This document shows, in pieces, positions 1 through 64,000 of a DNA stretch of 64,000 bases. Position 1 is the stretch's first letter. The number at the start of each line of letters is the position of its first letter. Location of the stretch: assembly GCF_900112175.1 (NCBI RefSeq), contig NZ_FOYT01000001.1, positions 1,736,001 through 1,800,000 of the forward strand, in the 5' to 3' direction. The notes under the pieces are model-generated. The model saw only the letters and a program-made list of their open reading frames with translations, did not search any database and was not told the origin of the DNA. Source of the DNA: Halogeometricum rufum (lineage in GTDB: Archaea > Halobacteriota > Halobacteria > Halobacteriales > Haloferacaceae). Both the position numbers and the translations under genes were made by a program.

Positions 1-126
1 GGGCCGTCCGCTGGCCCCCACCGGTACGTTTTTGTCCGGTTCGGACGACCGTTCGACCGTCTTCTCACGGCCGTAGCCGCAGCACCCTGCGGCCGGCCGG
101 TCGCCGCCCGTCACGCGGCGAACACC
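1..126. other. Left-edge upstream region
   Basis: No gene is supported in the first 126 bases. A T-run near position 29-33 sits in otherwise GC-rich sequence and could belong to the end of a gene outside the window, but nothing definite is visible. No clear TATA element lies 25-30 bases before the start at 127. Confidence 0.4.
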
Positions 127-1074
127 ATGCGACGAGACACAGACGAGAGACGCGACAGACTCGAATCGGCCTCCGACTCACACCGAATCGTCCGGCAACT
201 GCGCGACGTGCCGCCGCACGAGGTGTACGAGGTGCGCGTCGACGGCCGCCGCGCCGTCTACAAGCGAGACACCGGACCGACGGGGAGCGCCGGCGTCGAG
301 GGGCGCGTGACGGCGTTCGTCGGCCGGGAGACGTCCGTCCCCGTCCCGGAGGTGCTCTCGGTCGGTGACGACCACTACGTCGCGGCGTGGCACCCCGACG
401 CGCCCGAACCCGACGCGGCGCGTGTCGCGGACGAGACGTGGGCGCGCGCCGCCGGTCGCACGCTGGCCACCCTGCACGCGGAGACGGAATCGCACCTCGG
501 AGCCTTCGGGCCGTTTCGGTCCCGCGACGGGGCGGACCCCGTGACCGACGACGGCGCACCGCGCGTGGACGGCACCGAGGACTGGCGCGAGGCGGCCCTC
601 GCCGAAGTCCGGCGGCGTCGCCCCGTCCTCGCCCGCTACGGTCACGGCGACGTCGCAGACGCCGTCGTGGACCTTCTGCGTGACCGCGTGGACGCCTTCG
701 CCGGCGCCGGCCCGCCGGTCTGCTGTCACGGGTGGGCCACTCCCGAACACGTCGCCGTCGCGGACGGCCGCGTCGCGTGCGTGGTCGACTTCGAACACGC
801 CGTGGCCGCCCCCGCCGGGTTCGACTACTGGCGCACCGTGCTACCGACGTTCGGCGGCGACGACGCCTCGTCGACGGCGTTCCGCGAGGGCTACGAGTCC
901 GTCCGGTCGCTGCCGTCCGGGTTCGACCGGCGCGCGCCGTTCTACGCGCTGTTGAACGAGGTCTACTACGTCGAATCGCTACACGTACAGGACCAGCACG
1001 GGCCGCGCGAGACGGCCGAACGCGCGGCCCGCCTCCGCGAGAACATCTTCGAGCGGGTCGAACGGCTCTCGTGA
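127..1074 (+). CDS. APH-fold phosphotransferase family protein, catalytic Asp replaced
   Basis: This 315-residue protein has the layout of the aminoglycoside phosphotransferase/choline kinase fold: a basic N-lobe, a hinge region, then the catalytic loop. At residues 201-203 it reads His-Gly-Trp where the family normally has His-Gly-Asp, and the usual Asn further on is His. The later metal-binding Asp is kept (Val-Val-Asp-Phe-Glu, D221). Loss of the catalytic Asp suggests a weak kinase or pseudokinase, unless the lineage uses another residue; this is inference. The substrate is unknown. It is followed by a HAD phosphatase and a second, more canonical APH-fold protein on the same strand, so the three may form a functional group acting on one phosphorylated small molecule. 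Confidence 0.8.
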   Translation: MRRDTDERRDRLESASDSHRIVRQLRDVPPHEVYEVRVDGRRAVYKRDTGPTGSAGVEGRVTAFVGRETSVPVPEVLSVGDDHYVAAWHPDAPEPDAARVADETWARAAGRTLATLHAETESHLGAFGPFRSRDGADPVTDDGAPRVDGTEDWREAALAEVRRRRPVLARYGHGDVADAVVDLLRDRVDAFAGAGPPVCCHGWATPEHVAVADGRVACVVDFEHAVAAPAGFDYWRTVLPTFGGDDASSTAFREGYESVRSLPSGFDRRAPFYALLNEVYYVESLHVQDQHGPRETAERAARLRENIFERVERLS

Positions 1075-1157
1075 CCGGTCGCGCCGCGCCGTCGACTCCC
1101 CGCGCCGCACCGCGCCGGCGGCGAGTCGCTTTTGCTCCTCACGTCCCTAGTGGGAGC

Positions 1158-1841
1158 GTGACACGCTTCGACGCCGTCGTGTTCGACCTCGACGGGACGC
1201 TGTGCCGACACGACCAGGACGCCGACGAGGTCTACTTCGGGGCGTTCGAACGCGCCGGCGAGGACCCGTTCGGCGCGCCGGCGGACCTCTGGGCGGCGCT
1301 CGACGGCGCGCCGGACCCGCAGGACCGACTCGGCTACCTGCGCGACGGCTTCGGCGCCGTGGCCGACCGCCACGGCAGACGCGACGCCGACGTCGACGCC
1401 TTGGCCCGGGGGTTCGACGCCGTCGTGGACAACGGCGCCGTCTCCTTCCTCGACGGCGCGGAAGACGGCTTGGCCGCGGCCCGTGACCGCGCCGCGGTCG
1501 GACTCATGACGAACGGCCCCGAACACCGCCAGTCGACGAAGCTCGCGTCGTTGGGGCTCGAAGACGCCTTCGAGGCGGTGGTGTACGCGGGCGACATGCC
1601 GCGCCGCAAACCCCACGCGGACCCGTTCGACCGCACCGTCGCCGAACTGTCGGTGTCGGCGTCGTCGACGCTGTACGTCGGTAACTCGCTGGAGTACGAC
1701 GTGGCGGGCGCGCAGGGGGCCGGACTCCCCGTCGCGTGGTGTCCCGAGGACGGCGACGCCGACGCCGGGACGTACGACCCCGACTACGTCCTCGAATCGC
1801 TCTCGGAACTCGCCGCCGTGCTGGACGGGGCGCGCGGATGA
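1158..1841 (+). CDS. HAD-superfamily hydrolase (phosphatase-like)
   Basis: The 227-residue protein opens with the HAD motif I (FDLDGTL, nucleophile D10 and acid D12), continues with a motif II segment (MTNG), a conserved Lys in RRKPHADPF, and a motif IV-like YVGNSLEYDV. These are the residues needed for an aspartyl-phosphate phosphatase. The start chosen is the GTG directly before the motif; a TTTTG element about 25 bases upstream supports a leaderless start there, and the open frame further upstream is Arg-rich shadow sequence. It lies between two APH-fold kinases. The substrate cannot be told from sequence; phosphoglycolate phosphatase-like or sugar-phosphate phosphatase roles are both possible. 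Confidence 0.85.
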   Translation: MTRFDAVVFDLDGTLCRHDQDADEVYFGAFERAGEDPFGAPADLWAALDGAPDPQDRLGYLRDGFGAVADRHGRRDADVDALARGFDAVVDNGAVSFLDGAEDGLAAARDRAAVGLMTNGPEHRQSTKLASLGLEDAFEAVVYAGDMPRRKPHADPFDRTVAELSVSASSTLYVGNSLEYDVAGAQGAGLPVAWCPEDGDADAGTYDPDYVLESLSELAAVLDGARG

Positions 1842-1872
1842 GGCGGACGGGCCGAACGGGGAGTCGAGGGCA

Positions 1873-2883
1873 GTGAGCGACGTCGCCGCCGTCCTCGAAC
1901 GCGAGTTCCCCGACCGGTCCGTCGCCTCGGCGACGCCGGCCCGCCGCGGCAACACGAAGGAGACGACGCTCGTCGCGTTCGCCGACGGCGGCGGTGCAGT
2001 CGTCCAGTTCGCCGCCGACGCCGCGGCGTTCCGGACCGAACTCGCCCTCGCCCGCGCCGTCCGCGAACGGACGTCCGTGCCCACGCCGCGCGTCCTCGCC
2101 GCCGGCCGCCTCGACGGCCGGGCGTACGCCGTGGTCGAACGCGTCGCCGGGACCGACCTGCACGAACGGTTCTCCCGCGTGGACGACGGAACGCGAACCC
2201 GCCTCGCGCGCCGGTTCGGTCGGTTCCTCGCCGAACTCCACGAAGCGTTCGCGTTCGACTCGTACGGGCGGGTCCGCGTCGCGGACGACGAGACGCCGCC
2301 CGACGACCACCGCTGGTTCGGCGACGACGAGGCAACCGAGTTCGCCGTCGCAGCGTCGCCGAGACGGCCCAGCGAGTCGACGGAGCGGCCGTCGGAGTCG
2401 CCGTGGCCGGGGTGGTTCCGTGCGTACGCCCGGGCCGGCATCGACGCCCTCCCGCCGGCGTTCGACGGCCTCCGCCCGGACATCGGTGCGGCGCTCCAGG
2501 CCGCCTCGCTCCCGTCGAGTCCGTCGTCCAGACTGTACCCGTGGGACCTCCGGCCCGGCAACGCGGTGTTCGACGGCGAGACGGTGGCGGCCGTCCTCGA
2601 CTGGGGCGGTCCGCTCGCCGCCGCGCCGGGCCTCTCGGTCGCGAAGACGGAGCACCTCGTCGCCGACTGGTACGTCGAAGACAGCGAGTCGCTCCGCGTC
2701 GCGTTCAGGGACGGGTACGCGTCCGTGCGTCCGTATCCGAACGTGCGGTCGGTGTACCGACTGGTCGCGGTCGTTCGCTCGGCCGTCGACTCGCGGGGTG
2801 AGGTGACGCGGCCGCGGTTTCCCGAACTCGACGGCGGGCGAGCGGTGCAGTTCCACCGCGAGCGACTGCGGGAGTGGCTGTAG
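1873..2883 (+). CDS. APH-fold phosphotransferase family protein
   Basis: A 336-residue relative of aminoglycoside/homoserine/choline kinases. The catalytic loop reads Pro-Trp-Asp-Leu-Arg-Pro-Gly-Asn (D225, N230), keeping the catalytic Asp and the metal-binding Asn, and is followed by Leu-Asp-Trp-Gly (D243), the equivalent of the family DFG-like Asp. Unlike the paralog at the start of the window, the catalytic residues look intact. The GTG start lies 31 bases after the HAD gene, so co-transcription is likely. The substrate is unknown; in archaea such kinases phosphorylate small hydroxyl compounds, and antibiotic resistance should not be assumed. Confidence 0.82.
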   Translation: MSDVAAVLEREFPDRSVASATPARRGNTKETTLVAFADGGGAVVQFAADAAAFRTELALARAVRERTSVPTPRVLAAGRLDGRAYAVVERVAGTDLHERFSRVDDGTRTRLARRFGRFLAELHEAFAFDSYGRVRVADDETPPDDHRWFGDDEATEFAVAASPRRPSESTERPSESPWPGWFRAYARAGIDALPPAFDGLRPDIGAALQAASLPSSPSSRLYPWDLRPGNAVFDGETVAAVLDWGGPLAAAPGLSVAKTEHLVADWYVEDSESLRVAFRDGYASVRPYPNVRSVYRLVAVVRSAVDSRGEVTRPRFPELDGGRAVQFHRERLREWL

Positions 2884-3012
2884 ACCGTCGCGAGCGCCGG
2901 CCGACGAGGCCTCTCCGGTCGCTCGCCTTCGAACGGTACTCGTCACACAACTACTCGTTTCGTGACGTATCAGGAATCGTTATGTGCCCTACCAGACATG
3001 CACGACGAACGA

Positions 3013-6000
3013 ATGTCTCGCCTCCTCTGTGGCTCTGATGCGGTCGCCGTCGACCGAGCGGCGTTCGACTGGGCGGCCGCCCGTTCCGAGGGCACTCCGG
3101 AGAGCGTCCTCTACGTCGCGAATCAGCCGCACCGCCTCCGGGAAGTCGAAGCGCAGTGGGAGGCGATCGGTCGTCCGCTCGAACTCACCGCGCTGACGCT
3201 GGACGAGTTCGTCGACCGTTGCTACGACCGAACCGAGGTCGGAGGCCCGGCCTCGCGGATGGACCAGCCGACCCGGCTTCGCCTCGTCGAACGCGCGCTG
3301 TCCCGCCTTCCGGCCGGTTCCTCGCTCGTGGACGGCGACGGACTACCGCCGACGGGTCTCGTAGAACAGGTGGAGGACCTGCTCAGTCTCGTCGAGTTCG
3401 CCGGTCTGCTGTCGCCCGAGGACGTGCGCCGGCGACTCACCGAGGACGGACTCGCCAACCTGAGTGCGGAACTGGGGAGCGTCGTCGGTCGGTTCTACGA
3501 CGGCCGTGACGAACTCCCCGACACCGCGGGGAAGACGCTGTGGGCGGAGCGATATCGTCGCGTGGCGAACGCCGACGTCACCCGTGCGTTCCCGCACACG
3601 GACGCGGTAATCGTCGGTGGCTTCGACAGACTCTCCGTCCTCGCCGCGGCGGTCGTCGAGACCATCGCCGACGCGTGGCCCACCGCCGCGTCCGTCGCCC
3701 GGGTGACCGGGACGGACGGTCCGGCCGGCGTCGACGTGGCGACGACACCCGCGTGGGAGTTCTTCGTCGAGGACCTCGGCTTCGACCCCGACGGGGTCGT
3801 ACCGAGAGCGTCACGACCGCTGGCGAATCGCCGCTTGGCAGCGGCGCCCTTCTCGCCCGACGCCGCTCCAGTCGACCTCGACGCGACGACCGTCGACACG
3901 GTCCTCCCGTCGTCGCTGCCGGGCGAGGTGCGGTACGTCGGACGGCAGGTACAGGAACTCCTGAGCGAGGGCGTCGACCCCGACGACGTCGGCGTCGTCG
4001 TCACCGCTCCCTCGGCGTACGCCCACCGCCTCGCGAACGAGTTCTCGGCCCGTGACGTGCCGCACGCCGTCGCCCGCGATTACGACCTCGACGGGACGGC
4101 GGTGGGGGCAGCACTGTTGACCGCGCTGGACCTGCTGGCGGACCCGACGCCCGGTGAGGACCTCCGAACGCTTCTGGACAACCCCCTCGTCGCACCCGCG
4201 CTCGCTGACTGGGAGGACGTGAGTGCGGCGCAGGTGTCCGACGCACTCGCCGACGCCGAGAGCCTCGACGACCTGGGGAGAACGCGTCGCGACGCCGTCG
4301 AGTCCCTGCTGAGTGCGGCAGCGGCCGCCGCCGACGACGGGAGCGTGGAGTCGTACCGTCGGTTCCTCGAGGACCTCGGCATCGAAAACGCGGTCGAAAA
4401 TCCGGCGACAACCGGCTCACAGCGGGTCGTCTACCGCAGTGCCGAACGGGTGCTGGACGCCGTCGAACGGACGGGTGACGGCGACGACGTAGAACGCGCC
4501 CGGCACGCGCTGGGTGCCGTCTCCGTCACCGACGACCCGACGGTCCGGGAGGGCCGGGTGGAAGTTCTCGGTGCCGCCGAACTCGGGATGCGAACGTTCG
4601 ACCGCGTGTTCGTTCTCGGCCTGACGGCGTCGCAGTTCCCGGGTTCGGCGAGTCGCCTCGCACTCGTCGACGCGGTCACAGACGCGCACCCGGACTTCTC
4701 CGAGGCCGACCAGGCGCGACGCGCCGAGTACCGTATCGCGAGCCTCGTCGCCGGGGCCGAATCCGTCACTCTCTCGCGGCCGAAACAGCAACTCGACGGA
4801 ACCGAGTACATCGACGCGGGCATTCTCGCGGAGATTCGCCGCATCACCGACACCGAACCGCGGCGCCGGGACGAGTTCGGACACCTCGTTGGTCAGGACC
4901 CAACTGGTCGCCGAGACAAAGTCGGTGCGCGAGCTGACGCACAGCGAGCGTTCGCGACGGCTGGCGCTCGCGCCGGTCCCGACACACTCGGCGAGTACGC
5001 GACTGCCGCGTCGTCGACCGGGCTGTTCGCGGAGGCAGCTGGGAGTAGTGACCGTCTCAGTACGGGGATAGCACCGGGAGAGGGAGTAGTCGAAGGGATC
5101 CAGACCGCGTCTGATCGTGGGCTTGCGCGACCGTCAGAGCGTACGGGCTGGGTCACTCCTGAGACGGCACAGGACCTTTCGTTCCAGCTCGACCGACTCT
5201 CGCCGACGCAGGTGGAGCGATACGCCAGCTGCCCGTTCCGCTTCTACGCGAAGGAAGTCCTCGGGCTGGAAGAACCAGACCGCGACGAAGGACCAATCAA
5301 TCGTGGGCACTACGTTCACGAGGTTCTGGAACGGTTCTACACGGAACTTCGAGACGAAGTGGGGGCTCCGGTTTCGCTCGTCGGATTCGATCAAGATGAT
5401 CTGGAGGCGCGACTCCTCCGTATCGCGGTCGACGAACTCCAAGCCGTCGACGACGAGTTCGACGACCGCTGGCTCTTCGAACTACTGGCCGGCCTCGGTG
5501 ATGCCGATCGAAACGAGTACTACAACCGGACCGCGGTCGACGGTCGACCTGCGGGTATCCTCGTGCGATTTCTCGAAGAAGAGCTCGCACTGTACGTCGA
5601 CCCGGACAATCGGCTCCAGGACGGTCCACTAACGGCAGCACCGGTCTGGTTCGAAAGCAAACTCTCGTTCGACAGAGACGGAACCACGATTCGCGGGGTC
5701 CTCGACCGCGGCGAAACGACACCCGATGGGAGAGCCATCGTCCGCGACTACAAGACTGGATACACCTCCTCCGAACGCGACACGCTGGACGGACTCAGCT
5801 TCCAGTTGCCACTCTACGCGAAGCTGCTGGAGGAGAACGTCGACGAAGTTACCGAAGCCGTCGGAGGGGGGTACTACAGGCTGAAGAACCCGAGCGATGT
5901 CAGTTCCACCGCCGGACAGATCGGCTTCGTCGGTGACGAGCCTCCGAACGCGAGTTGGCGAGGGAACTCGTACAACGATGGATACGGCGGGACGCCGATG

Positions 6001-6309
6001 GTGTACCACGGTTCCGACAAACCCAGCATCGAGTCCCGCGCGGGATTCCGCGAGTTCCTCGACGAAGTCGTCCCGCGGCGTCTCGCCAGCATCGTCGCCG
6101 GCATCGAAGCGGGAACGTTCCATCCGACGGTCAACGACCCAGACGACGCCGGGTGCTCGAACTGTCCCTTCCGCGATGCCTGCGACGTCCGGTCCCACCG
6201 ACGCCAACTATTCATGGAAAATATGGAATCCGAGGGGCGGGATGCGTACGTCCCACCGATCGCTCGCGGCGTAGAATGGGCTCCCGTGGCTGAGGAGGGG
6301 GAGAACTGA
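3013..6309 (+). CDS. AddB/RexB-like PD-(D/E)XK nuclease with Fe-S cluster
   Basis: The protein of about 1098 residues has a degenerate helicase-like N-terminal two thirds without a Walker A motif, then a C-terminal RecB-type nuclease. Nuclease residues are visible as GVLDRG and RDYKTG (about 911-916). Four cysteines form the AddB-type iron-sulfur arrangement: one in SCPFRFYAKEV (about 739) and three in CSNCPFRDAC (about 1046-1055). Its stop overlaps the start of the AddA-like gene by one base, so the pair is one operon, and together they should process double-strand DNA ends for recombination. The start is uncertain: in-frame GTG at 2962 and ATG at 2998 also exist; ATG 3013 has a TATA-like TTATGT at a suitable distance. 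Confidence 0.85.
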   Translation: MSRLLCGSDAVAVDRAAFDWAAARSEGTPESVLYVANQPHRLREVEAQWEAIGRPLELTALTLDEFVDRCYDRTEVGGPASRMDQPTRLRLVERALSRLPAGSSLVDGDGLPPTGLVEQVEDLLSLVEFAGLLSPEDVRRRLTEDGLANLSAELGSVVGRFYDGRDELPDTAGKTLWAERYRRVANADVTRAFPHTDAVIVGGFDRLSVLAAAVVETIADAWPTAASVARVTGTDGPAGVDVATTPAWEFFVEDLGFDPDGVVPRASRPLANRRLAAAPFSPDAAPVDLDATTVDTVLPSSLPGEVRYVGRQVQELLSEGVDPDDVGVVVTAPSAYAHRLANEFSARDVPHAVARDYDLDGTAVGAALLTALDLLADPTPGEDLRTLLDNPLVAPALADWEDVSAAQVSDALADAESLDDLGRTRRDAVESLLSAAAAAADDGSVESYRRFLEDLGIENAVENPATTGSQRVVYRSAERVLDAVERTGDGDDVERARHALGAVSVTDDPTVREGRVEVLGAAELGMRTFDRVFVLGLTASQFPGSASRLALVDAVTDAHPDFSEADQARRAEYRIASLVAGAESVTLSRPKQQLDGTEYIDAGILAEIRRITDTEPRRRDEFGHLVGQDPTGRRDKVGARADAQRAFATAGARAGPDTLGEYATAASSTGLFAEAAGSSDRLSTGIAPGEGVVEGIQTASDRGLARPSERTGWVTPETAQDLSFQLDRLSPTQVERYASCPFRFYAKEVLGLEEPDRDEGPINRGHYVHEVLERFYTELRDEVGAPVSLVGFDQDDLEARLLRIAVDELQAVDDEFDDRWLFELLAGLGDADRNEYYNRTAVDGRPAGILVRFLEEELALYVDPDNRLQDGPLTAAPVWFESKLSFDRDGTTIRGVLDRGETTPDGRAIVRDYKTGYTSSERDTLDGLSFQLPLYAKLLEENVDEVTEAVGGGYYRLKNPSDVSSTAGQIGFVGDEPPNASWRGNSYNDGYGGTPMVYHGSDKPSIESRAGFREFLDEVVPRRLASIVAGIEAGTFHPTVNDPDDAGCSNCPFRDACDVRSHRRQLFMENMESEGRDAYVPPIARGVEWAPVAEEGEN

Positions 6310-9300
6310 TGCGCCGAGACGACCTCACCGACCAGCAGGACGACGCCGTCACAGCGCTCTCACAGAACTATCCACTCACCGCCGGTGCGGGGACGGGAAA
6401 GACCACGACGCTCTCGTTCCGGTATCTAGCGCTTCTGGAGGATCATCCCGACGCCCTCCCCGAGAACGTCCTCGTGACGACGTTCACGCGGCGGGCCGCA
6501 CGCGACCTCACAGAGACCGTCCGCGAACGCGTCTTGGACCGCCTCGCCACCGCCGGCGCCGACCACGAGCGATGGCGCGAAGTTCTCGACGGATTGGACG
6601 AGGCGTACATCCACACGCTGCACGCATTCTGCCAGCGCGTCCTCTCCGAACACGCGAACGCGGTGGCCGGCCTCGACCCCGGATTCGACACCCTCGACGA
6701 CGTCAAGGCGAGTCGACTCCAGCGAGACGTCGTCGACGAACTCGTCGAAGAGGAACCACGAGAGGTCGAGCTCCTGCTGGACGCGTTCTCGGAATACTCG
6801 CTCCGAGAAGTCATAGACGACCTGTTCGGTGAGCGTCCTGACAGCGAAGCCTGGGCTGACATCTGGAGCGCACCCGCTCGCACTATCGACGAGTACGTCG
6901 CGTACGTCGAAGAAGAACTCCACCCCTTCCCGGCCGACGAGGTGGATGCACTCTGTGCCGACGAGGAACTCCGAGTGCTCGTAGAGGAACTCCGAGAACT
7001 CGTTGTCGAACTCGACGAGACTGATCCCGGCGGGCGGACTGAGCGCGTCTGGACCGCAGTCAGACTCTTCGACGAGCCGGACGGGCTGGACGCCCTGGAT
7101 TCCGTTCGTGACCGTCGAGCGCGGATCTACGACGTGTGTGACGAACTCACCAAATCCGGGCACGACGAGTACGCGAACTACTCCCCGGTGAAGGGAGACT
7201 GGAGCGGCAGCGACGCAGACGCCGACCGTATCGGCGAAATCGTCACCGAAATCGTTGAACGGCTGGATGCGACACACCGATCTGCGGAGGGTGACGGCCT
7301 CGACATCACCGTCGACCGCGAGGGCGCGCCGTACTTCTTCGCGTTGGCCCGCCTGTTCGACGACGCCGCCCGCCGGTACGAAGAGCGAAAGCGCGACCGA
7401 AACGTGCTGGACTACACCGACCTGGTCCAGCGGACGCGGAATCTGCTGCATCCAGAACGCGGAACCGACGCGGTTCGGGAGTCGCTCGCCGACCAGTTCG
7501 ACTTCGTCATGATCGACGAGGTTCAGGACACCGACCCCAACCAGTGGGACATCGTCCGGTCGCTCACCAGCCTCGCCGGCGGCGAGACGCCGTACAGCGC
7601 GGGAAACGTCTTCGCCGTCGGCGACGAGAAACAGTCGATCTACCGCTTCCGGAACGCCGACGTCTCGGTCTTTCAGGAGGCCCGAAGCGCACTCGTCGGC
7701 GCGAACGGGAGCGAGAACGCCACAACGACGAGCGGAGGAGCCGACGTCGTCGGCTACCAGCTCCAAGACAACCTTCGAACGCTCCCGCCGCTGCTTCGCT
7801 TCCTCAACAGCCTCTTCGAGGACGTCTTCGACGACGACGCAGACGACGCCTTCGAGGCGACGCCGCAACCGCTCCGCCCGCGACGGGACAACCCTCACGA
7901 CGTGACGCCCACGACGGAGTACCTGCTCGTCCCCGACGACGACCTCCGGACGAGCGTCCTCGACCGCGACCACCCGCTGAACGACGCACCCTCCTCGGCG
8001 CGACGGTGGGCAGAAGCTCAGTCCGTGGCAGCGCGCGCTACGCGCCTCGTCGGAGACGAGACACAGGTCTACGACCCAGACCCGGACGACGGCCCCGAAA
8101 GTCGGCCGGTGACGTACGACGATATCGCGGTCATCATCCGAAAGCGGACTCACCTCGACGAGTTCAAGCGCGCGTTCGACGACCACGAGGTCCCGTACAC
8201 AGTCGTTCAGGGGGAGGGCTACTTCGACACGCCAGAGGTTCGGACGCTGACGAACCTGTTCCGCGTCCTCGCCGACCCAAGGGACGACATCCGCCTGTTC
8301 GGATTGCTTCGCTCCCCGATGTTCGGCTTCACCGACGACGAACTCGCCCCGGTCGTAGAGGGTGGTGACGTCTGGGAGACGCTCGGCGAGTCGGACGACA
8401 CCGCGCTTGCACGCACTCACTCCTTGCTCGCCGAGTTGCGAACGCTCGCCGGTGCCTCCGAGGACGCCGTCGGGCCACAGGTCGACTCGTGGGCAGAACT
8501 CCTCGACGTCGCCCTCGACGCGACTGGCTACCTCGTGAGTCTCAGCGCCGACGAACGTCCGCGACAGGCGCTCGCCAACGTCGAACAGTTCGAGGAGTAC
8601 CTGCGGGACGCCGTCGGCGACGCCGGCAGTCTCCGGACTCTCGTCACCCGCCTCGACGAACGCCGAGAGTTCACCAACTACGACCCCGAAGCCGCGATTC
8701 CGGACGGCGAAACCGGCGTCCGGATACTCACCGTCCACGCCGCGAAGGGCGAAGAATTCCCGGTCGTCATCGTGCCCGGTCTCGGAGACAAATTCAACAC
8801 CGACCCGCCACTCGCAGGGGGAACCGAGTTCGACGACGTGAACGACCGCCCGGCGCTCGGACTCTCTGTCCCTGACAGCGACGACCCCTTCGACACCACC
8901 GACACCGTCGCGAAGAAAGGACTCCGGTCCCGACGTCTCGCAAAACTCCGTGCCGAAGAGAAGCGCACCCTGTACGTCGCCTGCACGCGCGCTCGCGACC
9001 ACCTGATTCTGGCCGGCACGCACGGGACGGAGGGCGACGGGGACGAATCGCTGACCGAACTGGAAGCCCCGGAGACTGACGAACCCGAGCGTTGGAGCGA
9101 CTTCGTTCAGGGCTCGCTGTTCGGTGACGGAGACCTGCTCGCCGACCTCGAGGCTCACGGACGAGCGACCGGCCGGCTCCACGTCGACGCGCTCACCGGC
9201 GAAGAAGAGCCTGACCGAGACGCTCCGTCGTACACCGTACGACTCCCGCCGCGACCGGAGGCGCAGGCCCGGGACGTCGACGTCGAGGACCCCCCGACGA

Positions 9301-10109
9301 GCGTCGAGATTTCACCAGTTCGACCGGAGCCCGTCCGGTACAAGCTCTCGCCGTATCAGGTCGCAGACGTGCTGAGCGACCGGCAAGACGGGGAACTGGT
9401 GTTCCACGAAGGAGAGCGCACCGTGCGCTACCGACGAGGGGACGACGGCACCGACTGGGACGAAGACGACGACGTGCCTGCCGACGTTCAGGCCGGAGGG
9501 TCCGAACTGTCCGGGCGGTTCTTCGGGGAGGCAGTCCACCGAGTCTGCGAACTCCAGCTTCCGGCCGAACGCTGGGACGACGTCGTCGACGACGCGCTCA
9601 GGTCGATGGACTACGAGGGAGCGGTCACCGAGGACGACCGCGCCCGCGTCGCGGAACATGCCCGGCGAGCGAACGACTACGTTCGCACGGTAACCGACAG
9701 CGACGACGCCGTCTATCGGGAGCTTCAGGCGGGCGTGGACCTGGCTCACGGCACCATCGCCGGTATCGTCGACTGCCTCGTTCTCGGTGACGAGACAGCC
9801 ACGGTGGTCGACTACAAGACCGGTCACGTCGACGAATCGAAACTGCAGCAGAAGGCCGAATACTACCAGCCGCAACTCGAGGCGTACGCGCTGATGGTCG
9901 CGGCGTTCGACGACGACCGTCCGGTTACGACGCGCCTCTACTTCACCGAGAGAGACGTGGATTCCGGTGCTGAATTCGGTACCGGGAGTGGTTCCGGCTC
10001 GCTCGAGGAACTCGAAGCTCGTCTGGACAGGCGACTCTGCGAGGAAATCGAAGCGCAGACCGAAGCAACGCTCGCCTCCGAGACAGGGAACCCGAGTTCC
10101 GACCGATGA
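6309..10109 (+). CDS. AddA-like UvrD/Rep helicase with RecB-type nuclease domain
   Basis: A 1266-residue superfamily 1A helicase. Motif I is AGAGTGKTTT (about 23-32), motif Ia TTFTRRAARD, motif II DEVQDTD (about 403), motif III GDEKQSIYRFR, motif V TVHAAKGEEFPVV and motif VI YVACTRARDH. The C terminus carries a complete nuclease core with GIVDCLV and VVDYKTGH (about 1155-1168), so both motor and nuclease should be active. The ATG overlaps the TGA of the AddB-like gene (TGATG), indicating translational coupling. The order B then A and the domain split match bacterial AddAB/RexAB rather than RecBCD. The expected role is resection of broken DNA ends; whether it recognises a Chi-like sequence is unknown. 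Confidence 0.9.
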   Translation: MRRDDLTDQQDDAVTALSQNYPLTAGAGTGKTTTLSFRYLALLEDHPDALPENVLVTTFTRRAARDLTETVRERVLDRLATAGADHERWREVLDGLDEAYIHTLHAFCQRVLSEHANAVAGLDPGFDTLDDVKASRLQRDVVDELVEEEPREVELLLDAFSEYSLREVIDDLFGERPDSEAWADIWSAPARTIDEYVAYVEEELHPFPADEVDALCADEELRVLVEELRELVVELDETDPGGRTERVWTAVRLFDEPDGLDALDSVRDRRARIYDVCDELTKSGHDEYANYSPVKGDWSGSDADADRIGEIVTEIVERLDATHRSAEGDGLDITVDREGAPYFFALARLFDDAARRYEERKRDRNVLDYTDLVQRTRNLLHPERGTDAVRESLADQFDFVMIDEVQDTDPNQWDIVRSLTSLAGGETPYSAGNVFAVGDEKQSIYRFRNADVSVFQEARSALVGANGSENATTTSGGADVVGYQLQDNLRTLPPLLRFLNSLFEDVFDDDADDAFEATPQPLRPRRDNPHDVTPTTEYLLVPDDDLRTSVLDRDHPLNDAPSSARRWAEAQSVAARATRLVGDETQVYDPDPDDGPESRPVTYDDIAVIIRKRTHLDEFKRAFDDHEVPYTVVQGEGYFDTPEVRTLTNLFRVLADPRDDIRLFGLLRSPMFGFTDDELAPVVEGGDVWETLGESDDTALARTHSLLAELRTLAGASEDAVGPQVDSWAELLDVALDATGYLVSLSADERPRQALANVEQFEEYLRDAVGDAGSLRTLVTRLDERREFTNYDPEAAIPDGETGVRILTVHAAKGEEFPVVIVPGLGDKFNTDPPLAGGTEFDDVNDRPALGLSVPDSDDPFDTTDTVAKKGLRSRRLAKLRAEEKRTLYVACTRARDHLILAGTHGTEGDGDESLTELEAPETDEPERWSDFVQGSLFGDGDLLADLEAHGRATGRLHVDALTGEEEPDRDAPSYTVRLPPRPEAQARDVDVEDPPTSVEISPVRPEPVRYKLSPYQVADVLSDRQDGELVFHEGERTVRYRRGDDGTDWDEDDDVPADVQAGGSELSGRFFGEAVHRVCELQLPAERWDDVVDDALRSMDYEGAVTEDDRARVAEHARRANDYVRTVTDSDDAVYRELQAGVDLAHGTIAGIVDCLVLGDETATVVDYKTGHVDESKLQQKAEYYQPQLEAYALMVAAFDDDRPVTTRLYFTERDVDSGAEFGTGSGSGSLEELEARLDRRLCEEIEAQTEATLASETGNPSSDR

Positions 10110-10324
10110 CGCGGAGGGAGTGGTGACCCGGTGAGCGGGGCTACGTGCGAGTATTCGATATGCGCGCTCGACAAGTCGTCGACGGGACGAAGCCCAGTAA
10201 TCGGGGTCTGCGTCTGCCCTACGACTCCTCGACGAATCTCGACGGTCTGCTCTTGAGAGATTTACTCGTGGATAGTGGTGTACGGCGCTAGCGGAAGCCA
10301 CGACGACGGCGGGGCGCGTCACGT
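10110..10324. other. Intergenic region downstream of the AddA-like gene
   Basis: No protein gene is supported. The sequence is less GC-rich than its neighbours and carries no strong hairpin or TATA element that I can link to a transcript. It leads directly into the tRNA-derived fragments that precede tRNA-Arg. Confidence 0.5.
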
Positions 10325-10361
10325 GTTCAAATCAGTCTGGACAGAGTGCTTGGCTTTGGAC
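10325..10361 (+). repeat. Rearranged tRNA-Arg fragment, inverted relative to the gene
   Basis: On the plus strand, bases 10332-10361 match 29 of 30 bases of the D-loop to anticodon-loop part of the tRNA-Arg gene, which itself lies on the minus strand at 10543-10572. The single mismatch is T for C in the anticodon. Immediately before it, GTTCAAATC repeats the T-loop of the same tRNA, so two tRNA pieces are joined out of order. It has no acceptor stem and cannot be a functional tRNA. Confidence 0.85.
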
Positions 10362-10405
10362 GAAGTTAGCCGCTGTACCGTCAACGCACACCGCAGAAAG
10401 ACCGT

Positions 10406-10427
10406 ATGGGCGCTACAGGATTTGAAC
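10406..10427 (-). repeat. Direct repeat of the tRNA-Arg 3' end, possible attachment-site remnant
   Basis: Twenty-two bases are identical to 10508-10529, which is the 3' part of the tRNA-Arg gene (acceptor 3' strand, part of the T-arm, discriminator base and one flanking base). The two copies are in the same orientation and 102 bases apart. Duplication of a tRNA 3' end is typical of tyrosine-recombinase integration sites; only about 80 bases lie between the copies, so any element has gone. No integrase is present in the window. Confidence 0.7.
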
Positions 10428-10464
10428 TCCACTCGCGGCGAAGCCGCTCGCTAGTTCAAATCCT
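10417..10464 (-). terminator. Hairpin downstream of tRNA-Arg
   Basis: A perfect 12-base inverted repeat (AGGATTTGAACT against AGTTCAAATCCT) encloses a second GC stem (GCGGC, GAA loop, GCCGC). Transcription of the tRNA runs leftwards into it. One arm is the duplicated tRNA T-arm. It could end or process the tRNA transcript, or be a by-product of the rearrangement. Confidence 0.45.
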
Positions 10465-10472
10465 TCGCTGGA

Positions 10473-10509
10473 GATGATTCTCCGCTCACTTCGTTCGCGG
10501 AAGAATCAT
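10473..10509 (-). terminator. Hairpin directly adjoining the tRNA-Arg 3' end
   Basis: The arms ATGATTCTCCGC and GCGGAAGAATCAT pair with one bulged base around a loop of about 11 bases. The stem begins at the last base of the tRNA in the direction of transcription, so it is well placed as a trailer structure or terminator. There is no T-tract after it. Confidence 0.45.
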
Positions 10510-10583
10510 GGGCGCTACAGGATTTGAACCCGTGGCAACTTGGTCCGAAGCCAAGCACTCTGTCCAGACTGAGCTAAGCGCCC
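10509..10583 (-). tRNA. tRNA-Arg (anticodon TCG)
   Basis: Read on the minus strand, the gene folds into a full cloverleaf. The acceptor stem is GGGCGCT with AGCGCCC, the D-stem GCTC with GAGT, the anticodon stem CTTGG with CCAAG around loop CTTCGGA (anticodon TCG, reading CGA and related arginine codons), a five-base variable loop, and the T-stem ACGGG with CCTGT around TTCAAAT. The discriminator is A and CCA is not encoded. There is no intron. The 75-base length is normal. Parts of the gene are duplicated nearby in both orientations. Confidence 0.95.
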
Positions 10584-10608
10584 TCATTACTCCGTACCGG
10601 GACGGTTC

Positions 10609-10617
10609 AATTTAAAC
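10609..10617 (-). promoter_or_regulatory. TATA box of tRNA-Arg
   Basis: On the minus strand TTTAAATTG lies about 28 bases before the mature 5' end of the tRNA, the standard position for an archaeal TATA element. Confidence 0.6.
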
Positions 10618-10656
10618 CCACGGATTCGACCCGACCGCGACCCCCTGACTCCGCGT

Positions 10657-10665
10657 CTTTTATCT
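10657..10665 (+). promoter_or_regulatory. TATA-like element of the lipid prenyltransferase gene
   Basis: CTTTTATC lies about 28 bases before the ATG at 10690, suggesting a leaderless transcript that begins at or next to the start codon. The divergent tRNA promoter is only about 45 bases away. Confidence 0.5.
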
Positions 10666-10689
10666 TCGCGGGACAGAGACGTACCGCGT

Positions 10690-11592
10690 ATGCCACCCGC
10701 CGCAGAGTCCGAGTCGTCCGTCGGCGAGGGGTCGTCGGCCGCCGAGACGGCTCGCGGCCTCCTCGAACTCGTGCGTCCGGGGAACGTCGTCTCGGCGGGT
10801 GTGCTGACGTTCACCGGGTCGTTCGTCGCGGCGGGACTGTTCGCCTCGCCGTCGCACGTCCTCGCGGCGGTACTCGCGACCGTCTTCGCCACCGGTGCCG
10901 GGAACGCCGTCAACGACTACTTCGACCGCGAAATAGACACGATAAACCGCCCGGACCGGCCCATCCCGCGCGGTGCGGTGAGTCCGCGCGAGGCGTTCGC
11001 ATTCAGCGTCGCCCTGTTCCTCGGCGCCGTCGTCTGCGCGGTGACGCTCCCCGTCGAGGCGTTGCTCATCGCCGTCGTCAACCTCGTCGCACTCGTCGCG
11101 TACACGGAATACTTCAAGGGACTGCCGGCCGTCGGCAACCTCGTCGTCGGCTACCTCACGGGGTCGACGTTCCTGTTCGGGGCCGCGGCGGTGGACAGCA
11201 CCTTCGACCCGAACGTGCTCGTCCTGTTCGGTCTGGCCGCGCTGGCGACGTTCACGCGGGAGGTAGTCAAAGACGTCGAGGACCTCGAGGGCGACAGGGA
11301 AGAGGGCCTCAGCACGCTTCCCATCGTCGTCGGGGAGCGACGAGCGCTCGGCGTCGGCGTCGCCGCGATGGTCGTCGCCGTCGTCGCCAGCGCCTACCCG
11401 TACGTGGACGGGGTGTTCGGCGTCGCCTACCTCGCCCTGGTCGTCCCCGCGGACCTCGTGATGCTGATTGCCTGCGTCCGGTCGTTCCGGAATCCCTCGC
11501 TCGCGCAACGGCGTCTCAAACACGGGATGCTCCTCGCGACGGCGGCGTTCATCGCCGGCCGACTCCTGCTGTCGCCGGGGCCGGTCGGATAG
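10690..11592 (+). CDS. ubiA: Geranylgeranylglycerol-phosphate geranylgeranyltransferase (DGGGP synthase), UbiA family
   Basis: A 300-residue integral membrane prenyltransferase. The first Asp-rich motif of the UbiA family is seen as NDYFDREIDTINRPDRPIP from about residue 75, and the second as KDVEDLEGDREEGLSTLP around 196-213. About eight hydrophobic helices follow. In archaea the member with this motif form adds the second geranylgeranyl chain to geranylgeranylglyceryl phosphate, a key step in making the diether membrane lipid. The window also holds MenA of the same superfamily, which has a different first motif. The ATG is supported by a TATA-like element at leaderless distance. A 17-base tandem repeat covers its stop codon. 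Confidence 0.88.
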   Translation: MPPAAESESSVGEGSSAAETARGLLELVRPGNVVSAGVLTFTGSFVAAGLFASPSHVLAAVLATVFATGAGNAVNDYFDREIDTINRPDRPIPRGAVSPREAFAFSVALFLGAVVCAVTLPVEALLIAVVNLVALVAYTEYFKGLPAVGNLVVGYLTGSTFLFGAAAVDSTFDPNVLVLFGLAALATFTREVVKDVEDLEGDREEGLSTLPIVVGERRALGVGVAAMVVAVVASAYPYVDGVFGVAYLALVVPADLVMLIACVRSFRNPSLAQRRLKHGMLLATAAFIAGRLLLSPGPVG

Positions 11593-11649
11593 GAGCGTCA
11601 GTCGGGCAGGAGCGCCAGTCGGGCAGGAGCGCCAGTCGGGCAGGAGCGC
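11582..11649 (+). repeat. 17-base tandem repeat spanning the prenyltransferase stop codon
   Basis: Three perfect copies of CAGTCGGGCAGGAGCGC occupy 11599-11649. The preceding 17 bases are a degenerate copy (CGGTCGGATAGGAGCGT) that contains the last codons and the TAG stop of the prenyltransferase. The array therefore looks like expansion of the gene end into the intergenic region. Confidence 0.85.
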
Positions 11650-11958
11650 GCCGGTCGGTACCGTCACGCCGACTGCGGCGCGACCATCAACTATAGGTGG
11701 TGTGTGACCCTCTGTGGAGACGAACGAACACGAACGAACACGGCGGAGTCGCACCACACGCCCCGACGACCGGCGGTGGCGACTCACCTCACACAAAGAA
11801 CCTACTACATTGACACCTCTCTCCGAGACGACGGTCATAGAATCAAAAAGAATATTATTGACTCACAATATCGTTGTACCGTTTGATGACTCTCGGTGAG
11901 GTCACCCGCCGCGCAAGCGAACACCCACTAGTCGGCAGGTCGTCACAGAGGCACCCAC
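11650..11958. other. Intergenic region with AT-rich patch
   Basis: No gene is supported here. Bases 11830-11885 are strongly AT-rich compared with the rest of the window and contain AATATTATT and CACAATATCG-type elements. This may hold the promoter or regulator sites of the downstream KaiC-like ATPase gene, whose start has no convincing TATA element at the leaderless distance. Confidence 0.5.
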
Positions 11959-12570
11959 ATGTATGACCTGTCACCGGCCGTCGATGCCGAGGTTCCCCCG
12001 GGAACGAACCTCCTCATCAGTGGGCCACCGCTTACCGGTAAGCGTTCGATAGCGCTGGATATCCTCGCCGAGGGGGCGACGAACGGCGACGGTGCGATAA
12101 TCGTCACCACGAAGGACGGCGCAAAGCGCGTCCTCTCGGACTTCGAGAAGCGCACGCCGTACGAGGGAAAGCCCGTCGCCGTCGTCGACTGCGTGACGCG
12201 ACAGCAGGGTGTCGGCGAGATTCGGGACGACGACCGAATCAAGTACACCTCGTCGCCGGTGGACATGACCGGCATCGGTATCAAGCTCTCGGAGTTCCTG
12301 CAGGCGTTCTATCAGGACCGCAACATCGAGCAGAACCGCATCATGCTCCACTCGCTGTCGACGCTCCTCATGTACGCCGACCTGCAGACGGTGTTCCGCT
12401 TCCTGCACGTGTTCACGGGCCGCATCCAGAGCGTCGAGGGCCTCGGCCTGTTCGCCATCGACTCCAGCGCCCACGACGACAAGACGATGAACACGCTCAA
12501 GCAGTTGTTCGACGGCATCGTCACGACGTACGAGGACCGCGAACCCGAGGTTCGCCTCGCCTCCGACTGA
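11959..12570 (+). CDS. KaiC/RAD55-like RecA-superfamily ATPase (haloarchaeal HTR-like protein)
   Basis: A 203-residue single-domain protein of the RecA/RadA superfamily. Walker A is GPPLTGKRS (K28), and a Walker B-like strand is seen in RIMLHSLSTLLMYAD. The order of hydrophobic strands resembles KaiC and RAD55-type proteins, but there is no second domain and no DNA-binding segment. Haloarchaea have many such stand-alone ATPases, some linked to signalling; the target is unknown. An AT-rich patch lies 70-130 bases upstream, which may carry regulatory sites. Confidence 0.8.
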   Translation: MYDLSPAVDAEVPPGTNLLISGPPLTGKRSIALDILAEGATNGDGAIIVTTKDGAKRVLSDFEKRTPYEGKPVAVVDCVTRQQGVGEIRDDDRIKYTSSPVDMTGIGIKLSEFLQAFYQDRNIEQNRIMLHSLSTLLMYADLQTVFRFLHVFTGRIQSVEGLGLFAIDSSAHDDKTMNTLKQLFDGIVTTYEDREPEVRLASD

Positions 12571-12715
12571 CTCGCGACTCACGGACGTCACCGACCCGCT
12601 TCTCCGACCCGCGCTCTTCACCCACCCCTCCGAGCGTCCGCCGACGCGGCCCCAGTTGACCGACCCGACGCACGTCCACCGACGACTTTTGTCGGTGGCC
12701 CGTCTCCGTTCACGC

Positions 12716-13138
12716 ATGGTCACGGACGAGGAACTCCGCGAGATACTGAGCGCCGACACCGTCGCCGTCGTCGGCTGTTCGACGACGCCCGGCAAGGCCG
12801 CGCACGACATCCCGGCCTACCTGCAGAACCACGGCTACCGCGTGATACCGGTCAACCCCTTCGCCGACGAGATTCTCGGCGAGACGGCGTACGACTCGCT
12901 GTCGGACGTGCCCGCGGACGCCGGCGTCGACGTCGTGGACGTGTTCCGTCCCAGCGAGGAGGCGGGCGACATCGCCGAGGCGGCCGTCGAGCGACACGAG
13001 TCCGTCGGCGACGTGGGGTCGGTGTGGCTCCAACTCGGCATCACGAACGACGACGCGAAACGGCGCGTGCGCGAGGCCGGACTCGCCTTCGTCCAGGACA
13101 AGTGCATGAAAGTCGAACACAGCCGCCTCCTCGGCTGA
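12716..13138 (+). CDS. CoA-binding domain protein (YccU type)
   Basis: A 140-residue single Rossmann-fold protein with the CoA-binding signature TVAVVGCSTTPGKAAHDIP near the N terminus, then IPVNPFADEILGETAYDSL and a C-terminal VQDKCMKVEHSRL. These match the small CoA-binding domain family related to the alpha subunit of succinyl-CoA synthetase. There is no catalytic His for ligase activity, so a binding or regulatory role is likely. The ATG has a TTTTG element about 28 bases upstream. It converges with the cysteine synthase gene. Confidence 0.85.
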   Translation: MVTDEELREILSADTVAVVGCSTTPGKAAHDIPAYLQNHGYRVIPVNPFADEILGETAYDSLSDVPADAGVDVVDVFRPSEEAGDIAEAAVERHESVGDVGSVWLQLGITNDDAKRRVREAGLAFVQDKCMKVEHSRLLG

Positions 13139-13178
13139 GCATCGGTCGCGGAGACGCGCCGGCGTCCGAGCGAACCGC

Positions 13179-14159
13179 CTACCCCTCCCACGACTCGAAG
13201 TCGCCGTAGATGCCCTTCGAGAGGTATCGCTCGCTGGAGTCGGGGAAGACGGTGACGACGGCGTCGCCCGGCGCGTCCACCTCGCCGTCGCGGATGCGTT
13301 CGGCGACGTCGCGCGCCGCGAGACTCGCGGCCGCCGCCGAGGAGGCGACGAGGTGGCCCTCCTCGCGGGCGAGACGTTGGACCTCCGCGTGGGCGTCCCG
13401 GTCGGATATCTGCACCACCTCGTCGACGAGTTCGGGGTCGAACAGTTCGTTCGTCGTCGGGTCGTGGGTGCCGATGCCCTCCGTCTTGTACGCCTCCTCG
13501 TCGCCGTCCACGCCGACGAGCGTCGCGTACAGCGACCCCTCGGGTTCGACGGCGACGACGTGCGTCTCGGGGTCCCGTTCGCGGGCGTAGCGGGCGATAC
13601 CCATGAGAGTCCCGGCCGTCCCGCACCCGGCGACGACGGCGCCCACGTCGCCGTCCAGCGCCTCGTACATCTCGGGCCCCGTCGTCGCGTAGTGCGCCTC
13701 GGCGTTCAGCGGGTTCGAGAACTGCTGGGGGACGACGGCGTCGTCGAGTTCGGCCGCGAGTTCGCGCGCGCGGTCGATGGCCCCGCCCATGCCGTCCGCG
13801 GTGGGCGTGTTGACAACCGTCGCGCCGAGGGCCCGCATCAGTTGCTGTTTCTCGACGCTGAAACGTTCGGGGACGACGAAGACGGCGTCGACTCCGAGTT
13901 GGCCGGCGGCGACGGCGATGCCGATGCCGGTGTTGCCGGCCGTCGGTTCGACGACGGTGCCTCCCTCCGAGAGCGTCCCGTCGTCGAGCATGCGCTCGAG
14001 CATGTATTTCCCGATGCGGTCCTTGACGCTCGCGCCGGGGTTGAACGACTCCAGTTTGGCGTACACCGGCACCTCGTCGGGGGACGCGTGGACGCGGACG
14101 AGGGGCGTCTCACCGACGGTGTCGAGGACCGAAGCGAGCGGTTCCCGGTGGGTGGTCAT
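13179..14159 (-). CDS. cysK: Cysteine synthase (PLP-dependent, CysK/CBS family)
   Basis: A 326-residue PLP enzyme. The cofactor lysine is K46 in FNPGASVKDRIG, the substrate-binding loop is PTAGNTGIGIA, and the phosphate-binding loop is GCGTAGTLMG, all typical of O-acetylserine sulfhydrylase. Length fits the family. It would make cysteine from O-acetylserine (or O-phosphoserine) and sulfide in the cytoplasm. The ATG starting MTTHREP is preferred over a 35-residue longer frame of low-quality sequence. A cystathionine beta-synthase role cannot be excluded. Confidence 0.9.
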   Translation of the reverse strand: MTTHREPLASVLDTVGETPLVRVHASPDEVPVYAKLESFNPGASVKDRIGKYMLERMLDDGTLSEGGTVVEPTAGNTGIGIAVAAGQLGVDAVFVVPERFSVEKQQLMRALGATVVNTPTADGMGGAIDRARELAAELDDAVVPQQFSNPLNAEAHYATTGPEMYEALDGDVGAVVAGCGTAGTLMGIARYARERDPETHVVAVEPEGSLYATLVGVDGDEEAYKTEGIGTHDPTTNELFDPELVDEVVQISDRDAHAEVQRLAREEGHLVASSAAAASLAARDVAERIRDGEVDAPGDAVVTVFPDSSERYLSKGIYGDFESWEG

Positions 14160-14243
14160 GCGCTGGCAAATGTTGCCCCTGTACCTCAAAGTTCCCATCG
14201 GCGGGTCCGCCGTCGCCGAATCCGCGGGGCCGAAGACGGCGAG

Positions 14244-14330
14244 CGCGGACGCTGGAGACGGCAAGTGAGGGGGCTGGAGAGAGAGCGAGTGCGGACGCTG
14301 GAGACGGAGAGTGGCGACACTGGAGAGACG
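14244..14330. repeat. Imperfect purine-rich repeats between two minus-strand genes
   Basis: The block GCGGACGCTGGAGACGG occurs twice, about 44 bases apart, with partial third and fourth copies (GACACTGGAGAGACGG). It lies between the cysteine synthase start and the end of the DUF5798 gene. It has no spacers of even length and is not a CRISPR array. Confidence 0.6.
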
Positions 14331-14378
14331 GCGCGCACGGACGGGCGACAGCGAATCGAGTCCGCAGGAGAGCGCCGG

Positions 14379-14720
14379 TCAGTTCTCGGTCTGCGCGTCG
14401 TCGCCGCCGTCGGCCGTCTCACCGGCCGCCGCCTCGTCGCTCGGGTCGGCCGTCGCGTTCGACTCGTCCGTCTCCGCCTCTTTGATGTGGGCGTTGGCGG
14501 TGACCGTCTCCACGTCGATACCCTCTCGCTCGGCGAGTGCCTCCAGCAGCGCGCGCTGTTCGGCGTTCTCCGTCTCCAGTCGGTCCACTCGGTCCCGGGT
14601 GTCCTGAGCCGTCTCGCGCATCTCCGCCAGCTGCTCGCGGAGTTCGTTCAGTCGCGCGTACACGTCTTCGGCCATCTCGGCCACCTTCTGGAGCTTCTTC
14701 GCCGTGCCTCCGATTCCCAT
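14379..14720 (-). CDS. DUF5798 family coiled-coil protein
   Basis: A 113-residue acidic protein. Residues from about 5 to 75 form a continuous coiled coil (LNELREQLAEM and RDRVDRLETENAEQ are clear heptads), and the C-terminal third is a disordered Asp/Glu/Ala/Thr tail. This matches a haloarchaeal family of unknown function, DUF5798. The start MGIGGTAKK is chosen because the helical pattern begins there and the upstream frame is a shadow. Possibly a scaffold or DNA-associated protein, but nothing in the sequence proves it. Confidence 0.8.
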   Translation of the reverse strand: MGIGGTAKKLQKVAEMAEDVYARLNELREQLAEMRETAQDTRDRVDRLETENAEQRALLEALAEREGIDVETVTANAHIKEAETDESNATADPSDEAAAGETADGGDDAQTEN

Positions 14721-14870
14721 GTTCGCCCGTGCGTCCCCCGGGTTTGTGTGCGTTCCGCTTCGGTGGCCCCGTCGAAACTCTCTCCCCGACGGCGAATCTC
14801 GCGAGCCGTTCTGAATATAGAGTGCGTTCCTCGCAGTACCGTTATCCCCGTTCGAGGAGTAGCGGGGACG

Positions 14871-15923
14871 ATGCCCGTCAACCCGAACTTTCTCGAACGC
14901 TTGGTGTTGTTCCGGCTCAACAAGGCCCCGGCGCCAATGCTCGACCTGTTCGGTGCGGCGAGTTTCGAGGCGGTGTCGCTCGCTCTGGACCTGGGTCTGT
15001 TCGAGACGCTCGCGGACGCCGAGACCCCGCTTACGGCCGCCGCTCTGGCCGACCGTATTGACGCCCATCCCGACGGCATCGCGACGCTCTGCGACTTTCT
15101 GGTGACCGAGGGGTACCTCGCCGCCTCGGACGGCAGCTACCGCCTGACCGGAATGACGGAGAAGTGGCTACTGACTACGTCCGAGACGAACATGGGACCG
15201 TGGCTCACCTTCTGGAACGAACTCGTCTTCCCGTTCTGGGAACGCGAACTCGAAACCGCCGTCGTGGAGGGAGAGCCGAGTCAGTCGATCTACGAGTGGT
15301 TCGACGAGGAGCCCGCCCGGTGGGAGACCGCCCAGGCCGGATTTCGGGCGACGGCCTCCTTGTTGGTGGACGACGTGACCGACGCGGTGTCCGTTCCGGA
15401 CGGGAACGCACGGCTCGTCGACGTCGGCGGAGGTCACGGGCTCTACACGATAGAACTGTGTCGGCGGCACCCGAACCTCACGGCGACTATCTTCGACCTC
15501 CCGGGCGCTGTCGAGACCCTCGGCGACGAGGTTCCCGCCGAGGTGGCGGACCGGGTCAGGACACGAGCAGGGGACTACCTGACGGACGACCTCGGCGACG
15601 GATACGACGTGGCGCTCCTGTTCAACGTCGTCCACGCTCACGACCCGGCAGAGAACACTGCGCTCTTCGAGCGGGTGGCGGATTCGCTCGCGCCGAACGG
15701 GCGAATCGTCCTGTTAGACCAGTGGGAGGGCAGCGGGCGAACGCCGGTGAGCCGGGCCGGACTCCGGTTCGTCGCACTGACTTACCTGACGACGCTCGAT
15801 GCGACCGTCTACACGCACGAGGAGGTTACCTCCTGGCTTCGAGAGGCCGGATTCGAGGATATCACCCGGCGGAGCGTCGGTCCGGTCGCGGGGCAGGCAC
15901 TCGTCGAAGCGACCAAGCGATGA
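14871..15923 (+). CDS. SAM-dependent O-methyltransferase-like protein
   Basis: A 350-residue protein with two parts. The N-terminal 100 residues form a winged-helix dimerisation domain (SLALDLGLFETLADAETPL, then a DGIATLCDFLVTEGYL segment), and the rest is a Rossmann methyltransferase with motif I VDVGGGHGLYTIEL. This is the plan of plant and bacterial small-molecule O-methyltransferases and of demethylspheroidene or hydroxyneurosporene methyltransferases. The substrate is not known; a quinone or carotenoid-like acceptor is possible. A GTTATCC element about 28 bases before the ATG supports the start. Confidence 0.8.
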   Translation: MPVNPNFLERLVLFRLNKAPAPMLDLFGAASFEAVSLALDLGLFETLADAETPLTAAALADRIDAHPDGIATLCDFLVTEGYLAASDGSYRLTGMTEKWLLTTSETNMGPWLTFWNELVFPFWERELETAVVEGEPSQSIYEWFDEEPARWETAQAGFRATASLLVDDVTDAVSVPDGNARLVDVGGGHGLYTIELCRRHPNLTATIFDLPGAVETLGDEVPAEVADRVRTRAGDYLTDDLGDGYDVALLFNVVHAHDPAENTALFERVADSLAPNGRIVLLDQWEGSGRTPVSRAGLRFVALTYLTTLDATVYTHEEVTSWLREAGFEDITRRSVGPVAGQALVEATKR

Positions 15924-16084
15924 GTCCCGCAGCGACTGTCGCCGTCTCTCCCCTCCGTCTGCAGCACGCGCCCCCTGTCAGTCGGTAGGTCGCGGGGGCA
16001 GAACCGCTTCGGGGAGCGTCAGGGAAGCGTCGGTGAATCGCGGACGACGAGAGCGACGGTGGGGAGAACCCGCACCGACCCGTC

Positions 16085-17143
16085 TCACAGTTCGTTCGCG
16101 TCCACGTCGCCGACGAGGTACCGGACCGCGACGTAGACGCCCGCCGCGCCGACGGCGTACGCGAGGACGACGAACGGCGCCGCGGCGTCGGCGCTCCCGA
16201 TTGCGAGTCTGGCCGCCGTGTTCACCGGGTTGTGCGGGAACAGCGTGGTGCCGCCGAAGACGAACAGCACGCCGATGGAGTAGAGGAACTGCGCGGTGCG
16301 ACGCTCCGGCGCGAGCAACGCCACCGCGGCGGCGAGCGAGCAGACGAGCGTCGACAGCGCCGCCACGAGGACGACGAGCGTCGCCGGACTCGCCACGTCC
16401 GTCCCGTTGAACCCGAGGAGGACGAGCCACAGGACCGCCTGCGCGGGCGCGAGCGTCGCCGCCGCGAGGAGTTTACCGTCCACGATTTCCCGGAGGGTGA
16501 CGGGGGCGACGCGGAGCAGTTCCAGCGTCCCGCGCTCGCGTTCCTCGGTCAGCGAGTCCACCGTGAGCGACCCGCTGATGAACACCGGGAGGAAGAGCAG
16601 CAGGGGGACGAGGACGGTGTACGTGAAGCCGTAGTACGGGCTCGAACGCGTCTCCGGCGGGAGGTCGATGGGCAGCGTCGACAGCGACGCCGCGCGGTCC
16701 AGTCGCTCCGCGCGTTCGAGGTTCCGGAGCACGTCGCGGAGTTGGACGACGACCACCGTCGTCTGGACGTTCGAGTCCGGCACCGACGCCGAGACGAACA
16801 GCCTGCCGTCGCGTCGCTCACCTATCAGTACCGCGTCGATACCGGTCGCGGCGGGGTTCTCGAACGCGCTCGTCGCCGACGCCGCGTCGGGGTAGACGCT
16901 CGGGTCGACGCCCCGAACCTCGTCGGCCGCCCGCACCAGTTCGTCGGTGGCGTCGCCCGCGACGGCCACGTCCACCTCGTAGCCGCCGACCTGTCCGGGG
17001 TCGTACAGCGAGACGAGCCCGACGACGAGGAACGACGAGAACGCCGCGATGAACAACTGCAGCACCAAGGCGAGGACGATGGTCTTCTCCCTGCCGAGCG
17101 AGGAGAGTTCCCGCTTGGCGATGGTCACGCGCGGGTCACCCAA
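16085..17143 (-). CDS. ABC-2 type transporter permease
   Basis: A 352-residue membrane protein, last gene of a three-gene exporter operon. It has one N-terminal membrane helix (IVLALVLQLFIAAFSSFLVV), a long extracytoplasmic domain of about 130 residues, and then five or six C-terminal helices, the usual NatB/ABC-2 layout. A cytoplasmic loop holds TEERERGTLELLRVAPVTLREIVDGK, the conserved coupling segment of the family. Its start overlaps the preceding permease-protease gene by eight bases. The cargo is unknown; sodium ion, drug or peptide export have been linked to relatives. Confidence 0.88.
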   Translation of the reverse strand: MGDPRVTIAKRELSSLGREKTIVLALVLQLFIAAFSSFLVVGLVSLYDPGQVGGYEVDVAVAGDATDELVRAADEVRGVDPSVYPDAASATSAFENPAATGIDAVLIGERRDGRLFVSASVPDSNVQTTVVVVQLRDVLRNLERAERLDRAASLSTLPIDLPPETRSSPYYGFTYTVLVPLLLFLPVFISGSLTVDSLTEERERGTLELLRVAPVTLREIVDGKLLAAATLAPAQAVLWLVLLGFNGTDVASPATLVVLVAALSTLVCSLAAAVALLAPERRTAQFLYSIGVLFVFGGTTLFPHNPVNTAARLAIGSADAAAPFVVLAYAVGAAGVYVAVRYLVGDVDANEL

Positions 17144-19025
17144 GGCTGCTCACCACCGCGAGGTTGTAGGCGGTGTGAACCGCCGCCGCGACGAGGAACG
17201 ACGCGGCGTACCACCGCTTCCCGCGCGACGCGCCGACGGCGGAGACGGCCGCCGTGACGACGTGGAGCGCCAGTGGCGCGAGGAGCAACCCGACCGCCGC
17301 GAGGACGCCGACGTCGAGTCCGACGCCGGACGGGCCGAGCGCCGCGCGCCCGAGCGTCAACTCGGGCAGGCCGACCACCTGCGCGACGGCGGTGAACTTC
17401 TCGCCGACGAAGAAGCCCAGTCCCGAGAGCGCGCCGAGCGAGAGGGCGGTCCGCGTCGTCCGCTCGAACCGCCCCTTCTCGAACGCCGCGTAGACGTGGA
17501 GGCTCTTGGCCGCCTCCTCGACGAGGGCGACGAACGTCAGGAGGAGCGGGACGGTCAGTTCGACGGGGAGGACGAACAGGACGGCGATGGCGAGCAACTC
17601 GGCGACGAAGACGAACGGGATGGAGAGCCCCGAGACCAGCGCCACGTCCCGCGGGCGGGAGACGCGCGCGTCGAGGGCGTCGAGGAACTTCAGCGGCACC
17701 GCCCGCTGGGTGAACATGTCCTCCTCGCGGTAGACGCCCGCGCCGAGGAGGAACAGCACGCCCGCACAGAGGACGAACGGCCCCGTCGAGAACAGGAACG
17801 CGCCGAGGCTCACCGTTCCCGCCCCAAGGTCGCGGACGACGAGCGTCAGCGGCGAGATGAGCGCGACGGGCGTCACCTGCGTGAAGATGGCCGGGACGAA
17901 CGTGTAGGAGGTGAGAAACACCGACACCGCGACGGTGACGAAGGTGAGTTCCTTGAACGACCGGGCGAACATCGCGCCGACGAACGTCGCGCCGAGGAAC
18001 ACCAGTCCGATGGGGACGACGGCGGCGACGGAGACGACACCACCGCCGACGGCGAGGGCGATGGCCGTCGTGACGCCGAGGACGACGCCGACGTACGGGA
18101 GCGTCTTCCCGAGGACGATGTCGCCCGGCGAGACGGGCGCGACGAGGAGCAGTTCGCCCCGCCGGTTGATTCGCTCGTTCAACATCGTGCTGCCGTAGGC
18201 CTGCACGACGAAGTTCATCGGTACGAGGAACGCGAACGCGAGGACGAGCGAGGCGAACGGGAACGGCGGCCGCACGTCCGCCGGCGACCCGGTCGACCCG
18301 CCCGAGAGCGGGTTGATGCCGCCGAGGTTCGGCACCGAGAGCGACCCGTCGCCTCCGCCGTCCGTCGGCGAACCGGCCGCGGCCGAGCCGTCGTCGTCGG
18401 CAGTCGCGCCGGTGCCAGCGGCCGTCTCTCCGCCGGTCCCGCCGTCCGCCGACGGACCGGTAGCGCCGCCGTCGCTCCCGCCGGTTCCGCTTGCGTCGCC
18501 CCCGCCGGTGCCGTCGACGCCACCCGCCTCGCCGGCGGACGCGCCCGCCGGAAGCGGCGACCCCCGCGAGACGTACTCCAGCGAGACGACGACGGGGAAC
18601 GCCGCCGTCCGGTTCTCCTCGTTCCGCATCGCCGCGGTGTTGTACCGGCGGACGGCGTCGTTCAACGCCGCGAGTGCGGCCCGACTCTTCTGCGTGTCGT
18701 CGCCGAGGACGCGGCCGTCGAGGAGGAGGAGGTCCACCTCGCCCGCGCGGAGGGCGTCCGCGCTCGGGTCGCGCGGGTCGAGTGCCGGCGCGGCCGCGAC
18801 CGGGTCGTAGTACTGGCTGTCGTCGGCGACGCCGACGCGGTAGATGTCCCTGTCGAGGGCGACGCCGCCGGACACCACGCCGGCGGTGGCGACGCCGCCC
18901 GCGAGGACGACGGCGACGAGGAGCAGACCCACCGTCCGGCGGTCCAGCGTTCCCGCCGAGCGTTCGACCTCCCACCGGGCGATGCGCGCGACGGCGCGGA
19001 GACGCTCCCGGAGCGACCGACTCAC
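17136..19025 (-). CDS. ABC-2 permease fused to a PrsW-like intramembrane protease
   Basis: A 629-residue protein with two distinct halves. Residues 1-375 repeat the ABC-2 permease plan: one membrane helix, an external domain with a Gly/Ser/Thr/Asp-rich linker around 165-240, then helices with the coupling segment LLVAPVSPGDIVLGKTL. Residues from about 400 to 629 form a second membrane bundle with the PrsW hallmarks: EEAAK (about 503), FFVGEK (about 540), and two later His residues in LHVVTAAV and HTAYN. PrsW-type proteins are glutamic-type intramembrane proteases. The fusion in an exporter operon suggests cargo processing during export or stress-triggered cleavage, which is inference. Confidence 0.85.
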   Translation of the reverse strand: MSRSLRERLRAVARIARWEVERSAGTLDRRTVGLLLVAVVLAGGVATAGVVSGGVALDRDIYRVGVADDSQYYDPVAAAPALDPRDPSADALRAGEVDLLLLDGRVLGDDTQKSRAALAALNDAVRRYNTAAMRNEENRTAAFPVVVSLEYVSRGSPLPAGASAGEAGGVDGTGGGDASGTGGSDGGATGPSADGGTGGETAAGTGATADDDGSAAAGSPTDGGGDGSLSVPNLGGINPLSGGSTGSPADVRPPFPFASLVLAFAFLVPMNFVVQAYGSTMLNERINRRGELLLVAPVSPGDIVLGKTLPYVGVVLGVTTAIALAVGGGVVSVAAVVPIGLVFLGATFVGAMFARSFKELTFVTVAVSVFLTSYTFVPAIFTQVTPVALISPLTLVVRDLGAGTVSLGAFLFSTGPFVLCAGVLFLLGAGVYREEDMFTQRAVPLKFLDALDARVSRPRDVALVSGLSIPFVFVAELLAIAVLFVLPVELTVPLLLTFVALVEEAAKSLHVYAAFEKGRFERTTRTALSLGALSGLGFFVGEKFTAVAQVVGLPELTLGRAALGPSGVGLDVGVLAAVGLLLAPLALHVVTAAVSAVGASRGKRWYAASFLVAAAVHTAYNLAVVSSLG

Positions 19026-20038
19026 CGCGCGCCTCCCTCCGCCCCCGCCGTGTCGCTCTCGGTCCGCGTCGCGTCGCCCGTTCGGTCCCCGTCGCTCCCG
19101 TCGGGTCCGTCGCGCCCGCCGTCCGCCCCGGACGCGGCGGCCCGCCCCCTGCCGTCGTCGCGCGCCTCGGGCGGCCGGCCGGCGAGTTCGAGGAAGACGT
19201 CCTCCAGACTCGGCTCTCGCGTGCGGATGTCGACCACCTCGCCGCCGGCCGCCGCGGCCGCCTCGCGGACGGACTCGACGGCGTCCATGTCGGGGACGAC
19301 GCGCCGGTACCGGCCGTCGTCGGTGGCCTCCGACCCATCGACGGCCGCCGTGGTGAACACGTGGTACGTCGTCTCGCCGTGTTCCTCGCGTATCTCCGGC
19401 ACCGTCCCGCGGGCGATTATCTCCCCGCGGTTCATGATGACGACGCGGTCGCAGACGCTCTCGACGTGGTAGAGGTTGTGCGCGCTGAAGACGACGGTCT
19501 TGCCGCGGTCCGCGAGGTCACGGGTGAACTCCAGCACGTAGTTCGTCGTCAGGGGGTCCAGTCCCGACGCGGGTTCGTCGTAGATGAGCAGGTCCGGGTC
19601 GTTCACCAGCGACCGGGCGATGGCGACCTTTCGCTTCATCCCCTTCGACACGTCGCCCAACCGCCGGTCGCGGTGTTCGAGTTCGAGTCGGTCGAGAGTG
19701 TCCTCTGTGCGCCGGGTGGCCTCCTCGCGCGGCACGTCGTACAGGTCCGCGAAGAAGCGCAGGTACGACCGCGCGGTCATGTCCTCGTAGAGGGGTGACT
19801 CCTCGGGCAGGAAGCCGAGGTGGCGGCGCATCTCCGGGTCGCCGGCGTCGTAGTCGCCGACGCGCGCCGTCCCCTCGGTCGGTTCGACGAGTCCCGCCAG
19901 CATCTTCAGCGTCGTCGTCTTCCCCGCGCCGTTCGGCCCGACGACCCCGAAAATCTCCCCCTCGTCCACCGCGAAGTCGCTGCCGACGACGGCGGGGAAG
20001 TCCCCGTACGTCTTGCGAAGTCCCTCGACCCGTATCAT
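19022..20038 (-). CDS. ABC transporter ATP-binding protein (NatA-like)
   Basis: A 338-residue ATPase, first gene of the exporter operon. Walker A is GPNGAGKTT (about 34-42), the signature region is LGDVSKGMKRKVAIAR (the usual SGG is SKGM), Walker B is LLIYDEPASGLDP, and the His-loop sits in VVFSAHN. After the ATPase core there is a C-terminal domain of about 60 residues and a disordered Asp/Gly/Arg tail. Its stop overlaps the next gene by four bases. On the minus strand CATTTAACC about 28 bases upstream fits a TATA element and a leaderless start. Confidence 0.92.
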   Translation of the reverse strand: MIRVEGLRKTYGDFPAVVGSDFAVDEGEIFGVVGPNGAGKTTTLKMLAGLVEPTEGTARVGDYDAGDPEMRRHLGFLPEESPLYEDMTARSYLRFFADLYDVPREEATRRTEDTLDRLELEHRDRRLGDVSKGMKRKVAIARSLVNDPDLLIYDEPASGLDPLTTNYVLEFTRDLADRGKTVVFSAHNLYHVESVCDRVVIMNRGEIIARGTVPEIREEHGETTYHVFTTAAVDGSEATDDGRYRRVVPDMDAVESVREAAAAAGGEVVDIRTREPSLEDVFLELAGRPPEARDDGRGRAAASGADGGRDGPDGSDGDRTGDATRTESDTAGAEGGAR

Positions 20039-20061
20039 GCGCGTTGCGAGGGACGACCCCC

Positions 20062-20070
20062 GGTTAAATG
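20062..20070 (-). promoter_or_regulatory. TATA-like element of the ABC exporter operon
   Basis: CATTTAACC on the minus strand is about 28 bases before the start of the ATP-binding protein gene. No other promoter is seen within the three overlapping genes. Confidence 0.55.
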
Positions 20071-20150
20071 GTTCGTGCAGATGTTCAACGTTGATACTCG
20101 GGCCCGGAAGCGACGACGGACTGATTACCCGCGGCGAGAAACGGTGGGTC

Positions 20151-20369
20151 GTGCCCGCAGACGACTATCTCGACCCGCGGACGGCGCTGTTCGTCGGCGG
20201 GTTCGTCGCGTTCCTGTTCTGGTTCGCCGGCGGCCTCGCGTACGTCGCCGCGGGGGAGGTGTTGCCGACGGTCCGCACGTTCGCCCTCGTCTTCGTCGGC
20301 CTCGGGTTCGTCTTCTTCGGCGGCGGGGCCGTCGTCGCCCTCGTCCTCCGCTGGCGGGCCGGCGACTGA
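20151..20369 (+). CDS. Small two-helix membrane protein
   Basis: A 72-residue protein starting at GTG (reading Val-Pro-Ala-Asp-Asp-Tyr). Two hydrophobic helices (LFVGGFVAFLFWFAGGLAYV and ALVFVGLGFVFFGGGAVVAL) are separated by a short loop, and the end is Arg-Trp-Arg-Ala-Gly-Asp. The family is not recognised. The codon usage and the match of acidic ends around membrane helices look real. It is divergent from the ABC exporter operon. A 26-base tandem repeat begins within its last codons. Confidence 0.6.
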   Translation: MPADDYLDPRTALFVGGFVAFLFWFAGGLAYVAAGEVLPTVRTFALVFVGLGFVFFGGGAVVALVLRWRAGD

Positions 20370-20429
20370 CTCCCTGCGGACCGGCCGGCGACTGCCCCTC
20401 GCGAACGGACCGCCGACTGCCCCTCGCGG
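20357..20429 (+). repeat. 26-base tandem repeat at the end of the small membrane protein gene
   Basis: Units begin at 20357, 20383 and 20409 and share the core GCCGGCGACTGMCYCCCTSCG with small differences. The first unit contains the stop codon (GGCGACTGA); in later units the stop is changed to TGC. Confidence 0.75.
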
Positions 20430-20485
20430 CCGCGGACGCCGGGACGCGAAAACGTTTCGTGACACCCCGGCGATAGTTCGAACGT

Positions 20486-20638
20486 ATGGCTGTGACTGTC
20501 GTGCAAGGGACGGACGGTCGGTGGCATCGAACGGACATCCTCGCCTGCACCGAGTCGTCGGTGCTGGAGACCGGCGAGAAGCAGGACCGCGAACTGGAGG
20601 AGTTGGGAGAGGACCGGTGTTCGAACTGCACGTGGTAG
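20486..20638 (+). CDS. 50-residue protein with a C-terminal CxxC motif
   Basis: The short gene encodes MAVTVVQGTDGRWHRTD at its start, then a Cys at residue 21, an acidic helix (ETGEKQDRELEELGED), and CSNCTW at the end. Three cysteines with a His upstream could bind a metal such as zinc. An AACGTTTCGTG element sits about 30 bases before the ATG. It stands alone between a membrane protein and the convergent dehydrogenase gene. The family is not recognised, but the biased codons and Cys pattern support a real small protein. Confidence 0.6.
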   Translation: MAVTVVQGTDGRWHRTDILACTESSVLETGEKQDRELEELGEDRCSNCTW

Positions 20639-20672
20639 GGGCGCGCCGCGGCGCGGGCGGGAGATGCCTCGC

Positions 20673-21539
20673 CTACTCGTAGTCGTAGAACCCCTTCCCA
20701 GTCTTCTTGCCGAGGTCACCCGCGTCAACCTTCCGCTTGAGGAGGTACGCCGGCTTGTATCGGTCGCCGAGTTCCTCGTGAAGCGTCTCGGAGGCGTCCA
20801 GACAGATGTCGAGGCCGATGTGGTCGGCCAGCGTCAGCGGACCCATCGGCACGTTGGTGCCGAGCGTCATCCCCCGGTCGATGTCGTCCTTCGAGGCGAC
20901 GCCCTCGTCGTAGGCGCGGATGCCCTCGTTTATCCACGGCATCAGGATGCGGTTCGTGACGAACCCCGGCTTGTCGTCGGACTCCCACGTCTCCTTGTCG
21001 AGTTCCTCGGAGAACTCGTGCGCGAGGTCGACGACGGCGGGGTCCGTCTTCTCCCCGACGACGACTTCGACGCCCTTCATCACCGGCACCGGGTTCATGA
21101 AGTGGACGCCGACCACCTTCTCGGGGCGGTCCGTCGCGGCGGCGATGGTGGTGATAGACAGCGTGCTCGTGTTCGTCGCCAGCACCACGTCCTCGTCGGC
21201 CACCTCGTCTAAGTCCGCGAAGATGTCGCGCTTTATCTCCATGTCCTCGACGGCCGCCTCCACGACGAGGTCCGCGACGGAGAGGTCGGCCAACTCCGTC
21301 GTCCCGTGGATGCGGTCGAGGACGGCCTCCGACTCCGACTCGGTGAGGCGGTCCTTCCGCACGAACCGCGCGAGGGAGTCTTCGATGCTGTCGAACCCGC
21401 GTTCGACGAACTGCGTCTCGACGTCGCGCATGACCACGTCGTACCCGGCCATCGCGGCCACTTGCGCGATGCCGTTGCCCATCGTGCCGGCGCCGACGAC
21501 GCCGACCGTCTCCACGTCGGATAGCTCACGAACGTCCAT
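20673..21539 (-). CDS. hbd: 3-hydroxyacyl-CoA (3-hydroxybutyryl-CoA) dehydrogenase
   Basis: A 288-residue NAD-dependent dehydrogenase. The N-terminal nucleotide-binding motif is [21 protein letters not shown], followed by the catalytic region [10 protein letters not shown] and the His in [17 protein letters not shown], then the C-terminal helical domain ending in [11 protein letters not shown]. Length and motifs match the stand-alone bacterial-type enzyme that oxidises 3-hydroxyacyl-CoA in beta-oxidation or acts in polyhydroxyalkanoate metabolism. On the minus strand CGTTTAGAA about 27 bases before the ATG marks a likely leaderless promoter. No thiolase gene is adjacent. Confidence 0.92.
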
Positions 21540-21682
21540 GAGATTCGATGCGCGGCGACGGGTTCTAAACGTGGCGAACCGGCGCTCGTATCTGCCCTCC
21601 GGTAAAGAACGTGATAGATTTCGAACAGCCACGGAAACTCTCAAGTTGCGCAACGTGAAGGTACTCCCCAACGGGTGAAAGC

Positions 21683-22810
21683 GTGACGCAAGGTGCCGAC
21701 AGCGAGGATGGGGTCGACGACCACGCCGAGGGCGACGCCGTCGGTGAGTCCGAGGACCGAGAACGGGGGGGAGCGGAGGCCACGTCGGACGTCTCGTGGA
21801 GTGCGGCCGCCCCGACGGAGAGCGACGAGGAGATTCCGCTCCCGTGGACAGTCGTCGACGAGGGGGACGTCGAAGTCGAGGTGCCCGACGAGTTCGAGGC
21901 GTTGCGCTTCGTCGGCCCGAAGACGGCGGCGGCGCTTCGCGACTCGCCCATCGAGGTGGCGGATCTGGTTCGCAAGCGCGTCTCCTACCGCGACCTGACC
22001 GAACGTGGCGTCCATCCGGGCGTCGCGGCGAAGATTCGCCGGGAACACTCGCTGTCGTGGTCGTTCGACTCCGAGTCGTCGGACCTGTCGCGGCGGTCCT
22101 CGCAAGTCCGGGGACTGGACGACGAGGAACGCGCGTGGGTCGCCGCCTCCGCGGGGTGGGCCGAGGAGGACGAGTCGGCCGAGACGGACGGTTCAGGCGA
22201 CGCGAGGAGTGCGGAGTCGGCGTGGCAGGCCGAGAGCGTCGAAGCCGAGGGGGCGGACGAGCAGTCGCCGACCGACGGCGAGTCCGCGTGGCGGTCCTCG
22301 GCGACGGCGTCCAGCGACGACGGCCCGACGCGGGACGGCGAGGCGGCGTGGCGGGCGAAGGCCGGCGACGACGAGGCGGCGGGGAGCGAGGCCGGCGACG
22401 ACGAGGCGGCGTGGCGGGCGAAGGCCGGCGACGACGAGGCGGCGGGGAGCGAGGCCGGCGACGACGAGGCGGCGGGGAGCGAGGCCGGCGACGACGAGGC
22501 GGCGGGGAGCGAGGCGGCGTGGCGCGAACGGGCGACGGCGTCGCCGGGGACGAGTGACGACGACACCGGCGAGGCGTCCCGCGCCTCGGCCACCGACGCG
22601 GAGGCGGCGTGGCGCGAACAGAGCGCACCGACGCCGGTGACGGCCCTCGAAGCGGTGGACGACGCCTACGCCGACAGACTCGCCGACGCCGGCATCCGGT
22701 CGATTCGGCGACTCGCCACCGCCGACCCGGAGAGCGTCGCCGACGCCCTCGAACTCGACCGGCGACGGGTCGAACGGTGGTGCGAGGCGGCCCGCACCGC
22801 CCTCGACTGA
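21683..22810 (+). CDS. Helix-hairpin-helix protein with acidic tandem repeats
   Basis: A 375-residue acidic protein. Residues 70-130 contain a helix-hairpin-helix-like unit ([17 protein letters not shown]), and the C terminus has a second one ([23 protein letters not shown]). Between them lies a disordered segment in which [10 protein letters not shown] is repeated, with AAWRAK interruptions and several further Ala-Trp-Arg motifs. HhH units bind DNA without sequence preference, so a DNA-repair or chromosome-related role is plausible but unproved. The start is GTG; the true start could be further downstream because the first 40 residues are low complexity. Confidence 0.75.
22340..22520 (+). 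repeat. In-frame 30/33-base repeats in the HhH protein gene
   Basis: The block starting GCCGGCGACGACGAGGCGGC occurs five times: three full 30-base units plus one 33-base variant and one end unit. Repeat lengths are multiples of three, so the frame is kept and they encode [10 protein letters not shown] or [11 protein letters not shown]. Repeat number is likely to vary between strains. Confidence 0.85.
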
Positions 22811-22937
22811 GCCGCCACCGAGAGAAGTTTTTACTCTTCGAGTTAATTTCTCTGTGCGCCATTTTTCGGCATTTCAACCGCTATAGAACGCACATAACCG
22901 GATTGTAGCTTGAAAGTCACAGATTCCTAACGACACC
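22811..22937 (+). terminator. T-rich region after the HhH gene
   Basis: Directly after the stop are GTTTTTACTC and TTAATTTC runs in an AT-rich stretch. T-tracts without strong hairpins are enough to end transcription in haloarchaea, so this likely ends the HhH transcript. Confidence 0.45.
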
Positions 22938-22939
22938 AG

Positions 22940-22948
22940 TTTTATATA
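22940..22948 (+). promoter_or_regulatory. TATA box of the fbp transcript
   Basis: TTTTATATAT is one of the best TATA matches in the window. It lies 28-30 bases before the ATG at 22972, not before the fbp ATG, which is about 140 bases away. The transcript should therefore begin at the upstream ORF. Confidence 0.65.
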
Positions 22949-22971
22949 TTTGCTGACCCGACTCGAAACCG

Positions 22972-23082
22972 ATGAGAACCGGTGACGCGACCGACGGAAG
23001 CGGCCCCGACCGGCCGTCGGCGACGCGCCGGCGGACGCCCCCTGTTGCACGCTCTGCCACGACACGCGGAGGTGCGTTCTGA
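22972..23082 (+). CDS. Candidate 36-residue upstream ORF of fbp
   Basis: An ATG placed where transcription from the strong TATA box should begin opens a 36-codon Arg/Thr/Pro-rich frame that ends in TGA three bases before the fbp ATG. It is in the same frame as fbp. A Shine-Dalgarno-like GGAGGTG (23068-23074) lies within it, 11 bases before the fbp ATG. The peptide has no recognisable domain. It may be a leader peptide that couples translation to fbp, or a by-product of a 5' untranslated region. Confidence 0.4.
   Translation: MRTGDATDGSGPDRPSATRRRTPPVARSATTRGGAF
23068..23074 (+). promoter_or_regulatory. Shine-Dalgarno site of fbp
   Basis: GGAGGTG lies 11 bases before the fbp ATG. It is notable because most genes in this window seem leaderless; it supports the ATG at 23086 as an internal, ribosome-bound start on a longer transcript. 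Confidence 0.6.
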
Positions 23083-23085
23083 CCG

Positions 23086-23982
23086 ATGGCCACCGAGGAG
23101 AAACCAACTTCGACGGAGACGGCATCGAACGAGACGACTATCACCCAGATTCTCGACGTGGTGGCCCGCGCGGCCCCCGAGATTCGCGCGGGACTCCCCG
23201 GGCGGCGCATCTACGCCGAGCAGAACAACCCCTCCGGGGAGACGCCGATGGAGGCGGACATCTACGCCGACGAGATGCTCTGCGAGCGACTCGGTGACCT
23301 CGACGGCGTCGGCGAGTACGCCAGCGAGGAACGGCAGGAGGTCATCGACACGGGGTCCGGGCTCTCCGTCTGCGTGGACCCCCTCGACGGTTCCTCGAAC
23401 CTGAAGCCCAACAACACGCTCGGAACCATCCTCGCCGTCTACGACGCCCCGCTTCCGGCCGCCGGGTCGGACATGGTCGCCGCGGCGTACGTCCTCTACG
23501 GCGCGACGACGACGATGATAACCGCCTACGACGACACCGTCACCGAGTACGTGGTTCAGGACGACGGCGAGTACGAGGCGGTCCGGGAGGACGTGACGCT
23601 CCCCGAGGACCCGTCGGTGTACGGCTTCGGCGGCCGCGTCCCCGAGTGGATAGACCCCTTCACGGAGTACGTCCGCGAAGTCGAGTCGGACCCGAGCATG
23701 AAACTCCGCTACGGCGGGTCGATGATCGGCGACGTGAATCAGGTCCTCACGTACGGCGGCATCTTCGCCTACCCGACGCTGACGGACCACCCCGAGGGGA
23801 AACTCCGCGTCCAGTTCGAGGGCTACCCCGTCGGTTACATCCTCGAAACCGCCGGCGGACGCTCCTCCGACGGCGAGCAGTCGCTGATGGACGTGGAGAA
23901 GGACGGCCTGCACTCCCGGACGCCGGTGTACGTCGGCAACGAGGAACTGATCGAGCGACTGGAAGCGGCACTCGACGACTGA
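23086..23982 (+). CDS. fbp: Class I fructose-1,6-bisphosphatase
   Basis: A 298-residue enzyme with the class I FBPase signature [10 protein letters not shown] (about 100-109), which holds the metal-binding Asp residues, and a conserved EADIYADE earlier. The C-terminal part ([24 protein letters not shown]) matches substrate-binding strands. It removes the 1-phosphate of fructose-1,6-bisphosphate in gluconeogenesis. Haloarchaea use this bacterial-type enzyme in place of, or beside, the archaeal FBP aldolase/phosphatase. The gene has a Shine-Dalgarno site and an unusual upstream ORF. Confidence 0.93.
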
Positions 23983-24066
23983 GCGACTCGGCGCTCCCCC
24001 AGTCGCCGGCCGTCCGGCAAATTCTACATAGAAAACAATTTTGAACTACCCCGCACAGTCCGGGGT

Positions 24067-25848
24067 ATGAAGGTCCGAATCGGTGCGGACGCGACCGACG
24101 ACGAAGCGTCTGCCATCGCGAACGCCCTCGCACGACACCTCGACGCGGCGGTCGAAGTGTACGCGGGCGACGGGGACGACCCCGCCGCGACGGCCGACGC
24201 ACCGACGACAGAGTACCCGTTGGACGACGAGTTGGGCCCGACCGACCGGGAGGCGAAACTGCGCGAGGAGATACGGGACATCCTCGAGGGCGGGCCGGCG
24301 AAGTACCGCGACCGCCTCGGCGAACAGGGGAAACTGTTCGTCCGCGACCGTCTCGACCTCTGGTTCGACTCGACGGGCGCGTCCGCGGGCGAGGGCTCCG
24401 ACGAGAACGGCATCACCTTCGAGGACGGCAAGTTCGCCCACTTCGACGGCTGGCACCCGGACAGTCCCGAAGTCGAGCGACCGGACGAGAACAACCGCCT
24501 GCCCGCCGACGGCCTCGTCACCGGCGCGGCGACGTTCGAGGGCCGCGACCTGCACTTCATGGCGAACGACTTCACCGTGAAGGCCGGGTCGATGGCGCGG
24601 CACGGCGTCGAGAAGTTCCTGCGGATGCAGCAACGCGCGCTGAAGAACGGCAAGCCGGTCCTCTACCTGATGGACTCCTCCGGCGGCCGAATCGACCAGC
24701 AGACGGGCTTCTTCGCCAACCGCGAGGGTATCGGGAAGTACTACTACAACCACTCGATGCTCTCGGGGCGCGTCCCGCAGATATGCGTCCTGTACGGCCC
24801 GTGCATCGCGGGCGCCGCCTACACCCCCGTCTTCGCCGACTTCACCGTCATGGTCGAGGGGATGTCCGCGATGGCCATCGCCTCGCCGCGCATGGTCGAG
24901 ATGGTCACCGGCGAGGAGATTTCGATGCAGGACCTCGGCGGCGCGCGGATGCACGCCGAGGAGTCCGGTAGCGCCGACCTGGTCGCCCGCGACGAGGCGC
25001 ACGCCCGCGAACTCGTCGCGCAGTTGCTGTCGTACCTCCCCGACAAGGCGGGCGAGAAACCGCCGCAGTCGGAGACGGTCCCTCCGAAGTACTCGCCCGA
25101 CGGCATCGACGAACTCATCCCGGAGGCACCGAACCGGCCGTACGACGTTCACGACCTCCTCGACAGGGTCGTCGACGCCGAGTCGGTGTTCGAACTCAAG
25201 CCCGACTACGGGACGGAGATAGTCACCGCGTTCGCCCGCATCGACGGCCGTCCCGTCGGCGTCGTCGCCAACCAACCCGCCCAGCGGTCGGGTGCCATCT
25301 TCCCCGACGCCGCCGAGAAGGCGGCCGAGTTCATCTGGACCTGCGACGCCTACGAGATTCCCCTGCTGTACCTCTGCGACACGCCGGGGTTCATGGCCGG
25401 GTCGCAGGTGGAGAAAGACGCCATCCTGGAGAAGGGCAAGAAGTTCATCTACGCCACGTCGTCGGCGACGGTGCCGAAACAGACCGTCGTCGTCCGCAAG
25501 GCCTACGGCGCGGGCATCTACGCGATGGGCGGCCCCGCCTACGACCCCGAGAGCGTCATCGCGCTCCCGTCGGGCGAAATCGGCATCATGGGGCCAGAAG
25601 CCGCCATCAACGCCGTCTACGCCAACAAACTCGCCGACATCGACGACCCCGAGGAGCGGAAGCGACGCGAGGACGAACTCCGCGAGGAGTACCGCGAGGA
25701 CATCGACGCCCACCGCATGGCCAGCGAAGTCGTCATCGACGAGATAGTTCCGCCCTCCGACCTCCGCGCCGAACTCGCCGGCCGGTTCGCGTTCTACGCG
25801 GACGTGGAGAAGTCGCTGCCGGACAAGAAGCACGGCACCGTCCTCTGA
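24067..25848 (+). CDS. Acyl-CoA carboxylase, carboxyltransferase subunit (PccB-like)
   Basis: A 593-residue carboxyltransferase, longer than typical PccB (about 510-530) because of an N-terminal extension of about 75 residues. The two crotonase-like halves are visible: the acyl-CoA site around LYGPCIAGAAYTPVFADF and the biotin-side oxyanion loop around CDTPGFMAGSQVEKDAI and AYGAGIYAMGGPAYDP. It would carboxylate acetyl-, propionyl- or a related acyl-CoA using carboxybiotin. The biotin carboxylase/biotin carrier partner is not in this window, so substrate choice cannot be stated. The N-terminal extension could be a partner-binding module. Confidence 0.9.
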   Translation: MKVRIGADATDDEASAIANALARHLDAAVEVYAGDGDDPAATADAPTTEYPLDDELGPTDREAKLREEIRDILEGGPAKYRDRLGEQGKLFVRDRLDLWFDSTGASAGEGSDENGITFEDGKFAHFDGWHPDSPEVERPDENNRLPADGLVTGAATFEGRDLHFMANDFTVKAGSMARHGVEKFLRMQQRALKNGKPVLYLMDSSGGRIDQQTGFFANREGIGKYYYNHSMLSGRVPQICVLYGPCIAGAAYTPVFADFTVMVEGMSAMAIASPRMVEMVTGEEISMQDLGGARMHAEESGSADLVARDEAHARELVAQLLSYLPDKAGEKPPQSETVPPKYSPDGIDELIPEAPNRPYDVHDLLDRVVDAESVFELKPDYGTEIVTAFARIDGRPVGVVANQPAQRSGAIFPDAAEKAAEFIWTCDAYEIPLLYLCDTPGFMAGSQVEKDAILEKGKKFIYATSSATVPKQTVVVRKAYGAGIYAMGGPAYDPESVIALPSGEIGIMGPEAAINAVYANKLADIDDPEERKRREDELREEYREDIDAHRMASEVVIDEIVPPSDLRAELAGRFAFYADVEKSLPDKKHGTVL

Positions 25849-25994
25849 GACGGCCCGACGCGACCCGAGGGCGTTGCGTCGGCCGCGCGCCGGGCGCGTA
25901 GGCGGTCGTTTATCGGACGGTAACGTTCCGATTATCACGACAGTCTCGGCCTATGTGACGACTACTGAGGAAGCCCCCGGCCGAGTCGCGTGGT

Positions 25995-26348
25995 ATGGCA
26001 GCGCCCACCGTCACCGGGCCCGGGACGACGCTCTCGGACTTCCTCGCCGTCCTCGCCGAGCGAGAGCGAACTCTCTGGGTCGCCGTCGCCGTCACCTTCG
26101 TCCTCGACGTCACCCTGACCGCTCACGGGTTGACGCTCGGCTTCGAGGAGGCCAACCCCGTCGCGCGGGCGACGATGCTCGTCTTCGGGCCGCTTCCGGC
26201 GATGGTGGCGCTCAAGTCCGTCGTCGTCGGCATCGCCGTCGTCTTCACGCGCGTCGCGCCGCCGGCGGGGCGGCCGCTCATCCCCCTCGCCGTCGCGACG
26301 CCGTGGGCCCTCGCGTCCGCGTCGAACTTCGTCCTCATCTTCGGCTGA
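25995..26348 (+). CDS. Small membrane protein, DUF5658-like
   Basis: A 117-residue protein with three hydrophobic helices: LWVAVAVTFVLDVTLTAHGL, ARATMLVFGPLPAMVALKSVVV, and a C-terminal ATPWALASASNFVLIFG. The pattern Asp-x-x-x-Thr followed by Glu-Ala-Asn-Pro after the first helix resembles the DUF5658 family, whose function is unknown. It stands alone between the carboxyltransferase gene and convergent PH-domain genes. A 19-base tandem repeat begins at its stop codon. Confidence 0.7.
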   Translation: MAAPTVTGPGTTLSDFLAVLAERERTLWVAVAVTFVLDVTLTAHGLTLGFEEANPVARATMLVFGPLPAMVALKSVVVGIAVVFTRVAPPAGRPLIPLAVATPWALASASNFVLIFG

Positions 26349-26385
26349 GCGGACGCGCCCCTCCGTAGCGGACGCGTCCCTCCGT
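26348..26385 (+). repeat. 19-base tandem duplication abutting a stop codon
   Basis: AGCGGACGCGCCCCTCCGT is followed by a copy with one change (C to T). The first base of the repeat is the last base of the TGA stop of the small membrane protein gene. Confidence 0.8.
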
Positions 26386-26485
26386 CGCTCACCCGCGTAC
26401 GTCCGCTACCGACCGCGTCGCCGCCGTCTTCGTCGCCGTCGTCGCTCGACGGCGGGGAGTCTGGCCTCGTCTTCGTAGATAACTC

Positions 26486-27037
26486 TCAGCGACGCGCCTC
26501 CAGCGCGGTCCGGATACCGCGGAGTTCGTCGCGGACCGCCCGCCACTCCTCGACCGACCCCGGAATCGAGTCGTCGCCGCCGCGGGCGAGGCGGCCCACC
26601 AGGTCCGCGGCGCGTCGGGCGTCGGCCACGTCGGTCAGCGACAGGTCGCCGCCGCCCGCGATTTCGACCGTCACGGTACCGTAGCCGAGGGCGTTGCCGA
26701 CCGCCGACCGCCGGTAGGAGACGTCCTGCACCCGGCCGAGTTCGAGCGTCGTCACCCGCCGCGCGCGTCGGCCGCGCTTCGCGTACACCGCGCGGGAGGT
26801 GACGAGGAAGGCCGTCGCGTAGACGGGGTAGAGGCCGGCGACGGCGACGACGGCGGCGAGGAGTGCGCCCGGGACGGCGACGACCCACGGGAGGCCGGTG
26901 ACGAGGGGGAGGGCGACGGAGGCGACGAGGACGACGCCCGCCGCGAGCAACTGCGGGAGGGCGCTCGCGACTACCGGACCGCCGGACCACTCGACCGTCT
27001 CCCCCTCGTCGAGCGTTATCCAGTCGGGGGCGTTCAT
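26486..27037 (-). CDS. PH-domain membrane protein (YdbT/YdbS type)
   Basis: A 183-residue protein with a short N-terminal segment (WITLDEGETVEWSGGP), two membrane helices around 25-75, and a bacterial PH domain after them (VTSRAVYAKRGRRARRVTTLELGRVQDVSYRRS). The C-terminal 40 residues are an amphipathic helix. It overlaps the upstream PH gene by four bases and resembles it closely, so the two are a duplicated pair and probably work as a complex at the membrane. In bacteria related YdbS/YdbT proteins influence resistance to membrane-active agents; a similar role here is inference. Confidence 0.82.
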   Translation of the reverse strand: MNAPDWITLDEGETVEWSGGPVVASALPQLLAAGVVLVASVALPLVTGLPWVVAVPGALLAAVVAVAGLYPVYATAFLVTSRAVYAKRGRRARRVTTLELGRVQDVSYRRSAVGNALGYGTVTVEIAGGGDLSLTDVADARRAADLVGRLARGGDDSIPGSVEEWRAVRDELRGIRTALEARR

Positions 27038-27651
27038 CGCTCGTCGGCGGGGCGGACGTCTGCGTCGCTACGGGCGTCTTCGCCGCCGTTGACGCCGTCG
27101 TCGCCGCGGGCGTCGGCTCCCGCCACGCGCGCCGCGTCGTCGGTCTCCTCGGATTCGAGGAGCGACCGAATCGCGCGGAGTTCCGTCAGCACGTCGTCCA
27201 GCACGGCCCCCTTGTCCTCGTCCTCGCGGGAGCCGACGGCCTGCTTGACGCGACGGTTGACGAGTTCGGCCACCTCGCGGGGGTCCTCGACGGACTGGAA
27301 CTGCAGTTCGACGCCGGACCCGCCGGCGGTGCTGACGTCGACGTTACCGAAGCCGAGGTACGCGCCGAGGACGCCCTGACTGTACGAGGTGTTCTGCACC
27401 TTGTCGAAGCCGACCTTCTGCACGTCGCGCGAGAGGATGCCCGACTTGCGGTAGAGGCCGGCCGTCGTGACGACGTAGTGGGTGTTGCGGAGCGAGAGGT
27501 ACGCCCCGACGACGATTGGGATGCCGACGAGGAGGAGCGAGAGGGGGAGGCCGACGACCAACGCGGGGACGATGCTCGCGGGGTGGGGAGTGGCCGACCA
27601 GACGACGTCCTCGTCGTCGTCCAGGGTCACCCAGTCCAGTTCGGGTTCCAT
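27034..27651 (-). CDS. PH-domain membrane protein (YdbT/YdbS type)
   Basis: A 205-residue paralog of the following gene: opening WVTLDDDEDVVWSATP, two membrane helices (about 20-60), then the PH domain (VVTTAGLYRKSGILSRDVQKVGFDKVQNTSYSQ is the core, read from residue 72). The C-terminal tail is an acidic coiled coil followed by disordered Asp/Gly. The ATG has CGGTTATCCC about 26 bases upstream on the minus strand, so it begins the two-gene operon. Function unknown beyond a membrane role. Confidence 0.82.
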   Translation of the reverse strand: MEPELDWVTLDDDEDVVWSATPHPASIVPALVVGLPLSLLLVGIPIVVGAYLSLRNTHYVVTTAGLYRKSGILSRDVQKVGFDKVQNTSYSQGVLGAYLGFGNVDVSTAGGSGVELQFQSVEDPREVAELVNRRVKQAVGSREDEDKGAVLDDVLTELRAIRSLLESEETDDAARVAGADARGDDGVNGGEDARSDADVRPADER

Positions 27652-27697
27652 GTCCGGCGAGACGAGATGGGACGGGATAACCGTTGGCCCGTGACAG

Positions 27698-28150
27698 TCA
27701 CGACTGCCGAGCGCTTCCCGCGAGGGCGTCCACGAGGACCGCCCACGCGAGTCCCGCGAGGCCCACGTCGCGGGCGAGGACGTCGCCGAAGGCACCGCCC
27801 TCGACGGCGAAGACGACGGCGAGGTAGGCGCAGGTGGCCGACAGCGAGACGGCGGCGACGGCGGCCGCGAACGCCGTGTAGCGGTCGGCGACGATGGCCG
27901 CGCCGAAGCCGACTTCGAGGACGCCGTTGACGAGCATGAAGACGACGGGGGAGACGACCAGCCACGGTGCCAGCCAGTCGGTGACGTAGACGGTCCACGC
28001 CGCCGGGTCCAGCAGTTTGTGGACGCCGGCGAGAAACACCATCGCGCCGAGACTCAGGCGCGCGAGCGTCGACGGGTCGGGGGCGCGGGCGGCGAACGCA
28101 CGCGTCCGCTGCCGCGCCCGCGCCGAGAGCGTCCGGCCGTCGGGGTCCAC
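27698..28150 (-). CDS. DoxX family membrane protein
   Basis: A 150-residue protein with four membrane helices. The first contains LARLSLGAMVFLAGVHKLLDP, with the Gly-x-x-Lys pattern of DoxX/TQO small-subunit families, and the third FMLVNGVLEVGFGAAIVADR. DoxX proteins are linked to quinone oxidation and redox stress, though many members are uncharacterised. The gene follows the MaoC-type gene by seven bases on the same strand, so they are probably co-transcribed. Basic residues at the N terminus place that end in the cytoplasm. Confidence 0.78.
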   Translation of the reverse strand: MDPDGRTLSARARQRTRAFAARAPDPSTLARLSLGAMVFLAGVHKLLDPAAWTVYVTDWLAPWLVVSPVVFMLVNGVLEVGFGAAIVADRYTAFAAAVAAVSLSATCAYLAVVFAVEGGAFGDVLARDVGLAGLAWAVLVDALAGSARQS

Positions 28151-28157
28151 TCGGGAC

Positions 28158-28610
28158 TCACTCCTCCGGCCGCTTCAGCGACAGGGCCGTGCGGTCGAAC
28201 TCGCAGACGAGTTCGTCGTCCTGATTGAACGCCTCGACGTGCATCGTGACGACGCCGCGTTCCCCGTCGGACGTCTCGCGCTTGTCGGTGACGGTGGTCT
28301 GCGCGCGGATGGTGTCGCCGTGAAAGACGGGCGCGGGGTGTTCGACGTCGTCGTACGAGAGGTTGGCGACGATGGTGCCGTCCGTCGTGTCGGGGATGGA
28401 GAGTCCGACGGCGAGCGACATCGTGTAGAGGCCGTTCACCAGTCTGTCGCCGAACTGCGTCTCCTCGGCGAACTCCCGGTCCAGATGCAACGGCTGCTGG
28501 TTCATCGTCATGTCGCAGAACGTCTGATTGTCGGACTCGGAGACGGTGCGTCGCTTCTCGTGGACGATTGTCTCGCCCACCTCGAACTCCTCGTAGTAGC
28601 GTCCCGTCAT
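28158..28610 (-). CDS. MaoC family (R)-hydratase-like protein
   Basis: A 150-residue hot-dog fold protein. The opening YYEEFEVGETIVHEKRRTV and the motif FGDRLVNGLYTMSLAVGL match the MaoC dehydratase family, with the catalytic Asp/His pair likely in the DMTMNQQPLHLD segment. Members hydrate trans-2-enoyl-CoA or mesaconyl-type CoA esters; the double hot-dog enzymes are about twice as long, so this single-domain form should work as a dimer. On the minus strand GGTTTTTCGC lies about 28 bases before the chosen ATG. The exact substrate is unknown. Confidence 0.85.
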   Translation of the reverse strand: MTGRYYEEFEVGETIVHEKRRTVSESDNQTFCDMTMNQQPLHLDREFAEETQFGDRLVNGLYTMSLAVGLSIPDTTDGTIVANLSYDDVEHPAPVFHGDTIRAQTTVTDKRETSDGERGVVTMHVEAFNQDDELVCEFDRTALSLKRPEE

Positions 28611-28732
28611 GGCCGTACGGTCTCGTCTCACGCGAAAAACCGTGACGGTTCCGACCGCCACGCCACAAACGCCTTCTCGGTGTCGGCCGAACGGACGGTC
28701 GAACGCGCGCCCTCGCCGTTCGTCTCACGTAC

Positions 28733-29008
28733 ATGTACTCGAATCTCCGCCTCGTGGTCGTGGTCGCACTGGTGTGTTCGAGCGTCTTCGCTGGCACCGC
28801 CGTCGCGCAGGACGCGACGACGACAACGGAGCCGACGACGACAGAGACTGCGACGGGAGAACCGACGACCGAAGAACCGACCGCGGGCGAGAGACCGGAC
28901 GCCGACCCCATGGGACTCACCGACTCGCCGGTGCCCGGGTTCGGCGCGGTGACGGCCGTCCTCGCCCTCGCCGTCGCGGCACTCGCGGCCCGAGCGTCCG
29001 CCCGGTGA
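28733..29008 (+). CDS. PGF-CTERM surface stalk protein
   Basis: A 91-residue secreted protein. An N-terminal signal peptide (LRLVVVVALVCSSVFAGTAVAQ) is followed by about 40 residues rich in Thr and Glu, then PGFGAVTAVLALAVAALAA and a basic end (Arg-Ala-Ser-Ala-Arg). Pro-Gly-Phe, a hydrophobic helix and terminal Arg are the PGF-CTERM signal, recognised by an archaeosortase, which cuts it and attaches a lipid. The mature part is only a Thr-rich, probably O-glycosylated stalk with no functional domain. Related haloarchaeal surface proteins carry such stalks after larger domains. Confidence 0.8.
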   Translation: MYSNLRLVVVVALVCSSVFAGTAVAQDATTTTEPTTTETATGEPTTEEPTAGERPDADPMGLTDSPVPGFGAVTAVLALAVAALAARASAR

Positions 29009-29104
29009 CCGGCGCTCGCCGGTGCGAATCGGTCGGTCGGACCCGACCCCGACGAATCGGGGACAACACACAAGCCGCGTCCGTTCCTCAGCCCGTGTAC
29101 CTCG

Positions 29105-30712
29105 ATGATTCAGTGTCCTCGCTGCTCCGAAGCGGTCCCCGAGACCCGATACTGCCTGAACTGCGAGACGAATCTGGGCGTCCCGGAGATACCGACGCGC
29201 GACCCGGAGTTGACGGGGCGGTTGAGCGACGCCGCCGCCGCGGCGGACCACGAGAGCGTCGCGTTCCGGACGCTCCGCTCGAAGCACGACCAGTACGACC
29301 GGCCGCTGGGTAGCTACCTGTTCGCCGCGGAGCGACCGAAGCGAATCCTCGACGTGGACGCCGTCACGTTCGAGGGCCACGACGACGAGACGTGGAAGAT
29401 ACGCCCGGGGTTCAGAGCGCGGGGCCACGCCGTCGTCACCGACCGGCGTCTCCTCGTCGTCGCGCCGGCGACCCGGGGAGACCAGCTCTACGAACTGCCG
29501 TTCACCGACGCCGTCTCGGTCGAGTCGTCGTCGTCGTGGCTCGCGGACGCGCTCACGGTCGACCTCGCGGACGGGTCGTCGGTCAGCCTCGCCGTCTCGG
29601 GGCTGAACGACCACGAACGCGCGGCGGCCCGCGACCTGCTCCGGGAACGCGCGGCGGCGAACGACTCCGCGGAGTCGCGGCGGGCCGCGTTCGTCCGCGA
29701 CGCGGACGACGTAATCGCCGACGCCGACGACGCGGCGACGGCCCTCCGGGCGGCGGCGGACCTGTTCGACGACCGCGAGGACCCGACCGCGTTCGACAGC
29801 CACGTCGCCGCGGCCGACTCCGTCGACGACCTGTTCGCGCGCCTCTCGGAGTCGGTCGGCCACGACCCGGCGTCTCGCCCCGCCGGCGCGAGCGACGAGA
29901 GCGACGCGGACGACCCGGACGCACCGCTCCCGGTCACCGGCGTCGGTTCGTCGGCTCTCGACACCCCGTCCGTCGACGCCCCCTCCCTGCGACGGAACCT
30001 CCGCCGGACGCTCAGCGAGGGCGACCCGAAGGAGGCGGGCAAGTGGGCCATCGGCGCGGGCATCGCCGGGTTCAGCGTCGCCGTCTCCCTGCCGTTCTCG
30101 ACGGCGGCGGGTCTCGGTGCCATCGCCCTCGGCGGCGCCGCGACGGGGGCGTACGCGAGCGCGAACCCCGACTCCGCCGCCGCGCGAATCGACCCGATAG
30201 AGATGGCCGTCGGCGCGAAGGCGCGCGGCCGGCGGTGGGAGCGTCGCGGCGCGCCGGGCGGGGCCGCGGTCGGAAGCGCCGTCGGCGCGGCGGAACACGT
30301 CGCCGAACGGGCGACGCCCTCGGCGTACGCCCACTGGTACGCGAACGTCGACCCCGAGTTCGTCCTCCGAGGGGCCGAACTGGGCGCGCGGGCCGCCGAC
30401 TCGTCGACCGACTTCGAGAACCGCACGGCCGCCGCCCTCCTCGGCGGCGGGTTCGGACTCGCCTACGGCTACAGCGACCTGGACGAGTCGGCTGCGGACC
30501 TCGAGGCGTTGCTCGACGCGGACGCGGAGAGCGTCCTCCCGTCCGGAAGAGACGACGGCGACCGAGCCGACGAACTGGGAGAAGGCGACGGGAACGCTGG
30601 ACCGGCCGATGACGGACGAGACGGCGACGGACCGGAGGAAGACGAGCGAGACGGGGACGGACCGGTCGACGACGAACGAGCGAACGGAGAACGGGGCGGC
30701 GGCGGCGACTGA
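29105..30712 (+). CDS. Zinc-ribbon membrane-associated protein with PH-like domain
   Basis: A 535-residue protein of unrecognised family. It begins with a zinc ribbon (CPRCSEAVPETRYCLNC, residues 4-20). A PH-like domain follows: RARGHAVVTDRRLLVVAPAT resembles the start of bacterial PH domains, and LADALTVDLADGSSVSLAVSG its later strands. After a helical region, residues 310-350 are a Gly/Ala-rich hydrophobic stretch that may insert into the membrane. The C-terminal 45 residues are a highly acidic Asp/Glu/Gly tail. The PH-like unit recalls the two PH membrane proteins 1.5 kb away, though no operon joins them. Confidence 0.72.
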   Translation: MIQCPRCSEAVPETRYCLNCETNLGVPEIPTRDPELTGRLSDAAAAADHESVAFRTLRSKHDQYDRPLGSYLFAAERPKRILDVDAVTFEGHDDETWKIRPGFRARGHAVVTDRRLLVVAPATRGDQLYELPFTDAVSVESSSSWLADALTVDLADGSSVSLAVSGLNDHERAAARDLLRERAAANDSAESRRAAFVRDADDVIADADDAATALRAAADLFDDREDPTAFDSHVAAADSVDDLFARLSESVGHDPASRPAGASDESDADDPDAPLPVTGVGSSALDTPSVDAPSLRRNLRRTLSEGDPKEAGKWAIGAGIAGFSVAVSLPFSTAAGLGAIALGGAATGAYASANPDSAAARIDPIEMAVGAKARGRRWERRGAPGGAAVGSAVGAAEHVAERATPSAYAHWYANVDPEFVLRGAELGARAADSSTDFENRTAAALLGGGFGLAYGYSDLDESAADLEALLDADAESVLPSGRDDGDRADELGEGDGNAGPADDGRDGDGPEEDERDGDGPVDDERANGERGGGGD

Positions 30713-30768
30713 CCCGCCGACTCCCGACGGGACGTAGTTTCAAATCGCCGCCGCGCGTGGGTACGACT

Positions 30769-31647
30769 ATGGCACGACGAAGCCTGCTCTTCTCGCCGGG
30801 GGACCGCCCGACGCTGATGCGGAAAGCGCCGTCCACCGGCGCCGACGTGCTCTGTTTCGACCTCGAAGACGCCGTCGCCCCGTCGAAGAAGGACGACGCC
30901 CGCGCGGCCGTCCGCGAGGTCCTGTCGGACCCGACGTTCGACCCCGACGCCGAAGTCCTCGTGCGCGTCGCCGCCGAAACCGTCGCCGACGACTTGGACG
31001 GCGTCCTCGGCCCCGACGGCGACGCCGACGTCCGACTGGACGGCCTCGTGGTCTCGAAGGTGGGGTTCGCCGAGGACGTGCGCGACGTGGACGACGAACT
31101 CGCGGCCCGCGGGTGGACGCTCCCCCTGTTCGCACTCGTGGAGACGGCCCGCGGCGTGTTGAACGCGCCCGACATCGCGGCCGCCGGCCCGACGACGGCC
31201 CTCGTGTTCGGCGCGGAGGACCTCGCCGCCGATTTGGGCGCGACGCGGACCGAGGAGGGCACCGAGGTGCTGTACGCCCGCGAACGAGTCGTCGTCGCCG
31301 CCGCCGCCGAGGGCGTCGACGCCATCGACACCGTCCACACCGACTTCGAGGACGAGGCGGGCCTGCGCGAACAGACCGAGTTCGCGCGCACCCTCGGCTA
31401 CGACGGCAAGATGGCCATCAACCCCGCCCAAGTGCCCGTCGTCAACGACGCGTTCACGCCGCCGCCGGAGCGAGTCGAGTGGGCCGAACGGGTGCTCCGC
31501 GCCCGCGAGGAGGCCGACGCGTCCGCCTCGGGAGTCTTCCGCGTCGACGGCGAGATGATAGACGCGCCACTCGTCGCGCAGGCCGAACGCATCCTCGAAC
31601 GCGCGGGCGAGGCGGACGAGTCGGACGCCGACGAGAACGAGAGATAG
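30769..31647 (+). CDS. HpcH/HpaI-type CoA-ester lyase (CitE/malyl-CoA lyase-like)
   Basis: A 292-residue TIM-barrel enzyme. The opening RRSLLFSPGDRP and VLCFDLEDAVAPSKK, the ETARGVLNAPDIA segment and FGAEDLAADLGATR are characteristic of the citrate lyase beta/malyl-CoA lyase family, with metal-binding Glu and Asp in these motifs. In haloarchaea relatives act as beta-methylmalyl-CoA lyase or malyl-CoA thioesterase in central acetate metabolism. The substrate cannot be assigned from sequence alone. It lies directly before glutamate dehydrogenase, about 80 bases apart, with a separate promoter between. Confidence 0.85.
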   Translation: MARRSLLFSPGDRPTLMRKAPSTGADVLCFDLEDAVAPSKKDDARAAVREVLSDPTFDPDAEVLVRVAAETVADDLDGVLGPDGDADVRLDGLVVSKVGFAEDVRDVDDELAARGWTLPLFALVETARGVLNAPDIAAAGPTTALVFGAEDLAADLGATRTEEGTEVLYARERVVVAAAAEGVDAIDTVHTDFEDEAGLREQTEFARTLGYDGKMAINPAQVPVVNDAFTPPPERVEWAERVLRAREEADASASGVFRVDGEMIDAPLVAQAERILERAGEADESDADENER

Positions 31648-31667
31648 AACCACCTTAGTAGCGTATT

Positions 31668-31688
31668 ATCATCATTCTATGATATTAT
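31668..31688. promoter_or_regulatory. Palindromic operator candidate upstream of gdh
   Basis: TATCAT and ATGATA form a perfect inverted repeat around a six-base centre (CATTCT) in an AT-rich patch. It lies just upstream of the presumed TATA/BRE region of the glutamate dehydrogenase gene, suiting an activator or repressor that binds as a dimer. Confidence 0.5.
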
Positions 31689-31698
31689 TCCCGGCAGA

Positions 31699-31704
31699 CT
31701 TAAC
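31699..31704 (+). promoter_or_regulatory. TATA-like element of gdh
   Basis: CTTAAC lies about 27 bases before the ATG at 31729 and fits a leaderless transcript. Confidence 0.5.
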
Positions 31705-31728
31705 CCACCTCCGTTCGCTGCAGTCAGT

Positions 31729-32985
31729 ATGAGCGAGGAGGCGAACCCGTTCGAGAGTCTACAGGAACAGATAGACGACGCGGCCGCGTATTTGGACGTC
31801 AGCGACGACGTGCTCGAACGACTGAAGCACCCCGAGCGAGTTCTCGAACTGAACCTCTCGGTCGACATGGACGACGGGACGACGAACCGGTACCGGGCGT
31901 TCCGGTCGCAGTTCAACGGCGACCGCGGCCCGTACAAGGGCGGCATCCGCTACCACCCGAACGTCTCGCGCGACGAAGTGAAGGCCCTCTCGGGGTGGAT
32001 GGTGTACAAGTGCGCCGTCGTCGACATCCCGTACGGCGGCGGGAAGGGCGGCATCGTCATCGACCCGCGCGCGCACTCGGCCGCCGAACTCGAACGCATC
32101 ACGCGGTCGTTCGCGAAGGAACTCCGCCCCCTCGTCGGCGAGGACCAGGACATCCCCGCGCCGGACGTGAACACCGGCCAGCGAGAGATGAACTGGATAA
32201 AGGACACCTACGAGAAACTCGAACACACGACGGCACCGGGCGTCGTCACGGGCAAGGCCATCTCCTCCGGCGGGAGCGAGGGCCGCGTGGAGGCGACGGG
32301 CCGGTCGACGATGTTCACCGCCCGCGAGGCGTTCGACTACCTCGACGTCGAGATGGAGGGTGCCACCGTCGCCGTGCAGGGGTACGGGAACGCCGGGTCC
32401 GTCGCGGCGAAACTCCTCGAGGACATCGGCGCGAACGTCGTCGCCGTCTCCGACTCCGGCGGCGCCGTCTACAGGGAGGGCGGCCTCGACACGAGAGCGG
32501 TCAAGGAGTTCAAGCGCGAGACGGGGTCCGTCACGGGCTACGACGAGGCCGACGAGGAGATGTCGAACGACGACCTGCTCACCCTCGACGTGGACCTCCT
32601 CGTCCCCGCGGCGTTGGAGAACGCCATCGACGGCGACTTGGCGCAGGACGTGCAGGCGGACGTCATCGTCGAAGCCGCGAACGGGCCCCTCACGCCGGAC
32701 GCCGACGACGTTCTCACCGAACGCGACGTCCACGTCTTCCCCGACATCCTCGCCAACGCGGGCGGCGTCACCGTCTCGTACTTCGAGTGGGTCCAGAACC
32801 GCCAGCGCTTCCACTGGACCGAAGAACGCGTCAACGACGAACTCGAACGCGTCATCACCGAGGCGTTCGACACCCTCGTCGACGCCTACGAGACCCACGA
32901 CCTGCCGAACTTCCGCACCGCCGCGTACGTCGTCGCCATCCGTCGCGTCGTCGACGCGTACACGGACAACGGCAACTGGCCCTGA
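31729..32985 (+). CDS. gdhB: Glutamate dehydrogenase (Glu/Leu/Phe/Val family)
   Basis: A 418-residue enzyme with the family features: substrate region [11 protein letters not shown], the catalytic Lys in [13 protein letters not shown] (about 104-115), the DVNTGQREM segment, and the nucleotide-binding fold opening [17 protein letters not shown]. Hexameric enzymes of this type interconvert glutamate and 2-oxoglutarate with ammonia. Specificity for glutamate rather than another amino acid is likely from length and motifs, and NAD or NADP use is not settled. Haloarchaea usually carry several paralogs, so the B designation is tentative. A 19-base repeat copies its stop codon four times. Confidence 0.9.
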
Positions 32986-33047
32986 GACGCGCAACCGGCC
33001 CTGAGACGCGCAACCGGCCCTGAGACGCACAATCGGCCCTGAGTCGC
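32972..33047 (+). repeat. 19-base tandem repeat copying the gdh stop codon
   Basis: Four units of GCAACYGGCCCTGAGACGC run from 32972 to 33047. The first unit is the true gene end (Asn-Trp-Pro-stop); the next units repeat CCCTGA, giving four stop codons in the same repeat phase. The last unit has three changes. Confidence 0.9.
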
Positions 33048-33150
33048 CGTGACGGCCGGCGAACGCGACGCGGCGGCGACTGCTTCGACCCGAACCGCGG
33101 TTCCGACCCGTCGCGGAAAGACCTATCACAGGGAACGCTGAACTTCGGCC

Positions 33151-33888
33151 GTGTCCTTCACCGAACTCATCGCGAACGTCGAACGGAGCGAGAAAACCCT
33201 CGTCGTCCACAACGCCGACCCGGAGACGGTCGAGTCGGTCGTCGAACGCTTCGCCGACCGGAACGTGCGGGTCGTGACGGCGTCGACGGCGTCGGGACCG
33301 CCGGACTACGCCGTCCTCGCGGACGGTGACCGCGTGCTCTCCACGACGTCGCTGTCGGAACTCGTCCCCGACGGCGGGACGCCGCGGACGCCCGCGTTCG
33401 CCGTGCGGCCGTACCGACCCATCCTCGACGAGTTGGACGAGACGACTTTCTCCTCCTACGACGCCGGGCGGATGCTCGCGGCCTCCCGCGAGATAGAGGA
33501 CCGCGCGTGGCGGATGGGCGGGACGCTCTACGCGGGGTTCCAGCGTTACTCCCGCCTCGAACCTCAGCTTTCGGTGTACGAGCAGTTGGGTTCGCGACCC
33601 GACCTCGACGTGACCGCGTTCGGCTACCCCGACGCCGAACTCTCCGACCACGGGGACGCGTTCGACGTCGTCCCCGACGAGGGCGCGGAGATGCGGAACG
33701 TCTGGTTCGTCGCCCACGACGGCGGCGGCGACGACGACGCGAAGTCCGCGCTGGTCGCCGAGGAACGCGAACCCAGACGGTTCTACGGGTTCTGGACGTA
33801 CGACCCCGCCACCGTCGACTACGTGTTCGACCACGTGAACGACGCCTTCCTCGGCGGGTCGGAGACGCGGCGGACGGCGGGTGGCTGA
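33151..33888 (+). CDS. DICT sensory domain protein
   Basis: A 245-residue protein starting at GTG. Features include the N-terminal ERSEKTLVVHNADPETVESVVERF, then LADGDRVLSTTSLSEL, and a C-terminal YPDAELSDHGDAFDVV / NVWFVAHDGGGDDD segment. This matches the DICT domain (found in diguanylate cyclases and two-component systems), which in haloarchaea often occurs alone. There is no DNA-binding, kinase or cyclase domain. It may sense a ligand and pass the signal to another protein; the ligand is unknown. Confidence 0.75.
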   Translation: MSFTELIANVERSEKTLVVHNADPETVESVVERFADRNVRVVTASTASGPPDYAVLADGDRVLSTTSLSELVPDGGTPRTPAFAVRPYRPILDELDETTFSSYDAGRMLAASREIEDRAWRMGGTLYAGFQRYSRLEPQLSVYEQLGSRPDLDVTAFGYPDAELSDHGDAFDVVPDEGAEMRNVWFVAHDGGGDDDAKSALVAEEREPRRFYGFWTYDPATVDYVFDHVNDAFLGGSETRRTAGG

Positions 33889-34017
33889 CCCGAGTCGGTT
33901 CGCGGCGGACGGCCCGACGAGTCGGCGTCGTCGCGAGCGGGAATCCACGGACGTGCATATTTCACCCACGATTCGAAGCCGAGTGATTCAAGTCGGTCCA
34001 CGACCCGCTATCCGACG

Positions 34018-34932
34018 ATGCGTCAGGACCACCTCATCTCCGCGACTCAACTGTCGCGGGACGACGTCGAGGCGGTGCTCGACCGCGCGGCGGACATCGA
34101 CGCCGACCCGGCGGCGTGGCGGCAGCGACACGCCGGAACGGTACTCGGGCTGTGCTTTTTCGAACCCAGCACCCGCACGCGGATGAGCTTCGACACCGCG
34201 ATGAAGCGGTTGGGCGGCAGAACCGTCGACATGGGACCGGTCGACTCCACGTCGGTGAAGAAGGGCGAGAGCCTCGCCGACACCGTTCGCGTCGTCGAGG
34301 GCTACGCGGACGCCATCGTCCTCCGGCACCCCCTAGAGGGCGCGGCGAAGATGGCCGCCGAGTTCGTCGACGTGCCCGTCATCAACGCGGGCGACGGCGC
34401 CGGCCAGCACCCCACCCAGACGCTCTTGGACCTGTACACGATTCGGGAGAACGCCGGACTGGACGACCTCACTATCGGCGTCATGGGCGACCTGAAGTAC
34501 GGCCGGACGGTCCACTCGTTGGCCGAGGCGTTGACCAACTTCGACGTCCGTCAGCACTTCATCAGCCCCGAGAGTCTGCAACTCCCCCGCAGCGTCCGCT
34601 ACGACCTCCACGACGCGGGCGCGCAGGTCCGCGAACACACCGAGTTGGCGGAGGTGCTCCCGGAACTCGACGTACTCTACGTGACGCGCATCCAGCGCGA
34701 ACGCTTCCCCGACGAGAACGAGTACCGGAAAGTCGCCGGGCAGTACCAGATAGACGCCGACGACCTCGCGGCCGCCAAGGAGTCGCTGACGGTGATGCAC
34801 CCGCTCCCCCGCGTGGACGAAATCGCCCCCGAGGTGGACGAGACGGCCCACGCCAAGTACTTCGAACAGGCACACAACGCCGTCCCGGTGCGGATGGCGC
34901 TGCTCGACATGTTGCTGGAGGGCCACCGATGA
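34018..34932 (+). CDS. pyrB: Aspartate carbamoyltransferase catalytic chain
   Basis: A 304-residue enzyme. The carbamoyl-phosphate loop is [12 protein letters not shown] (about 45-56), the KKGES loop supplies a Lys from the neighbouring subunit, and [11 protein letters not shown] and the [10 protein letters not shown] near the end are aspartate-binding residues. It forms carbamoyl aspartate, the first step committed to pyrimidine synthesis. Its stop overlaps the ATG of the regulatory chain gene by four bases, so the two subunits are translated together. A GCATATTTC element lies about 60 bases before the ATG. Confidence 0.96.
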
Positions 34933-35393
34933 GCGAGAAAGAACTCCGCGTCTCGAAGATTCGCGACGGCACCGTCATCGACCACCTCACCGCGGGACAG
35001 GCGCTGAACGTCCTCGCCATCCTCGGCATCGACGGCTCCGGCGGCGAGGCCGTCTCCATCGGGATGAACGTGCCGTCGGACCGCCTCGCCCGCAAGGACA
35101 TCGTGAAGGTCGAGGGGAGAGAACTGAGTCAGTCCGAGGTGGACGTCCTCTCGGTCATCTCTCCGGAGGCGACCATCAACATCGTCCGCGACTACGAAGT
35201 CGTCGACAAGAAGCGCGTCGAACGCCCCGAGGAGGTGACGGGCGTCCTCTCCTGCCCGAACCGCAACTGCATCACGAACGCCGACGAACCGGTCGTCTCC
35301 CGGTTCGAGGTGCTCTCGGACGGCCTCCGCTGCGGCTACTGCGGCAGCATCGTCCGCGAGGACGAGGTGGCCGCGAACCTCGACGTGAACTGA
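34929..35393 (+). CDS. pyrI: Aspartate carbamoyltransferase regulatory chain
   Basis: A 154-residue protein. The N-terminal nucleotide-binding domain ([20 protein letters not shown]) is followed by a zinc domain with four cysteines as CPNRNC and CGYCG. This is the allosteric chain of class B aspartate carbamoyltransferase, which binds CTP and ATP and passes the signal to PyrB. It overlaps pyrB by ATGA, fitting the expected equal-subunit complex. Confidence 0.96.
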
Positions 35394-35578
35394 CCCCGCG
35401 CGTCCGCGTCGGGTGGTTCCCCCGGCGCAGAGTCGGAGCGACCCGCGCTCGGCCGATTCGGACGGAGAGACGACAACGTCGTTCGCTGGCCGGAACGTCA
35501 GTTTCGATGTCCGCTTCACGTTCCCGTCCGTCGGAACGAGGGGAAATCACTTTGTACCGAACCGACGTACGGTAGTGT
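35394..35578. other. Intergenic region after pyrI
   Basis: No gene or strong structure is seen. The last 30 bases carry an ACTTTGTACC element about 27 bases before the small membrane protein start, a weak TATA-like match. Confidence 0.45.
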
Positions 35579-35683
35579 ATGTCCGGAAAAGCAAAACTGC
35601 TCTTCGTACTCGCACTGGTCGCCGTCGTCTACGTCCTCGTCTCCGGCGGGTCCGAACCCGTCGAAGTCGAAGTCGAGGAGTGA
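35579..35683 (+). CDS. 34-residue single-helix membrane protein
   Basis: The gene encodes a Lys-containing start (MSGKAKL), one hydrophobic helix (LLFVLALVAVVYVLVSG) and a short acidic tail (EPVEVEVEE). Charge distribution puts the N terminus in the cytoplasm. A TATA-like ACTTTGTACC at the leaderless distance supports it. It is too short for a family to be recognised; such small membrane proteins often modulate a larger complex. Confidence 0.6.
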   Translation: MSGKAKLLFVLALVAVVYVLVSGGSEPVEVEVEE

Positions 35684-35796
35684 GCCGTCGGCACAGACGA
35701 ACCGCCCGCGAACCACCTCCGTTTCTTTCGACGCCGCGCCCGCAGTGACGACGCCCGAACGAACGACTCATGCCGTTCGCTCGGCAACGTCGGTGC

Positions 35797-36672
35797 ATGT
35801 ACGGCGTCGTCACGCGAAACCCCGACGAGGTGGAGTGGCCCGACTTCGACCGGGCGTTCTACGAGGTCAAAGACGTCACCGGCCGGGCGGCCGAACCGCT
35901 CCCGGAGGCGGTGAACATGGTGTCGTGCTTCGGCGACACCGCCGCCGCGAACAGCAACCCCGAACTCGTCCCGGTGGACGGCGAGGGCGAACGCGCCACG
36001 CGCGACCAGCGTTACTTCGACTGGGCGTACATCTGCCCGACGAACGAGAACTACCGGTCGGGCCTCCTCGAAATCGTCGCGGACTGCGCCGCCGAGAACC
36101 CCGACGTGCGACTGGACGACGTGGGCTTCCCCCGCGACGGTTACTGTCGCTGCGACCGGTGCGAACGCCTGTTCGCCGAGTGGGTCGACGCCGAGGGACG
36201 GGACGGCGACGACGACGACTGGTACGAGTGGCGCGCCGAGGTGATAACCGAGTTCGTCGCGGAGGCGGCCGACCGCATCCCCGGCCGGACGTACCTGACG
36301 CTGTACCCCGACCCGTATCCGGGGCATCTCTACCGCCGCGCCGGACTCGATATCGAGGCTCTCGCCGAGTACGTCGACGAGTTCGTCGTCCCCCTCTACG
36401 ATATCCACTACGGAACGACGTACTGGCTGGAGACCATCGCCAAGGGGTTCCGGTCGCTGCTCGACCCCCTCGACGTGCCGTTCGCCATCGAACTGTACGC
36501 CGTCGACGCGGAGATGGAACTGGACGACCTCATTCACGCGACGGAGGTGGCCGAGTCCTACGCGGAGAACGTCTTCTTCGGCTACGACGCCTCGAACGCC
36601 GCCGCCGCACTCCGGCGGAAGCGCGCGGACCAGCAAGACGGCGTCACGCACCGCCCCGACGACGACGAGTGA
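35797..36672 (+). CDS. Uncharacterised haloarchaeal protein with barrel-like fold and CxxC
   Basis: A protein of about 291 residues from the ATG opening MYGVVTRNPDEVEWPDFDRAF; an ATG nine codons upstream is also possible. The middle reads DWAYICPTNENYRSGLLEIVADCAAENPDVRLDDVGFPRDGYCRC, then a CxxC (CRCDRC), and later strands such as RTYLTLYPDPYPGHLYRRAGL and FVVPLYDIHYG. The alternation of strands and helices, with Tyr/Asp-rich loops after the strands, suggests a TIM barrel like those of glycoside-hydrolase-related proteins. No catalytic residues can be named. Function unknown. Confidence 0.72.
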   Translation: MYGVVTRNPDEVEWPDFDRAFYEVKDVTGRAAEPLPEAVNMVSCFGDTAAANSNPELVPVDGEGERATRDQRYFDWAYICPTNENYRSGLLEIVADCAAENPDVRLDDVGFPRDGYCRCDRCERLFAEWVDAEGRDGDDDDWYEWRAEVITEFVAEAADRIPGRTYLTLYPDPYPGHLYRRAGLDIEALAEYVDEFVVPLYDIHYGTTYWLETIAKGFRSLLDPLDVPFAIELYAVDAEMELDDLIHATEVAESYAENVFFGYDASNAAAALRRKRADQQDGVTHRPDDDE

Positions 36673-36738
36673 GGGTCCGGTCGGCCGCGAGAGACGAGTG
36701 CGCGTCCGTTTCGACGGTCCGTGTGCGTCGGTCCGTTC

Positions 36739-36852
36739 TCAGATGACGCCCGCGAGGAACGCGACGACGACGACGCCGGCGACGAAGACGAGGAAGGCGA
36801 AGACGAACAACCCGAAGATGAGTCGCCGTTGCCCACCGGTCGGTTCTGCCAT
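36739..36852 (-). CDS. 37-residue single-helix membrane protein
   Basis: The gene encodes MAEPTGGQRRLIFG, then one long hydrophobic helix rich in Phe and Val ending Phe-Leu-Ala-Gly-Val-Ile at the stop. The two Arg before the helix place the N terminus in the cytoplasm. Strong support comes from GTATTTATCC on the minus strand 22-31 bases before the ATG. The family is not named. Confidence 0.7.
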   Translation of the reverse strand: MAEPTGGQRRLIFGLFVFAFLVFVAGVVVVAFLAGVI

Positions 36853-36873
36853 GGTCGCATCGTAGGACCGGAC

Positions 36874-36883
36874 GGATAAATAC
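36874..36883 (-). promoter_or_regulatory. TATA box of the 37-residue membrane protein gene
   Basis: GTATTTATCC on the minus strand is a good TATA match at leaderless distance from the ATG at 36852, the main reason to accept this tiny gene. Confidence 0.6.
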
Positions 36884-36939
36884 TGACTGCCGACGCGGGG
36901 TCGCGACCCCTCGGCGTCGGTCGGTCAGCGGGGACGCGG

Positions 36940-37662
36940 CTACAGTTCTTCGAGTGGGTCGGCGTTGCCGTAGAACGGGTCCGGCCCGTCCGTCGGCGCG
37001 GTCCACTCGGCGGCGTTCGCCAACACGTCGCGGATGTCGTCGCGGTAGTAGATGGGGTACGTCTCGTGACCCGGGCGGAAGTAGAACACCCTGCCCGACC
37101 CGCGGTTGTAACAACACCCCGACCGGAACACCTCGCCGCCCTCGAACCAACTGGTGAAGACGAGTTCGTCCGGCGCGGGCACGTCGAACCGTTCGCCGTA
37201 CATCTCCGCCTCGGGAATCTCGATCTGTTCGGGGAGGCCGTCGGCGATGGGGTGGCCCGGTTCGATGACCCACAGACGCTCGCGTTCGTCGGCCTCGCGC
37301 CACTTCAGCGCACAGGAGGTGCCCATGAGCGACTTGAACGGCTTCGAGTAGTGCGCCGAGTGGAGGACGAGCAGTCCCATCCCGTCGCGGACGCGTTCGA
37401 CCACGCGTTCGACGACGTGGTCGGCCACCTCGTCGTGCGCGCGGTGGCCCCACCACGTCAGCACGTCCGTCTCGTCGAGGACGCCCTCGGTCAGGCCGTG
37501 TTCGGGGTCGTCCAGCGTGGCCGTTCGCGTCTCGAACCCGCGTTCCTCGAAGCCCGCGGCGATGGCCTCGTGGATGCCGTCGGGGTACACCTCGGCCACC
37601 GCCTCGCTGTCGCGTTCGTGTCGGTACTCGTTCCAGACTGTGACGGAGAGGTCCGCGCTCAT
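36940..37662 (-). CDS. ThuA-like (trehalose utilisation family) protein
   Basis: A 240-residue protein with a glutamine-amidotransferase-like flavodoxin fold. The features fit Thu[24 protein letters not shown] near residue 70, [20 protein letters not shown], then [23 protein letters not shown] and the C-terminal [16 protein letters not shown]. ThuA-like proteins are linked to trehalose or related sugar use in bacteria, but the reaction is unknown and many copies are not tied to sugars. The start is set at the ATG opening [16 protein letters not shown]; an ATG nine codons upstream is possible. Confidence 0.82.
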
Positions 37663-37800
37663 GTCTCGTCGGACTCGGGGACCGGTCAAGTAGCCTCCGT
37701 TCCCGCGGCTTCGTCACCGTCGCCGCGCCCGCGACCCACCCCGGCGTCGGCGACGCGCGACCGGCGCATCGTTCAAACCGTTCGGCTCCTAACGGCGGTC

Positions 37801-38199
37801 GTGAACCGTTCAGACCCGTCGGACGCCGTCCTCCATCCCGAGGACCGCGAGCGAGACGAATCGGGACCGTGGCGCGCGCTCTTCCTGACCGGCGCGTTCG
37901 CGTGGACGCTCCTCGCCGTCCTCGACTGGCGCGTCCTCCAGTCGGGGACGTTCCTGTGGGCGACGGTCCGGTCGGCGTACACGCTGCTTCTGGCACCGCT
38001 GTCGGCGGCCGCACTGCTGCAGGACACCCGCGCCCTCGCCGCCGCCGGAGTCGAGTTCGGCCGCGCCAAGTGGGTCTACGCGGCCGTCGCGCTCTTCTTT
38101 CCGCCCGTCTGCGTCGCCTACCTCCTGCACCGTCGCCGGCGCGTTCGCTCGCTCGGCGGCCGCGACGACGGACCGCCGGCCGGCGACGACACCGGCTGA
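37801..38199 (+). CDS. Small membrane protein of unknown function
   Basis: A 132-residue protein from a GTG start. An acidic N-terminal third is followed by three hydrophobic helices (ALFLTGAFAWTLLAVLDW, YTLLLAPLSAAALLQ, YAAVALFFPPVCVAYLL) and a basic segment HRRRRVRS, which marks the cytoplasmic side. No family is recognised. The stop is directly adjacent to the stop of the convergent enoyl-CoA hydratase gene. Confidence 0.65.
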   Translation: MNRSDPSDAVLHPEDRERDESGPWRALFLTGAFAWTLLAVLDWRVLQSGTFLWATVRSAYTLLLAPLSAAALLQDTRALAAAGVEFGRAKWVYAAVALFFPPVCVAYLLHRRRRVRSLGGRDDGPPAGDDTG

Positions 38200-38997
38200 C
38201 TACCGGCCGCCGAACTCCGGGTCGCGGCGTTCGAGGAAGGCGTCGACGCCCTCCTCGTGGTCGGCCGTCTCGAACATCGCGCCCTGCGCGGCCGCCTCGT
38301 GTTCGATGGCTGTGTCGAGCGACACCTCGAACCCGCGCCGCATGAGCCGCTTCGACGTTCTGAGGGCCGCCGTCGGCCCGCCCGCTATCTCGCCGACGAA
38401 CGACTCGAAGTCGGCCTCGAAGTCGTCCTCGAAGACGCGGTTGGCCAGCCCCAACTCCGCGGCCCGGTCGGCGTCCAGAATCTCGCCGGTGTAGACGAGT
38501 TCCTTCGCCACGCCCGCGCCGACTTCGCGGGGCAGGAGGTAGGAGACGCCGGAGTCGACGGCCAGTCCGAGTTGCTCGAAGTTGAAGCCGATTCGGCCCT
38601 CCCCCGAGAAGACGCGCACGTCGCAGGCGAGAGCGAGGGCACCTCCCGCGCCGACGGCCGGGCCGTCTATCTTCGCCACCGTCGGGTACTCGCAGTCGTA
38701 GACGCGCTTGACGACGCCGGCTGTGTCGTCGATGACGTGCCGAACCGCCTCGTCGGTCGTCCACTCGTCGGCGCGGAGTTGGAGCATCGCGTTCACGTCG
38801 CCGCCGGCGCAGAACGCGTCGCCCGCGCCCTCGAAGACGACGCAGCGCGTGTCGTCGGCCAGCGAGTCGAGCGCCTCGCGGACGCCGGCGGTCACGTCCG
38901 TCGTCAGCGCGTTCCGCACGTCAGGCCGGTTCAGCGTCACTGTGGCGACGCCCGCCTCGCGAGACACGATAACCGCGTTGTCAGTTTCTTCCGACAT
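38200..38997 (-). CDS. Enoyl-CoA hydratase/isomerase family protein
   Basis: A 265-residue crotonase-fold enzyme. The oxyanion segments are GAGDAFCAGGDVNAM (about 56-70) and GPAVGAGGALALACDVR; the residue of the catalytic Glu equivalent lies in ADRAAELGLANRVFE. Members hydrate or isomerise enoyl-CoA in beta-oxidation, but the superfamily has many reactions. It is the last gene of the minus-strand men cluster, 112 bases after menC. CTTTTGTAG on the minus strand about 26 bases before the ATG suggests its own promoter, so it need not be part of menaquinone synthesis. Confidence 0.88.
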   Translation of the reverse strand: MSEETDNAVIVSREAGVATVTLNRPDVRNALTTDVTAGVREALDSLADDTRCVVFEGAGDAFCAGGDVNAMLQLRADEWTTDEAVRHVIDDTAGVVKRVYDCEYPTVAKIDGPAVGAGGALALACDVRVFSGEGRIGFNFEQLGLAVDSGVSYLLPREVGAGVAKELVYTGEILDADRAAELGLANRVFEDDFEADFESFVGEIAGGPTAALRTSKRLMRRGFEVSLDTAIEHEAAAQGAMFETADHEEGVDAFLERRDPEFGGR

Positions 38998-39032
38998 GGG
39001 CGGGTGGACGGCGGCGGTCTACAAAAGGTCAC

Positions 39033-39120
39033 GGTCGTCCGCGCAGTCTCCCGGGTCGCGGTCGGCGGTCAGCGGTCGTCCGCGCAGTCTCCCGGGTCGC
39101 GGCCGGCGGTCAGCGGTCGT
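39033..39120 (-). repeat. 41-base tandem repeat at the menC stop codon
   Basis: Units start at 39033 and 39074, with a truncated copy from 39115 onward in menC itself. Read in the menC direction each copy contains GGACGACCGCTGA, the codons for Asp-Asp-Arg-stop, so the end of the gene with its stop has been duplicated into the intergenic region. The two full units differ by one base. Confidence 0.88.
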
Positions 39121-40126
39121 CCACTCGGTACAACGGGTCGAGGGCGTCGCCCGCCAGTCCCGGGCCGTCGGGCACCGACATCCGTCCGTCGCGGACGGGC
39201 GCCGGGTCGGGGGCGAGGTCCTCGGCCAACAGCGACCCGGTGGCGAGGCCGCACGCCGGCACGTCCGGAATCGCACTCGCGACGTGAAGCGCGCCGAGGC
39301 GGGCCACCACGCCGTCGATTGTCGTCGTCACGACGGCGTCGACGCCCGCCTCGCGGGCCGCCCGCGCCGCCGACAGCGTCAGGTCCGGCCCGCCGAGCGC
39401 CATCGGTTTGAGGACCAGCACGTCCGCCGCGTCCGCGTCGAGGACCGCCCCCACCGAGTGGGCGGCCAGCGTCTCGTCCACGGCGACGCCGACGCCCCGG
39501 CCGCGGAGTTCGGCGTGTCCCGACAGGTCGTCGGCCGGGAGGGGTTGTTCGACGTACCGGACGCCGAGTTCGGCCGCCGCGTCGAGCATCGCCGCCGCCG
39601 TCTCGCGGTCCCACGCGCCGTTGGCGTCCGCGCGCAGTTCCGCGTCCGGGGCGGCGTCGCGGGCCGCCCGCAGGCGCGCCGCGTCGACGGCCGCGTCCCG
39701 CGCGCCGACTTTCACCTTCACCGCGTCGTAGCCCGACTCGACCGCCTCCCGCACCGACTCGGCCGTCTCGGCGGCCGTCCCGTCGCCGACGGTGGCGTTC
39801 ACCGGGACGGCGTCGGCGGCGTCGCCCGCGGCCAACTGCGCTCCGAGGGAGACGCCGGCCGCCCGCGCGTCGGCGTCGGCGCGGGCGAGCGAGACGCCGT
39901 GTCTCGCGGCGGGCGTCGTCGCGTCCGGGTCGCCCGCGTCGAGCGCCGTCCGACAGTCAGAGAGCGACTCCGTCCACCCCGGGAGCGGCGTCGCCTCGCC
40001 GAGGCCCGCACTCTGCGACGCCCCCTCGTCGGCCAGTCGCACGAGAAAGCCCTCGCGCGCCTCGATGGGGCCGTTCGCGGTGCCGAGCGGGTCCGACAGC
40101 GACAGCGAGAACGGGTCGAGACGCAT
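39110..40126 (-). CDS. menC: o-Succinylbenzoate synthase
   Basis: A 338-residue member of the enolase superfamily (mandelate racemase/muconate lactonising enzyme type). Catalytic Lys is expected in DAVKVKVGARD, the first metal-binding Asp in LRADANGAWD, then the Glu in VRYVEQPLP and Asp in VAVDETLA; a final Lys is in LVLKPMALGG. This set matches MenC, which dehydrates SHCHC to o-succinylbenzoate. The ATG overlaps the menA stop by one base (TGATG), so both are one operon, which supports the assignment over other superfamily reactions. Confidence 0.9.
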   Translation of the reverse strand: MRLDPFSLSLSDPLGTANGPIEAREGFLVRLADEGASQSAGLGEATPLPGWTESLSDCRTALDAGDPDATTPAARHGVSLARADADARAAGVSLGAQLAAGDAADAVPVNATVGDGTAAETAESVREAVESGYDAVKVKVGARDAAVDAARLRAARDAAPDAELRADANGAWDRETAAAMLDAAAELGVRYVEQPLPADDLSGHAELRGRGVGVAVDETLAAHSVGAVLDADAADVLVLKPMALGGPDLTLSAARAAREAGVDAVVTTTIDGVVARLGALHVASAIPDVPACGLATGSLLAEDLAPDPAPVRDGRMSVPDGPGLAGDALDPLYRVDDR

Positions 40127-41076
40127 CACAGCGGGAGGCCGCCGAACGAGAGGCCGAAGCCGAACAGGGCGGCGAACATCGCCAGCAGTTTCCCGACCCG
40201 TTCGAGCGCGGGGTTCAGCGCGCCGCCGGACGTCTCGGTGAACACCGTCAGCGTCACCGAGAGCGCGTACGGCAGGGTGACGAGGGGAAGGAGGACGGCG
40301 ATTCCGAACGACTCCCGCGTGACGAACCAGAGGGGGACGAGGTAGGCGAGTGCGAGCATGGCGGCGAACTCGCCGCGGGAGAACGCGTAGCCGAAGCGGA
40401 CGGCGAGCGTCCGCTTTCCGGTCGTCGCGTCCTCCTCCTTGTCGCGCACGTTGTTGACGACGAGGATGTTCGTCGAGAGGGCGGCGACGGCCAACGAGGC
40501 GACGAACGCGTCGAACGGGAGCGTGTTCGGGGGCACGCCGAGCGAGAGGGGGTCGGCGAGGGCGGCGGCCGCCTGCACGTAGTAGGTTCCGGTGACGGCG
40601 ACGACGCCGAAGAACAGGAAGACGAACAGGTCGCCGAGTCCGTGGTAGCCGAGGGGGTAGGGACCGCCGGTGTAGGCGATACCCGACGCGACGGAGAGGA
40701 GACCGACGACGACGATGGGGACGCCGCCGACGTAGACGAGGTACGTGCCGACGAGGACGGCGGCGGCGAACGTGAGGTACATCGCGCGCTTGACCTCGGC
40801 GGGTTCGATGAGGCCGCCCGCGGTGACGCGGGTGAAGCCCTCGCGGTCCTCGGTGTCCGCGCCCTGCACGGCGTCGTAGTAGTCGTTGGCGAAGTTCGTG
40901 CCGACCTGGATGAGTGCCGCGCCGACGAACGCCGCGAGTGCCGGGAGCGCGGCGAACACGCCGTCGTGGACGGCCAACCCGACGCCGACGAAGATGGGCG
41001 CGGCGGCGGCCGGCAGCGTCTGCGGCCGCGCCGCCATCACCCACGCCTTCGTCCGCGAGATGTCCTGCGTGCTCAT
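40126..41076 (-). CDS. menA: 1,4-Dihydroxy-2-naphthoate polyprenyltransferase
   Basis: A 316-residue UbiA-superfamily membrane protein. The first Asp-rich motif is NFANDYYDAVQGADTEDREG, the MenA form, and the second is NNVRDKEEDATTGKRTLAVRFG. Eight or nine membrane helices follow. It attaches an isoprenoid chain to dihydroxynaphthoate in menaquinone synthesis. It is co-transcribed with menC through a one-base overlap. The first motif differs from the lipid enzyme elsewhere in the window, so the two paralogs can be told apart. Confidence 0.92.
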   Translation of the reverse strand: MSTQDISRTKAWVMAARPQTLPAAAAPIFVGVGLAVHDGVFAALPALAAFVGAALIQVGTNFANDYYDAVQGADTEDREGFTRVTAGGLIEPAEVKRAMYLTFAAAVLVGTYLVYVGGVPIVVVGLLSVASGIAYTGGPYPLGYHGLGDLFVFLFFGVVAVTGTYYVQAAAALADPLSLGVPPNTLPFDAFVASLAVAALSTNILVVNNVRDKEEDATTGKRTLAVRFGYAFSRGEFAAMLALAYLVPLWFVTRESFGIAVLLPLVTLPYALSVTLTVFTETSGGALNPALERVGKLLAMFAALFGFGLSFGGLPL

Positions 41077-41430
41077 TGTCTCACGTTCGGGACGGGGGGA
41101 GAGTCAAACTTCGGTTTCCCGACGGGTGACGACGGACCGAGTCCGCATCGACCCATTCCGCGGGGACGGGAGGTGACTTCACCGCGATAAATTCTCCAAA
41201 AGCTACTTTTCCGTGGACTCCGTACGTTCACTCGTGGTTCGCCAGTTGGGTCGTCACGGGGCTCCCCTGTGAGGGCTCGACTTTTGCGGGACGCGAGTTC
41301 GCCAGTCGCGACTGTCTCGACCGTTCGGACCGCCCGGAACGGTCGGAGTGACGCCGACCCGACGAGTCGCGGCCCCGGACGCGTCGCGGTGAGAGTACAA
41401 CTTTACGTTCTGTCAGACCGACCGGTCCGT
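41077..41430. other. Divergent intergenic region between menA and the LOV kinase
   Basis: The region has no protein gene. On the minus strand GAAGTTTGAC at about 28 bases before menA is its likely promoter. A GATAAATTCTCC element near 41188 and ACTTTACG near 41399 are candidate promoter sites towards the kinase. Overlap of the two transcription units would allow shared regulation, but no clear operator palindrome is seen. Confidence 0.45.
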
Positions 41431-43383
41431 ATGGCTTCTCCCTCCCCGCGGAATCGGCTCTACAACGTCTTCGCCGACCCGGACCGGGATCTAGAGGAGA
41501 AAGTCGGACGCGCGCTCCGCATCGGAACGGAGTATCTCGACCTGCCGTTCGGCTTCCTCACCCGCATCGACGAGGGCGTCCAGGAGATAGTTCAGGCGAC
41601 GGGGGACCACGACCTGTTGCAGCCCGGCGAGACCTGTCCGCTCGACGACGCGTACTGCCGTCTCACGGTCGAACTCGACAGCCCGCTGGCGGTGGACAAC
41701 GCCTCGGCGTCGGCTATCGACCAGCGCGCCGTCGACACGTTCGGACTCGGGACGTACATCGGGACCAAGGTGGTCGTCGACGGCGAGACGGAGGGGACCA
41801 TCTGCTTCGCCGACACGGACGTACGCGACGAGCCCTTCACCGAAGCCGAAGAGATGTTCCTCGAACTGCTCGGGCGACTCGTCAGCGGCGAACGCGAGCG
41901 GCGAGCGTACGAGCGGCAGTTGGCCGAGCGGAACGCGCGCCTCGAACGGGAGAAGCGGCGGTTCGAGGCCATCGCGGAGACGAGCTTCGACATCCTCTTT
42001 CGCGTCGGACTCGACGCCGAGTTCACCTACGTCTCCTCGGCGGTAGAACGCGTCCTCGGCCACCCGCCGGCGGCGCTGACCGGGGAACCGTTCGTCGACT
42101 TCATGACCGACGCCGCTGCCGAGCGCGCGGGTTCGGCCTACGCCGAGGTACTGGAGAACCGAACCGTCGAGAACCTCGAACTGGACTTCCTCGACCGAAC
42201 CGGCTCCGTGGTCGTCCTCGAGGTGAACGCGACGCCGGTCACGCGGGACGGCGACGTGGTCGGCGTCCAGGGCGTCGGGCGGGACGTGACGGCGCGGAAG
42301 GAGCGACAGCGCGAACTCCGCATCAAGAACAGAGCGATGGACGAGGCGCAGGTCGGCATCTGCATCTGCGACGTGCGGGAGCCGAACGAACCGCTCGTCT
42401 ACGTCAACGACGGGTTCGAGCGCGTCACCGGCTACGACACCGAGGAACTGCTCGGCCGGAACTGCCGGATGCTGCAGGGCGAGCGGACGGACCCGGCGAC
42501 CACGCGGCGATTCCGAGCGGCCATCGACGCCGAGGAACCGGTCGTCGCCGAACTCGTCAACTACCGTCGGGACGGCACGCCGTTCTGGAACCGGGTCCAC
42601 CTCGCACCGGTGGACGACGAGACGGGCGCCGTCACGCACTACGTGGGGTTCCAGCAAGACGTGACCGAGCGGAAGCGAACCGAGCAGTTGATTCGCGTGC
42701 TGAACAGGGTCCTCCGTCACAACCTCCGGAACGACGTGAACGCGTTCCTCGGCTGGACGGACCAGTTGAACGCGGGGGACGGGGGAGACGTCGACGCCGA
42801 GCGTCGAATCGAACGCGTCGCCGAGGACCTCCTGACGACGAGCGAGCGAGCGCGCGAACTGGAGCGGTACGCCCGCCGGGAGCGGACGCCCGAGCGACTC
42901 GACCCCGGGGCGTTGCTCGCGGGCGTCGTCGACGCGACGCGCGAACGGTGGCCGGCGGCGACGATTCGGCTGTCGGTCCGGACGGACCCGGAGACGGGTA
43001 TCTGCGCCGGCGCGGAACTGGAGCGAGCGGTCGAGGAACTCGTCGAGAACGCCGTCAAACACGACCCGTCGGCGGAGCCGAGCGTCGCCGTCGAGGCGGA
43101 GGCGGACGGCGAGTGGGTCCGTCTCGTCGTCGCGGACGACGGCCCCGGCATCGACGGGATGGAGTCGGACGTCGTCGCCGCGGGGACCGAGACGCCCTTG
43201 GAACACGGTTCCGGACTCGGACTGTGGCTGGTCAACTGGGTCGTCACCCGCTACGGCGGGTCGTTCGCCATCGAGGCGGAGTCGGACGGGTCCGGGACGA
43301 CGGCGACGGTCCGCCTCCCCCGAATCGAACGCGGCACGCCGGTCGAAGCGGCCGCGCGGCGACCGGCGATTCTGTCGGAGTGA
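41431..43383 (+). CDS. GAF-PAS-LOV histidine kinase (candidate blue-light sensor)
   Basis: A 650-residue soluble kinase: GAF domain (about 20-165), PAS domain (about 175-295), LOV-type PAS domain (about 302-415), H-box (VLRHNLRND, H430) and ATPase domain (ENAVKHDPS, VADDGPGIDG, GSGLGLWLV). The LOV domain keeps the flavin-binding signature GRNCRMLQG with the reactive Cys345, followed by NYRRDGTPFWNR and the Gln in GFQQDVT. Such domains form a flavin-cysteinyl adduct under blue light. No response regulator is adjacent. The ATG (MASPSPRNR) is chosen over an upstream in-frame start because the earlier residues are low complexity. Confidence 0.9.
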   Translation: MASPSPRNRLYNVFADPDRDLEEKVGRALRIGTEYLDLPFGFLTRIDEGVQEIVQATGDHDLLQPGETCPLDDAYCRLTVELDSPLAVDNASASAIDQRAVDTFGLGTYIGTKVVVDGETEGTICFADTDVRDEPFTEAEEMFLELLGRLVSGERERRAYERQLAERNARLEREKRRFEAIAETSFDILFRVGLDAEFTYVSSAVERVLGHPPAALTGEPFVDFMTDAAAERAGSAYAEVLENRTVENLELDFLDRTGSVVVLEVNATPVTRDGDVVGVQGVGRDVTARKERQRELRIKNRAMDEAQVGICICDVREPNEPLVYVNDGFERVTGYDTEELLGRNCRMLQGERTDPATTRRFRAAIDAEEPVVAELVNYRRDGTPFWNRVHLAPVDDETGAVTHYVGFQQDVTERKRTEQLIRVLNRVLRHNLRNDVNAFLGWTDQLNAGDGGDVDAERRIERVAEDLLTTSERARELERYARRERTPERLDPGALLAGVVDATRERWPAATIRLSVRTDPETGICAGAELERAVEELVENAVKHDPSAEPSVAVEAEADGEWVRLVVADDGPGIDGMESDVVAAGTETPLEHGSGLGLWLVNWVVTRYGGSFAIEAESDGSGTTATVRLPRIERGTPVEAAARRPAILSE

Positions 43384-43387
43384 CCGC

Positions 43388-44305
43388 TCAGTAGTGCCAG
43401 GGGTACTCGGAGAAGTCCGGGTCGCGCTTCTCGAGGAACGCGTCGCGGCCCTCTTGGGCCTCGTCGGTCATGTAGCCGAGACGCGTCGCCTCGCCGGCGA
43501 ACACCTGCTGGCCGACGAGTCCGTCGTCCGCCATGTTGAACGCGTACTTCAGCATCCGCATCGCCATCGGCGACTTGTCCGTCATCTCCTCGGCCCACTC
43601 CAACGCCACGCCCTCCAACTCGTCGTGCGGAATCGCCTCGTTCGCCATCCCCATCTCGACGGCTTCCTCGGCGGAGTAGGTCTTCCCGCGGAAGAATATC
43701 TCGCGGGCCTTCTTCTGGCCGACCTGTTTGGCGAGGTAGGCCGACCCGAACCCGGCGTCGAAGGAGGCCACGTCGGGGTCCGTCTGGAGGAACTTCGCGT
43801 GTTCCTCGGAGGCCAGCGTCAGGTCGCAGACGACGTGCAGGGAGTGGCCGCCGCCGACGGCCCACCCGGGGACGACGGCGACGACGGGTTTCGGCATGAA
43901 ACGGATGAGACGCTGGACTTCGAGGACGTGCAGGCGGCCCGCCTTCGCCTCGCGGACGAGGGGGTCGTCCCCCTCGTCGGCCTCGTCGTCGTCGCGGTAC
44001 TCGTAGCCCGACCCGCCGCGGACGGACTGGTCGCCGCCGGCGCAGAACGCCCACCCGCCGTCCTTCTCGGAGGGGCCGTTGCCCGTCAGGAGGACGCACC
44101 CGACGTCCGCCCGCTTGCGGGCGTGGTCGAGGGCGGCGTACAGTTCGTCCACCGTCCCCGGTCGGAACGCGTTGCGCTTCTCGGGGCGGTCGAACGCGAT
44201 GCGCACCGCGGGCACGTCCACCGCGCGGTGGTAGGTGATGTCGTCGAACTCCGCCGCGCCGTCGACCGGTTCCCAGCGGTCGGAGTCGAAGATGTCCGAG
44301 ACCAT
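43388..44305 (-). CDS. menB: 1,4-Dihydroxy-2-naphthoyl-CoA synthase
   Basis: A 305-residue crotonase-fold enzyme. The MenB hallmarks are RPEKRNAFRPGTVDEL, GWAFCAGGDQSVRG with a following YEYRDDD segment, and the WAVGGGHSLHVVCDLTLAS strand; the ending FSEYPWHY is also typical. It closes the second ring of the naphthoquinone from o-succinylbenzoyl-CoA. On the minus strand TCTTTTTGCG about 27 bases before the ATG fits a leaderless promoter. Its stop is four bases from the stop of the convergent LOV kinase gene. Confidence 0.93.
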   Translation of the reverse strand: MVSDIFDSDRWEPVDGAAEFDDITYHRAVDVPAVRIAFDRPEKRNAFRPGTVDELYAALDHARKRADVGCVLLTGNGPSEKDGGWAFCAGGDQSVRGGSGYEYRDDDEADEGDDPLVREAKAGRLHVLEVQRLIRFMPKPVVAVVPGWAVGGGHSLHVVCDLTLASEEHAKFLQTDPDVASFDAGFGSAYLAKQVGQKKAREIFFRGKTYSAEEAVEMGMANEAIPHDELEGVALEWAEEMTDKSPMAMRMLKYAFNMADDGLVGQQVFAGEATRLGYMTDEAQEGRDAFLEKRDPDFSEYPWHY

Positions 44306-44382
44306 ACCGAGGAGGTGTGCGGGCCGCGCAAAAAGATTCGCTTCACGGACGGCGTCGGGGCCGAGCGAAATCGCACGCCGAC

Positions 44383-44853
44383 TCAGAGCCGACGGCCGGA
44401 CTCGATGCCGGCGGCGACGAACGGCAACGCGAGGACGCCTGCTGCGCCGACGGCGATGCCGGCGACGGTGGCCGCCGCGAGTCCCGCGGGCGACGCCGAG
44501 AACAGGCCGGACGCGACGGACCCGAAGACGGCGACGGCGAGGACGAGGTTGTACCAGACGGCGCGCACGCCGGCGTAGAGGACCGAGAACGGCGGCCACT
44601 CCGGACCGACGGAGAGGCGGCCGTTGCGGTAGGCGGCGACGCCCCACGAGAGGGCCACGGCCCCACCGAGCGCCGCCGAGGAGGCGACGAAGTCGCCGGA
44701 GAACGTGGCGACGACGAGGGCCGGCAGCCCCAGCACTGTCGCCTCGGCGGTGCCGTCGAACAGGTCCGACAGCCACTTGCCGAGTTCGTCGTTCTCCTCG
44801 CGGGGGCGAACCTGCCGCGCCTCGGTCTCCGGGTCGGTGACGCCGCGTGACAT
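44383..44853 (-). CDS. Membrane protein of unknown function in the men cluster
   Basis: A 156-residue protein. An acidic soluble start (TDPETEARQVRPREENDELGKWL) is followed by about four membrane helices (ATVLGLPALVVATFSGDF, AALGGAVALSWGVAAY, WYNLVLAVAVFGSVASGLF, AGIAVGAAGVLALPFVAAG). The family is not recognised. The start MSRGVTD has a TTTTCAC element at the correct distance, favouring it over the longer frame. It may be part of the menaquinone pathway or simply located there. Confidence 0.65.
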   Translation of the reverse strand: MSRGVTDPETEARQVRPREENDELGKWLSDLFDGTAEATVLGLPALVVATFSGDFVASSAALGGAVALSWGVAAYRNGRLSVGPEWPPFSVLYAGVRAVWYNLVLAVAVFGSVASGLFSASPAGLAAATVAGIAVGAAGVLALPFVAAGIESGRRL

Positions 44854-44897
44854 ATCCGTCACGTCGGCCGGAGAGGTGAAAAGCGCTGTCCTCGGCG

Positions 44898-46550
44898 TCA
44901 GTACGTGAACAGTCGCCACGCCCACTCAGAGAGCGTCGGCGACCGGAGGCGCGCGGGGCGGCCGACGGACGTGTCGACGCGCGCGTCGTACCGGAACGTC
45001 GTCACGGACCGGCGCGTCTCGGTCGTCGCGTTCGTCGCGTTCGCCGCGTTCGTCGCGTTCTCGGTTCCGGTGGCCGCCGCCGTGCGCCGCGTCCGGACCG
45101 TCGCGTCGCCGCCGGTGACGACGCCGCGGTCGGTGTCGACGACCATCCGGACGCGAGCGCTCTCGACGGAGACGCTCGCCGGCGGCGAGTGACCGAACGC
45201 CGCCTCGTACGCCGCCTCGCCCGTCGCGACGAGCGTCAGTCGGCCGTCGGCGCGGTTCGCGACGCGCCACTGGCCCGTCCGCGGCGTCGGGAGCGAGAAC
45301 CGCCCGCCTGCGCTCGCGCCGAGGGCGGTGCCGTGCCGGACCGTCCAGTAGCCGGGGGCGGCCGCGACGGTTCCGAACCCGGCGGTCGGGCGCGAGGCGT
45401 TCGCGCCGCCGGCCGTCACACTTCGGGAGTCGTAGGCGACGACGCCGGAACTCCCGTACAGCGTCGTTCGCGTGGTGAGGTCGGGCGCGGCGATGACCGT
45501 CCGGTCGAGGTAGCGGCGGTTCGACCGGTCGACGGCGACGCGCCGGGCCGTCGCGCGGTCCTCCCCGGAGACGTTCGAGGTGGCCACGTAGACGTGGTCG
45601 GACCGGTCGGTGTTCTCCAGGGCGACCGCGTACGCCGCCGTCGGGTCGTCCGGGAGCGGTTCGGGCGCGGTGTCCATCGGCCGCGTCTCGGTCACCCTGA
45701 CCGCGCCCGCGCCGGCGACCAGCGAGACACAGAGCAGGGCCGCCACCGCGACGCGACGCGTCGGGAGGGCCGCGAGCGTCTCCGCGTCGGGCGTCGGCAC
45801 CGGTCGCAGCGACGACGCGACGTGGGTGCTGTAGACGAACTGCGTGAGGACCGTCCCCGCGATGAGCGTGAGGCCGCCGCCGACGAGGAGCAGTCGGAGG
45901 GGCGACCGGACGCCGCCGGTGTAGACGAGGGCCGTCAGCGCGGTGGCGGCCACGACGGCGGTGCCGACGGCGTGGGCCGCGAGGACGACGGCGGTTCGCC
46001 GGGGCGCTTCGACGACGGTGAGCGCGGCGGTCCGGAGTCCCGCGCGCAGGCCCGGTCGGAGTTCCTCGCGGTCGAGGAGTGGGCCGACGGCCGGCGGGAG
46101 GAGGGACCACGCGAGGAGTGCGCCGCCGGCGACGCCGACGACGGGGAGGTAGACGACGAACCCGGCGGGGAGGTGTTCGCCCACCGCCGCGTAGACGAGG
46201 TAGCGAACCGCCGTGTCGCCGACGAGGAACAGACCCGTCCCGACGACGACGGCGAGGAGGTGGCCGACGGCGGCGAACGCAAGGAGCGACGGCCACCGCG
46301 CGCCGACCGTCGCCGGGAACGCGACCCACGGCGACTCCTCGTCGGCGGCGGCGGCGCGGACGACGGGGAACGCGCCGCCGAGGACGAGGACGCCGAGGAA
46401 CGGCGGGAGGAGGACGGCCGAGAGCGGGTTCGCGACGACGCCGACGGCGACGCGAGCGACGAATTCGAGCGTCAGTGCGGCGGCGACGACGCAGAACACC
46501 CCGGGGCGGTTCAGCCCCAGACGGACGCCGGTGCGGAGGGCAGCGGACAC
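44898..46550 (-). CDS. Large membrane protein of unknown function in the men cluster
   Basis: A 550-residue protein. Its first half has about seven to nine membrane helices (for example VFCVVAAALTLEFVARVAVG and LLVGGGLTLIAGTVLTQFVY), then one helix near 265 (VAVAALLCVSLVAGAGAV) leads into an external domain of about 270 residues rich in Thr, Ser and Arg, with many Asn-x-Ser/Thr sites. The repeated Asn-Ala-Thr motifs near the end may be glycosylated. No catalytic motif or family is recognised. A TTTTCACGG element on the minus strand supports the start. Confidence 0.62.
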   Translation of the reverse strand: MSAALRTGVRLGLNRPGVFCVVAAALTLEFVARVAVGVVANPLSAVLLPPFLGVLVLGGAFPVVRAAAADEESPWVAFPATVGARWPSLLAFAAVGHLLAVVVGTGLFLVGDTAVRYLVYAAVGEHLPAGFVVYLPVVGVAGGALLAWSLLPPAVGPLLDREELRPGLRAGLRTAALTVVEAPRRTAVVLAAHAVGTAVVAATALTALVYTGGVRSPLRLLLVGGGLTLIAGTVLTQFVYSTHVASSLRPVPTPDAETLAALPTRRVAVAALLCVSLVAGAGAVRVTETRPMDTAPEPLPDDPTAAYAVALENTDRSDHVYVATSNVSGEDRATARRVAVDRSNRRYLDRTVIAAPDLTTRTTLYGSSGVVAYDSRSVTAGGANASRPTAGFGTVAAAPGYWTVRHGTALGASAGGRFSLPTPRTGQWRVANRADGRLTLVATGEAAYEAAFGHSPPASVSVESARVRMVVDTDRGVVTGGDATVRTRRTAAATGTENATNAANATNATTETRRSVTTFRYDARVDTSVGRPARLRSPTLSEWAWRLFTY

Positions 46551-46671
46551 GACTCACTCTGCTCGGAGGACCGTGAAAAGTGATTTTGCTCGCGGCGAGG
46601 AGTTAGCACTCGGATGTCAGATTCGGGCGACGCGGCGGCGACGGCGGGGTCGAACGCTCGTCGGGCCGCGT

Positions 46672-48423
46672 TCAGTCCGTCAGTTCGTCGACGACCCGGT
46701 CGTGAAGCGTCTCGCGGGCGCGGTGACTCGACTCGGCGTCGGTGACGACTTCCACGACGTGCGACCCCTCGCTCCGCGTCGCCGTCTCGTACGCCTCGCG
46801 GAAGCCCGCCCGGTCGCCGCCCTCGACGCGGGCGAACGAGAGGCCGTACAGGTCCGCGCTCGGTTCGAAGTCCAGTCCGTGCGGCGTCTTGAACTGCGAG
46901 GTGAACGGCGGGTCGAACTGTTCGATGGGGAGCATGTGGAAGATGCCGCCGCCGTCGTTGTTGACGACGACGATGGTCGCGTCCACCTCCGAGCGACCGA
47001 CGGCGAGGAGGCCGTTCATGTCGTGGTAGTACGCCAGGTCGCCGGTGACGAGGGTCAGGTCGTCCGTCGTCGCCGACCCCGCGCCGAGGGCGGTGGAGAC
47101 GATGCCGTCGATGCCGGACGCGCCGCGGTTGCCGAGGACGGTCAGGTTCTTCGTGCTCGGCGGGCAGAACCGGTCGGCGTCCCTGACGGGCATCGAGTTC
47201 GAGACGAAGACGGTCGCCGGGTCGGGCGCGAGTTCGAACACGTCGGCGAGGACGCGGCCCTCGCAGAACGCGTCGCTCTCGTCGAGGACCGACTCGTGGG
47301 TCGCGTCGGCGTCCGTCCACCGACTCCGCCAGTCGGGGTCGCCGGGGCCGGCGAGGAGGCGGGAGAGACGGCCCATCAGGCGCGAGGGTTCGGCGACGAC
47401 GAGGTCGGTCGCGGTGAACTCCGCCTCGCGCCACCCCGCGGCGGGGTCGACGACGAGTTGCGCCGCGTCGACGCGGGCGAGGTACTTTCTGAGCGGTTTC
47501 GACGTGGGCGAGGCGCCGAACCGGACCACCACGTCGGGGTCGGGCCACGACGCGGTCACCGCGGGGTCGAGGAAGTCGTCGTAGCCGCCGACGACGGGCG
47601 CGACGCGGACGTGTCCGCCGTAGCGGGCGCCCGAGAGTGGGTCCGCGAGAATCGGGAAGCCGGTGGCGTGGGCGAACGCCGCCACCGCCTCGCTCTCGAC
47701 GCCGGGGGCGTCCGCGGGGCCGGCGACGACGAGGCCGCGGGGGACCGAGAGGCGGTCCGCCAGGTCGCGGAGGGCGTCGTCGTCCAACTCCGGCACGCCC
47801 GCGGTCCGCGCGACGAACGCGTCCTCGCGCCCCTCGGCCGCCAGTTCGGGCAGGTCGTCGGGCACGTCGCCCGCCACCTCGACCGGTTCGAGGGGCTTGC
47901 GGAACGGGACGTTGAGGTGGACCGGTCCCGCCGGCGTCCCCGTCGCCTTCGTCAGGGCGCGCGCCGCCGTCGTCCGGAGCGACCGGAGTTTCCGCGGCGT
48001 CGCCTCCGGTTCGGCGAGGTCCCGGTACCAGCGCACGGCGTCGCCGTATAGTTTCTCCTGGTCGATGGTCTGGTTCGCCCCCGAGTCGCGAATCTCCGGC
48101 GGTCGGTCCGCCGTGAGGACGAGCATCGGGACGCGCGCCTGCGACGCCTCCACTATCGCGGGGTGGTAGTTCGCCGCCGCGGTGCCGGAGGTGCAGACGA
48201 GGGGCGTCACGTCGCCCGTGCGGCGCGCGCGGCCGAGGGCGAAGAACGCCGCGGAGCGCTCGTCGAGGTGCGAGAAGACGTGCACGTCGTCGTGTCGAGC
48301 GAACGCTTCGGTCAGCGGCGTCGAGCGACTGCCGGGCGTGATGCAGACGGCGTCGACGCCGGCCTTCGCGAGTTCGTCGACGAGGCTACGCGCCCAGAGC
48401 GTGTTGCGGTTGGGTTCGGTCAT
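46672..48423 (-). CDS. menD: SEPHCHC synthase (menaquinone)
   Basis: A 583-residue thiamine diphosphate enzyme. The start NRNTLWARSLVDELAKAGVDAVCITPGSRSTPL matches MenD, including the catalytic region, and the cofactor motif GDLAYYHDMNGLL (about 455) begins the metal/ThDP-binding segment ending in VVVNNDGGG. It joins isochorismate and 2-oxoglutarate to form SEPHCHC. It lies about 60 bases after menF on the same strand, so both are probably one transcript. Confidence 0.93.
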   Translation of the reverse strand: MTEPNRNTLWARSLVDELAKAGVDAVCITPGSRSTPLTEAFARHDDVHVFSHLDERSAAFFALGRARRTGDVTPLVCTSGTAAANYHPAIVEASQARVPMLVLTADRPPEIRDSGANQTIDQEKLYGDAVRWYRDLAEPEATPRKLRSLRTTAARALTKATGTPAGPVHLNVPFRKPLEPVEVAGDVPDDLPELAAEGREDAFVARTAGVPELDDDALRDLADRLSVPRGLVVAGPADAPGVESEAVAAFAHATGFPILADPLSGARYGGHVRVAPVVGGYDDFLDPAVTASWPDPDVVVRFGASPTSKPLRKYLARVDAAQLVVDPAAGWREAEFTATDLVVAEPSRLMGRLSRLLAGPGDPDWRSRWTDADATHESVLDESDAFCEGRVLADVFELAPDPATVFVSNSMPVRDADRFCPPSTKNLTVLGNRGASGIDGIVSTALGAGSATTDDLTLVTGDLAYYHDMNGLLAVGRSEVDATIVVVNNDGGGIFHMLPIEQFDPPFTSQFKTPHGLDFEPSADLYGLSFARVEGGDRAGFREAYETATRSEGSHVVEVVTDAESSHRARETLHDRVVDELTD

Positions 48424-48485
48424 GGGAGAGACGTGGTGTGGTGAGGTGCGGAGGGATGCGGTGTGAGCGAGGGAGGGAGGGCGGT

Positions 48486-49832
48486 TCAGCGCTCCAGTTC
48501 GTCGAGGAGGGCGCGGTACTTCAGTTGGACCTCGTCCCACTCCCGGTCGGGGTCGGAGTCCTCGACGACGCCGACGCCGGCGAACAGCGTCGCGGTGTCG
48601 TCCCGGGAGACGGCCGAGCGGAGGGCGACGGCGAACGACCCGTAGCCGGCGGCGTCGATCCACCCGACGGGCGAGGCGTACCACCCGCGGTCGAACGGTT
48701 CGGTGTCGCGGATGGTCTCCAGCGCACGTTCGGGCGGCAGTCCGCCGACGGCGGGCGTCGGGTGGAGCGCCTCCACCAGCGAGAGGACGTGTTCGTTCGT
48801 CGAGAGCGTCGCCGTGATGGGCGTCCAGAGGTGCTGGACGGTTGCGAGACGCTTCACGCGGCGGTCGCCGGCGTTGACGGAGGAGGCGAACGGCGCCAGT
48901 TGGTCTCGGATGGTCTCGGCGACGAGTTCGTGTTCGTGGACGTTCTTCTCGTCGGCGGCGAGTTCGCGCGCCAGCCACTCGTCCTCGGCCGGCGTCTCGC
49001 CGCGACCGGTCGTCCCGGCCAGCGCGTCCGTCTCGACGGTCCGACCGCGCAGGGTCACGAGTCGCTCCGGCGTCGCGCCGAAGAACGACGCCTGCGCGCG
49101 GTCCGCCCCGGGTTCTGGTTCGACGAGGAAGCGGTAGCAGTCGGGGTAGGCGTCGCCGAGTCGCTCCAGCACGTCCGGCACCGACAGTTCCGAGGCGAGG
49201 TCGACGGCCAGCGCCTGCGCGAGGACGACCTTCTGCAGGTCGCCCGCGCGGATTCGCTCGACGGCGGCCTCGACGCTGGCGTTCCAGTCGGACTTGGCCG
49301 TCGTCCGTCGGCGGGCGGTGACGCCCGGCGGGTCCGCGAGGGGGCCGGGGTCCGGGAGCGACTCGATACGGTCGCGTTCCTCGGCGAGGCGTTCCTCGAC
49401 GGCGTCGGCGTCGGCGTCCGGACCGACGGCGTTGACGGTGAGCCACGTCCCGTTGTCGGCCTCGGTCACCTGCACGCGCGGGAAGACGAAGCGCGCCCCG
49501 GGGAAGTCCTCCCACGGCGACCCGTCCGTGCTGTCGGCGTGGAAGGCGAACCCGCCGAACAGGCGCGGGCGGGCCGCCTCGGTGCCGGCGTGGACGTCGC
49601 CCGAGGAGAACAGGTCCTCGGCCGCCTCGCGGATTCGGTCGAACCGTCTCGGCCCGTCTGCGGTCACCGTCGCGGCCGCGCCGCTTCCGACCACCGTCGC
49701 CTCGTCGGGTGCCGACCAGACGGTACGCGGTGTGTCGGCGGCGCGAAGGACGGCGCGAAACGACGGTGCCGACACGGGAACCGACCTGCTGACGAGGTGT
49801 GTCTCCGCCTCGTCAGTCCGCAGCGATGCCAT
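48486..49832 (-). CDS. menF: Isochorismate synthase
   Basis: A 448-residue chorismate-using enzyme. The N-terminal half is variable, and the C-terminal half has the family core: KSDWNASVEAAVERIRAGDLQKVVLAQAL, then SFFGATPERLV, ELVAETIRDQL, LWTPITATLS, LHPTPAVGGLP and PVGWIDAAGYGSFAVALR. The order and the menD neighbour favour isochorismate synthase, which starts menaquinone synthesis, over anthranilate or salicylate enzymes. On the minus strand GGTAAAAGAC sits about 28 bases before the start. Confidence 0.91.
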   Translation of the reverse strand: MASLRTDEAETHLVSRSVPVSAPSFRAVLRAADTPRTVWSAPDEATVVGSGAAATVTADGPRRFDRIREAAEDLFSSGDVHAGTEAARPRLFGGFAFHADSTDGSPWEDFPGARFVFPRVQVTEADNGTWLTVNAVGPDADADAVEERLAEERDRIESLPDPGPLADPPGVTARRRTTAKSDWNASVEAAVERIRAGDLQKVVLAQALAVDLASELSVPDVLERLGDAYPDCYRFLVEPEPGADRAQASFFGATPERLVTLRGRTVETDALAGTTGRGETPAEDEWLARELAADEKNVHEHELVAETIRDQLAPFASSVNAGDRRVKRLATVQHLWTPITATLSTNEHVLSLVEALHPTPAVGGLPPERALETIRDTEPFDRGWYASPVGWIDAAGYGSFAVALRSAVSRDDTATLFAGVGVVEDSDPDREWDEVQLKYRALLDELER

Positions 49833-49922
49833 TTGATGGAGATGAGGAAGCCACAGTCTTTTACCTGACTATCCCGGAACGGGAGCGGGACTCCGCGCGT
49901 TCGGTCCGCGAGCGGCCCGTAT

Positions 49923-50516
49923 TCAGCTGTACCGCTCTTCGTTCCACGGGTCGGCCGTGTTGGAGTAGCCGCGCTTCTCCCAGTAACCGCGTTCGGGTTC
50001 GGTGAGGAACTCGACGCCCGACACCCACTTGGCGCCCTTGTAGGCGTACTTGTGCGGCGTGACGACTCGGAGCGGACCGCCGTGGTCGTCGGGGAGGGGT
50101 TCGCCTCCGTACTCGTAGACGAACATGACCTCCTCGCGCATGCAGTCTTCGAGCGGGAGGTTCGTCGTGTAGCCGTCGAGGGCGTGGAACATGACGTGAA
50201 CCGCCTCGTCGTCGACACCCGCCATCTCGGCGAGGGCGGGGAAGGTGACGCCGGTGAACTCGCAGTCGAACTTCGACCACCCGGTGACGCAGTGGAAGTC
50301 CTGCGTCTGCGTCTCCGCGGGCAGGTCCTTGAACTCGTCGTAGGAGAACGTGAGGTCCTCGTCGACGGCGCCCCACACCTCGAACGCCCACGAGTCGGGG
50401 TTCCACGAGGGCGTTCCGCTCTTGGACAACACCGGGAACCGCGACGTCTCCCGCTGCCCCGGTGGGAGTCGTTCCTCGCCGAACTCGCGGTAGAGTCCCG
50501 TGACGTCTCTGGCCAT
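49923..50516 (-). CDS. Molybdopterin-dependent oxidoreductase (sulfite-oxidase-like fold)
   Basis: A 197-residue cytoplasmic protein containing the Mo-cofactor domain of the sulfite oxidase/MsrP group. The Mo-binding Cys is C76 in FHCVTGWSKFD. Later segments VMFHALDGYTTNLPLEDCM and RVVTPHKYAYKGAKWV match the conserved cofactor and substrate strands. There is no signal peptide, no dimerisation domain and no cytochrome, so it is the short form. The substrate is unknown. On the minus strand GCGTTAGGTA lies about 28 bases before the ATG. Confidence 0.88.
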   Translation of the reverse strand: MARDVTGLYREFGEERLPPGQRETSRFPVLSKSGTPSWNPDSWAFEVWGAVDEDLTFSYDEFKDLPAETQTQDFHCVTGWSKFDCEFTGVTFPALAEMAGVDDEAVHVMFHALDGYTTNLPLEDCMREEVMFVYEYGGEPLPDDHGGPLRVVTPHKYAYKGAKWVSGVEFLTEPERGYWEKRGYSNTADPWNEERYS

Positions 50517-50664
50517 GCCCGGTAGTTCGTCGCGGCGTACCTAACGCTGACGACTCTCCCGGGCGGTGAGTACTGGCTCGGACAAGCTCTTTTGGCTCCG
50601 CGGAAACGATTTTCCTCGGCGAACGAGGAGACGTTCGTCCAACGGTAAAAGTCGGGCGCAGGAG

Positions 50665-50670
50665 TTAAAT
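50665..50670 (+). promoter_or_regulatory. TATA box of the ribbon-helix-helix gene
   Basis: TTAAATAAG starts 35 bases before the ATG at 50700 and fits a leaderless transcript. Confidence 0.6.
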
Positions 50671-50699
50671 AAGCCGGCTTCAAACCCCCGGGCGTTCAG

Positions 50700-50909
50700 A
50701 TGCCCAAAGTCAAAATCAACGTTCCTGAACACCTCGAGATGCAGATCGCACAGCTGGTGGACGAGGGAGAGTTCGTCAGCCGCGAAGAGGCTATCGAGGA
50801 CCTCCTCTCGACGGGTATCCGCGCGTTCAAGACGAGCGGACCGATGGACGAGGACGACCGCTTCGAAGACGACGGGATGATGGGTCACGAGGACGAGTAC
50901 GTCTTCTGA
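50700..50909 (+). CDS. Ribbon-helix-helix (CopG-like) protein
   Basis: A 69-residue protein. The N-terminal strand KVKINVPEHLEMQIAQLVDEGEFVSREEAIEDLLSTGIRAF is the ribbon-helix-helix fold, which dimerises and binds DNA through the beta strand. The C-terminal 20 residues are acidic and disordered. It lies 60 bases before UPF0058, and each has its own TATA element. The DNA targets are unknown; autoregulation is possible. Confidence 0.82.
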   Translation: MPKVKINVPEHLEMQIAQLVDEGEFVSREEAIEDLLSTGIRAFKTSGPMDEDDRFEDDGMMGHEDEYVF

Positions 50910-50940
50910 CCGCGAGCGTGTCAGTCAGACCCAATAACCC

Positions 50941-50946
50941 TTAAAA
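50941..50946 (+). promoter_or_regulatory. TATA box of the UPF0058 gene
   Basis: TTAAAACG lies about 29 bases before the ATG at 50970, fitting a leaderless transcript. Confidence 0.6.
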
Positions 50947-50969
50947 CGACCTCTCGCGTACCCACGCCC

Positions 50970-51248
50970 ATGCACAAGGACGAGCTTCTGGAACTGCACG
51001 AACAGATGGTGACGATAAAGGACCACTTCGCCTCGCAGGAACACGTCGACGAGGGACTGTTCGACCCCTACGAGCAACTCGCCGTCGACCCCTCGCACGT
51101 CCACAAGTCCAAGAGCGAACACAAACACGCCGTCTTCGTCCTCGGAAACGCGCTCGCGGCGGCGATGAGCGAAGACGAGTTCTCGAACGCCGGCCGGGTC
51201 GGAAAGCGGATGAAGGAACTCGCCGAGGACGCCGAGTCGAAGCTCTGA
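50970..51248 (+). CDS. UPF0058 family protein
   Basis: A 92-residue helical protein. The pattern MHKDELLELHEQMVTIKDHF, a VDEGLFDPYEQL segment, HVHKSKSEHKHAVFVLGNALA and the end GRVGKRMKEL matches the archaeal UPF0058 family, whose function is unknown. It is conserved across haloarchaea and methanogens. The His-rich centre could bind metal, which is only a suggestion. Confidence 0.88.
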   Translation: MHKDELLELHEQMVTIKDHFASQEHVDEGLFDPYEQLAVDPSHVHKSKSEHKHAVFVLGNALAAAMSEDEFSNAGRVGKRMKELAEDAESKL

Positions 51249-51250
51249 GG

Positions 51251-51266
51251 CGCGGTTTTTCTGCCG
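51251..51266 (+). terminator. Likely terminator after UPF0058
   Basis: GGTTTTTCTGCC just after the stop contains a T-run of five with GC on both sides. T-tracts alone can terminate in haloarchaea. Confidence 0.4.
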
Positions 51267-51387
51267 TACACGACCGAGACGACCGGTAGCCGTCGGTTCG
51301 TCGCTCGCGTGAATCGTCTCGTCGCTGGGAGGCACTGTCAGTGGGACGACAGGGGACGAGACGGCGCCTCGCGCCCGGCGAGAGATT

Positions 51388-51393
51388 CTTAAC
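51388..51393 (+). promoter_or_regulatory. TATA-like element of the rhomboid gene
   Basis: CTTAAC lies about 27 bases before the ATG at 51417, fitting a leaderless transcript. Confidence 0.5.
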
Positions 51394-51416
51394 CGTGCCG
51401 TCGAATTACGCCAACG

Positions 51417-53069
51417 ATGGAACTTCCGGGGGCGGTCACCGTTCAGCGAGTCGCCCTTCTGGTCGCGTTCGTTCTCTCGGTGGTCGCCGTCTACCTCGCC
51501 GACAGACCGTCCGGGCGGTGGGCGAGGGCGCTCCGCCGGCGCTTCCTCTTCGGCGTCCCGTGGGGGTCCGTCGTCACCGTCGTCGGCGTCCTCGCCGTCT
51601 ACCTGTTCGTGCAGGGCGGCCTCCAGCACTGGTACCGGCCGCTGACGATTCCCTTCCGGGCGTGGTCGTACTTCTACCCGCTCGGCGTCGTCACCGCCGC
51701 GTTCGCGCACAACGGGCCGGGCCACCTCGTCGGGAACCTCGTCGCGACGGCGGCGTTCGCGCCCCTCGCCGAGTACGCGTGGGGGCACTTCCCGCGCGGG
51801 CGAGGGACCACGTCGTTCGGGTCGTGGCGGACGAACCCGTACGTCCGCGCGTTCGTCGTCTTCCCCGCCGCCGTCTTCGTGGTCGGCCTCCTCACCGCCG
51901 CGTTCGCCCTCGGCCCGATAATCGGGTTCTCGGGCGTGGTGTTCGCCTTCGCGGGGTTCGCCCTCGTCAACTACCCGTTCTCGACGGTCGTCGCACTCGT
52001 CGCGAGTCGCGTCGTCCGCGTCGTCTACAACGCGGTCCAGACGCCGCAACTCACCGCTAGCGGTCACCCCGCGTACGTGACGCCGTGGTGGGCCGACATC
52101 GCCATCCAGGGGCACGCGTTCGGTCTGTTCCTCGGCGTCCTCCTCGGTCTCGCCGTCGTCCGCAACCGGGCGCCCGAGGCCCGCCCGTCGGCGCTCCGAC
52201 TGTGGACCGGGACGATACTGTTCGGCGTCCAGCAGTCGATGTGGGCCATCTACTGGTACCGCGGCGGCGAGACGTACGTGCTCTACCGCGCCGTCGGCGT
52301 GGCCCTCGTCGCCCTGTTGGCCGTCGTCGTCACGGTCACCGTCGTCGGGTCCGACCGGGTGGCACTCCGGGACACTCTCGGCGGCGCGTTCGCCGTCCGC
52401 CCGTGGCAGGCCGGGGCGGCCTGTCTCATCCTCGTCGCCGCGGTCATCTCCGGACCCGCGGTTCCGTACAACCTCTACACCGCGAACGACGACGACCTGC
52501 CGGGCGCGGAGATAGACGTCCGCGACTACGAGGTGACGTACGCGGAGAACGTGACGAACGGGATGACCGCCGCGTTCGAAATCTCCGCGCTGGGGGAGAC
52601 GACGGCGGTGAAGACGGCGGGCGTCATCGTGCGCAGTCGCGACCGCGGCATCTGGACGACGGCGGTCACGAAGGGGCGACTCGCCTTCGACGGGCAGGTG
52701 CCCGTCCTCGTCGGCGGTCCGGGCTGGCGCGAGACGGTGTTCGCCGTCCGCGACGGCTGGGTGGCGACGCACGGCGACACCGCCTACCGCGTCTTCCTGA
52801 GCCATCGGGGGACCGCGCGCGTCGTCTACACCTCGGACCCCGCGCGGGCCGGCCCCGTCGTCGGCGGGCGGAACATCAGCATCGACCCCGCCCCGCAGGG
52901 CTACTACGTCCGCGTCGAACGCGACAACGAGTCCGTGACGACGCGCCTGCCGGCGGAGAACGGGACCGCGACGCTGGACGGCCTCACGTTCGTCAGAGAG
53001 GAGCGGAAACTGTTCGTCGAGTACGGCGAGACCCGCCTGCGAATCGCGAAGCGAGAGCGGTACGAGTAG
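51417..53069 (+). CDS. Rhomboid-family intramembrane serine protease
   Basis: A 550-residue membrane protein. The rhomboid features are HNGPGHLVGNLVATAAF, the catalytic Ser in IGFSGVVFAFAGF (S172) and the partner His in GHAFGLFLGVLLG (H233). About seven helices form the protease; a further group of helices follows, and after residue 345 comes an external beta-rich domain of about 200 residues. It would cut membrane-spanning substrates within the bilayer. The large C-terminal domain may select substrates. Its substrates are unknown. Confidence 0.87.
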   Translation: MELPGAVTVQRVALLVAFVLSVVAVYLADRPSGRWARALRRRFLFGVPWGSVVTVVGVLAVYLFVQGGLQHWYRPLTIPFRAWSYFYPLGVVTAAFAHNGPGHLVGNLVATAAFAPLAEYAWGHFPRGRGTTSFGSWRTNPYVRAFVVFPAAVFVVGLLTAAFALGPIIGFSGVVFAFAGFALVNYPFSTVVALVASRVVRVVYNAVQTPQLTASGHPAYVTPWWADIAIQGHAFGLFLGVLLGLAVVRNRAPEARPSALRLWTGTILFGVQQSMWAIYWYRGGETYVLYRAVGVALVALLAVVVTVTVVGSDRVALRDTLGGAFAVRPWQAGAACLILVAAVISGPAVPYNLYTANDDDLPGAEIDVRDYEVTYAENVTNGMTAAFEISALGETTAVKTAGVIVRSRDRGIWTTAVTKGRLAFDGQVPVLVGGPGWRETVFAVRDGWVATHGDTAYRVFLSHRGTARVVYTSDPARAGPVVGGRNISIDPAPQGYYVRVERDNESVTTRLPAENGTATLDGLTFVREERKLFVEYGETRLRIAKRERYE

Positions 53070-53099
53070 CCGGCGGCCGGAGTTCTCCCGACGCGCCCG

Positions 53100-53723
53100 T
53101 CAGTCCCACTCGATGCGGTACACTTCGGTGTCGATGTCCTTGGACGCCTCGTCGTGGAACTCGAACTGCCGGTCGAGGCTGAACGTCGCCTCGAAGGCGT
53201 GGGTCACCGTGCCGCCCTCGTCGGCGGCGAACGCCTCGACGAACTCCTGAGAGCCGGTGTTGTGGATGGAGTACGACACGTCAGACAGCGTCGCCGCCGT
53301 CCGCAGGAACGCCCGGTCGGCGTGTTCGTGGCCGCGTTGCGCCCCGAACGGCGGGTTCATCAGGACCGTCGTCGGTTCGTCGACGCAGAGGGGCGCCCGC
53401 GTGGCGTCCGCGCGGACCCAGTGGATGGGCGTCGTCGTCCCGACGCGGACGCGGTTGTCGCGGGCCACGTCGAGTGCCTCCGCGTCGACGTCCACGCCGA
53501 CGACCCGGGCGGGGCCCCGGAGGGCGGCACCGAGAGCGAGCATGCCAGTCCCGGTGCCGAGGTCCACCACCGTTCGTCCCTCGACGTCGCCGTTCAGGTC
53601 GGCGACGTGGACGACGTGGGCGGCGAGGCCCGGCGGTGTCGGGTACTGTTCGAGTTCGACGCGGGGGTTCTCGAACCCCGCGACGACGGACAGTTGCGTC
53701 TCGAGGGCGGCCTTCGTCGCCAT
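53100..53723 (-). CDS. METTL5-family methyltransferase
   Basis: A 207-residue Rossmann methyltransferase. The start KAALETQLSVVAGFENPRVELEQYPTPPGLAAHVV and motif I VVDLGTGTGMLALGAALRG are typical of archaeal METTL5-like proteins, and motif IV is NPPFG, characteristic of N6-adenine methyltransferases. The last third (SIHNTGSQEF, then FSLDRQFEFHD) matches this family. The likely target is a ribosomal RNA adenosine, inferred from the eukaryotic relative. The ATG overlaps the preceding stop by one base. Confidence 0.87.
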   Translation of the reverse strand: MATKAALETQLSVVAGFENPRVELEQYPTPPGLAAHVVHVADLNGDVEGRTVVDLGTGTGMLALGAALRGPARVVGVDVDAEALDVARDNRVRVGTTTPIHWVRADATRAPLCVDEPTTVLMNPPFGAQRGHEHADRAFLRTAATLSDVSYSIHNTGSQEFVEAFAADEGGTVTHAFEATFSLDRQFEFHDEASKDIDTEVYRIEWD

Positions 53724-54124
53724 CAGGTGGATATCGCGCCGGAGGCCGAAAAGTGAACGCCTTCGCGGCGGGCGCGTTCGGCGAGTGCGCGGAGTGCCGT
53801 CTCGACGGCGTCCTCGTCGGCGGCGCCCTCGACGGTGAGTTCGAGGCGGGCCGCGCCGAGGAACGCCGCGGCGCGGACGTACTCGCGCAGGTCCTCCACG
53901 ACGGTCTGCGTGGCGAACGGGCAGTCCTCGTCGAAACACGCCTCGACGGTCAGGACGGCCGGGTGGTAGCCGTCGGCGGCGAGGGCCGACTTCAGGTCCC
54001 GGAGGTACGCCGGGGCCGTCGAGTCGAGGTTCGACGCCGAGAGTGACACCGGGGTCACGTCGGTGACGGCGTCTGCGTCGAGTGCCTCCGCGGCGGACGA
54101 CTGCTGCGTGGGCGTCGTACTCAT
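53723..54124 (-). CDS. Uncharacterised protein co-transcribed with METTL5
   Basis: A 133-residue protein. A disordered 40-residue start is followed by strands and helices: DLKSALAADGYHPAVLTVEACFDEDCPF, then REYVRAAAFLGAARLELTVEG. There are two Cys in the pattern Cys-x4-Cys, possibly a metal site or disulfide. The stop overlaps the METTL5 start by TGATG, so translation is coupled and the protein probably works with or beside that methyltransferase, as the TRMT112 partner does in eukaryotes, though it does not resemble TRMT112. Function unknown. Confidence 0.68.
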   Translation of the reverse strand: MSTTPTQQSSAAEALDADAVTDVTPVSLSASNLDSTAPAYLRDLKSALAADGYHPAVLTVEACFDEDCPFATQTVVEDLREYVRAAAFLGAARLELTVEGAADEDAVETALRALAERARREGVHFSASGAIST

Positions 54125-54336
54125 GTCGATTTTACATACCCACTAATCATACAAAAGCGTTGTTGAATGTCCAATAGTAATATTATTCGGCGCTTATCGG
54201 GAGACGGCGAGAGGTCGTGCGCCGCGATTGAACGGCCCGGGGGACTCAAGCCGTTCGATGTGATACGGTCGCATGGGGTCGCACGCTCTGCGTCACCCCA
54301 TTCCCCCCCATCCCCCCTCTCCGAAGTTCGAAGCCG
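54125..54336. other. Intergenic region with AT-rich patch and a small palindrome
   Basis: The region between the two minus-strand units is AT-rich around 54125-54190. A perfect palindrome TAATATTA lies near 54178, in AATAGTAATATTATTCGG. It is at promoter distance from the gene starting at 54124 and may be an operator. No gene is supported here. Confidence 0.45.
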
Positions 54337-55326
54337 TCAGTACCGGCGTTCGAGGACGACGACGCCGTCGTCGTCTCTGAGCGTGATGGTGTCGCCGCCG
54401 TTGTTCCACACCGCAGACCCACGCCCCCAGTAGACCGTCGCGTCGCCGTCCGTCCCGGTGCCGGTCCTGAGCGTGAGTTCCGCTCCCGGTTCCAGCGTCG
54501 TGCCCGGCGGGAAGGTGTACGTCTTGCCGACGGCGTCGGCGACGGACCACCCCGACAGGTCCACCGTCTCCGCGCCCTCGTTCCGGAAGACGACGTACTC
54601 GTCGTTCAGGTTCTCGTTGTCGTTGCCGGCGGCGTCGGGGTGGATCCGAACGACCGCTATCCGGGCGTCGGTCGCGCTGGAACCGTCGTCGGCCGTGTCG
54701 GCACCGACCGTTCCGCCGTCGGCCGTCGCGCCCTCGTCTGCCTCGCGTTCCGCGCACGCCCAGAGGCCGCGGCCCGCCGCGCGGGCGTCCGTCTCGGCCG
54801 CGCGGTACCGTTCACGTTCGGTAAATGTACTCTCGTACAGACGGGCGTGGCCGGCCTCGACGAGGGCGAGGTTGAACGACGCGCCGTCGACGTGGACGTA
54901 CGCGAGGAGGCGGTCGTAGTAGCCGCGTCTGTCCGCCGTCTCGTCGAAGACGAGGCGGACCTCTTCGCCGGCGAGGTGCCGTCTCGCGTACGCGGAGGCG
55001 TTCTCACCCGCGGCGTCGAGACAGGCCGCCCCCGCCTCGGTGTCCGGGACGCCCTCGAACTCGCCCGGCGTGTTCGACCCGTACACCTCCGGCGTGTCGA
55101 CGCCCAGGAGGCGGACGGTGTCGCGCGACCCGTTCGCGTACTTCACCTTCACCGTGTCGCCGTCCACGACTTCGGTCACGGTGACCCGGACGCTCGGCCC
55201 CGTCGGCGTCGCGGCGTCCGTGGCCGCACCCGCCGAACCGGTCGACTGCGGCCCGGCCGGGGCGGCACCGACGCAACCCGAGAGGACGAGGAGAACGACT
55301 GTGAACAGGACCGTTCGCGCGCGCAT
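54337..55326 (-). CDS. Secreted lipoprotein nuclease: SNase domain fused to a lamin-tail domain
   Basis: A 329-residue protein. The N terminus is a signal with a lipobox-like LSGC (residues 14-17), so it is likely a lipoprotein outside the cell. A thermonuclease domain follows: EVVDGDTVKV, RLLGVDTPEV and YYDRLLAYVHVD hold the calcium and catalytic residues, and EAGHARLYE is also typical. A linker of about 30 residues leads to a lamin-tail domain from about 225 (AVVRIHPDAAGND, ENLNDEYVVFRNEG, VDLSGWSVADAVG, YTFPPG). It would degrade external DNA or RNA. Confidence 0.86.
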   Translation of the reverse strand: MRARTVLFTVVLLVLSGCVGAAPAGPQSTGSAGAATDAATPTGPSVRVTVTEVVDGDTVKVKYANGSRDTVRLLGVDTPEVYGSNTPGEFEGVPDTEAGAACLDAAGENASAYARRHLAGEEVRLVFDETADRRGYYDRLLAYVHVDGASFNLALVEAGHARLYESTFTERERYRAAETDARAAGRGLWACAEREADEGATADGGTVGADTADDGSSATDARIAVVRIHPDAAGNDNENLNDEYVVFRNEGAETVDLSGWSVADAVGKTYTFPPGTTLEPGAELTLRTGTGTDGDATVYWGRGSAVWNNGGDTITLRDDDGVVVLERRY

Positions 55327-55425
55327 ACCTCCTCGTTCGGACGACGACCGGATAACCGAACCGGCGTCCGTACCGACCGATACTACCCGCAGTTGATGAC
55401 AAGTGACTAACTAATTTTCGCAAAG

Positions 55426-55433
55426 TTTTAAAT
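55426..55433 (+). promoter_or_regulatory. TATA box of the tfb gene
   Basis: GTTTTAAATAC is a strong TATA match 25-30 bases before the ATG at 55458 with a purine-rich BRE-like CGCAAAG before it. A second AT-rich element CCTTATAA immediately precedes the ATG. Confidence 0.65.
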
Positions 55434-55457
55434 ACTCGCTTCACCACAAACCTTATA

Positions 55458-56411
55458 ATGGAACGCCCGAGCCGCCAGCGTCAGCGAGAGCAGGAATCGG
55501 AGCAGAACGCCGACGAGCGCGTCGCGTGCCCGGAGTGTGAGTCCACCAATATCATCACGGACGCCGACCAGGGGGAGTTGGTGTGTGACGACTGCGGCTT
55601 GGTGCTGGACGAGCGCCAGATAGACCGCGGGCCGGAGTGGCGGGCGTTCAACCACTCCGAACGCCAGTCGAAGTCCCGCGTCGGCGCTCCCATCACGGAG
55701 ACGATGCACGACCGCGGCCTGACGACGACCATCGACTGGAAGGACAAGGACGCCTACGGTCGGTCGCTCTCCTCCGAGAAACGGTCGCAGATGCACCGCC
55801 TCCGAAAGTGGCAGGAACGCATCCGCACGAAGGACGCGGGCGAGCGCAACCTGCAGTTCGCGCTCTCGGAAATCGACCGCATGGCCTCCGCGCTGGGCGT
55901 CCCCCGGTCGGTTCGAGAGGTCGCGTCGGTCATCTACCGCCGCGCCCTGAACGAGGACCTCATCCGGGGACGCTCCATCGAGGGCGTCGCCACCTCCGCG
56001 CTCTACGCCGCCTGCCGGCAGGAGGGCATCCCGCGCTCGCTCGACGAAGTCGCCGAGGTGTCGCGCGTGCCCCAGAAGGAGATCGGGCGGACGTACCGCT
56101 ACATCTCGCAGGAACTCGGCCTCGAACTGAAGCCGGTCGACCCCAAGCAGTTCGTCCCGCGCTTCGCCTCCGCCCTCGGCCTCTCCGAGGAGGTACAGGC
56201 CAAGGCGACGGAGATAATCGACGTGTCGGCCGAACAGGGGCTGCTCTCGGGCAAGTCCCCGACCGGCTTCGCGGCCGCCGCCATCTACGCCGCCTCCCTG
56301 CTCTGCAACGAGAAGAAGACCCAGCGCGAAGTCGCCGACGTGGCGCAGGTGACCGAAGTCACCATCCGCAACCGGTATCAGGAGCAGATCGAAGCGATGG
56401 GCTTCCGCTAG
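55458..56411 (+). CDS. tfb: Transcription initiation factor IIB
   Basis: A 317-residue TFB. The N-terminal zinc ribbon has two Cys pairs (CPECESTNI and [10 protein letters not shown]), followed by the B-finger/linker ([29 protein letters not shown]) and two cyclin-like repeats (first from about 120, [24 protein letters not shown]; second from about 215, [20 protein letters not shown]). The C-terminal helix-turn-helix contacts the BRE. It bridges TBP and RNA polymerase at the promoter. Haloarchaea have several TFBs with different targets; which one this is cannot be said. Confidence 0.95.
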
Positions 56412-56554
56412 GCGGGTCGGTTCCGTTCGTTCGACGTGCTGGCGCGAGCGACGGCGTTCGCTGCTCTCTCACCGCTCACTTCTCTCGGTCTCTCCTCCGT
56501 CCCCGCTCTGTTCTCGTCGCCACCGCTTCTGCCGTCCCTTCGTCCTGACGTCGC
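56412..56554. other. Convergent intergenic region after tfb
   Basis: Pyrimidine-rich sequence (CTCTCACCGCTCACTTCTCTC and similar short runs) lies between two convergent genes. It may end both transcripts. No gene is supported. Confidence 0.4.
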
Positions 56555-58252
56555 TCACCGGCGCACGAACACGACCACCTCGCGGTCCCAGAGACCGAGG
56601 TGGTACGTCGTCGCCTCGTAGCCGTCGCCGAGTCTGTCGCCGACGGCGCCGGACAGCGACGGGGCCGCGACGACCATCGGGGGCGTCGAGCGGTTCGCCG
56701 CGCGTTCGTCGAACGTCGTCACGTTCTTCGTGCTTATCGCGTCGGCGCCGGCGCGTTCGAAGTACCACGGGAGCGGCAGCCTGTTCCCCCAGTTCTGAAC
56801 CACCGGCGGGAACTCGTTGCCGGGGTCCCACGCCGTGTAGTAGCGCTCGCCGACGTACAGCACCTCGGGCGTGGTGGGGTCGCCGTCGGCGACGGCCGAG
56901 GCGTTCTCGAAGAGGGGGTCGAGGTCGTCGCTCGGCTGAGCGAACTGCGCGAGTTCGTTCGTCCGGTCCGAGGGGCCGTACACGCCCGCGGCGGTGACGG
57001 CGCCCGCCTGCGCGAGGACGGCGACGAGGAGGAGGCAGACGCCGGCGACGGCGGCGGCGTCGCGGCCGTCGCCGCGCGCGAGGGCGACGGCGTGTCGGAG
57101 GAACGCCGCGGCGCCGACGGCCGCCAGCGGCGCGAGGGGGAGGAGCACGTGAATCGCCACCCACGGCGCCGCCACCTCCGTCACCACGGGGAAGACGGCC
57201 ACCGACGCCGCCGCCCAGTAGGCGAACGCGTCCAGTAGCGTCCGGCGCTCCGTCGCGACGTAGCGGTTCCACGCGAAGACGGCGACGGCCGCGACGGCCG
57301 TCGGGAGGGCCACGTCGCCGAGCGTCCCCAGCAGGTCGGCGACGTACGGGAACAGTTCGTGCGTCCACGCCGGCCAGCGATTGACGACGCGCACGCCGAC
57401 GAACGACCAGAGCGCACCCACGGTCGACTCGTAGAGGACGAGGTGCCACGTCGTCGGTCTCGTCAGGCCCACTTCGACGTGCGGGCCGGCGCGCGGCGCG
57501 AACATGAGCACCGTCGTCCCGAGGAACAGGAGGGACGCGCGGGCCGCGGGCGCGGTTCGGCCGGCGACGCGCGACCGGAGCGACGCGAGGAGTCGCCGCG
57601 CGGACGCCCCGCCGTCCACCACGGCGCTCGGTTGGTCCACGAGGAGGACGCCGACGGCGACCCAGCAGAGGACGTAGGCGGCGGCGAACCCCGAGGAGGC
57701 GAACGCGAGTGCGAGGGCGACGGCGGCCGCGTAGGCGTCGCGTCTGCTCGCCCGGTCGAACGCGCGGACGACGAAGCCGACGAACGCGAGGGCGAACAGG
57801 ACGAGCGGAACGTCGCCGCGGAGGAAGCGCGAGTAGTAGACGAGCAGGGGGTGGAACGCGAGGACCGCGGCGAACGCGAGCGTCTCGGCGTCGTCCAGTC
57901 GGTCCCGAAAGAGCAGGGCGCACGACGGAAGCGCCGCGCCGAGGACGGCGACGGGGAGGCGGGCCATCGCGTCGGAGGCGCCGAGGACGGCGAAGACGAC
58001 TCGGTCGAGGTGGTACAGCAGGGGGCCGCCGGCGACGGGGCGGTACTCGAACGCGCCCGTCTCGAGGTAGCGGAGCGTCCAGTAGCCGACGCGGGCCTCG
58101 TCCCAGTGGAACGGGCGCGCACCGAGACCGACGAGACGGGCGAGGAGGGCGAGAGCGGCGAACGCGACGACGGCGGCGGCGACGCGGTCGGTCCTGAAGT
58201 CGAGGCCGAGAACCGTCGCCGACGCGTCGCCGGACGCGTCTCCGGGAGACAT
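56555..58252 (-). CDS. Agl23-type (TIGR03663) membrane glycosyltransferase-like protein
   Basis: A 565-residue protein with about 12-13 membrane helices. Near the start is FHWDEARVGYW, the Asp-Glu motif after the first helix that marks the GT39/PMT-like superfamily, followed by DAMARLPVAVLGAALP. This fits the TIGR03663 family, named flippase activity-associated Agl23 because of its location near N-glycosylation genes in Haloferax. A role in moving or attaching lipid-linked sugars is likely, but no reaction is proved. No other agl genes are in this window. Confidence 0.82.
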   Translation of the reverse strand: MSPGDASGDASATVLGLDFRTDRVAAAVVAFAALALLARLVGLGARPFHWDEARVGYWTLRYLETGAFEYRPVAGGPLLYHLDRVVFAVLGASDAMARLPVAVLGAALPSCALLFRDRLDDAETLAFAAVLAFHPLLVYYSRFLRGDVPLVLFALAFVGFVVRAFDRASRRDAYAAAVALALAFASSGFAAAYVLCWVAVGVLLVDQPSAVVDGGASARRLLASLRSRVAGRTAPAARASLLFLGTTVLMFAPRAGPHVEVGLTRPTTWHLVLYESTVGALWSFVGVRVVNRWPAWTHELFPYVADLLGTLGDVALPTAVAAVAVFAWNRYVATERRTLLDAFAYWAAASVAVFPVVTEVAAPWVAIHVLLPLAPLAAVGAAAFLRHAVALARGDGRDAAAVAGVCLLLVAVLAQAGAVTAAGVYGPSDRTNELAQFAQPSDDLDPLFENASAVADGDPTTPEVLYVGERYYTAWDPGNEFPPVVQNWGNRLPLPWYFERAGADAISTKNVTTFDERAANRSTPPMVVAAPSLSGAVGDRLGDGYEATTYHLGLWDREVVVFVRR

Positions 58253-58343
58253 GGCAGAGAGTCCCGCGTAGTCGGGTAGAAACTTTTTGGTCCCGCTCGC
58301 TCGGTTCGCAAGGCACAAGCCCGGTGCGGGCGGACGACTCGAC

Positions 58344-58697
58344 ATGGGAATCGTGGAGTCGTTGCCGCCGCGACCGCTGACTGCGAAGGAACTGATGGAC
58401 TTGAACCGCTCGGACGCCCTCGAACTCGCCAGTCCCATCGAGGAGGAGGGCGACGCCAGCGGCGTCATCCTCGCCACCGACTCGTGGGTGAAGGGACTCG
58501 CCTACGACGACGCGGGCGAGGGGTGGACCGTCGTGGAGACGGTGTCGCTGGTCGACCGGGAGCGAATCGACGGCCTCCAGGCGTGCGAGACGGCCATCCT
58601 CGACTTCCGGGGCGAATCGGTCGGCGACGCGGACGGCGGGAGCGACGTGGACGGCGCGGCGGACGGGTCCGAAGCGGACGCGTCGTCCGCCGAGTGA
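58344..58697 (+). CDS. Uncharacterised haloarchaeal protein
   Basis: A 117-residue acidic protein. The start VESLPPRPLTAKELMDLNRSD, then ASGVILATDSWVKGLAYDDAGEGWTVVETVSLVDRE and a disordered Asp/Gly tail of about 30 residues. The folded part is a small alpha/beta domain with no known motif. It lies before the universal stress protein gene with about 50 bases between, and divergent from the Agl23-type gene. Function unknown. Confidence 0.7.
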   Translation: MGIVESLPPRPLTAKELMDLNRSDALELASPIEEEGDASGVILATDSWVKGLAYDDAGEGWTVVETVSLVDRERIDGLQACETAILDFRGESVGDADGGSDVDGAADGSEADASSAE

Positions 58698-58746
58698 CCT
58701 CGGGCCGTGGACAGTTTCTAATCCCGGGCGCTCGAATCGACGGCCG

Positions 58747-59181
58747 ATGTACGAACACATACTCGTGCCGACGGACGGTAGCGCGGCGAGCGAAGGTGCG
58801 GTCGACCACGCCGTCGACCTGGCGAAGCAGTACGACGCGACCATCCACGCGCTGTACGTCGTGGACTCGGGGTCGTACACGTCGCTGGAGGCGGGGTCCG
58901 ACATCGTCCTCGAAGCGCTGAAGGACGAGGGGAAGACGGCCGTCGGTCTCGTCGTCGACGCCGCCGAGGAAGCCGGCGTCGATGTCGAGTCGCGGGTGCA
59001 GACGGGGACGGCCCACCGGGCGATTCTCGACTACGCCGAAGCCGAGGGCTGCGACCTCATCGTCATGGGGACGCACGGACGGACCGGCCTGAACCGCTAC
59101 CTCCTCGGGAGCGTCACCGAACGGGTCGTCCGCAGTTCCGACGTGCCCGTGCTGACGGTACGAGCCGGCGAGGAGGAGTGA
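58747..59181 (+). CDS. Universal stress protein (UspA family)
   Basis: A 144-residue single-domain protein. The opening YEHILVPTDGSAASEGAVDHAVDLAKQYDA and the ATP-binding motif Gly-x2-Gly-x9-Gly-Ser (in GTHGRTGLNRYLLGS) match ATP-binding Usp proteins. Such proteins act as dimers and are induced or bind partners under stress; the specific partner is unknown. A TTTCTAATC element lies about 28 bases before the ATG. Confidence 0.9.
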   Translation: MYEHILVPTDGSAASEGAVDHAVDLAKQYDATIHALYVVDSGSYTSLEAGSDIVLEALKDEGKTAVGLVVDAAEEAGVDVESRVQTGTAHRAILDYAEAEGCDLIVMGTHGRTGLNRYLLGSVTERVVRSSDVPVLTVRAGEEE

Positions 59182-59486
59182 GCGGTCGGACGTCCGGCCG
59201 CGGCCAGCGAACCGGCTGACACCGGCCAGCACCCTGCTGCGTCGAGACGCCGCCCGTGACCGACCGGTCGAACGGCGGCGACGGACCGGACTCTCGCCCG
59301 ACACCGACACTCTGCAGCGGAGTTATCTCACGATCCTTACAATTTCTATTCTGGACGCTATTCAGTATTTTTGGGCAATTTCAAGATGTATGTCTATATT
59401 CGTCCCTTGGAGAGTCTTGCAATACAGTATATGTACGGAAAAACATTATAAATCTATTTTTACTGAGGTGTTGTGTGTCGAATCGC
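59182..59486 (+). promoter_or_regulatory. AT-rich upstream region of phoX
   Basis: About 150 bases (59330-59486) are far richer in A and T than the rest of the window. The best promoter is ATTATAAATC (59446-59453), about 35-40 bases before the ATG at 59487, giving a short untranslated leader. Several T-runs upstream (ATTTCTATTC, TATTTTTGGG) could be activator sites, as expected for a phosphate-controlled gene. The first 140 bases are GC-rich and hold no gene. Confidence 0.5.
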
Positions 59487-61814
59487 ATGGTCGAATTTAC
59501 TCGACGCAAACTGATGGCGACGTCCGTCGCGGCATCGCTCGGAGCGAGCGTAGCCGGGGCGGCGAGCGCAGACGAGGTAGAGGAGACAGATACGCCGGGA
59601 GCACCGAGCGTGAAGGGCAGTCTCAAGCGGTTCTCGACGACCGCGTTCGGGGCGGAGGTAACCGGTCCGTTCGTCTTCCACGACGGGTCGCTGTTGTACA
59701 GCCTCCAGCACCCGTCCGCAGAGAACGGCGAACCCTTCGGCCGGGCGGGAGTCGGCTACTTCAAGGGGTTCCAGTTCGAGTTCGACGGCGACAACGACGA
59801 CTTCGAGGAGGTCGGAATCCCCGAGACAGAGGAGGAACAGCGGGACCTCCGCTCCGAGAGCGGCGACTACGAGATCCTCTTCTACGGGCGCGAACCGATC
59901 AACGGCGGCGACGAACTGCTCGGCGTGACGCAGACGCCGGACGGGACGGACATCATGCGCGAGAGTCCCGAGGACCCGGAGCGCGAGGAGCGACCCTACT
60001 TCGCGGGCACCCAGTACGGACTCGCCGCGAGCAACCCCGACTGCAACCAGTTCGTCTCGACGAACGACGAGGGGACCGAGGGCTACTTGTTCACCAACTG
60101 GGAGAACAGCCCCGGCAGCGTCTCCCGCGTCCCCCTCAGTCAGGACGAGGACGGGGAGTGGCACGCCGACCTGGAGAACGCCATGAACCTGACCAACACC
60201 GAGTCGCTGCGCGCTCACGGCGGGACGCGGATCAACTGCTACGGCGACTTGACGCCGTGGGAGACGATGGTGTCCGCCGAAGAGAACTACTCACACCCAC
60301 GCGTCAACCAGACGGCCAAGGTGAGCGACATGGTCGAGGCGGGAACCGGACTCGGACTCGTCGGCGCGGCCCATTTCTGGAACCGGCCGAACCCCAGCGA
60401 GATTTCGAGCGCGATATCGACGTACGCGGAGAAGGACCACATCGACGAGGACTTCAGCCCGCAGGGCTACTGGTCGCTGACCGGCGTCGAGTTCCTCGCG
60501 TACTACCTCGGCTCCGACCAGAACGACCAGGTCGACGACCAGAACCTCCGGACGACGCCGATAGACGACGTCTACCCGAACCCGTACCGCTACGGCTACT
60601 TCGTGGACTTCCGCGAGCCGGCGGCCGACGAGCCCGAAGCGGTCAAGTACTACGTCATGGGCCGGGCGTCGTGGGAGGCCCCGGACTTCCAGGGCGACAA
60701 CAAGACCGTCTACGGCTGTTCGGACGGCGACAGCAAGGGCATCTACAAGTTCGTCGCGGACTCGCCCATCCAGTGGTACGACGACCCGATGCGGGTCGAG
60801 GGCACGCTGTACGCCCCGAAGATCACGAACGACGCCGCGAACGCCGAGGAGGCCGGCCAGCGGAACTCCCCGGCGGACGTTCCCCTCGAGGTCGAGTGGC
60901 TGCCGCTCGGCCACGCGACCAACGCGGAGGTCGAGTCGTGGATCGCCGAGTACGACGACGTCACGCAGGTCGACTACCTCGAGGCCCACGCCGAGACCAA
61001 CTGGGCCGACGACCCGGCGGCGGCGCTGCGCGAGGCCGACCTGAACGTCATCGAGAACGGCAACCGGAACTACATCTCGAACGAGGACATCGTCGAGTGG
61101 GCGAGACAGTACGAGGAGAACGGGCACGACGGCGTCGACGAGGAACTCCGACGCGTCCCGTTCCTGGAGACCCGCGCGGCCGCGAAGGAGATCGGCGCCT
61201 CCATCGAGTTCAACAAGGCCGAGGGCGTCGACAGCGTCGACGACGCCGGGCCGGGCGACTACGTCTACTTCGGCATCTCCGAGTTCAACGACGACCTCGC
61301 GAACGACACGGGCGACATCCAGATGGACCGCGTGGACGGCGGCGTCGTCTACCGCGGCGAACTCGAGGAGGACTACAACATCTCGACGCTCGAACCGGTC
61401 ATCGTCGGTCCCGACTTCACGGACCCGCCGGAGGACGCCAACGACGCGCTCCGGAACGTGGACAACGTCTACACGATGCGCGACGGGCGCGTCCTCTGCT
61501 GTGAGGACGGCTTCGGCGGCCCCGCCCGGTCGTACCCGAACGACGGGCTCTACGTCTACCAGCCCGAGAGCGTCGGGAAGACCGTCAGCGAGTACCTGAA
61601 CGGGAGCGAGGAGACGGAGACCGAAGACGGCAACGGCGAGGAGAGCCCCGGCGACGGCAGCGACGGCAACGCCGGCGGCAACGGCAATCCCGGTAACAGT
61701 AGTAGCGGTAACAGCAGCGACGGTAACGCCGGCGGCAACGGTAGTCCCGGTAACAGCAGCAGCGGCAACAGCAGTAGCAGCAACAGCAGCAGCGGCAACA
61801 GCAGTAGCAGCTAA
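59487..61814 (+). CDS. phoX: PhoX-type (DUF839) alkaline phosphatase, Tat-exported
   Basis: A 775-residue secreted protein. The N terminus is a twin-arginine signal (TRRKLMATSVAASLGAS) ending near Ala-Ser-Ala. The mature part is a PhoX/DUF839 beta-propeller, with acidic loops such as FDGDNDDFEE and GNNDGS-type segments, GYLFTNWENSPGSVSR, ETMVSAEENYSHPR, and CCEDGFGGPARSYPNDGLYVY near the end. PhoX enzymes use iron and calcium and release phosphate from organic esters outside the cell. The last 70 residues are Asn, Ser, Gly-rich repeats. Start chosen because the twin-arginine signal begins here. An AT-rich promoter precedes it. Confidence 0.85.
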   Translation: MVEFTRRKLMATSVAASLGASVAGAASADEVEETDTPGAPSVKGSLKRFSTTAFGAEVTGPFVFHDGSLLYSLQHPSAENGEPFGRAGVGYFKGFQFEFDGDNDDFEEVGIPETEEEQRDLRSESGDYEILFYGREPINGGDELLGVTQTPDGTDIMRESPEDPEREERPYFAGTQYGLAASNPDCNQFVSTNDEGTEGYLFTNWENSPGSVSRVPLSQDEDGEWHADLENAMNLTNTESLRAHGGTRINCYGDLTPWETMVSAEENYSHPRVNQTAKVSDMVEAGTGLGLVGAAHFWNRPNPSEISSAISTYAEKDHIDEDFSPQGYWSLTGVEFLAYYLGSDQNDQVDDQNLRTTPIDDVYPNPYRYGYFVDFREPAADEPEAVKYYVMGRASWEAPDFQGDNKTVYGCSDGDSKGIYKFVADSPIQWYDDPMRVEGTLYAPKITNDAANAEEAGQRNSPADVPLEVEWLPLGHATNAEVESWIAEYDDVTQVDYLEAHAETNWADDPAAALREADLNVIENGNRNYISNEDIVEWARQYEENGHDGVDEELRRVPFLETRAAAKEIGASIEFNKAEGVDSVDDAGPGDYVYFGISEFNDDLANDTGDIQMDRVDGGVVYRGELEEDYNISTLEPVIVGPDFTDPPEDANDALRNVDNVYTMRDGRVLCCEDGFGGPARSYPNDGLYVYQPESVGKTVSEYLNGSEETETEDGNGEESPGDGSDGNAGGNGNPGNSSSGNSSDGNAGGNGSPGNSSSGNSSSSNSSSGNSSSS
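61660..61814 (+). repeat. Asn/Ser/Gly repeat region at the PhoX C terminus
   Basis: Short units encoding Gly-Asn-Ser-Ser-Ser, Gly-Asn-Ala-Gly-Gly-Asn-Gly and Ser-Ser-Asn-Ser-Ser-Ser repeat in frame to the stop. Many are Asn-x-Ser sequons that could be N-glycosylated. The segment differs in codon use from the rest of the gene. Confidence 0.8.
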
Positions 61815-62003
61815 CGACGATACCGGAAGACGGGACCGGGTCCGCGACTGGAGCCGAGACGGCGTCGACCGCTCACGCGAGCGCGGGAGACGGCCGCCGC
61901 GCGGACGGGTCGGCGTCGCGCCGTTCGACGGGAGCGACACCGCGACGGCGACGCGACTCCCCCGTCCGTCGGTTCCGTTCTTCACCCGACTTCGAGAACA
62001 ATC

Positions 62004-62438
62004 ATGTCACAAACGAACGACCGAACCGAGAACGAGCAGCCCGCGGCGCCGACCGAGTCGGTCCACCGCGACTACGTGCTCGACGTCCGTATCGTCGAAC
62101 TGACGACCGGCGACGACACCGTCTACCGGTTCGAGGCACCGCACCACGCGGGCCTCGAGTTCGAAGACGCCGAGACCGCAGAACTGTACGCCGACGTCTA
62201 CTTCGACGTCAACGGATTTGAGGAGGCGGGCACCGGCGAGCGAGGCGTCCCCCCGGAGATAATCCAGGCCGGACGGGACACGCTCGTCGGCTACTTCCTC
62301 ACGCAACCGTCCGTGGACGTCGAGTGGGTCGCCTCCTACTACGGCGAGAAACCCGAGAAGATACAGCGGTACGCCAACCGCGTGCGGAAGCGAGCGACCA
62401 AGATACGCGAGGGCGTCGCCGAACGGAACGTCGGCTGA
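62004..62438 (+). CDS. Uncharacterised haloarchaeal protein
   Basis: A 144-residue protein. After a disordered start, the core reads VHRDYVLDVRIVELTTGDDTVYRFEAPHHAGLEF, FEDAETAELYADVYFDVNGFEE, and ends GEKPEKIQRYANRVRKRATKIREGVAERN, a charged helix. No family or catalytic residues are recognised. It lies between phoX and the ferredoxin gene, each with separate promoters. Function unknown. Confidence 0.68.
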   Translation: MSQTNDRTENEQPAAPTESVHRDYVLDVRIVELTTGDDTVYRFEAPHHAGLEFEDAETAELYADVYFDVNGFEEAGTGERGVPPEIIQAGRDTLVGYFLTQPSVDVEWVASYYGEKPEKIQRYANRVRKRATKIREGVAERNVG

Positions 62439-62558
62439 CCGAGCGACCGAGACCGGCACGGCGGACCGACGAGTCGCCGCCACGACCCGATTCGACCTCT
62501 TTTCGCCGACGCAATCGCAGCATAAAGAGTTTTGCCGCGGTCCCGCAAACCGGATGCT

Positions 62559-62885
62559 ATGACCGACTACACCGTCGAGTTCGTCGGGACCGGCGAGACG
62601 ATTCAGGTCTCCGACAAGCAGACGATTCTCAAGGCCTGCATCGAGGAGGGCATCGCGCAGGAGTACTCCTGTCGCGTCGGCATGTGTCTGGCGTGTTCCG
62701 CCGAGATTCTGGAGGGCGACGTCGTCCAACCCGCCGCCAGGGGCCTCACCGACGAGGAACGCGAGGGCTACGCGCTGACCTGCATGGCGCGCCCCCAGAG
62801 CGACCTCAAACTGAAGCGCGGCGTCTACCCGCCGAGCATCGAGGACGACGCCGCGGCCGCGGCCGCCGCCGCAGACGACGACTGA
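62559..62885 (+). CDS. 2Fe-2S ferredoxin
   Basis: A 108-residue ferredoxin. The plant-type cluster motif is CRVGMCLAC (Cys-x4-Cys-x2-Cys) with the fourth Cys in LTCMARP about 37 residues later. The fold strand DYTVEFVGTGETIQVSDKQTILKAC opens the protein. There is no acidic N-terminal insert of the large halophilic ferredoxins, and the tail is Ala/Asp-rich. It is a cytoplasmic one-electron carrier; the partner enzyme is unknown. ATG supported by position after a cataaagag element. Confidence 0.92.
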   Translation: MTDYTVEFVGTGETIQVSDKQTILKACIEEGIAQEYSCRVGMCLACSAEILEGDVVQPAARGLTDEEREGYALTCMARPQSDLKLKRGVYPPSIEDDAAAAAAAADDD

Positions 62886-62933
62886 ACGCGTCGCTTCTCC
62901 GCGCCGTCTCGTCGTCGCCCACACGTCGGACAG

Positions 62934-62988
62934 TCGCTCGTCACCCGGGCAGTCACTCGTACTCCGGATAGTCGCTCGTGTAGCCGAC
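62934..62988 (-). repeat. 19-base imperfect tandem repeat at the cupin gene end
   Basis: Read in the gene direction, three units follow ACGAGYGACTRYCCGGRGT. The first encodes part of the C terminus, the second contains the stop, created where the C of the repeated codons is T (GAGTGA), and the third is intergenic. Confidence 0.75.
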
Positions 62989-63594
62989 CGCTCGACCCAG
63001 CGGTGCCAGCAGGCGGACGCCGAGTCGCTGGAGCGACAGGGGGACGGCGGCGAGGTAGAGCAAGTCGTCGTACCGTTCGAGCAACACCGCGAGTCTTAGC
63101 GGGTTCAGCGGCATGCCCGACGGCGTACTCATGCCGTCGCGGGCGAGTCCATAGGTGACACGCATGAACCGCTCCGTCCGGAGGGCGGGACGGACCTCGC
63201 CGACGAGACGGAGTTCGTCGGGCCCCTCGTTCCAGAACCGGTGTCGGTCGCCCTTCGGAATCGTGACGCGTTCGCCCGCGTCGAGCAGGCGCGTCTCGCC
63301 CTCGTGCCAGACGCCCATCCGGCCGGAGACGACTTCGAGCGTCTCGTCCTGTTCGGGGTGGACGTGTCGCATCGGCCCGTGGGAGTCCGGCGGCGGCGCC
63401 AGCCACATCTCGAACCGGGCGTACTCGCCGCCGGTGTCGGCCGCCGTGGCGACGTACCGCACCCGCTTGCCGGCCGTCGGACAGTCTATCTCCTCGACGC
63501 CGTCGTCGGTGGCGTTCCGGTCGCCGTCGGCGTCGGCCCCGCGTCGGTCCGACCCGCCGTCGCGTCGGTCCGCCGCCGGTTCGGCGTCCGTCAC
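62953..63594 (-). CDS. Cupin domain protein
   Basis: A 213-residue protein. After a disordered acidic N-terminal 35 residues comes a cupin with the metal-binding motif HGPMRHVHPEQDETLEVVSG and a second motif KGDRHRFWNEGPDELRLV. The C-terminal 80 residues are helical and hydrophobic (LNPLRLAVLLERYDDLLYL), an addition not part of the basic cupin. The GTG start overlaps the stop of the preceding gene (GTGA), so it is in an operon with the metallo-beta-lactamase-fold gene. An internal start is possible. Substrate unknown. Confidence 0.78.
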   Translation of the reverse strand: MTDAEPAADRRDGGSDRRGADADGDRNATDDGVEEIDCPTAGKRVRYVATAADTGGEYARFEMWLAPPPDSHGPMRHVHPEQDETLEVVSGRMGVWHEGETRLLDAGERVTIPKGDRHRFWNEGPDELRLVGEVRPALRTERFMRVTYGLARDGMSTPSGMPLNPLRLAVLLERYDDLLYLAAVPLSLQRLGVRLLAPLGRAVGYTSDYPEYE

Positions 63595-64000
63595 GACTCG
63601 CCCGCCTGCGACACGGCGCAGTTGTTCGGGCCGAGTTCCAACTCGAACGCCTCCGCGTCGTCCACGTCGGTCCGGCCGAGGTTCGTCTCGATTATCTCCT
63701 CGTAGTTCGCCGGCCGCGGCGGCATGTCCGAGAGGACGTAGTCGACGAACCCGTCTTCGTCCATCGAGAACGCGGAGAGTCGGTCCCGCAGGTCGCCGAG
63801 TCGCGCCGTGTACGTGCCGTCGTCCGCCCTCGACGCGGCGTCGCCGTAGTGACAGGGGGCGATGCGAACGTCGTCGTCCATCTCGCCGTACACCGACCGG
63901 AGCGTCTCGTGGAGTCGGCGGGCCATCGCCTCGGCCCCCTCGTCGCCCGCTTCGAGGTCCGGGCGGGCGACGCTGTCGAGGAACAGGCTGTCGCCGGCGA
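63591..64000 (-). CDS. Metallo-beta-lactamase-fold hydrolase, 5' end outside the window
   Basis: Only the C-terminal 136 residues or so are visible; the coding strand enters from the right edge. The preserved part includes AGDSLFLDSVARPDLE, a motif of the metal-binding hydrolase family related to persulfide dioxygenase and glyoxalase II, then helices AMARRLHETLRSVYGEM and PCHYGD, which likely holds a metal-binding His. The final part ends LGPNNCAVSQAGES. The catalytic HxHxDH motif lies outside the window. Its stop overlaps the cupin start by four bases. Confidence 0.75.
   Translation of the reverse strand, partial: AGDSLFLDSVARPDLEAGDEGAEAMARRLHETLRSVYGEMDDDVRIAPCHYGDAASRADDGTYTARLGDLRDRLSAFSMDEDGFVDYVLSDMPPRPANYEEIIETNLGRTDVDDAEAFELELGPNNCAVSQAGES

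Follow-up and report, generated by a model that had tools for sequence, protein, structure and literature searches.

Histidine kinases combining a LOV domain with GAF and PAS modules were surveyed in the Halobacteria in 2014 (PMC4844311), and the photocycle of an archaeal LOV domain was demonstrated in 2025 with ALovD-1, at salt concentrations of up to 3 M (PMC12202551). The kinase analysed here is encoded in a 64,000-nucleotide stretch of Halogeometricum rufum DNA (the window), and it does not differ in any essential way from the archaeal LOV-kinases of the survey: like them it is a two-component kinase equipped with a canonical LOV domain, it has the same kind of additional GAF and PAS domains, and it comes from the same class. 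LOV-kinases with GAF and PAS domains having already been described in haloarchaea, the window protein is a further member, which belongs to the GAF-PAS-LOV-histidine kinase subfamily delimited in this work. With group A of the LOV domains from Lake Diamante (PMC12202551) it shares the marks that can be read from the sequence, namely DxEE (here DAEE), NYRRDG, and FWN followed by Arg. The photocycle assay was made with ALovD-1 as a LOV domain, taken from a Halonotius sp.

It is useful to compare the protein also with YtvA and YF1. In a search of the PDB the LOV part matched YF1 best (4gcz, 6e-40), and it matched the LOV domain of YtvA with 3e-33 (2pr5); the LOV domain and the LOV-to-kinase layout are the same. 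Unlike YtvA and YF1, the window protein has a haloarchaeal RHNLRN H-box, carries GAF and PAS domains in front, and its linker between LOV domain and histidine is shorter, the histidine being, as counted by eye, the 21st residue from the Asp of DVT vs. the 37th in YF1. The NCBIfam equivalogs for YtvA and blue-light histidine kinases were not reached (148 vs. 250 bits for NF052652, 136 vs. 450 for NF052306), and the match to them was confined to the LOV part. Bat, the bacterioopsin activator, is likewise a haloarchaeal LOV/GAF sensor, but its C-terminus is a DNA-binding HTH_10 domain, whereas that of the window protein is a kinase. The genome also encodes a Bat-like protein (G000:C1, about 476100-478100; L118:967-2946), in which GAF, BAT and HTH_10 domains are combined with a canonical LOV motif, and this LOV-GAF-HTH_10 protein is the only other place in the genome where the canonical GxNCRxLQ motif was found.

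The kinase gene (41431..43383, plus strand) starts with the ATG at 41431, ends with a TGA at 43383, and codes for 650 amino acids. Its homologues align along the entire protein with 47-64% identity. Pfam matches define a GAF domain (residues 20-152, 41488..41886), a first PAS domain without LOV motif (residues 187-291, 41989..42303) and a HATPase_c domain with N, G1 and G2 boxes (residues 529-631, 43015..43323; PF02518, 9.8e-18), the boxes being represented by Asn540, Asp569, Gly571/573 and GSGLGLW. Between these lies the second PAS domain, of LOV type (residues 301-413, 42331..42669), delimited by Pfam (PAS_9 at residues 309-413), PDB matches and an AlphaFold model. His430 (codon 42718..42720) in the H-box RHNLRND is, from the alignment, the presumed phospho-acceptor in the dimerisation helix. 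It was kept in 26 of 26 aligned homologues, and another 25 homologues also have His, giving 51 of 51. The Pfam cut-off for HisKA was missed by the window kinase and reached in one homologue (L147).

The preliminary description had claimed that the domain retains the reactive Cys345 and the flavin-binding residues, and this proved accurate down to the residue number. The canonical set, which takes in the flavin-contacting Asn pair and Gln and the phosphate-binding Arg, is complete (Cys345, Arg346, Gln349, Arg362, Asn377, Asn387, Gln408): the adduct-forming Cys345 (codon 42463..42465) sits in GRNCRMLQG, which corresponds to the LOV signature GxNCRFLQ, and NYRRDGTPFWN and the glutamine of GFQ (Gln408) were found as well. 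The AlphaFold model, built from 26 homologues, has a mean pLDDT of 86, with about 90-93 in the LOV region. Its best fold matches are LOV-histidine kinases, and the comparison with MrLOVe (9vf7) gave a target-normalised TM of 0.89 at 2.1 A. With every canonical pocket residue in place, the expected competence for photoadduct formation is well supported by the sequence, and the same strength can be given to the reading of the kinase as a photoreceptor.

We think it quite likely that the protein is a soluble blue-light sensor kinase, a patchily distributed orphan which landed with its own promoter in the spacer between menB and menA, and whose position is no good reason to assume control of the men genes. 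Judging from the conserved residues, blue light would lead to a flavin-C4a adduct with Cys345, and the signal could then travel through Gln408 into the helix that connects the LOV domain with the dimerisation helix of the kinase (residues 412-447) and alter how His430 is phosphorylated; further inputs would come from the GAF and PAS domains. The phosphate would be passed to an unlinked response regulator, the genome having some 20 receiver domains that pass the Pfam threshold. The search for a response regulator suggested in the preliminary description yielded no adjacent candidate in the window, and none of the 23 receiver-domain matches in the genome, of which 20 exceed the cut-off, lies beside the kinase. 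Around the homologues there is no conserved neighbourhood beyond synteny within single genera, except for a large receiver-PAS-kinase gene, which adjoins or is near the kinase homologue at five loci from different families (L108, L149, L155, L096, L110). From this recurrence, a receiver-PAS-kinase is a possible type of partner.

The protein could also serve mainly to sense flavin or thiol redox state, blue-light adduct formation being a side input that it can do without. If the adduct were dispensable, one would expect repeated loss of the LOV cysteine from kinases that are otherwise kept, and such losses did occur: in 10 of 51 homologues the place of the cysteine is taken by Tyr, Trp, Leu, Arg or Phe (L104, L105, L106, L108, L109, L146, L147, L155, L156, L157). 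A tree calculated without the LOV columns needs six changes, at least five of which are forced by well-supported branches, the bootstrap being not fully settled. All ten Cys-less proteins have retained His430, and two cysteines of the GAF domain, Cys76 (41656-41658) and Cys125 (41803-41805), are invariant in the 50 homologues that cover them, and so better preserved than the LOV cysteine; Cys69, a third one, was found in 43. One kind of GAF domain commonly contains cysteines of this sort, therefore we regard their invariance as a lead rather than a finding. Loss of the adduct cysteine has precedents: replacements by Pro or Phe were seen in Lake Diamante (PMC12202551), and natural Cys-less LOV proteins, haloarchaeal BAT among them, are known to bind flavin and to be photoreduced (PMC4682037). 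The retention of Cys345 speaks against a mainly redox function: 41 of the 51 homologues keep it, 40 of them, including the window protein, together with all four of Gln349, Asn377, Asn387 and Gln408; with these residues kept in most homologues, photochemistry appears to be maintained in most lineages. Moreover, only three of the Cys-less proteins still have Asn377, Asn387 and Gln408 (those of G423 with Leu, G355 with Tyr and G193 with Trp in place of the cysteine). In the other seven at least one of these residues is gone, and several Cys-less members may bind no flavin. On balance we consider a mainly redox-sensing kinase rather improbable. A related reading, in which the family chiefly senses flavin or thiol redox state with the blue-light adduct as an option, and the light-competent window member could couple light or redox signals to the quinone pool, seems to us slightly less probable still.

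The orphan blue-light kinase which we prefer has an unusual address. The gene order is menF, menD, two ORFs, menB, kinase, menA, menC, and all men genes are on the minus strand: menF (isochorismate synthase, 48486..49832; Pfam, NCBIfam), menD (46672..48423; NCBIfam), menB (1,4-dihydroxy-2-naphthoyl-CoA synthase, 43388..44305) and menA (1,4-dihydroxy-2-naphthoate polyprenyltransferase, 40126..41076), both NCBIfam equivalogs above cut-off, and a menC-like o-succinylbenzoate synthase gene (39110..40129; Pfam, NCBIfam). The kinase gene is divergent from menA, from which it is separated by 354 nt, and convergent with menB, the ends of the two genes being 4 nt apart; its location between two men genes that run the other way, as originally reported, is correct. 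The two ORFs in the menB-menD interval (44383-44925 and 44898-46550, minus strand) have no Pfam match, and the first of them is kept beside menB across the genus. Elsewhere in the window (54337-55326, minus strand) a lamin tail domain and a staphylococcal-nuclease-type domain are combined in one protein.

This arrangement was not found in relatives, an outcome which the preliminary description itself had named as one that would refute its proposal. Close homologues of the kinase, most of them with 47-66% identity, occur in 29 other genomes of the family, and in none of these 29 is the kinase near menA: the two genes are on different contigs or, when on one contig, more than 500 kb apart. No men genes were detected in about 7-8 kb on each side of the family homologues, where the contigs allow, and 25 homologues from outside the family likewise had none at distances of up to about 8 kb. 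An order-wide search of 392 genomes gave matches to the kinase at an E value of 1e-110 or better in 41, one of which is the genome of the window, and this is a patchy distribution. The homologue of G116 (L099:3102-9738) adjoins homologues of thuA and of the 35770-36672 ORF, two genes which in the window flank the men cluster. We considered this proximity as a relic of an old link to the men cluster, and set it aside as probably due to chance, because it is a single case among more than 50 loci and many genes were compared.

The spacer itself is a variable site, being empty in congeners and filled with unrelated genes elsewhere. In the congeners G039, G040 and G041 it is gene-free and 466-500 nt long. 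In G038 (L070:5318-7764) it contains genes for a Peripla_BP_2 protein and then a FAD-binding protein, and in G025 (L084:6098-8340), which belongs to a different genus, a gene for a similar Peripla_BP_2 protein, all on the men strand; in other genomes it is occupied by genes for NAD-binding, CAAX-protease-like or SnoaL-like proteins or a phosphate transporter. As one kind of binding-protein gene occurs there in both G038 and G025, the content of the spacer is not wholly random. This gene is perhaps an older content of the site. In the H. rufum lineage the kinase gene would have landed at a place where related genomes hold unrelated genes or none.

On its menA side the spacer can be aligned with its gene-free counterparts in the congeners, on its menB side it cannot. 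The sequence AAACCGAAGTTTGAC (41103..41117, minus strand), probably the core promoter of menA, is conserved in G039-G041, which have no kinase gene there, thus the predicted element is the same whether the kinase is present or absent. Another block, AAANCTACTTNTC-N23-TGGTTCGCCAG (41199..41245, plus strand), also occurs in the gene-free spacers of G039, G040 and G041 and is older than the insertion of the kinase; a pattern search of 40 genomes found it only in the window's genome and these three congeners. In the congener spacers (L071, L072, L073) the block precedes a GTG-started ORF of, by eye, about 16 codons. A TATA-like sequence, CTTTACG (41401..41407, plus strand), lies 24-30 nt before the kinase ATG, a distance that fits a leaderless transcript, and several homologues appear, by eye, to have a TATA-like element at similar upstream spacing. 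This suggests that the kinase gene brought or acquired its own promoter, which is probably leaderless. The predicted promoters of the kinase and menA are about 300 nt apart, which would speak against a shared control element. An Rfam search of the spacer region and the congener loci gave no match.

The phylogeny of the kinase points in the same direction as its distribution. In a tree of 26 homologues the window protein groups with proteins from two genomes of another genus (support 92/93), and the homologue of the congener G039 is in a different clade (support 98/97). In a tree of 51 rows the families are intermixed. Such mixing of families and genera fits a mobile accessory gene, which lineages can acquire and lose again. 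The GC3 value of the gene (0.885), slightly below those of the men genes (0.90-0.95), is uninformative on foreign origin.

These results bear on the proposal, made from the position of the gene, that the kinase is dedicated to regulating menaquinone synthesis by light or redox state; it would sense blue light, and perhaps the redox state of flavin or thiols, and tune menA and menB through a response regulator. The place between menB and menA, divergent from the latter, speaks for such a regulator, and the invariant GAF cysteines are compatible with a redox input. A young arrangement can still function, and the divergent placement beside menA would allow local action by a regulator. However, the location is peculiar to this genome, the only one of the species in the comparison; every one of the family's 145 good-quality genomes has menA, but most of them have no close kinase homologue; the predicted menA promoter was left unaltered by the insertion; and there is no regulator gene beside the kinase. 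Control of quinone synthesis is thus not supported. We infer that a link to the men genes is absent, although a new one may have arisen in this one species, and we find a dedicated regulator of the pathway very improbable. Literature pairing a LOV domain with menaquinone biosynthesis yielded nothing but work on essential genes of Clostridioides difficile. To our knowledge, regulation of the men genes by the kinase, if true, would be the first case of a light-controlled quinone pathway in archaea. That this copy is in decay or without function is hardly credible, since, in spite of broken or interrupted homologues in G024, G051, G070 and apparently G052, its reading frame runs uninterrupted through 650 codons, none of the catalytic motifs is missing and its GC3 is typical of genes in the window.

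An orphan light-sensing kinase in a variable spacer is thus the most likely explanation, since the homologues are far from men genes, the content of the spacer varies and the predicted menA promoter is unaffected; the position between men genes is probably a matter of chance and not the sign of a light switch in quinone synthesis. The useful outcome is that a family of kinases has been delimited from which the LOV cysteine has been naturally removed several times, with some members keeping the flavin-binding Asn and Gln residues. Having lost the cysteine at least five times while keeping the histidine, the family amounts to a natural test of the need for the adduct, and the Cys-less members with the flavin Asn and Gln residues are ready-made objects for testing whether flavin reduction alone can signal.
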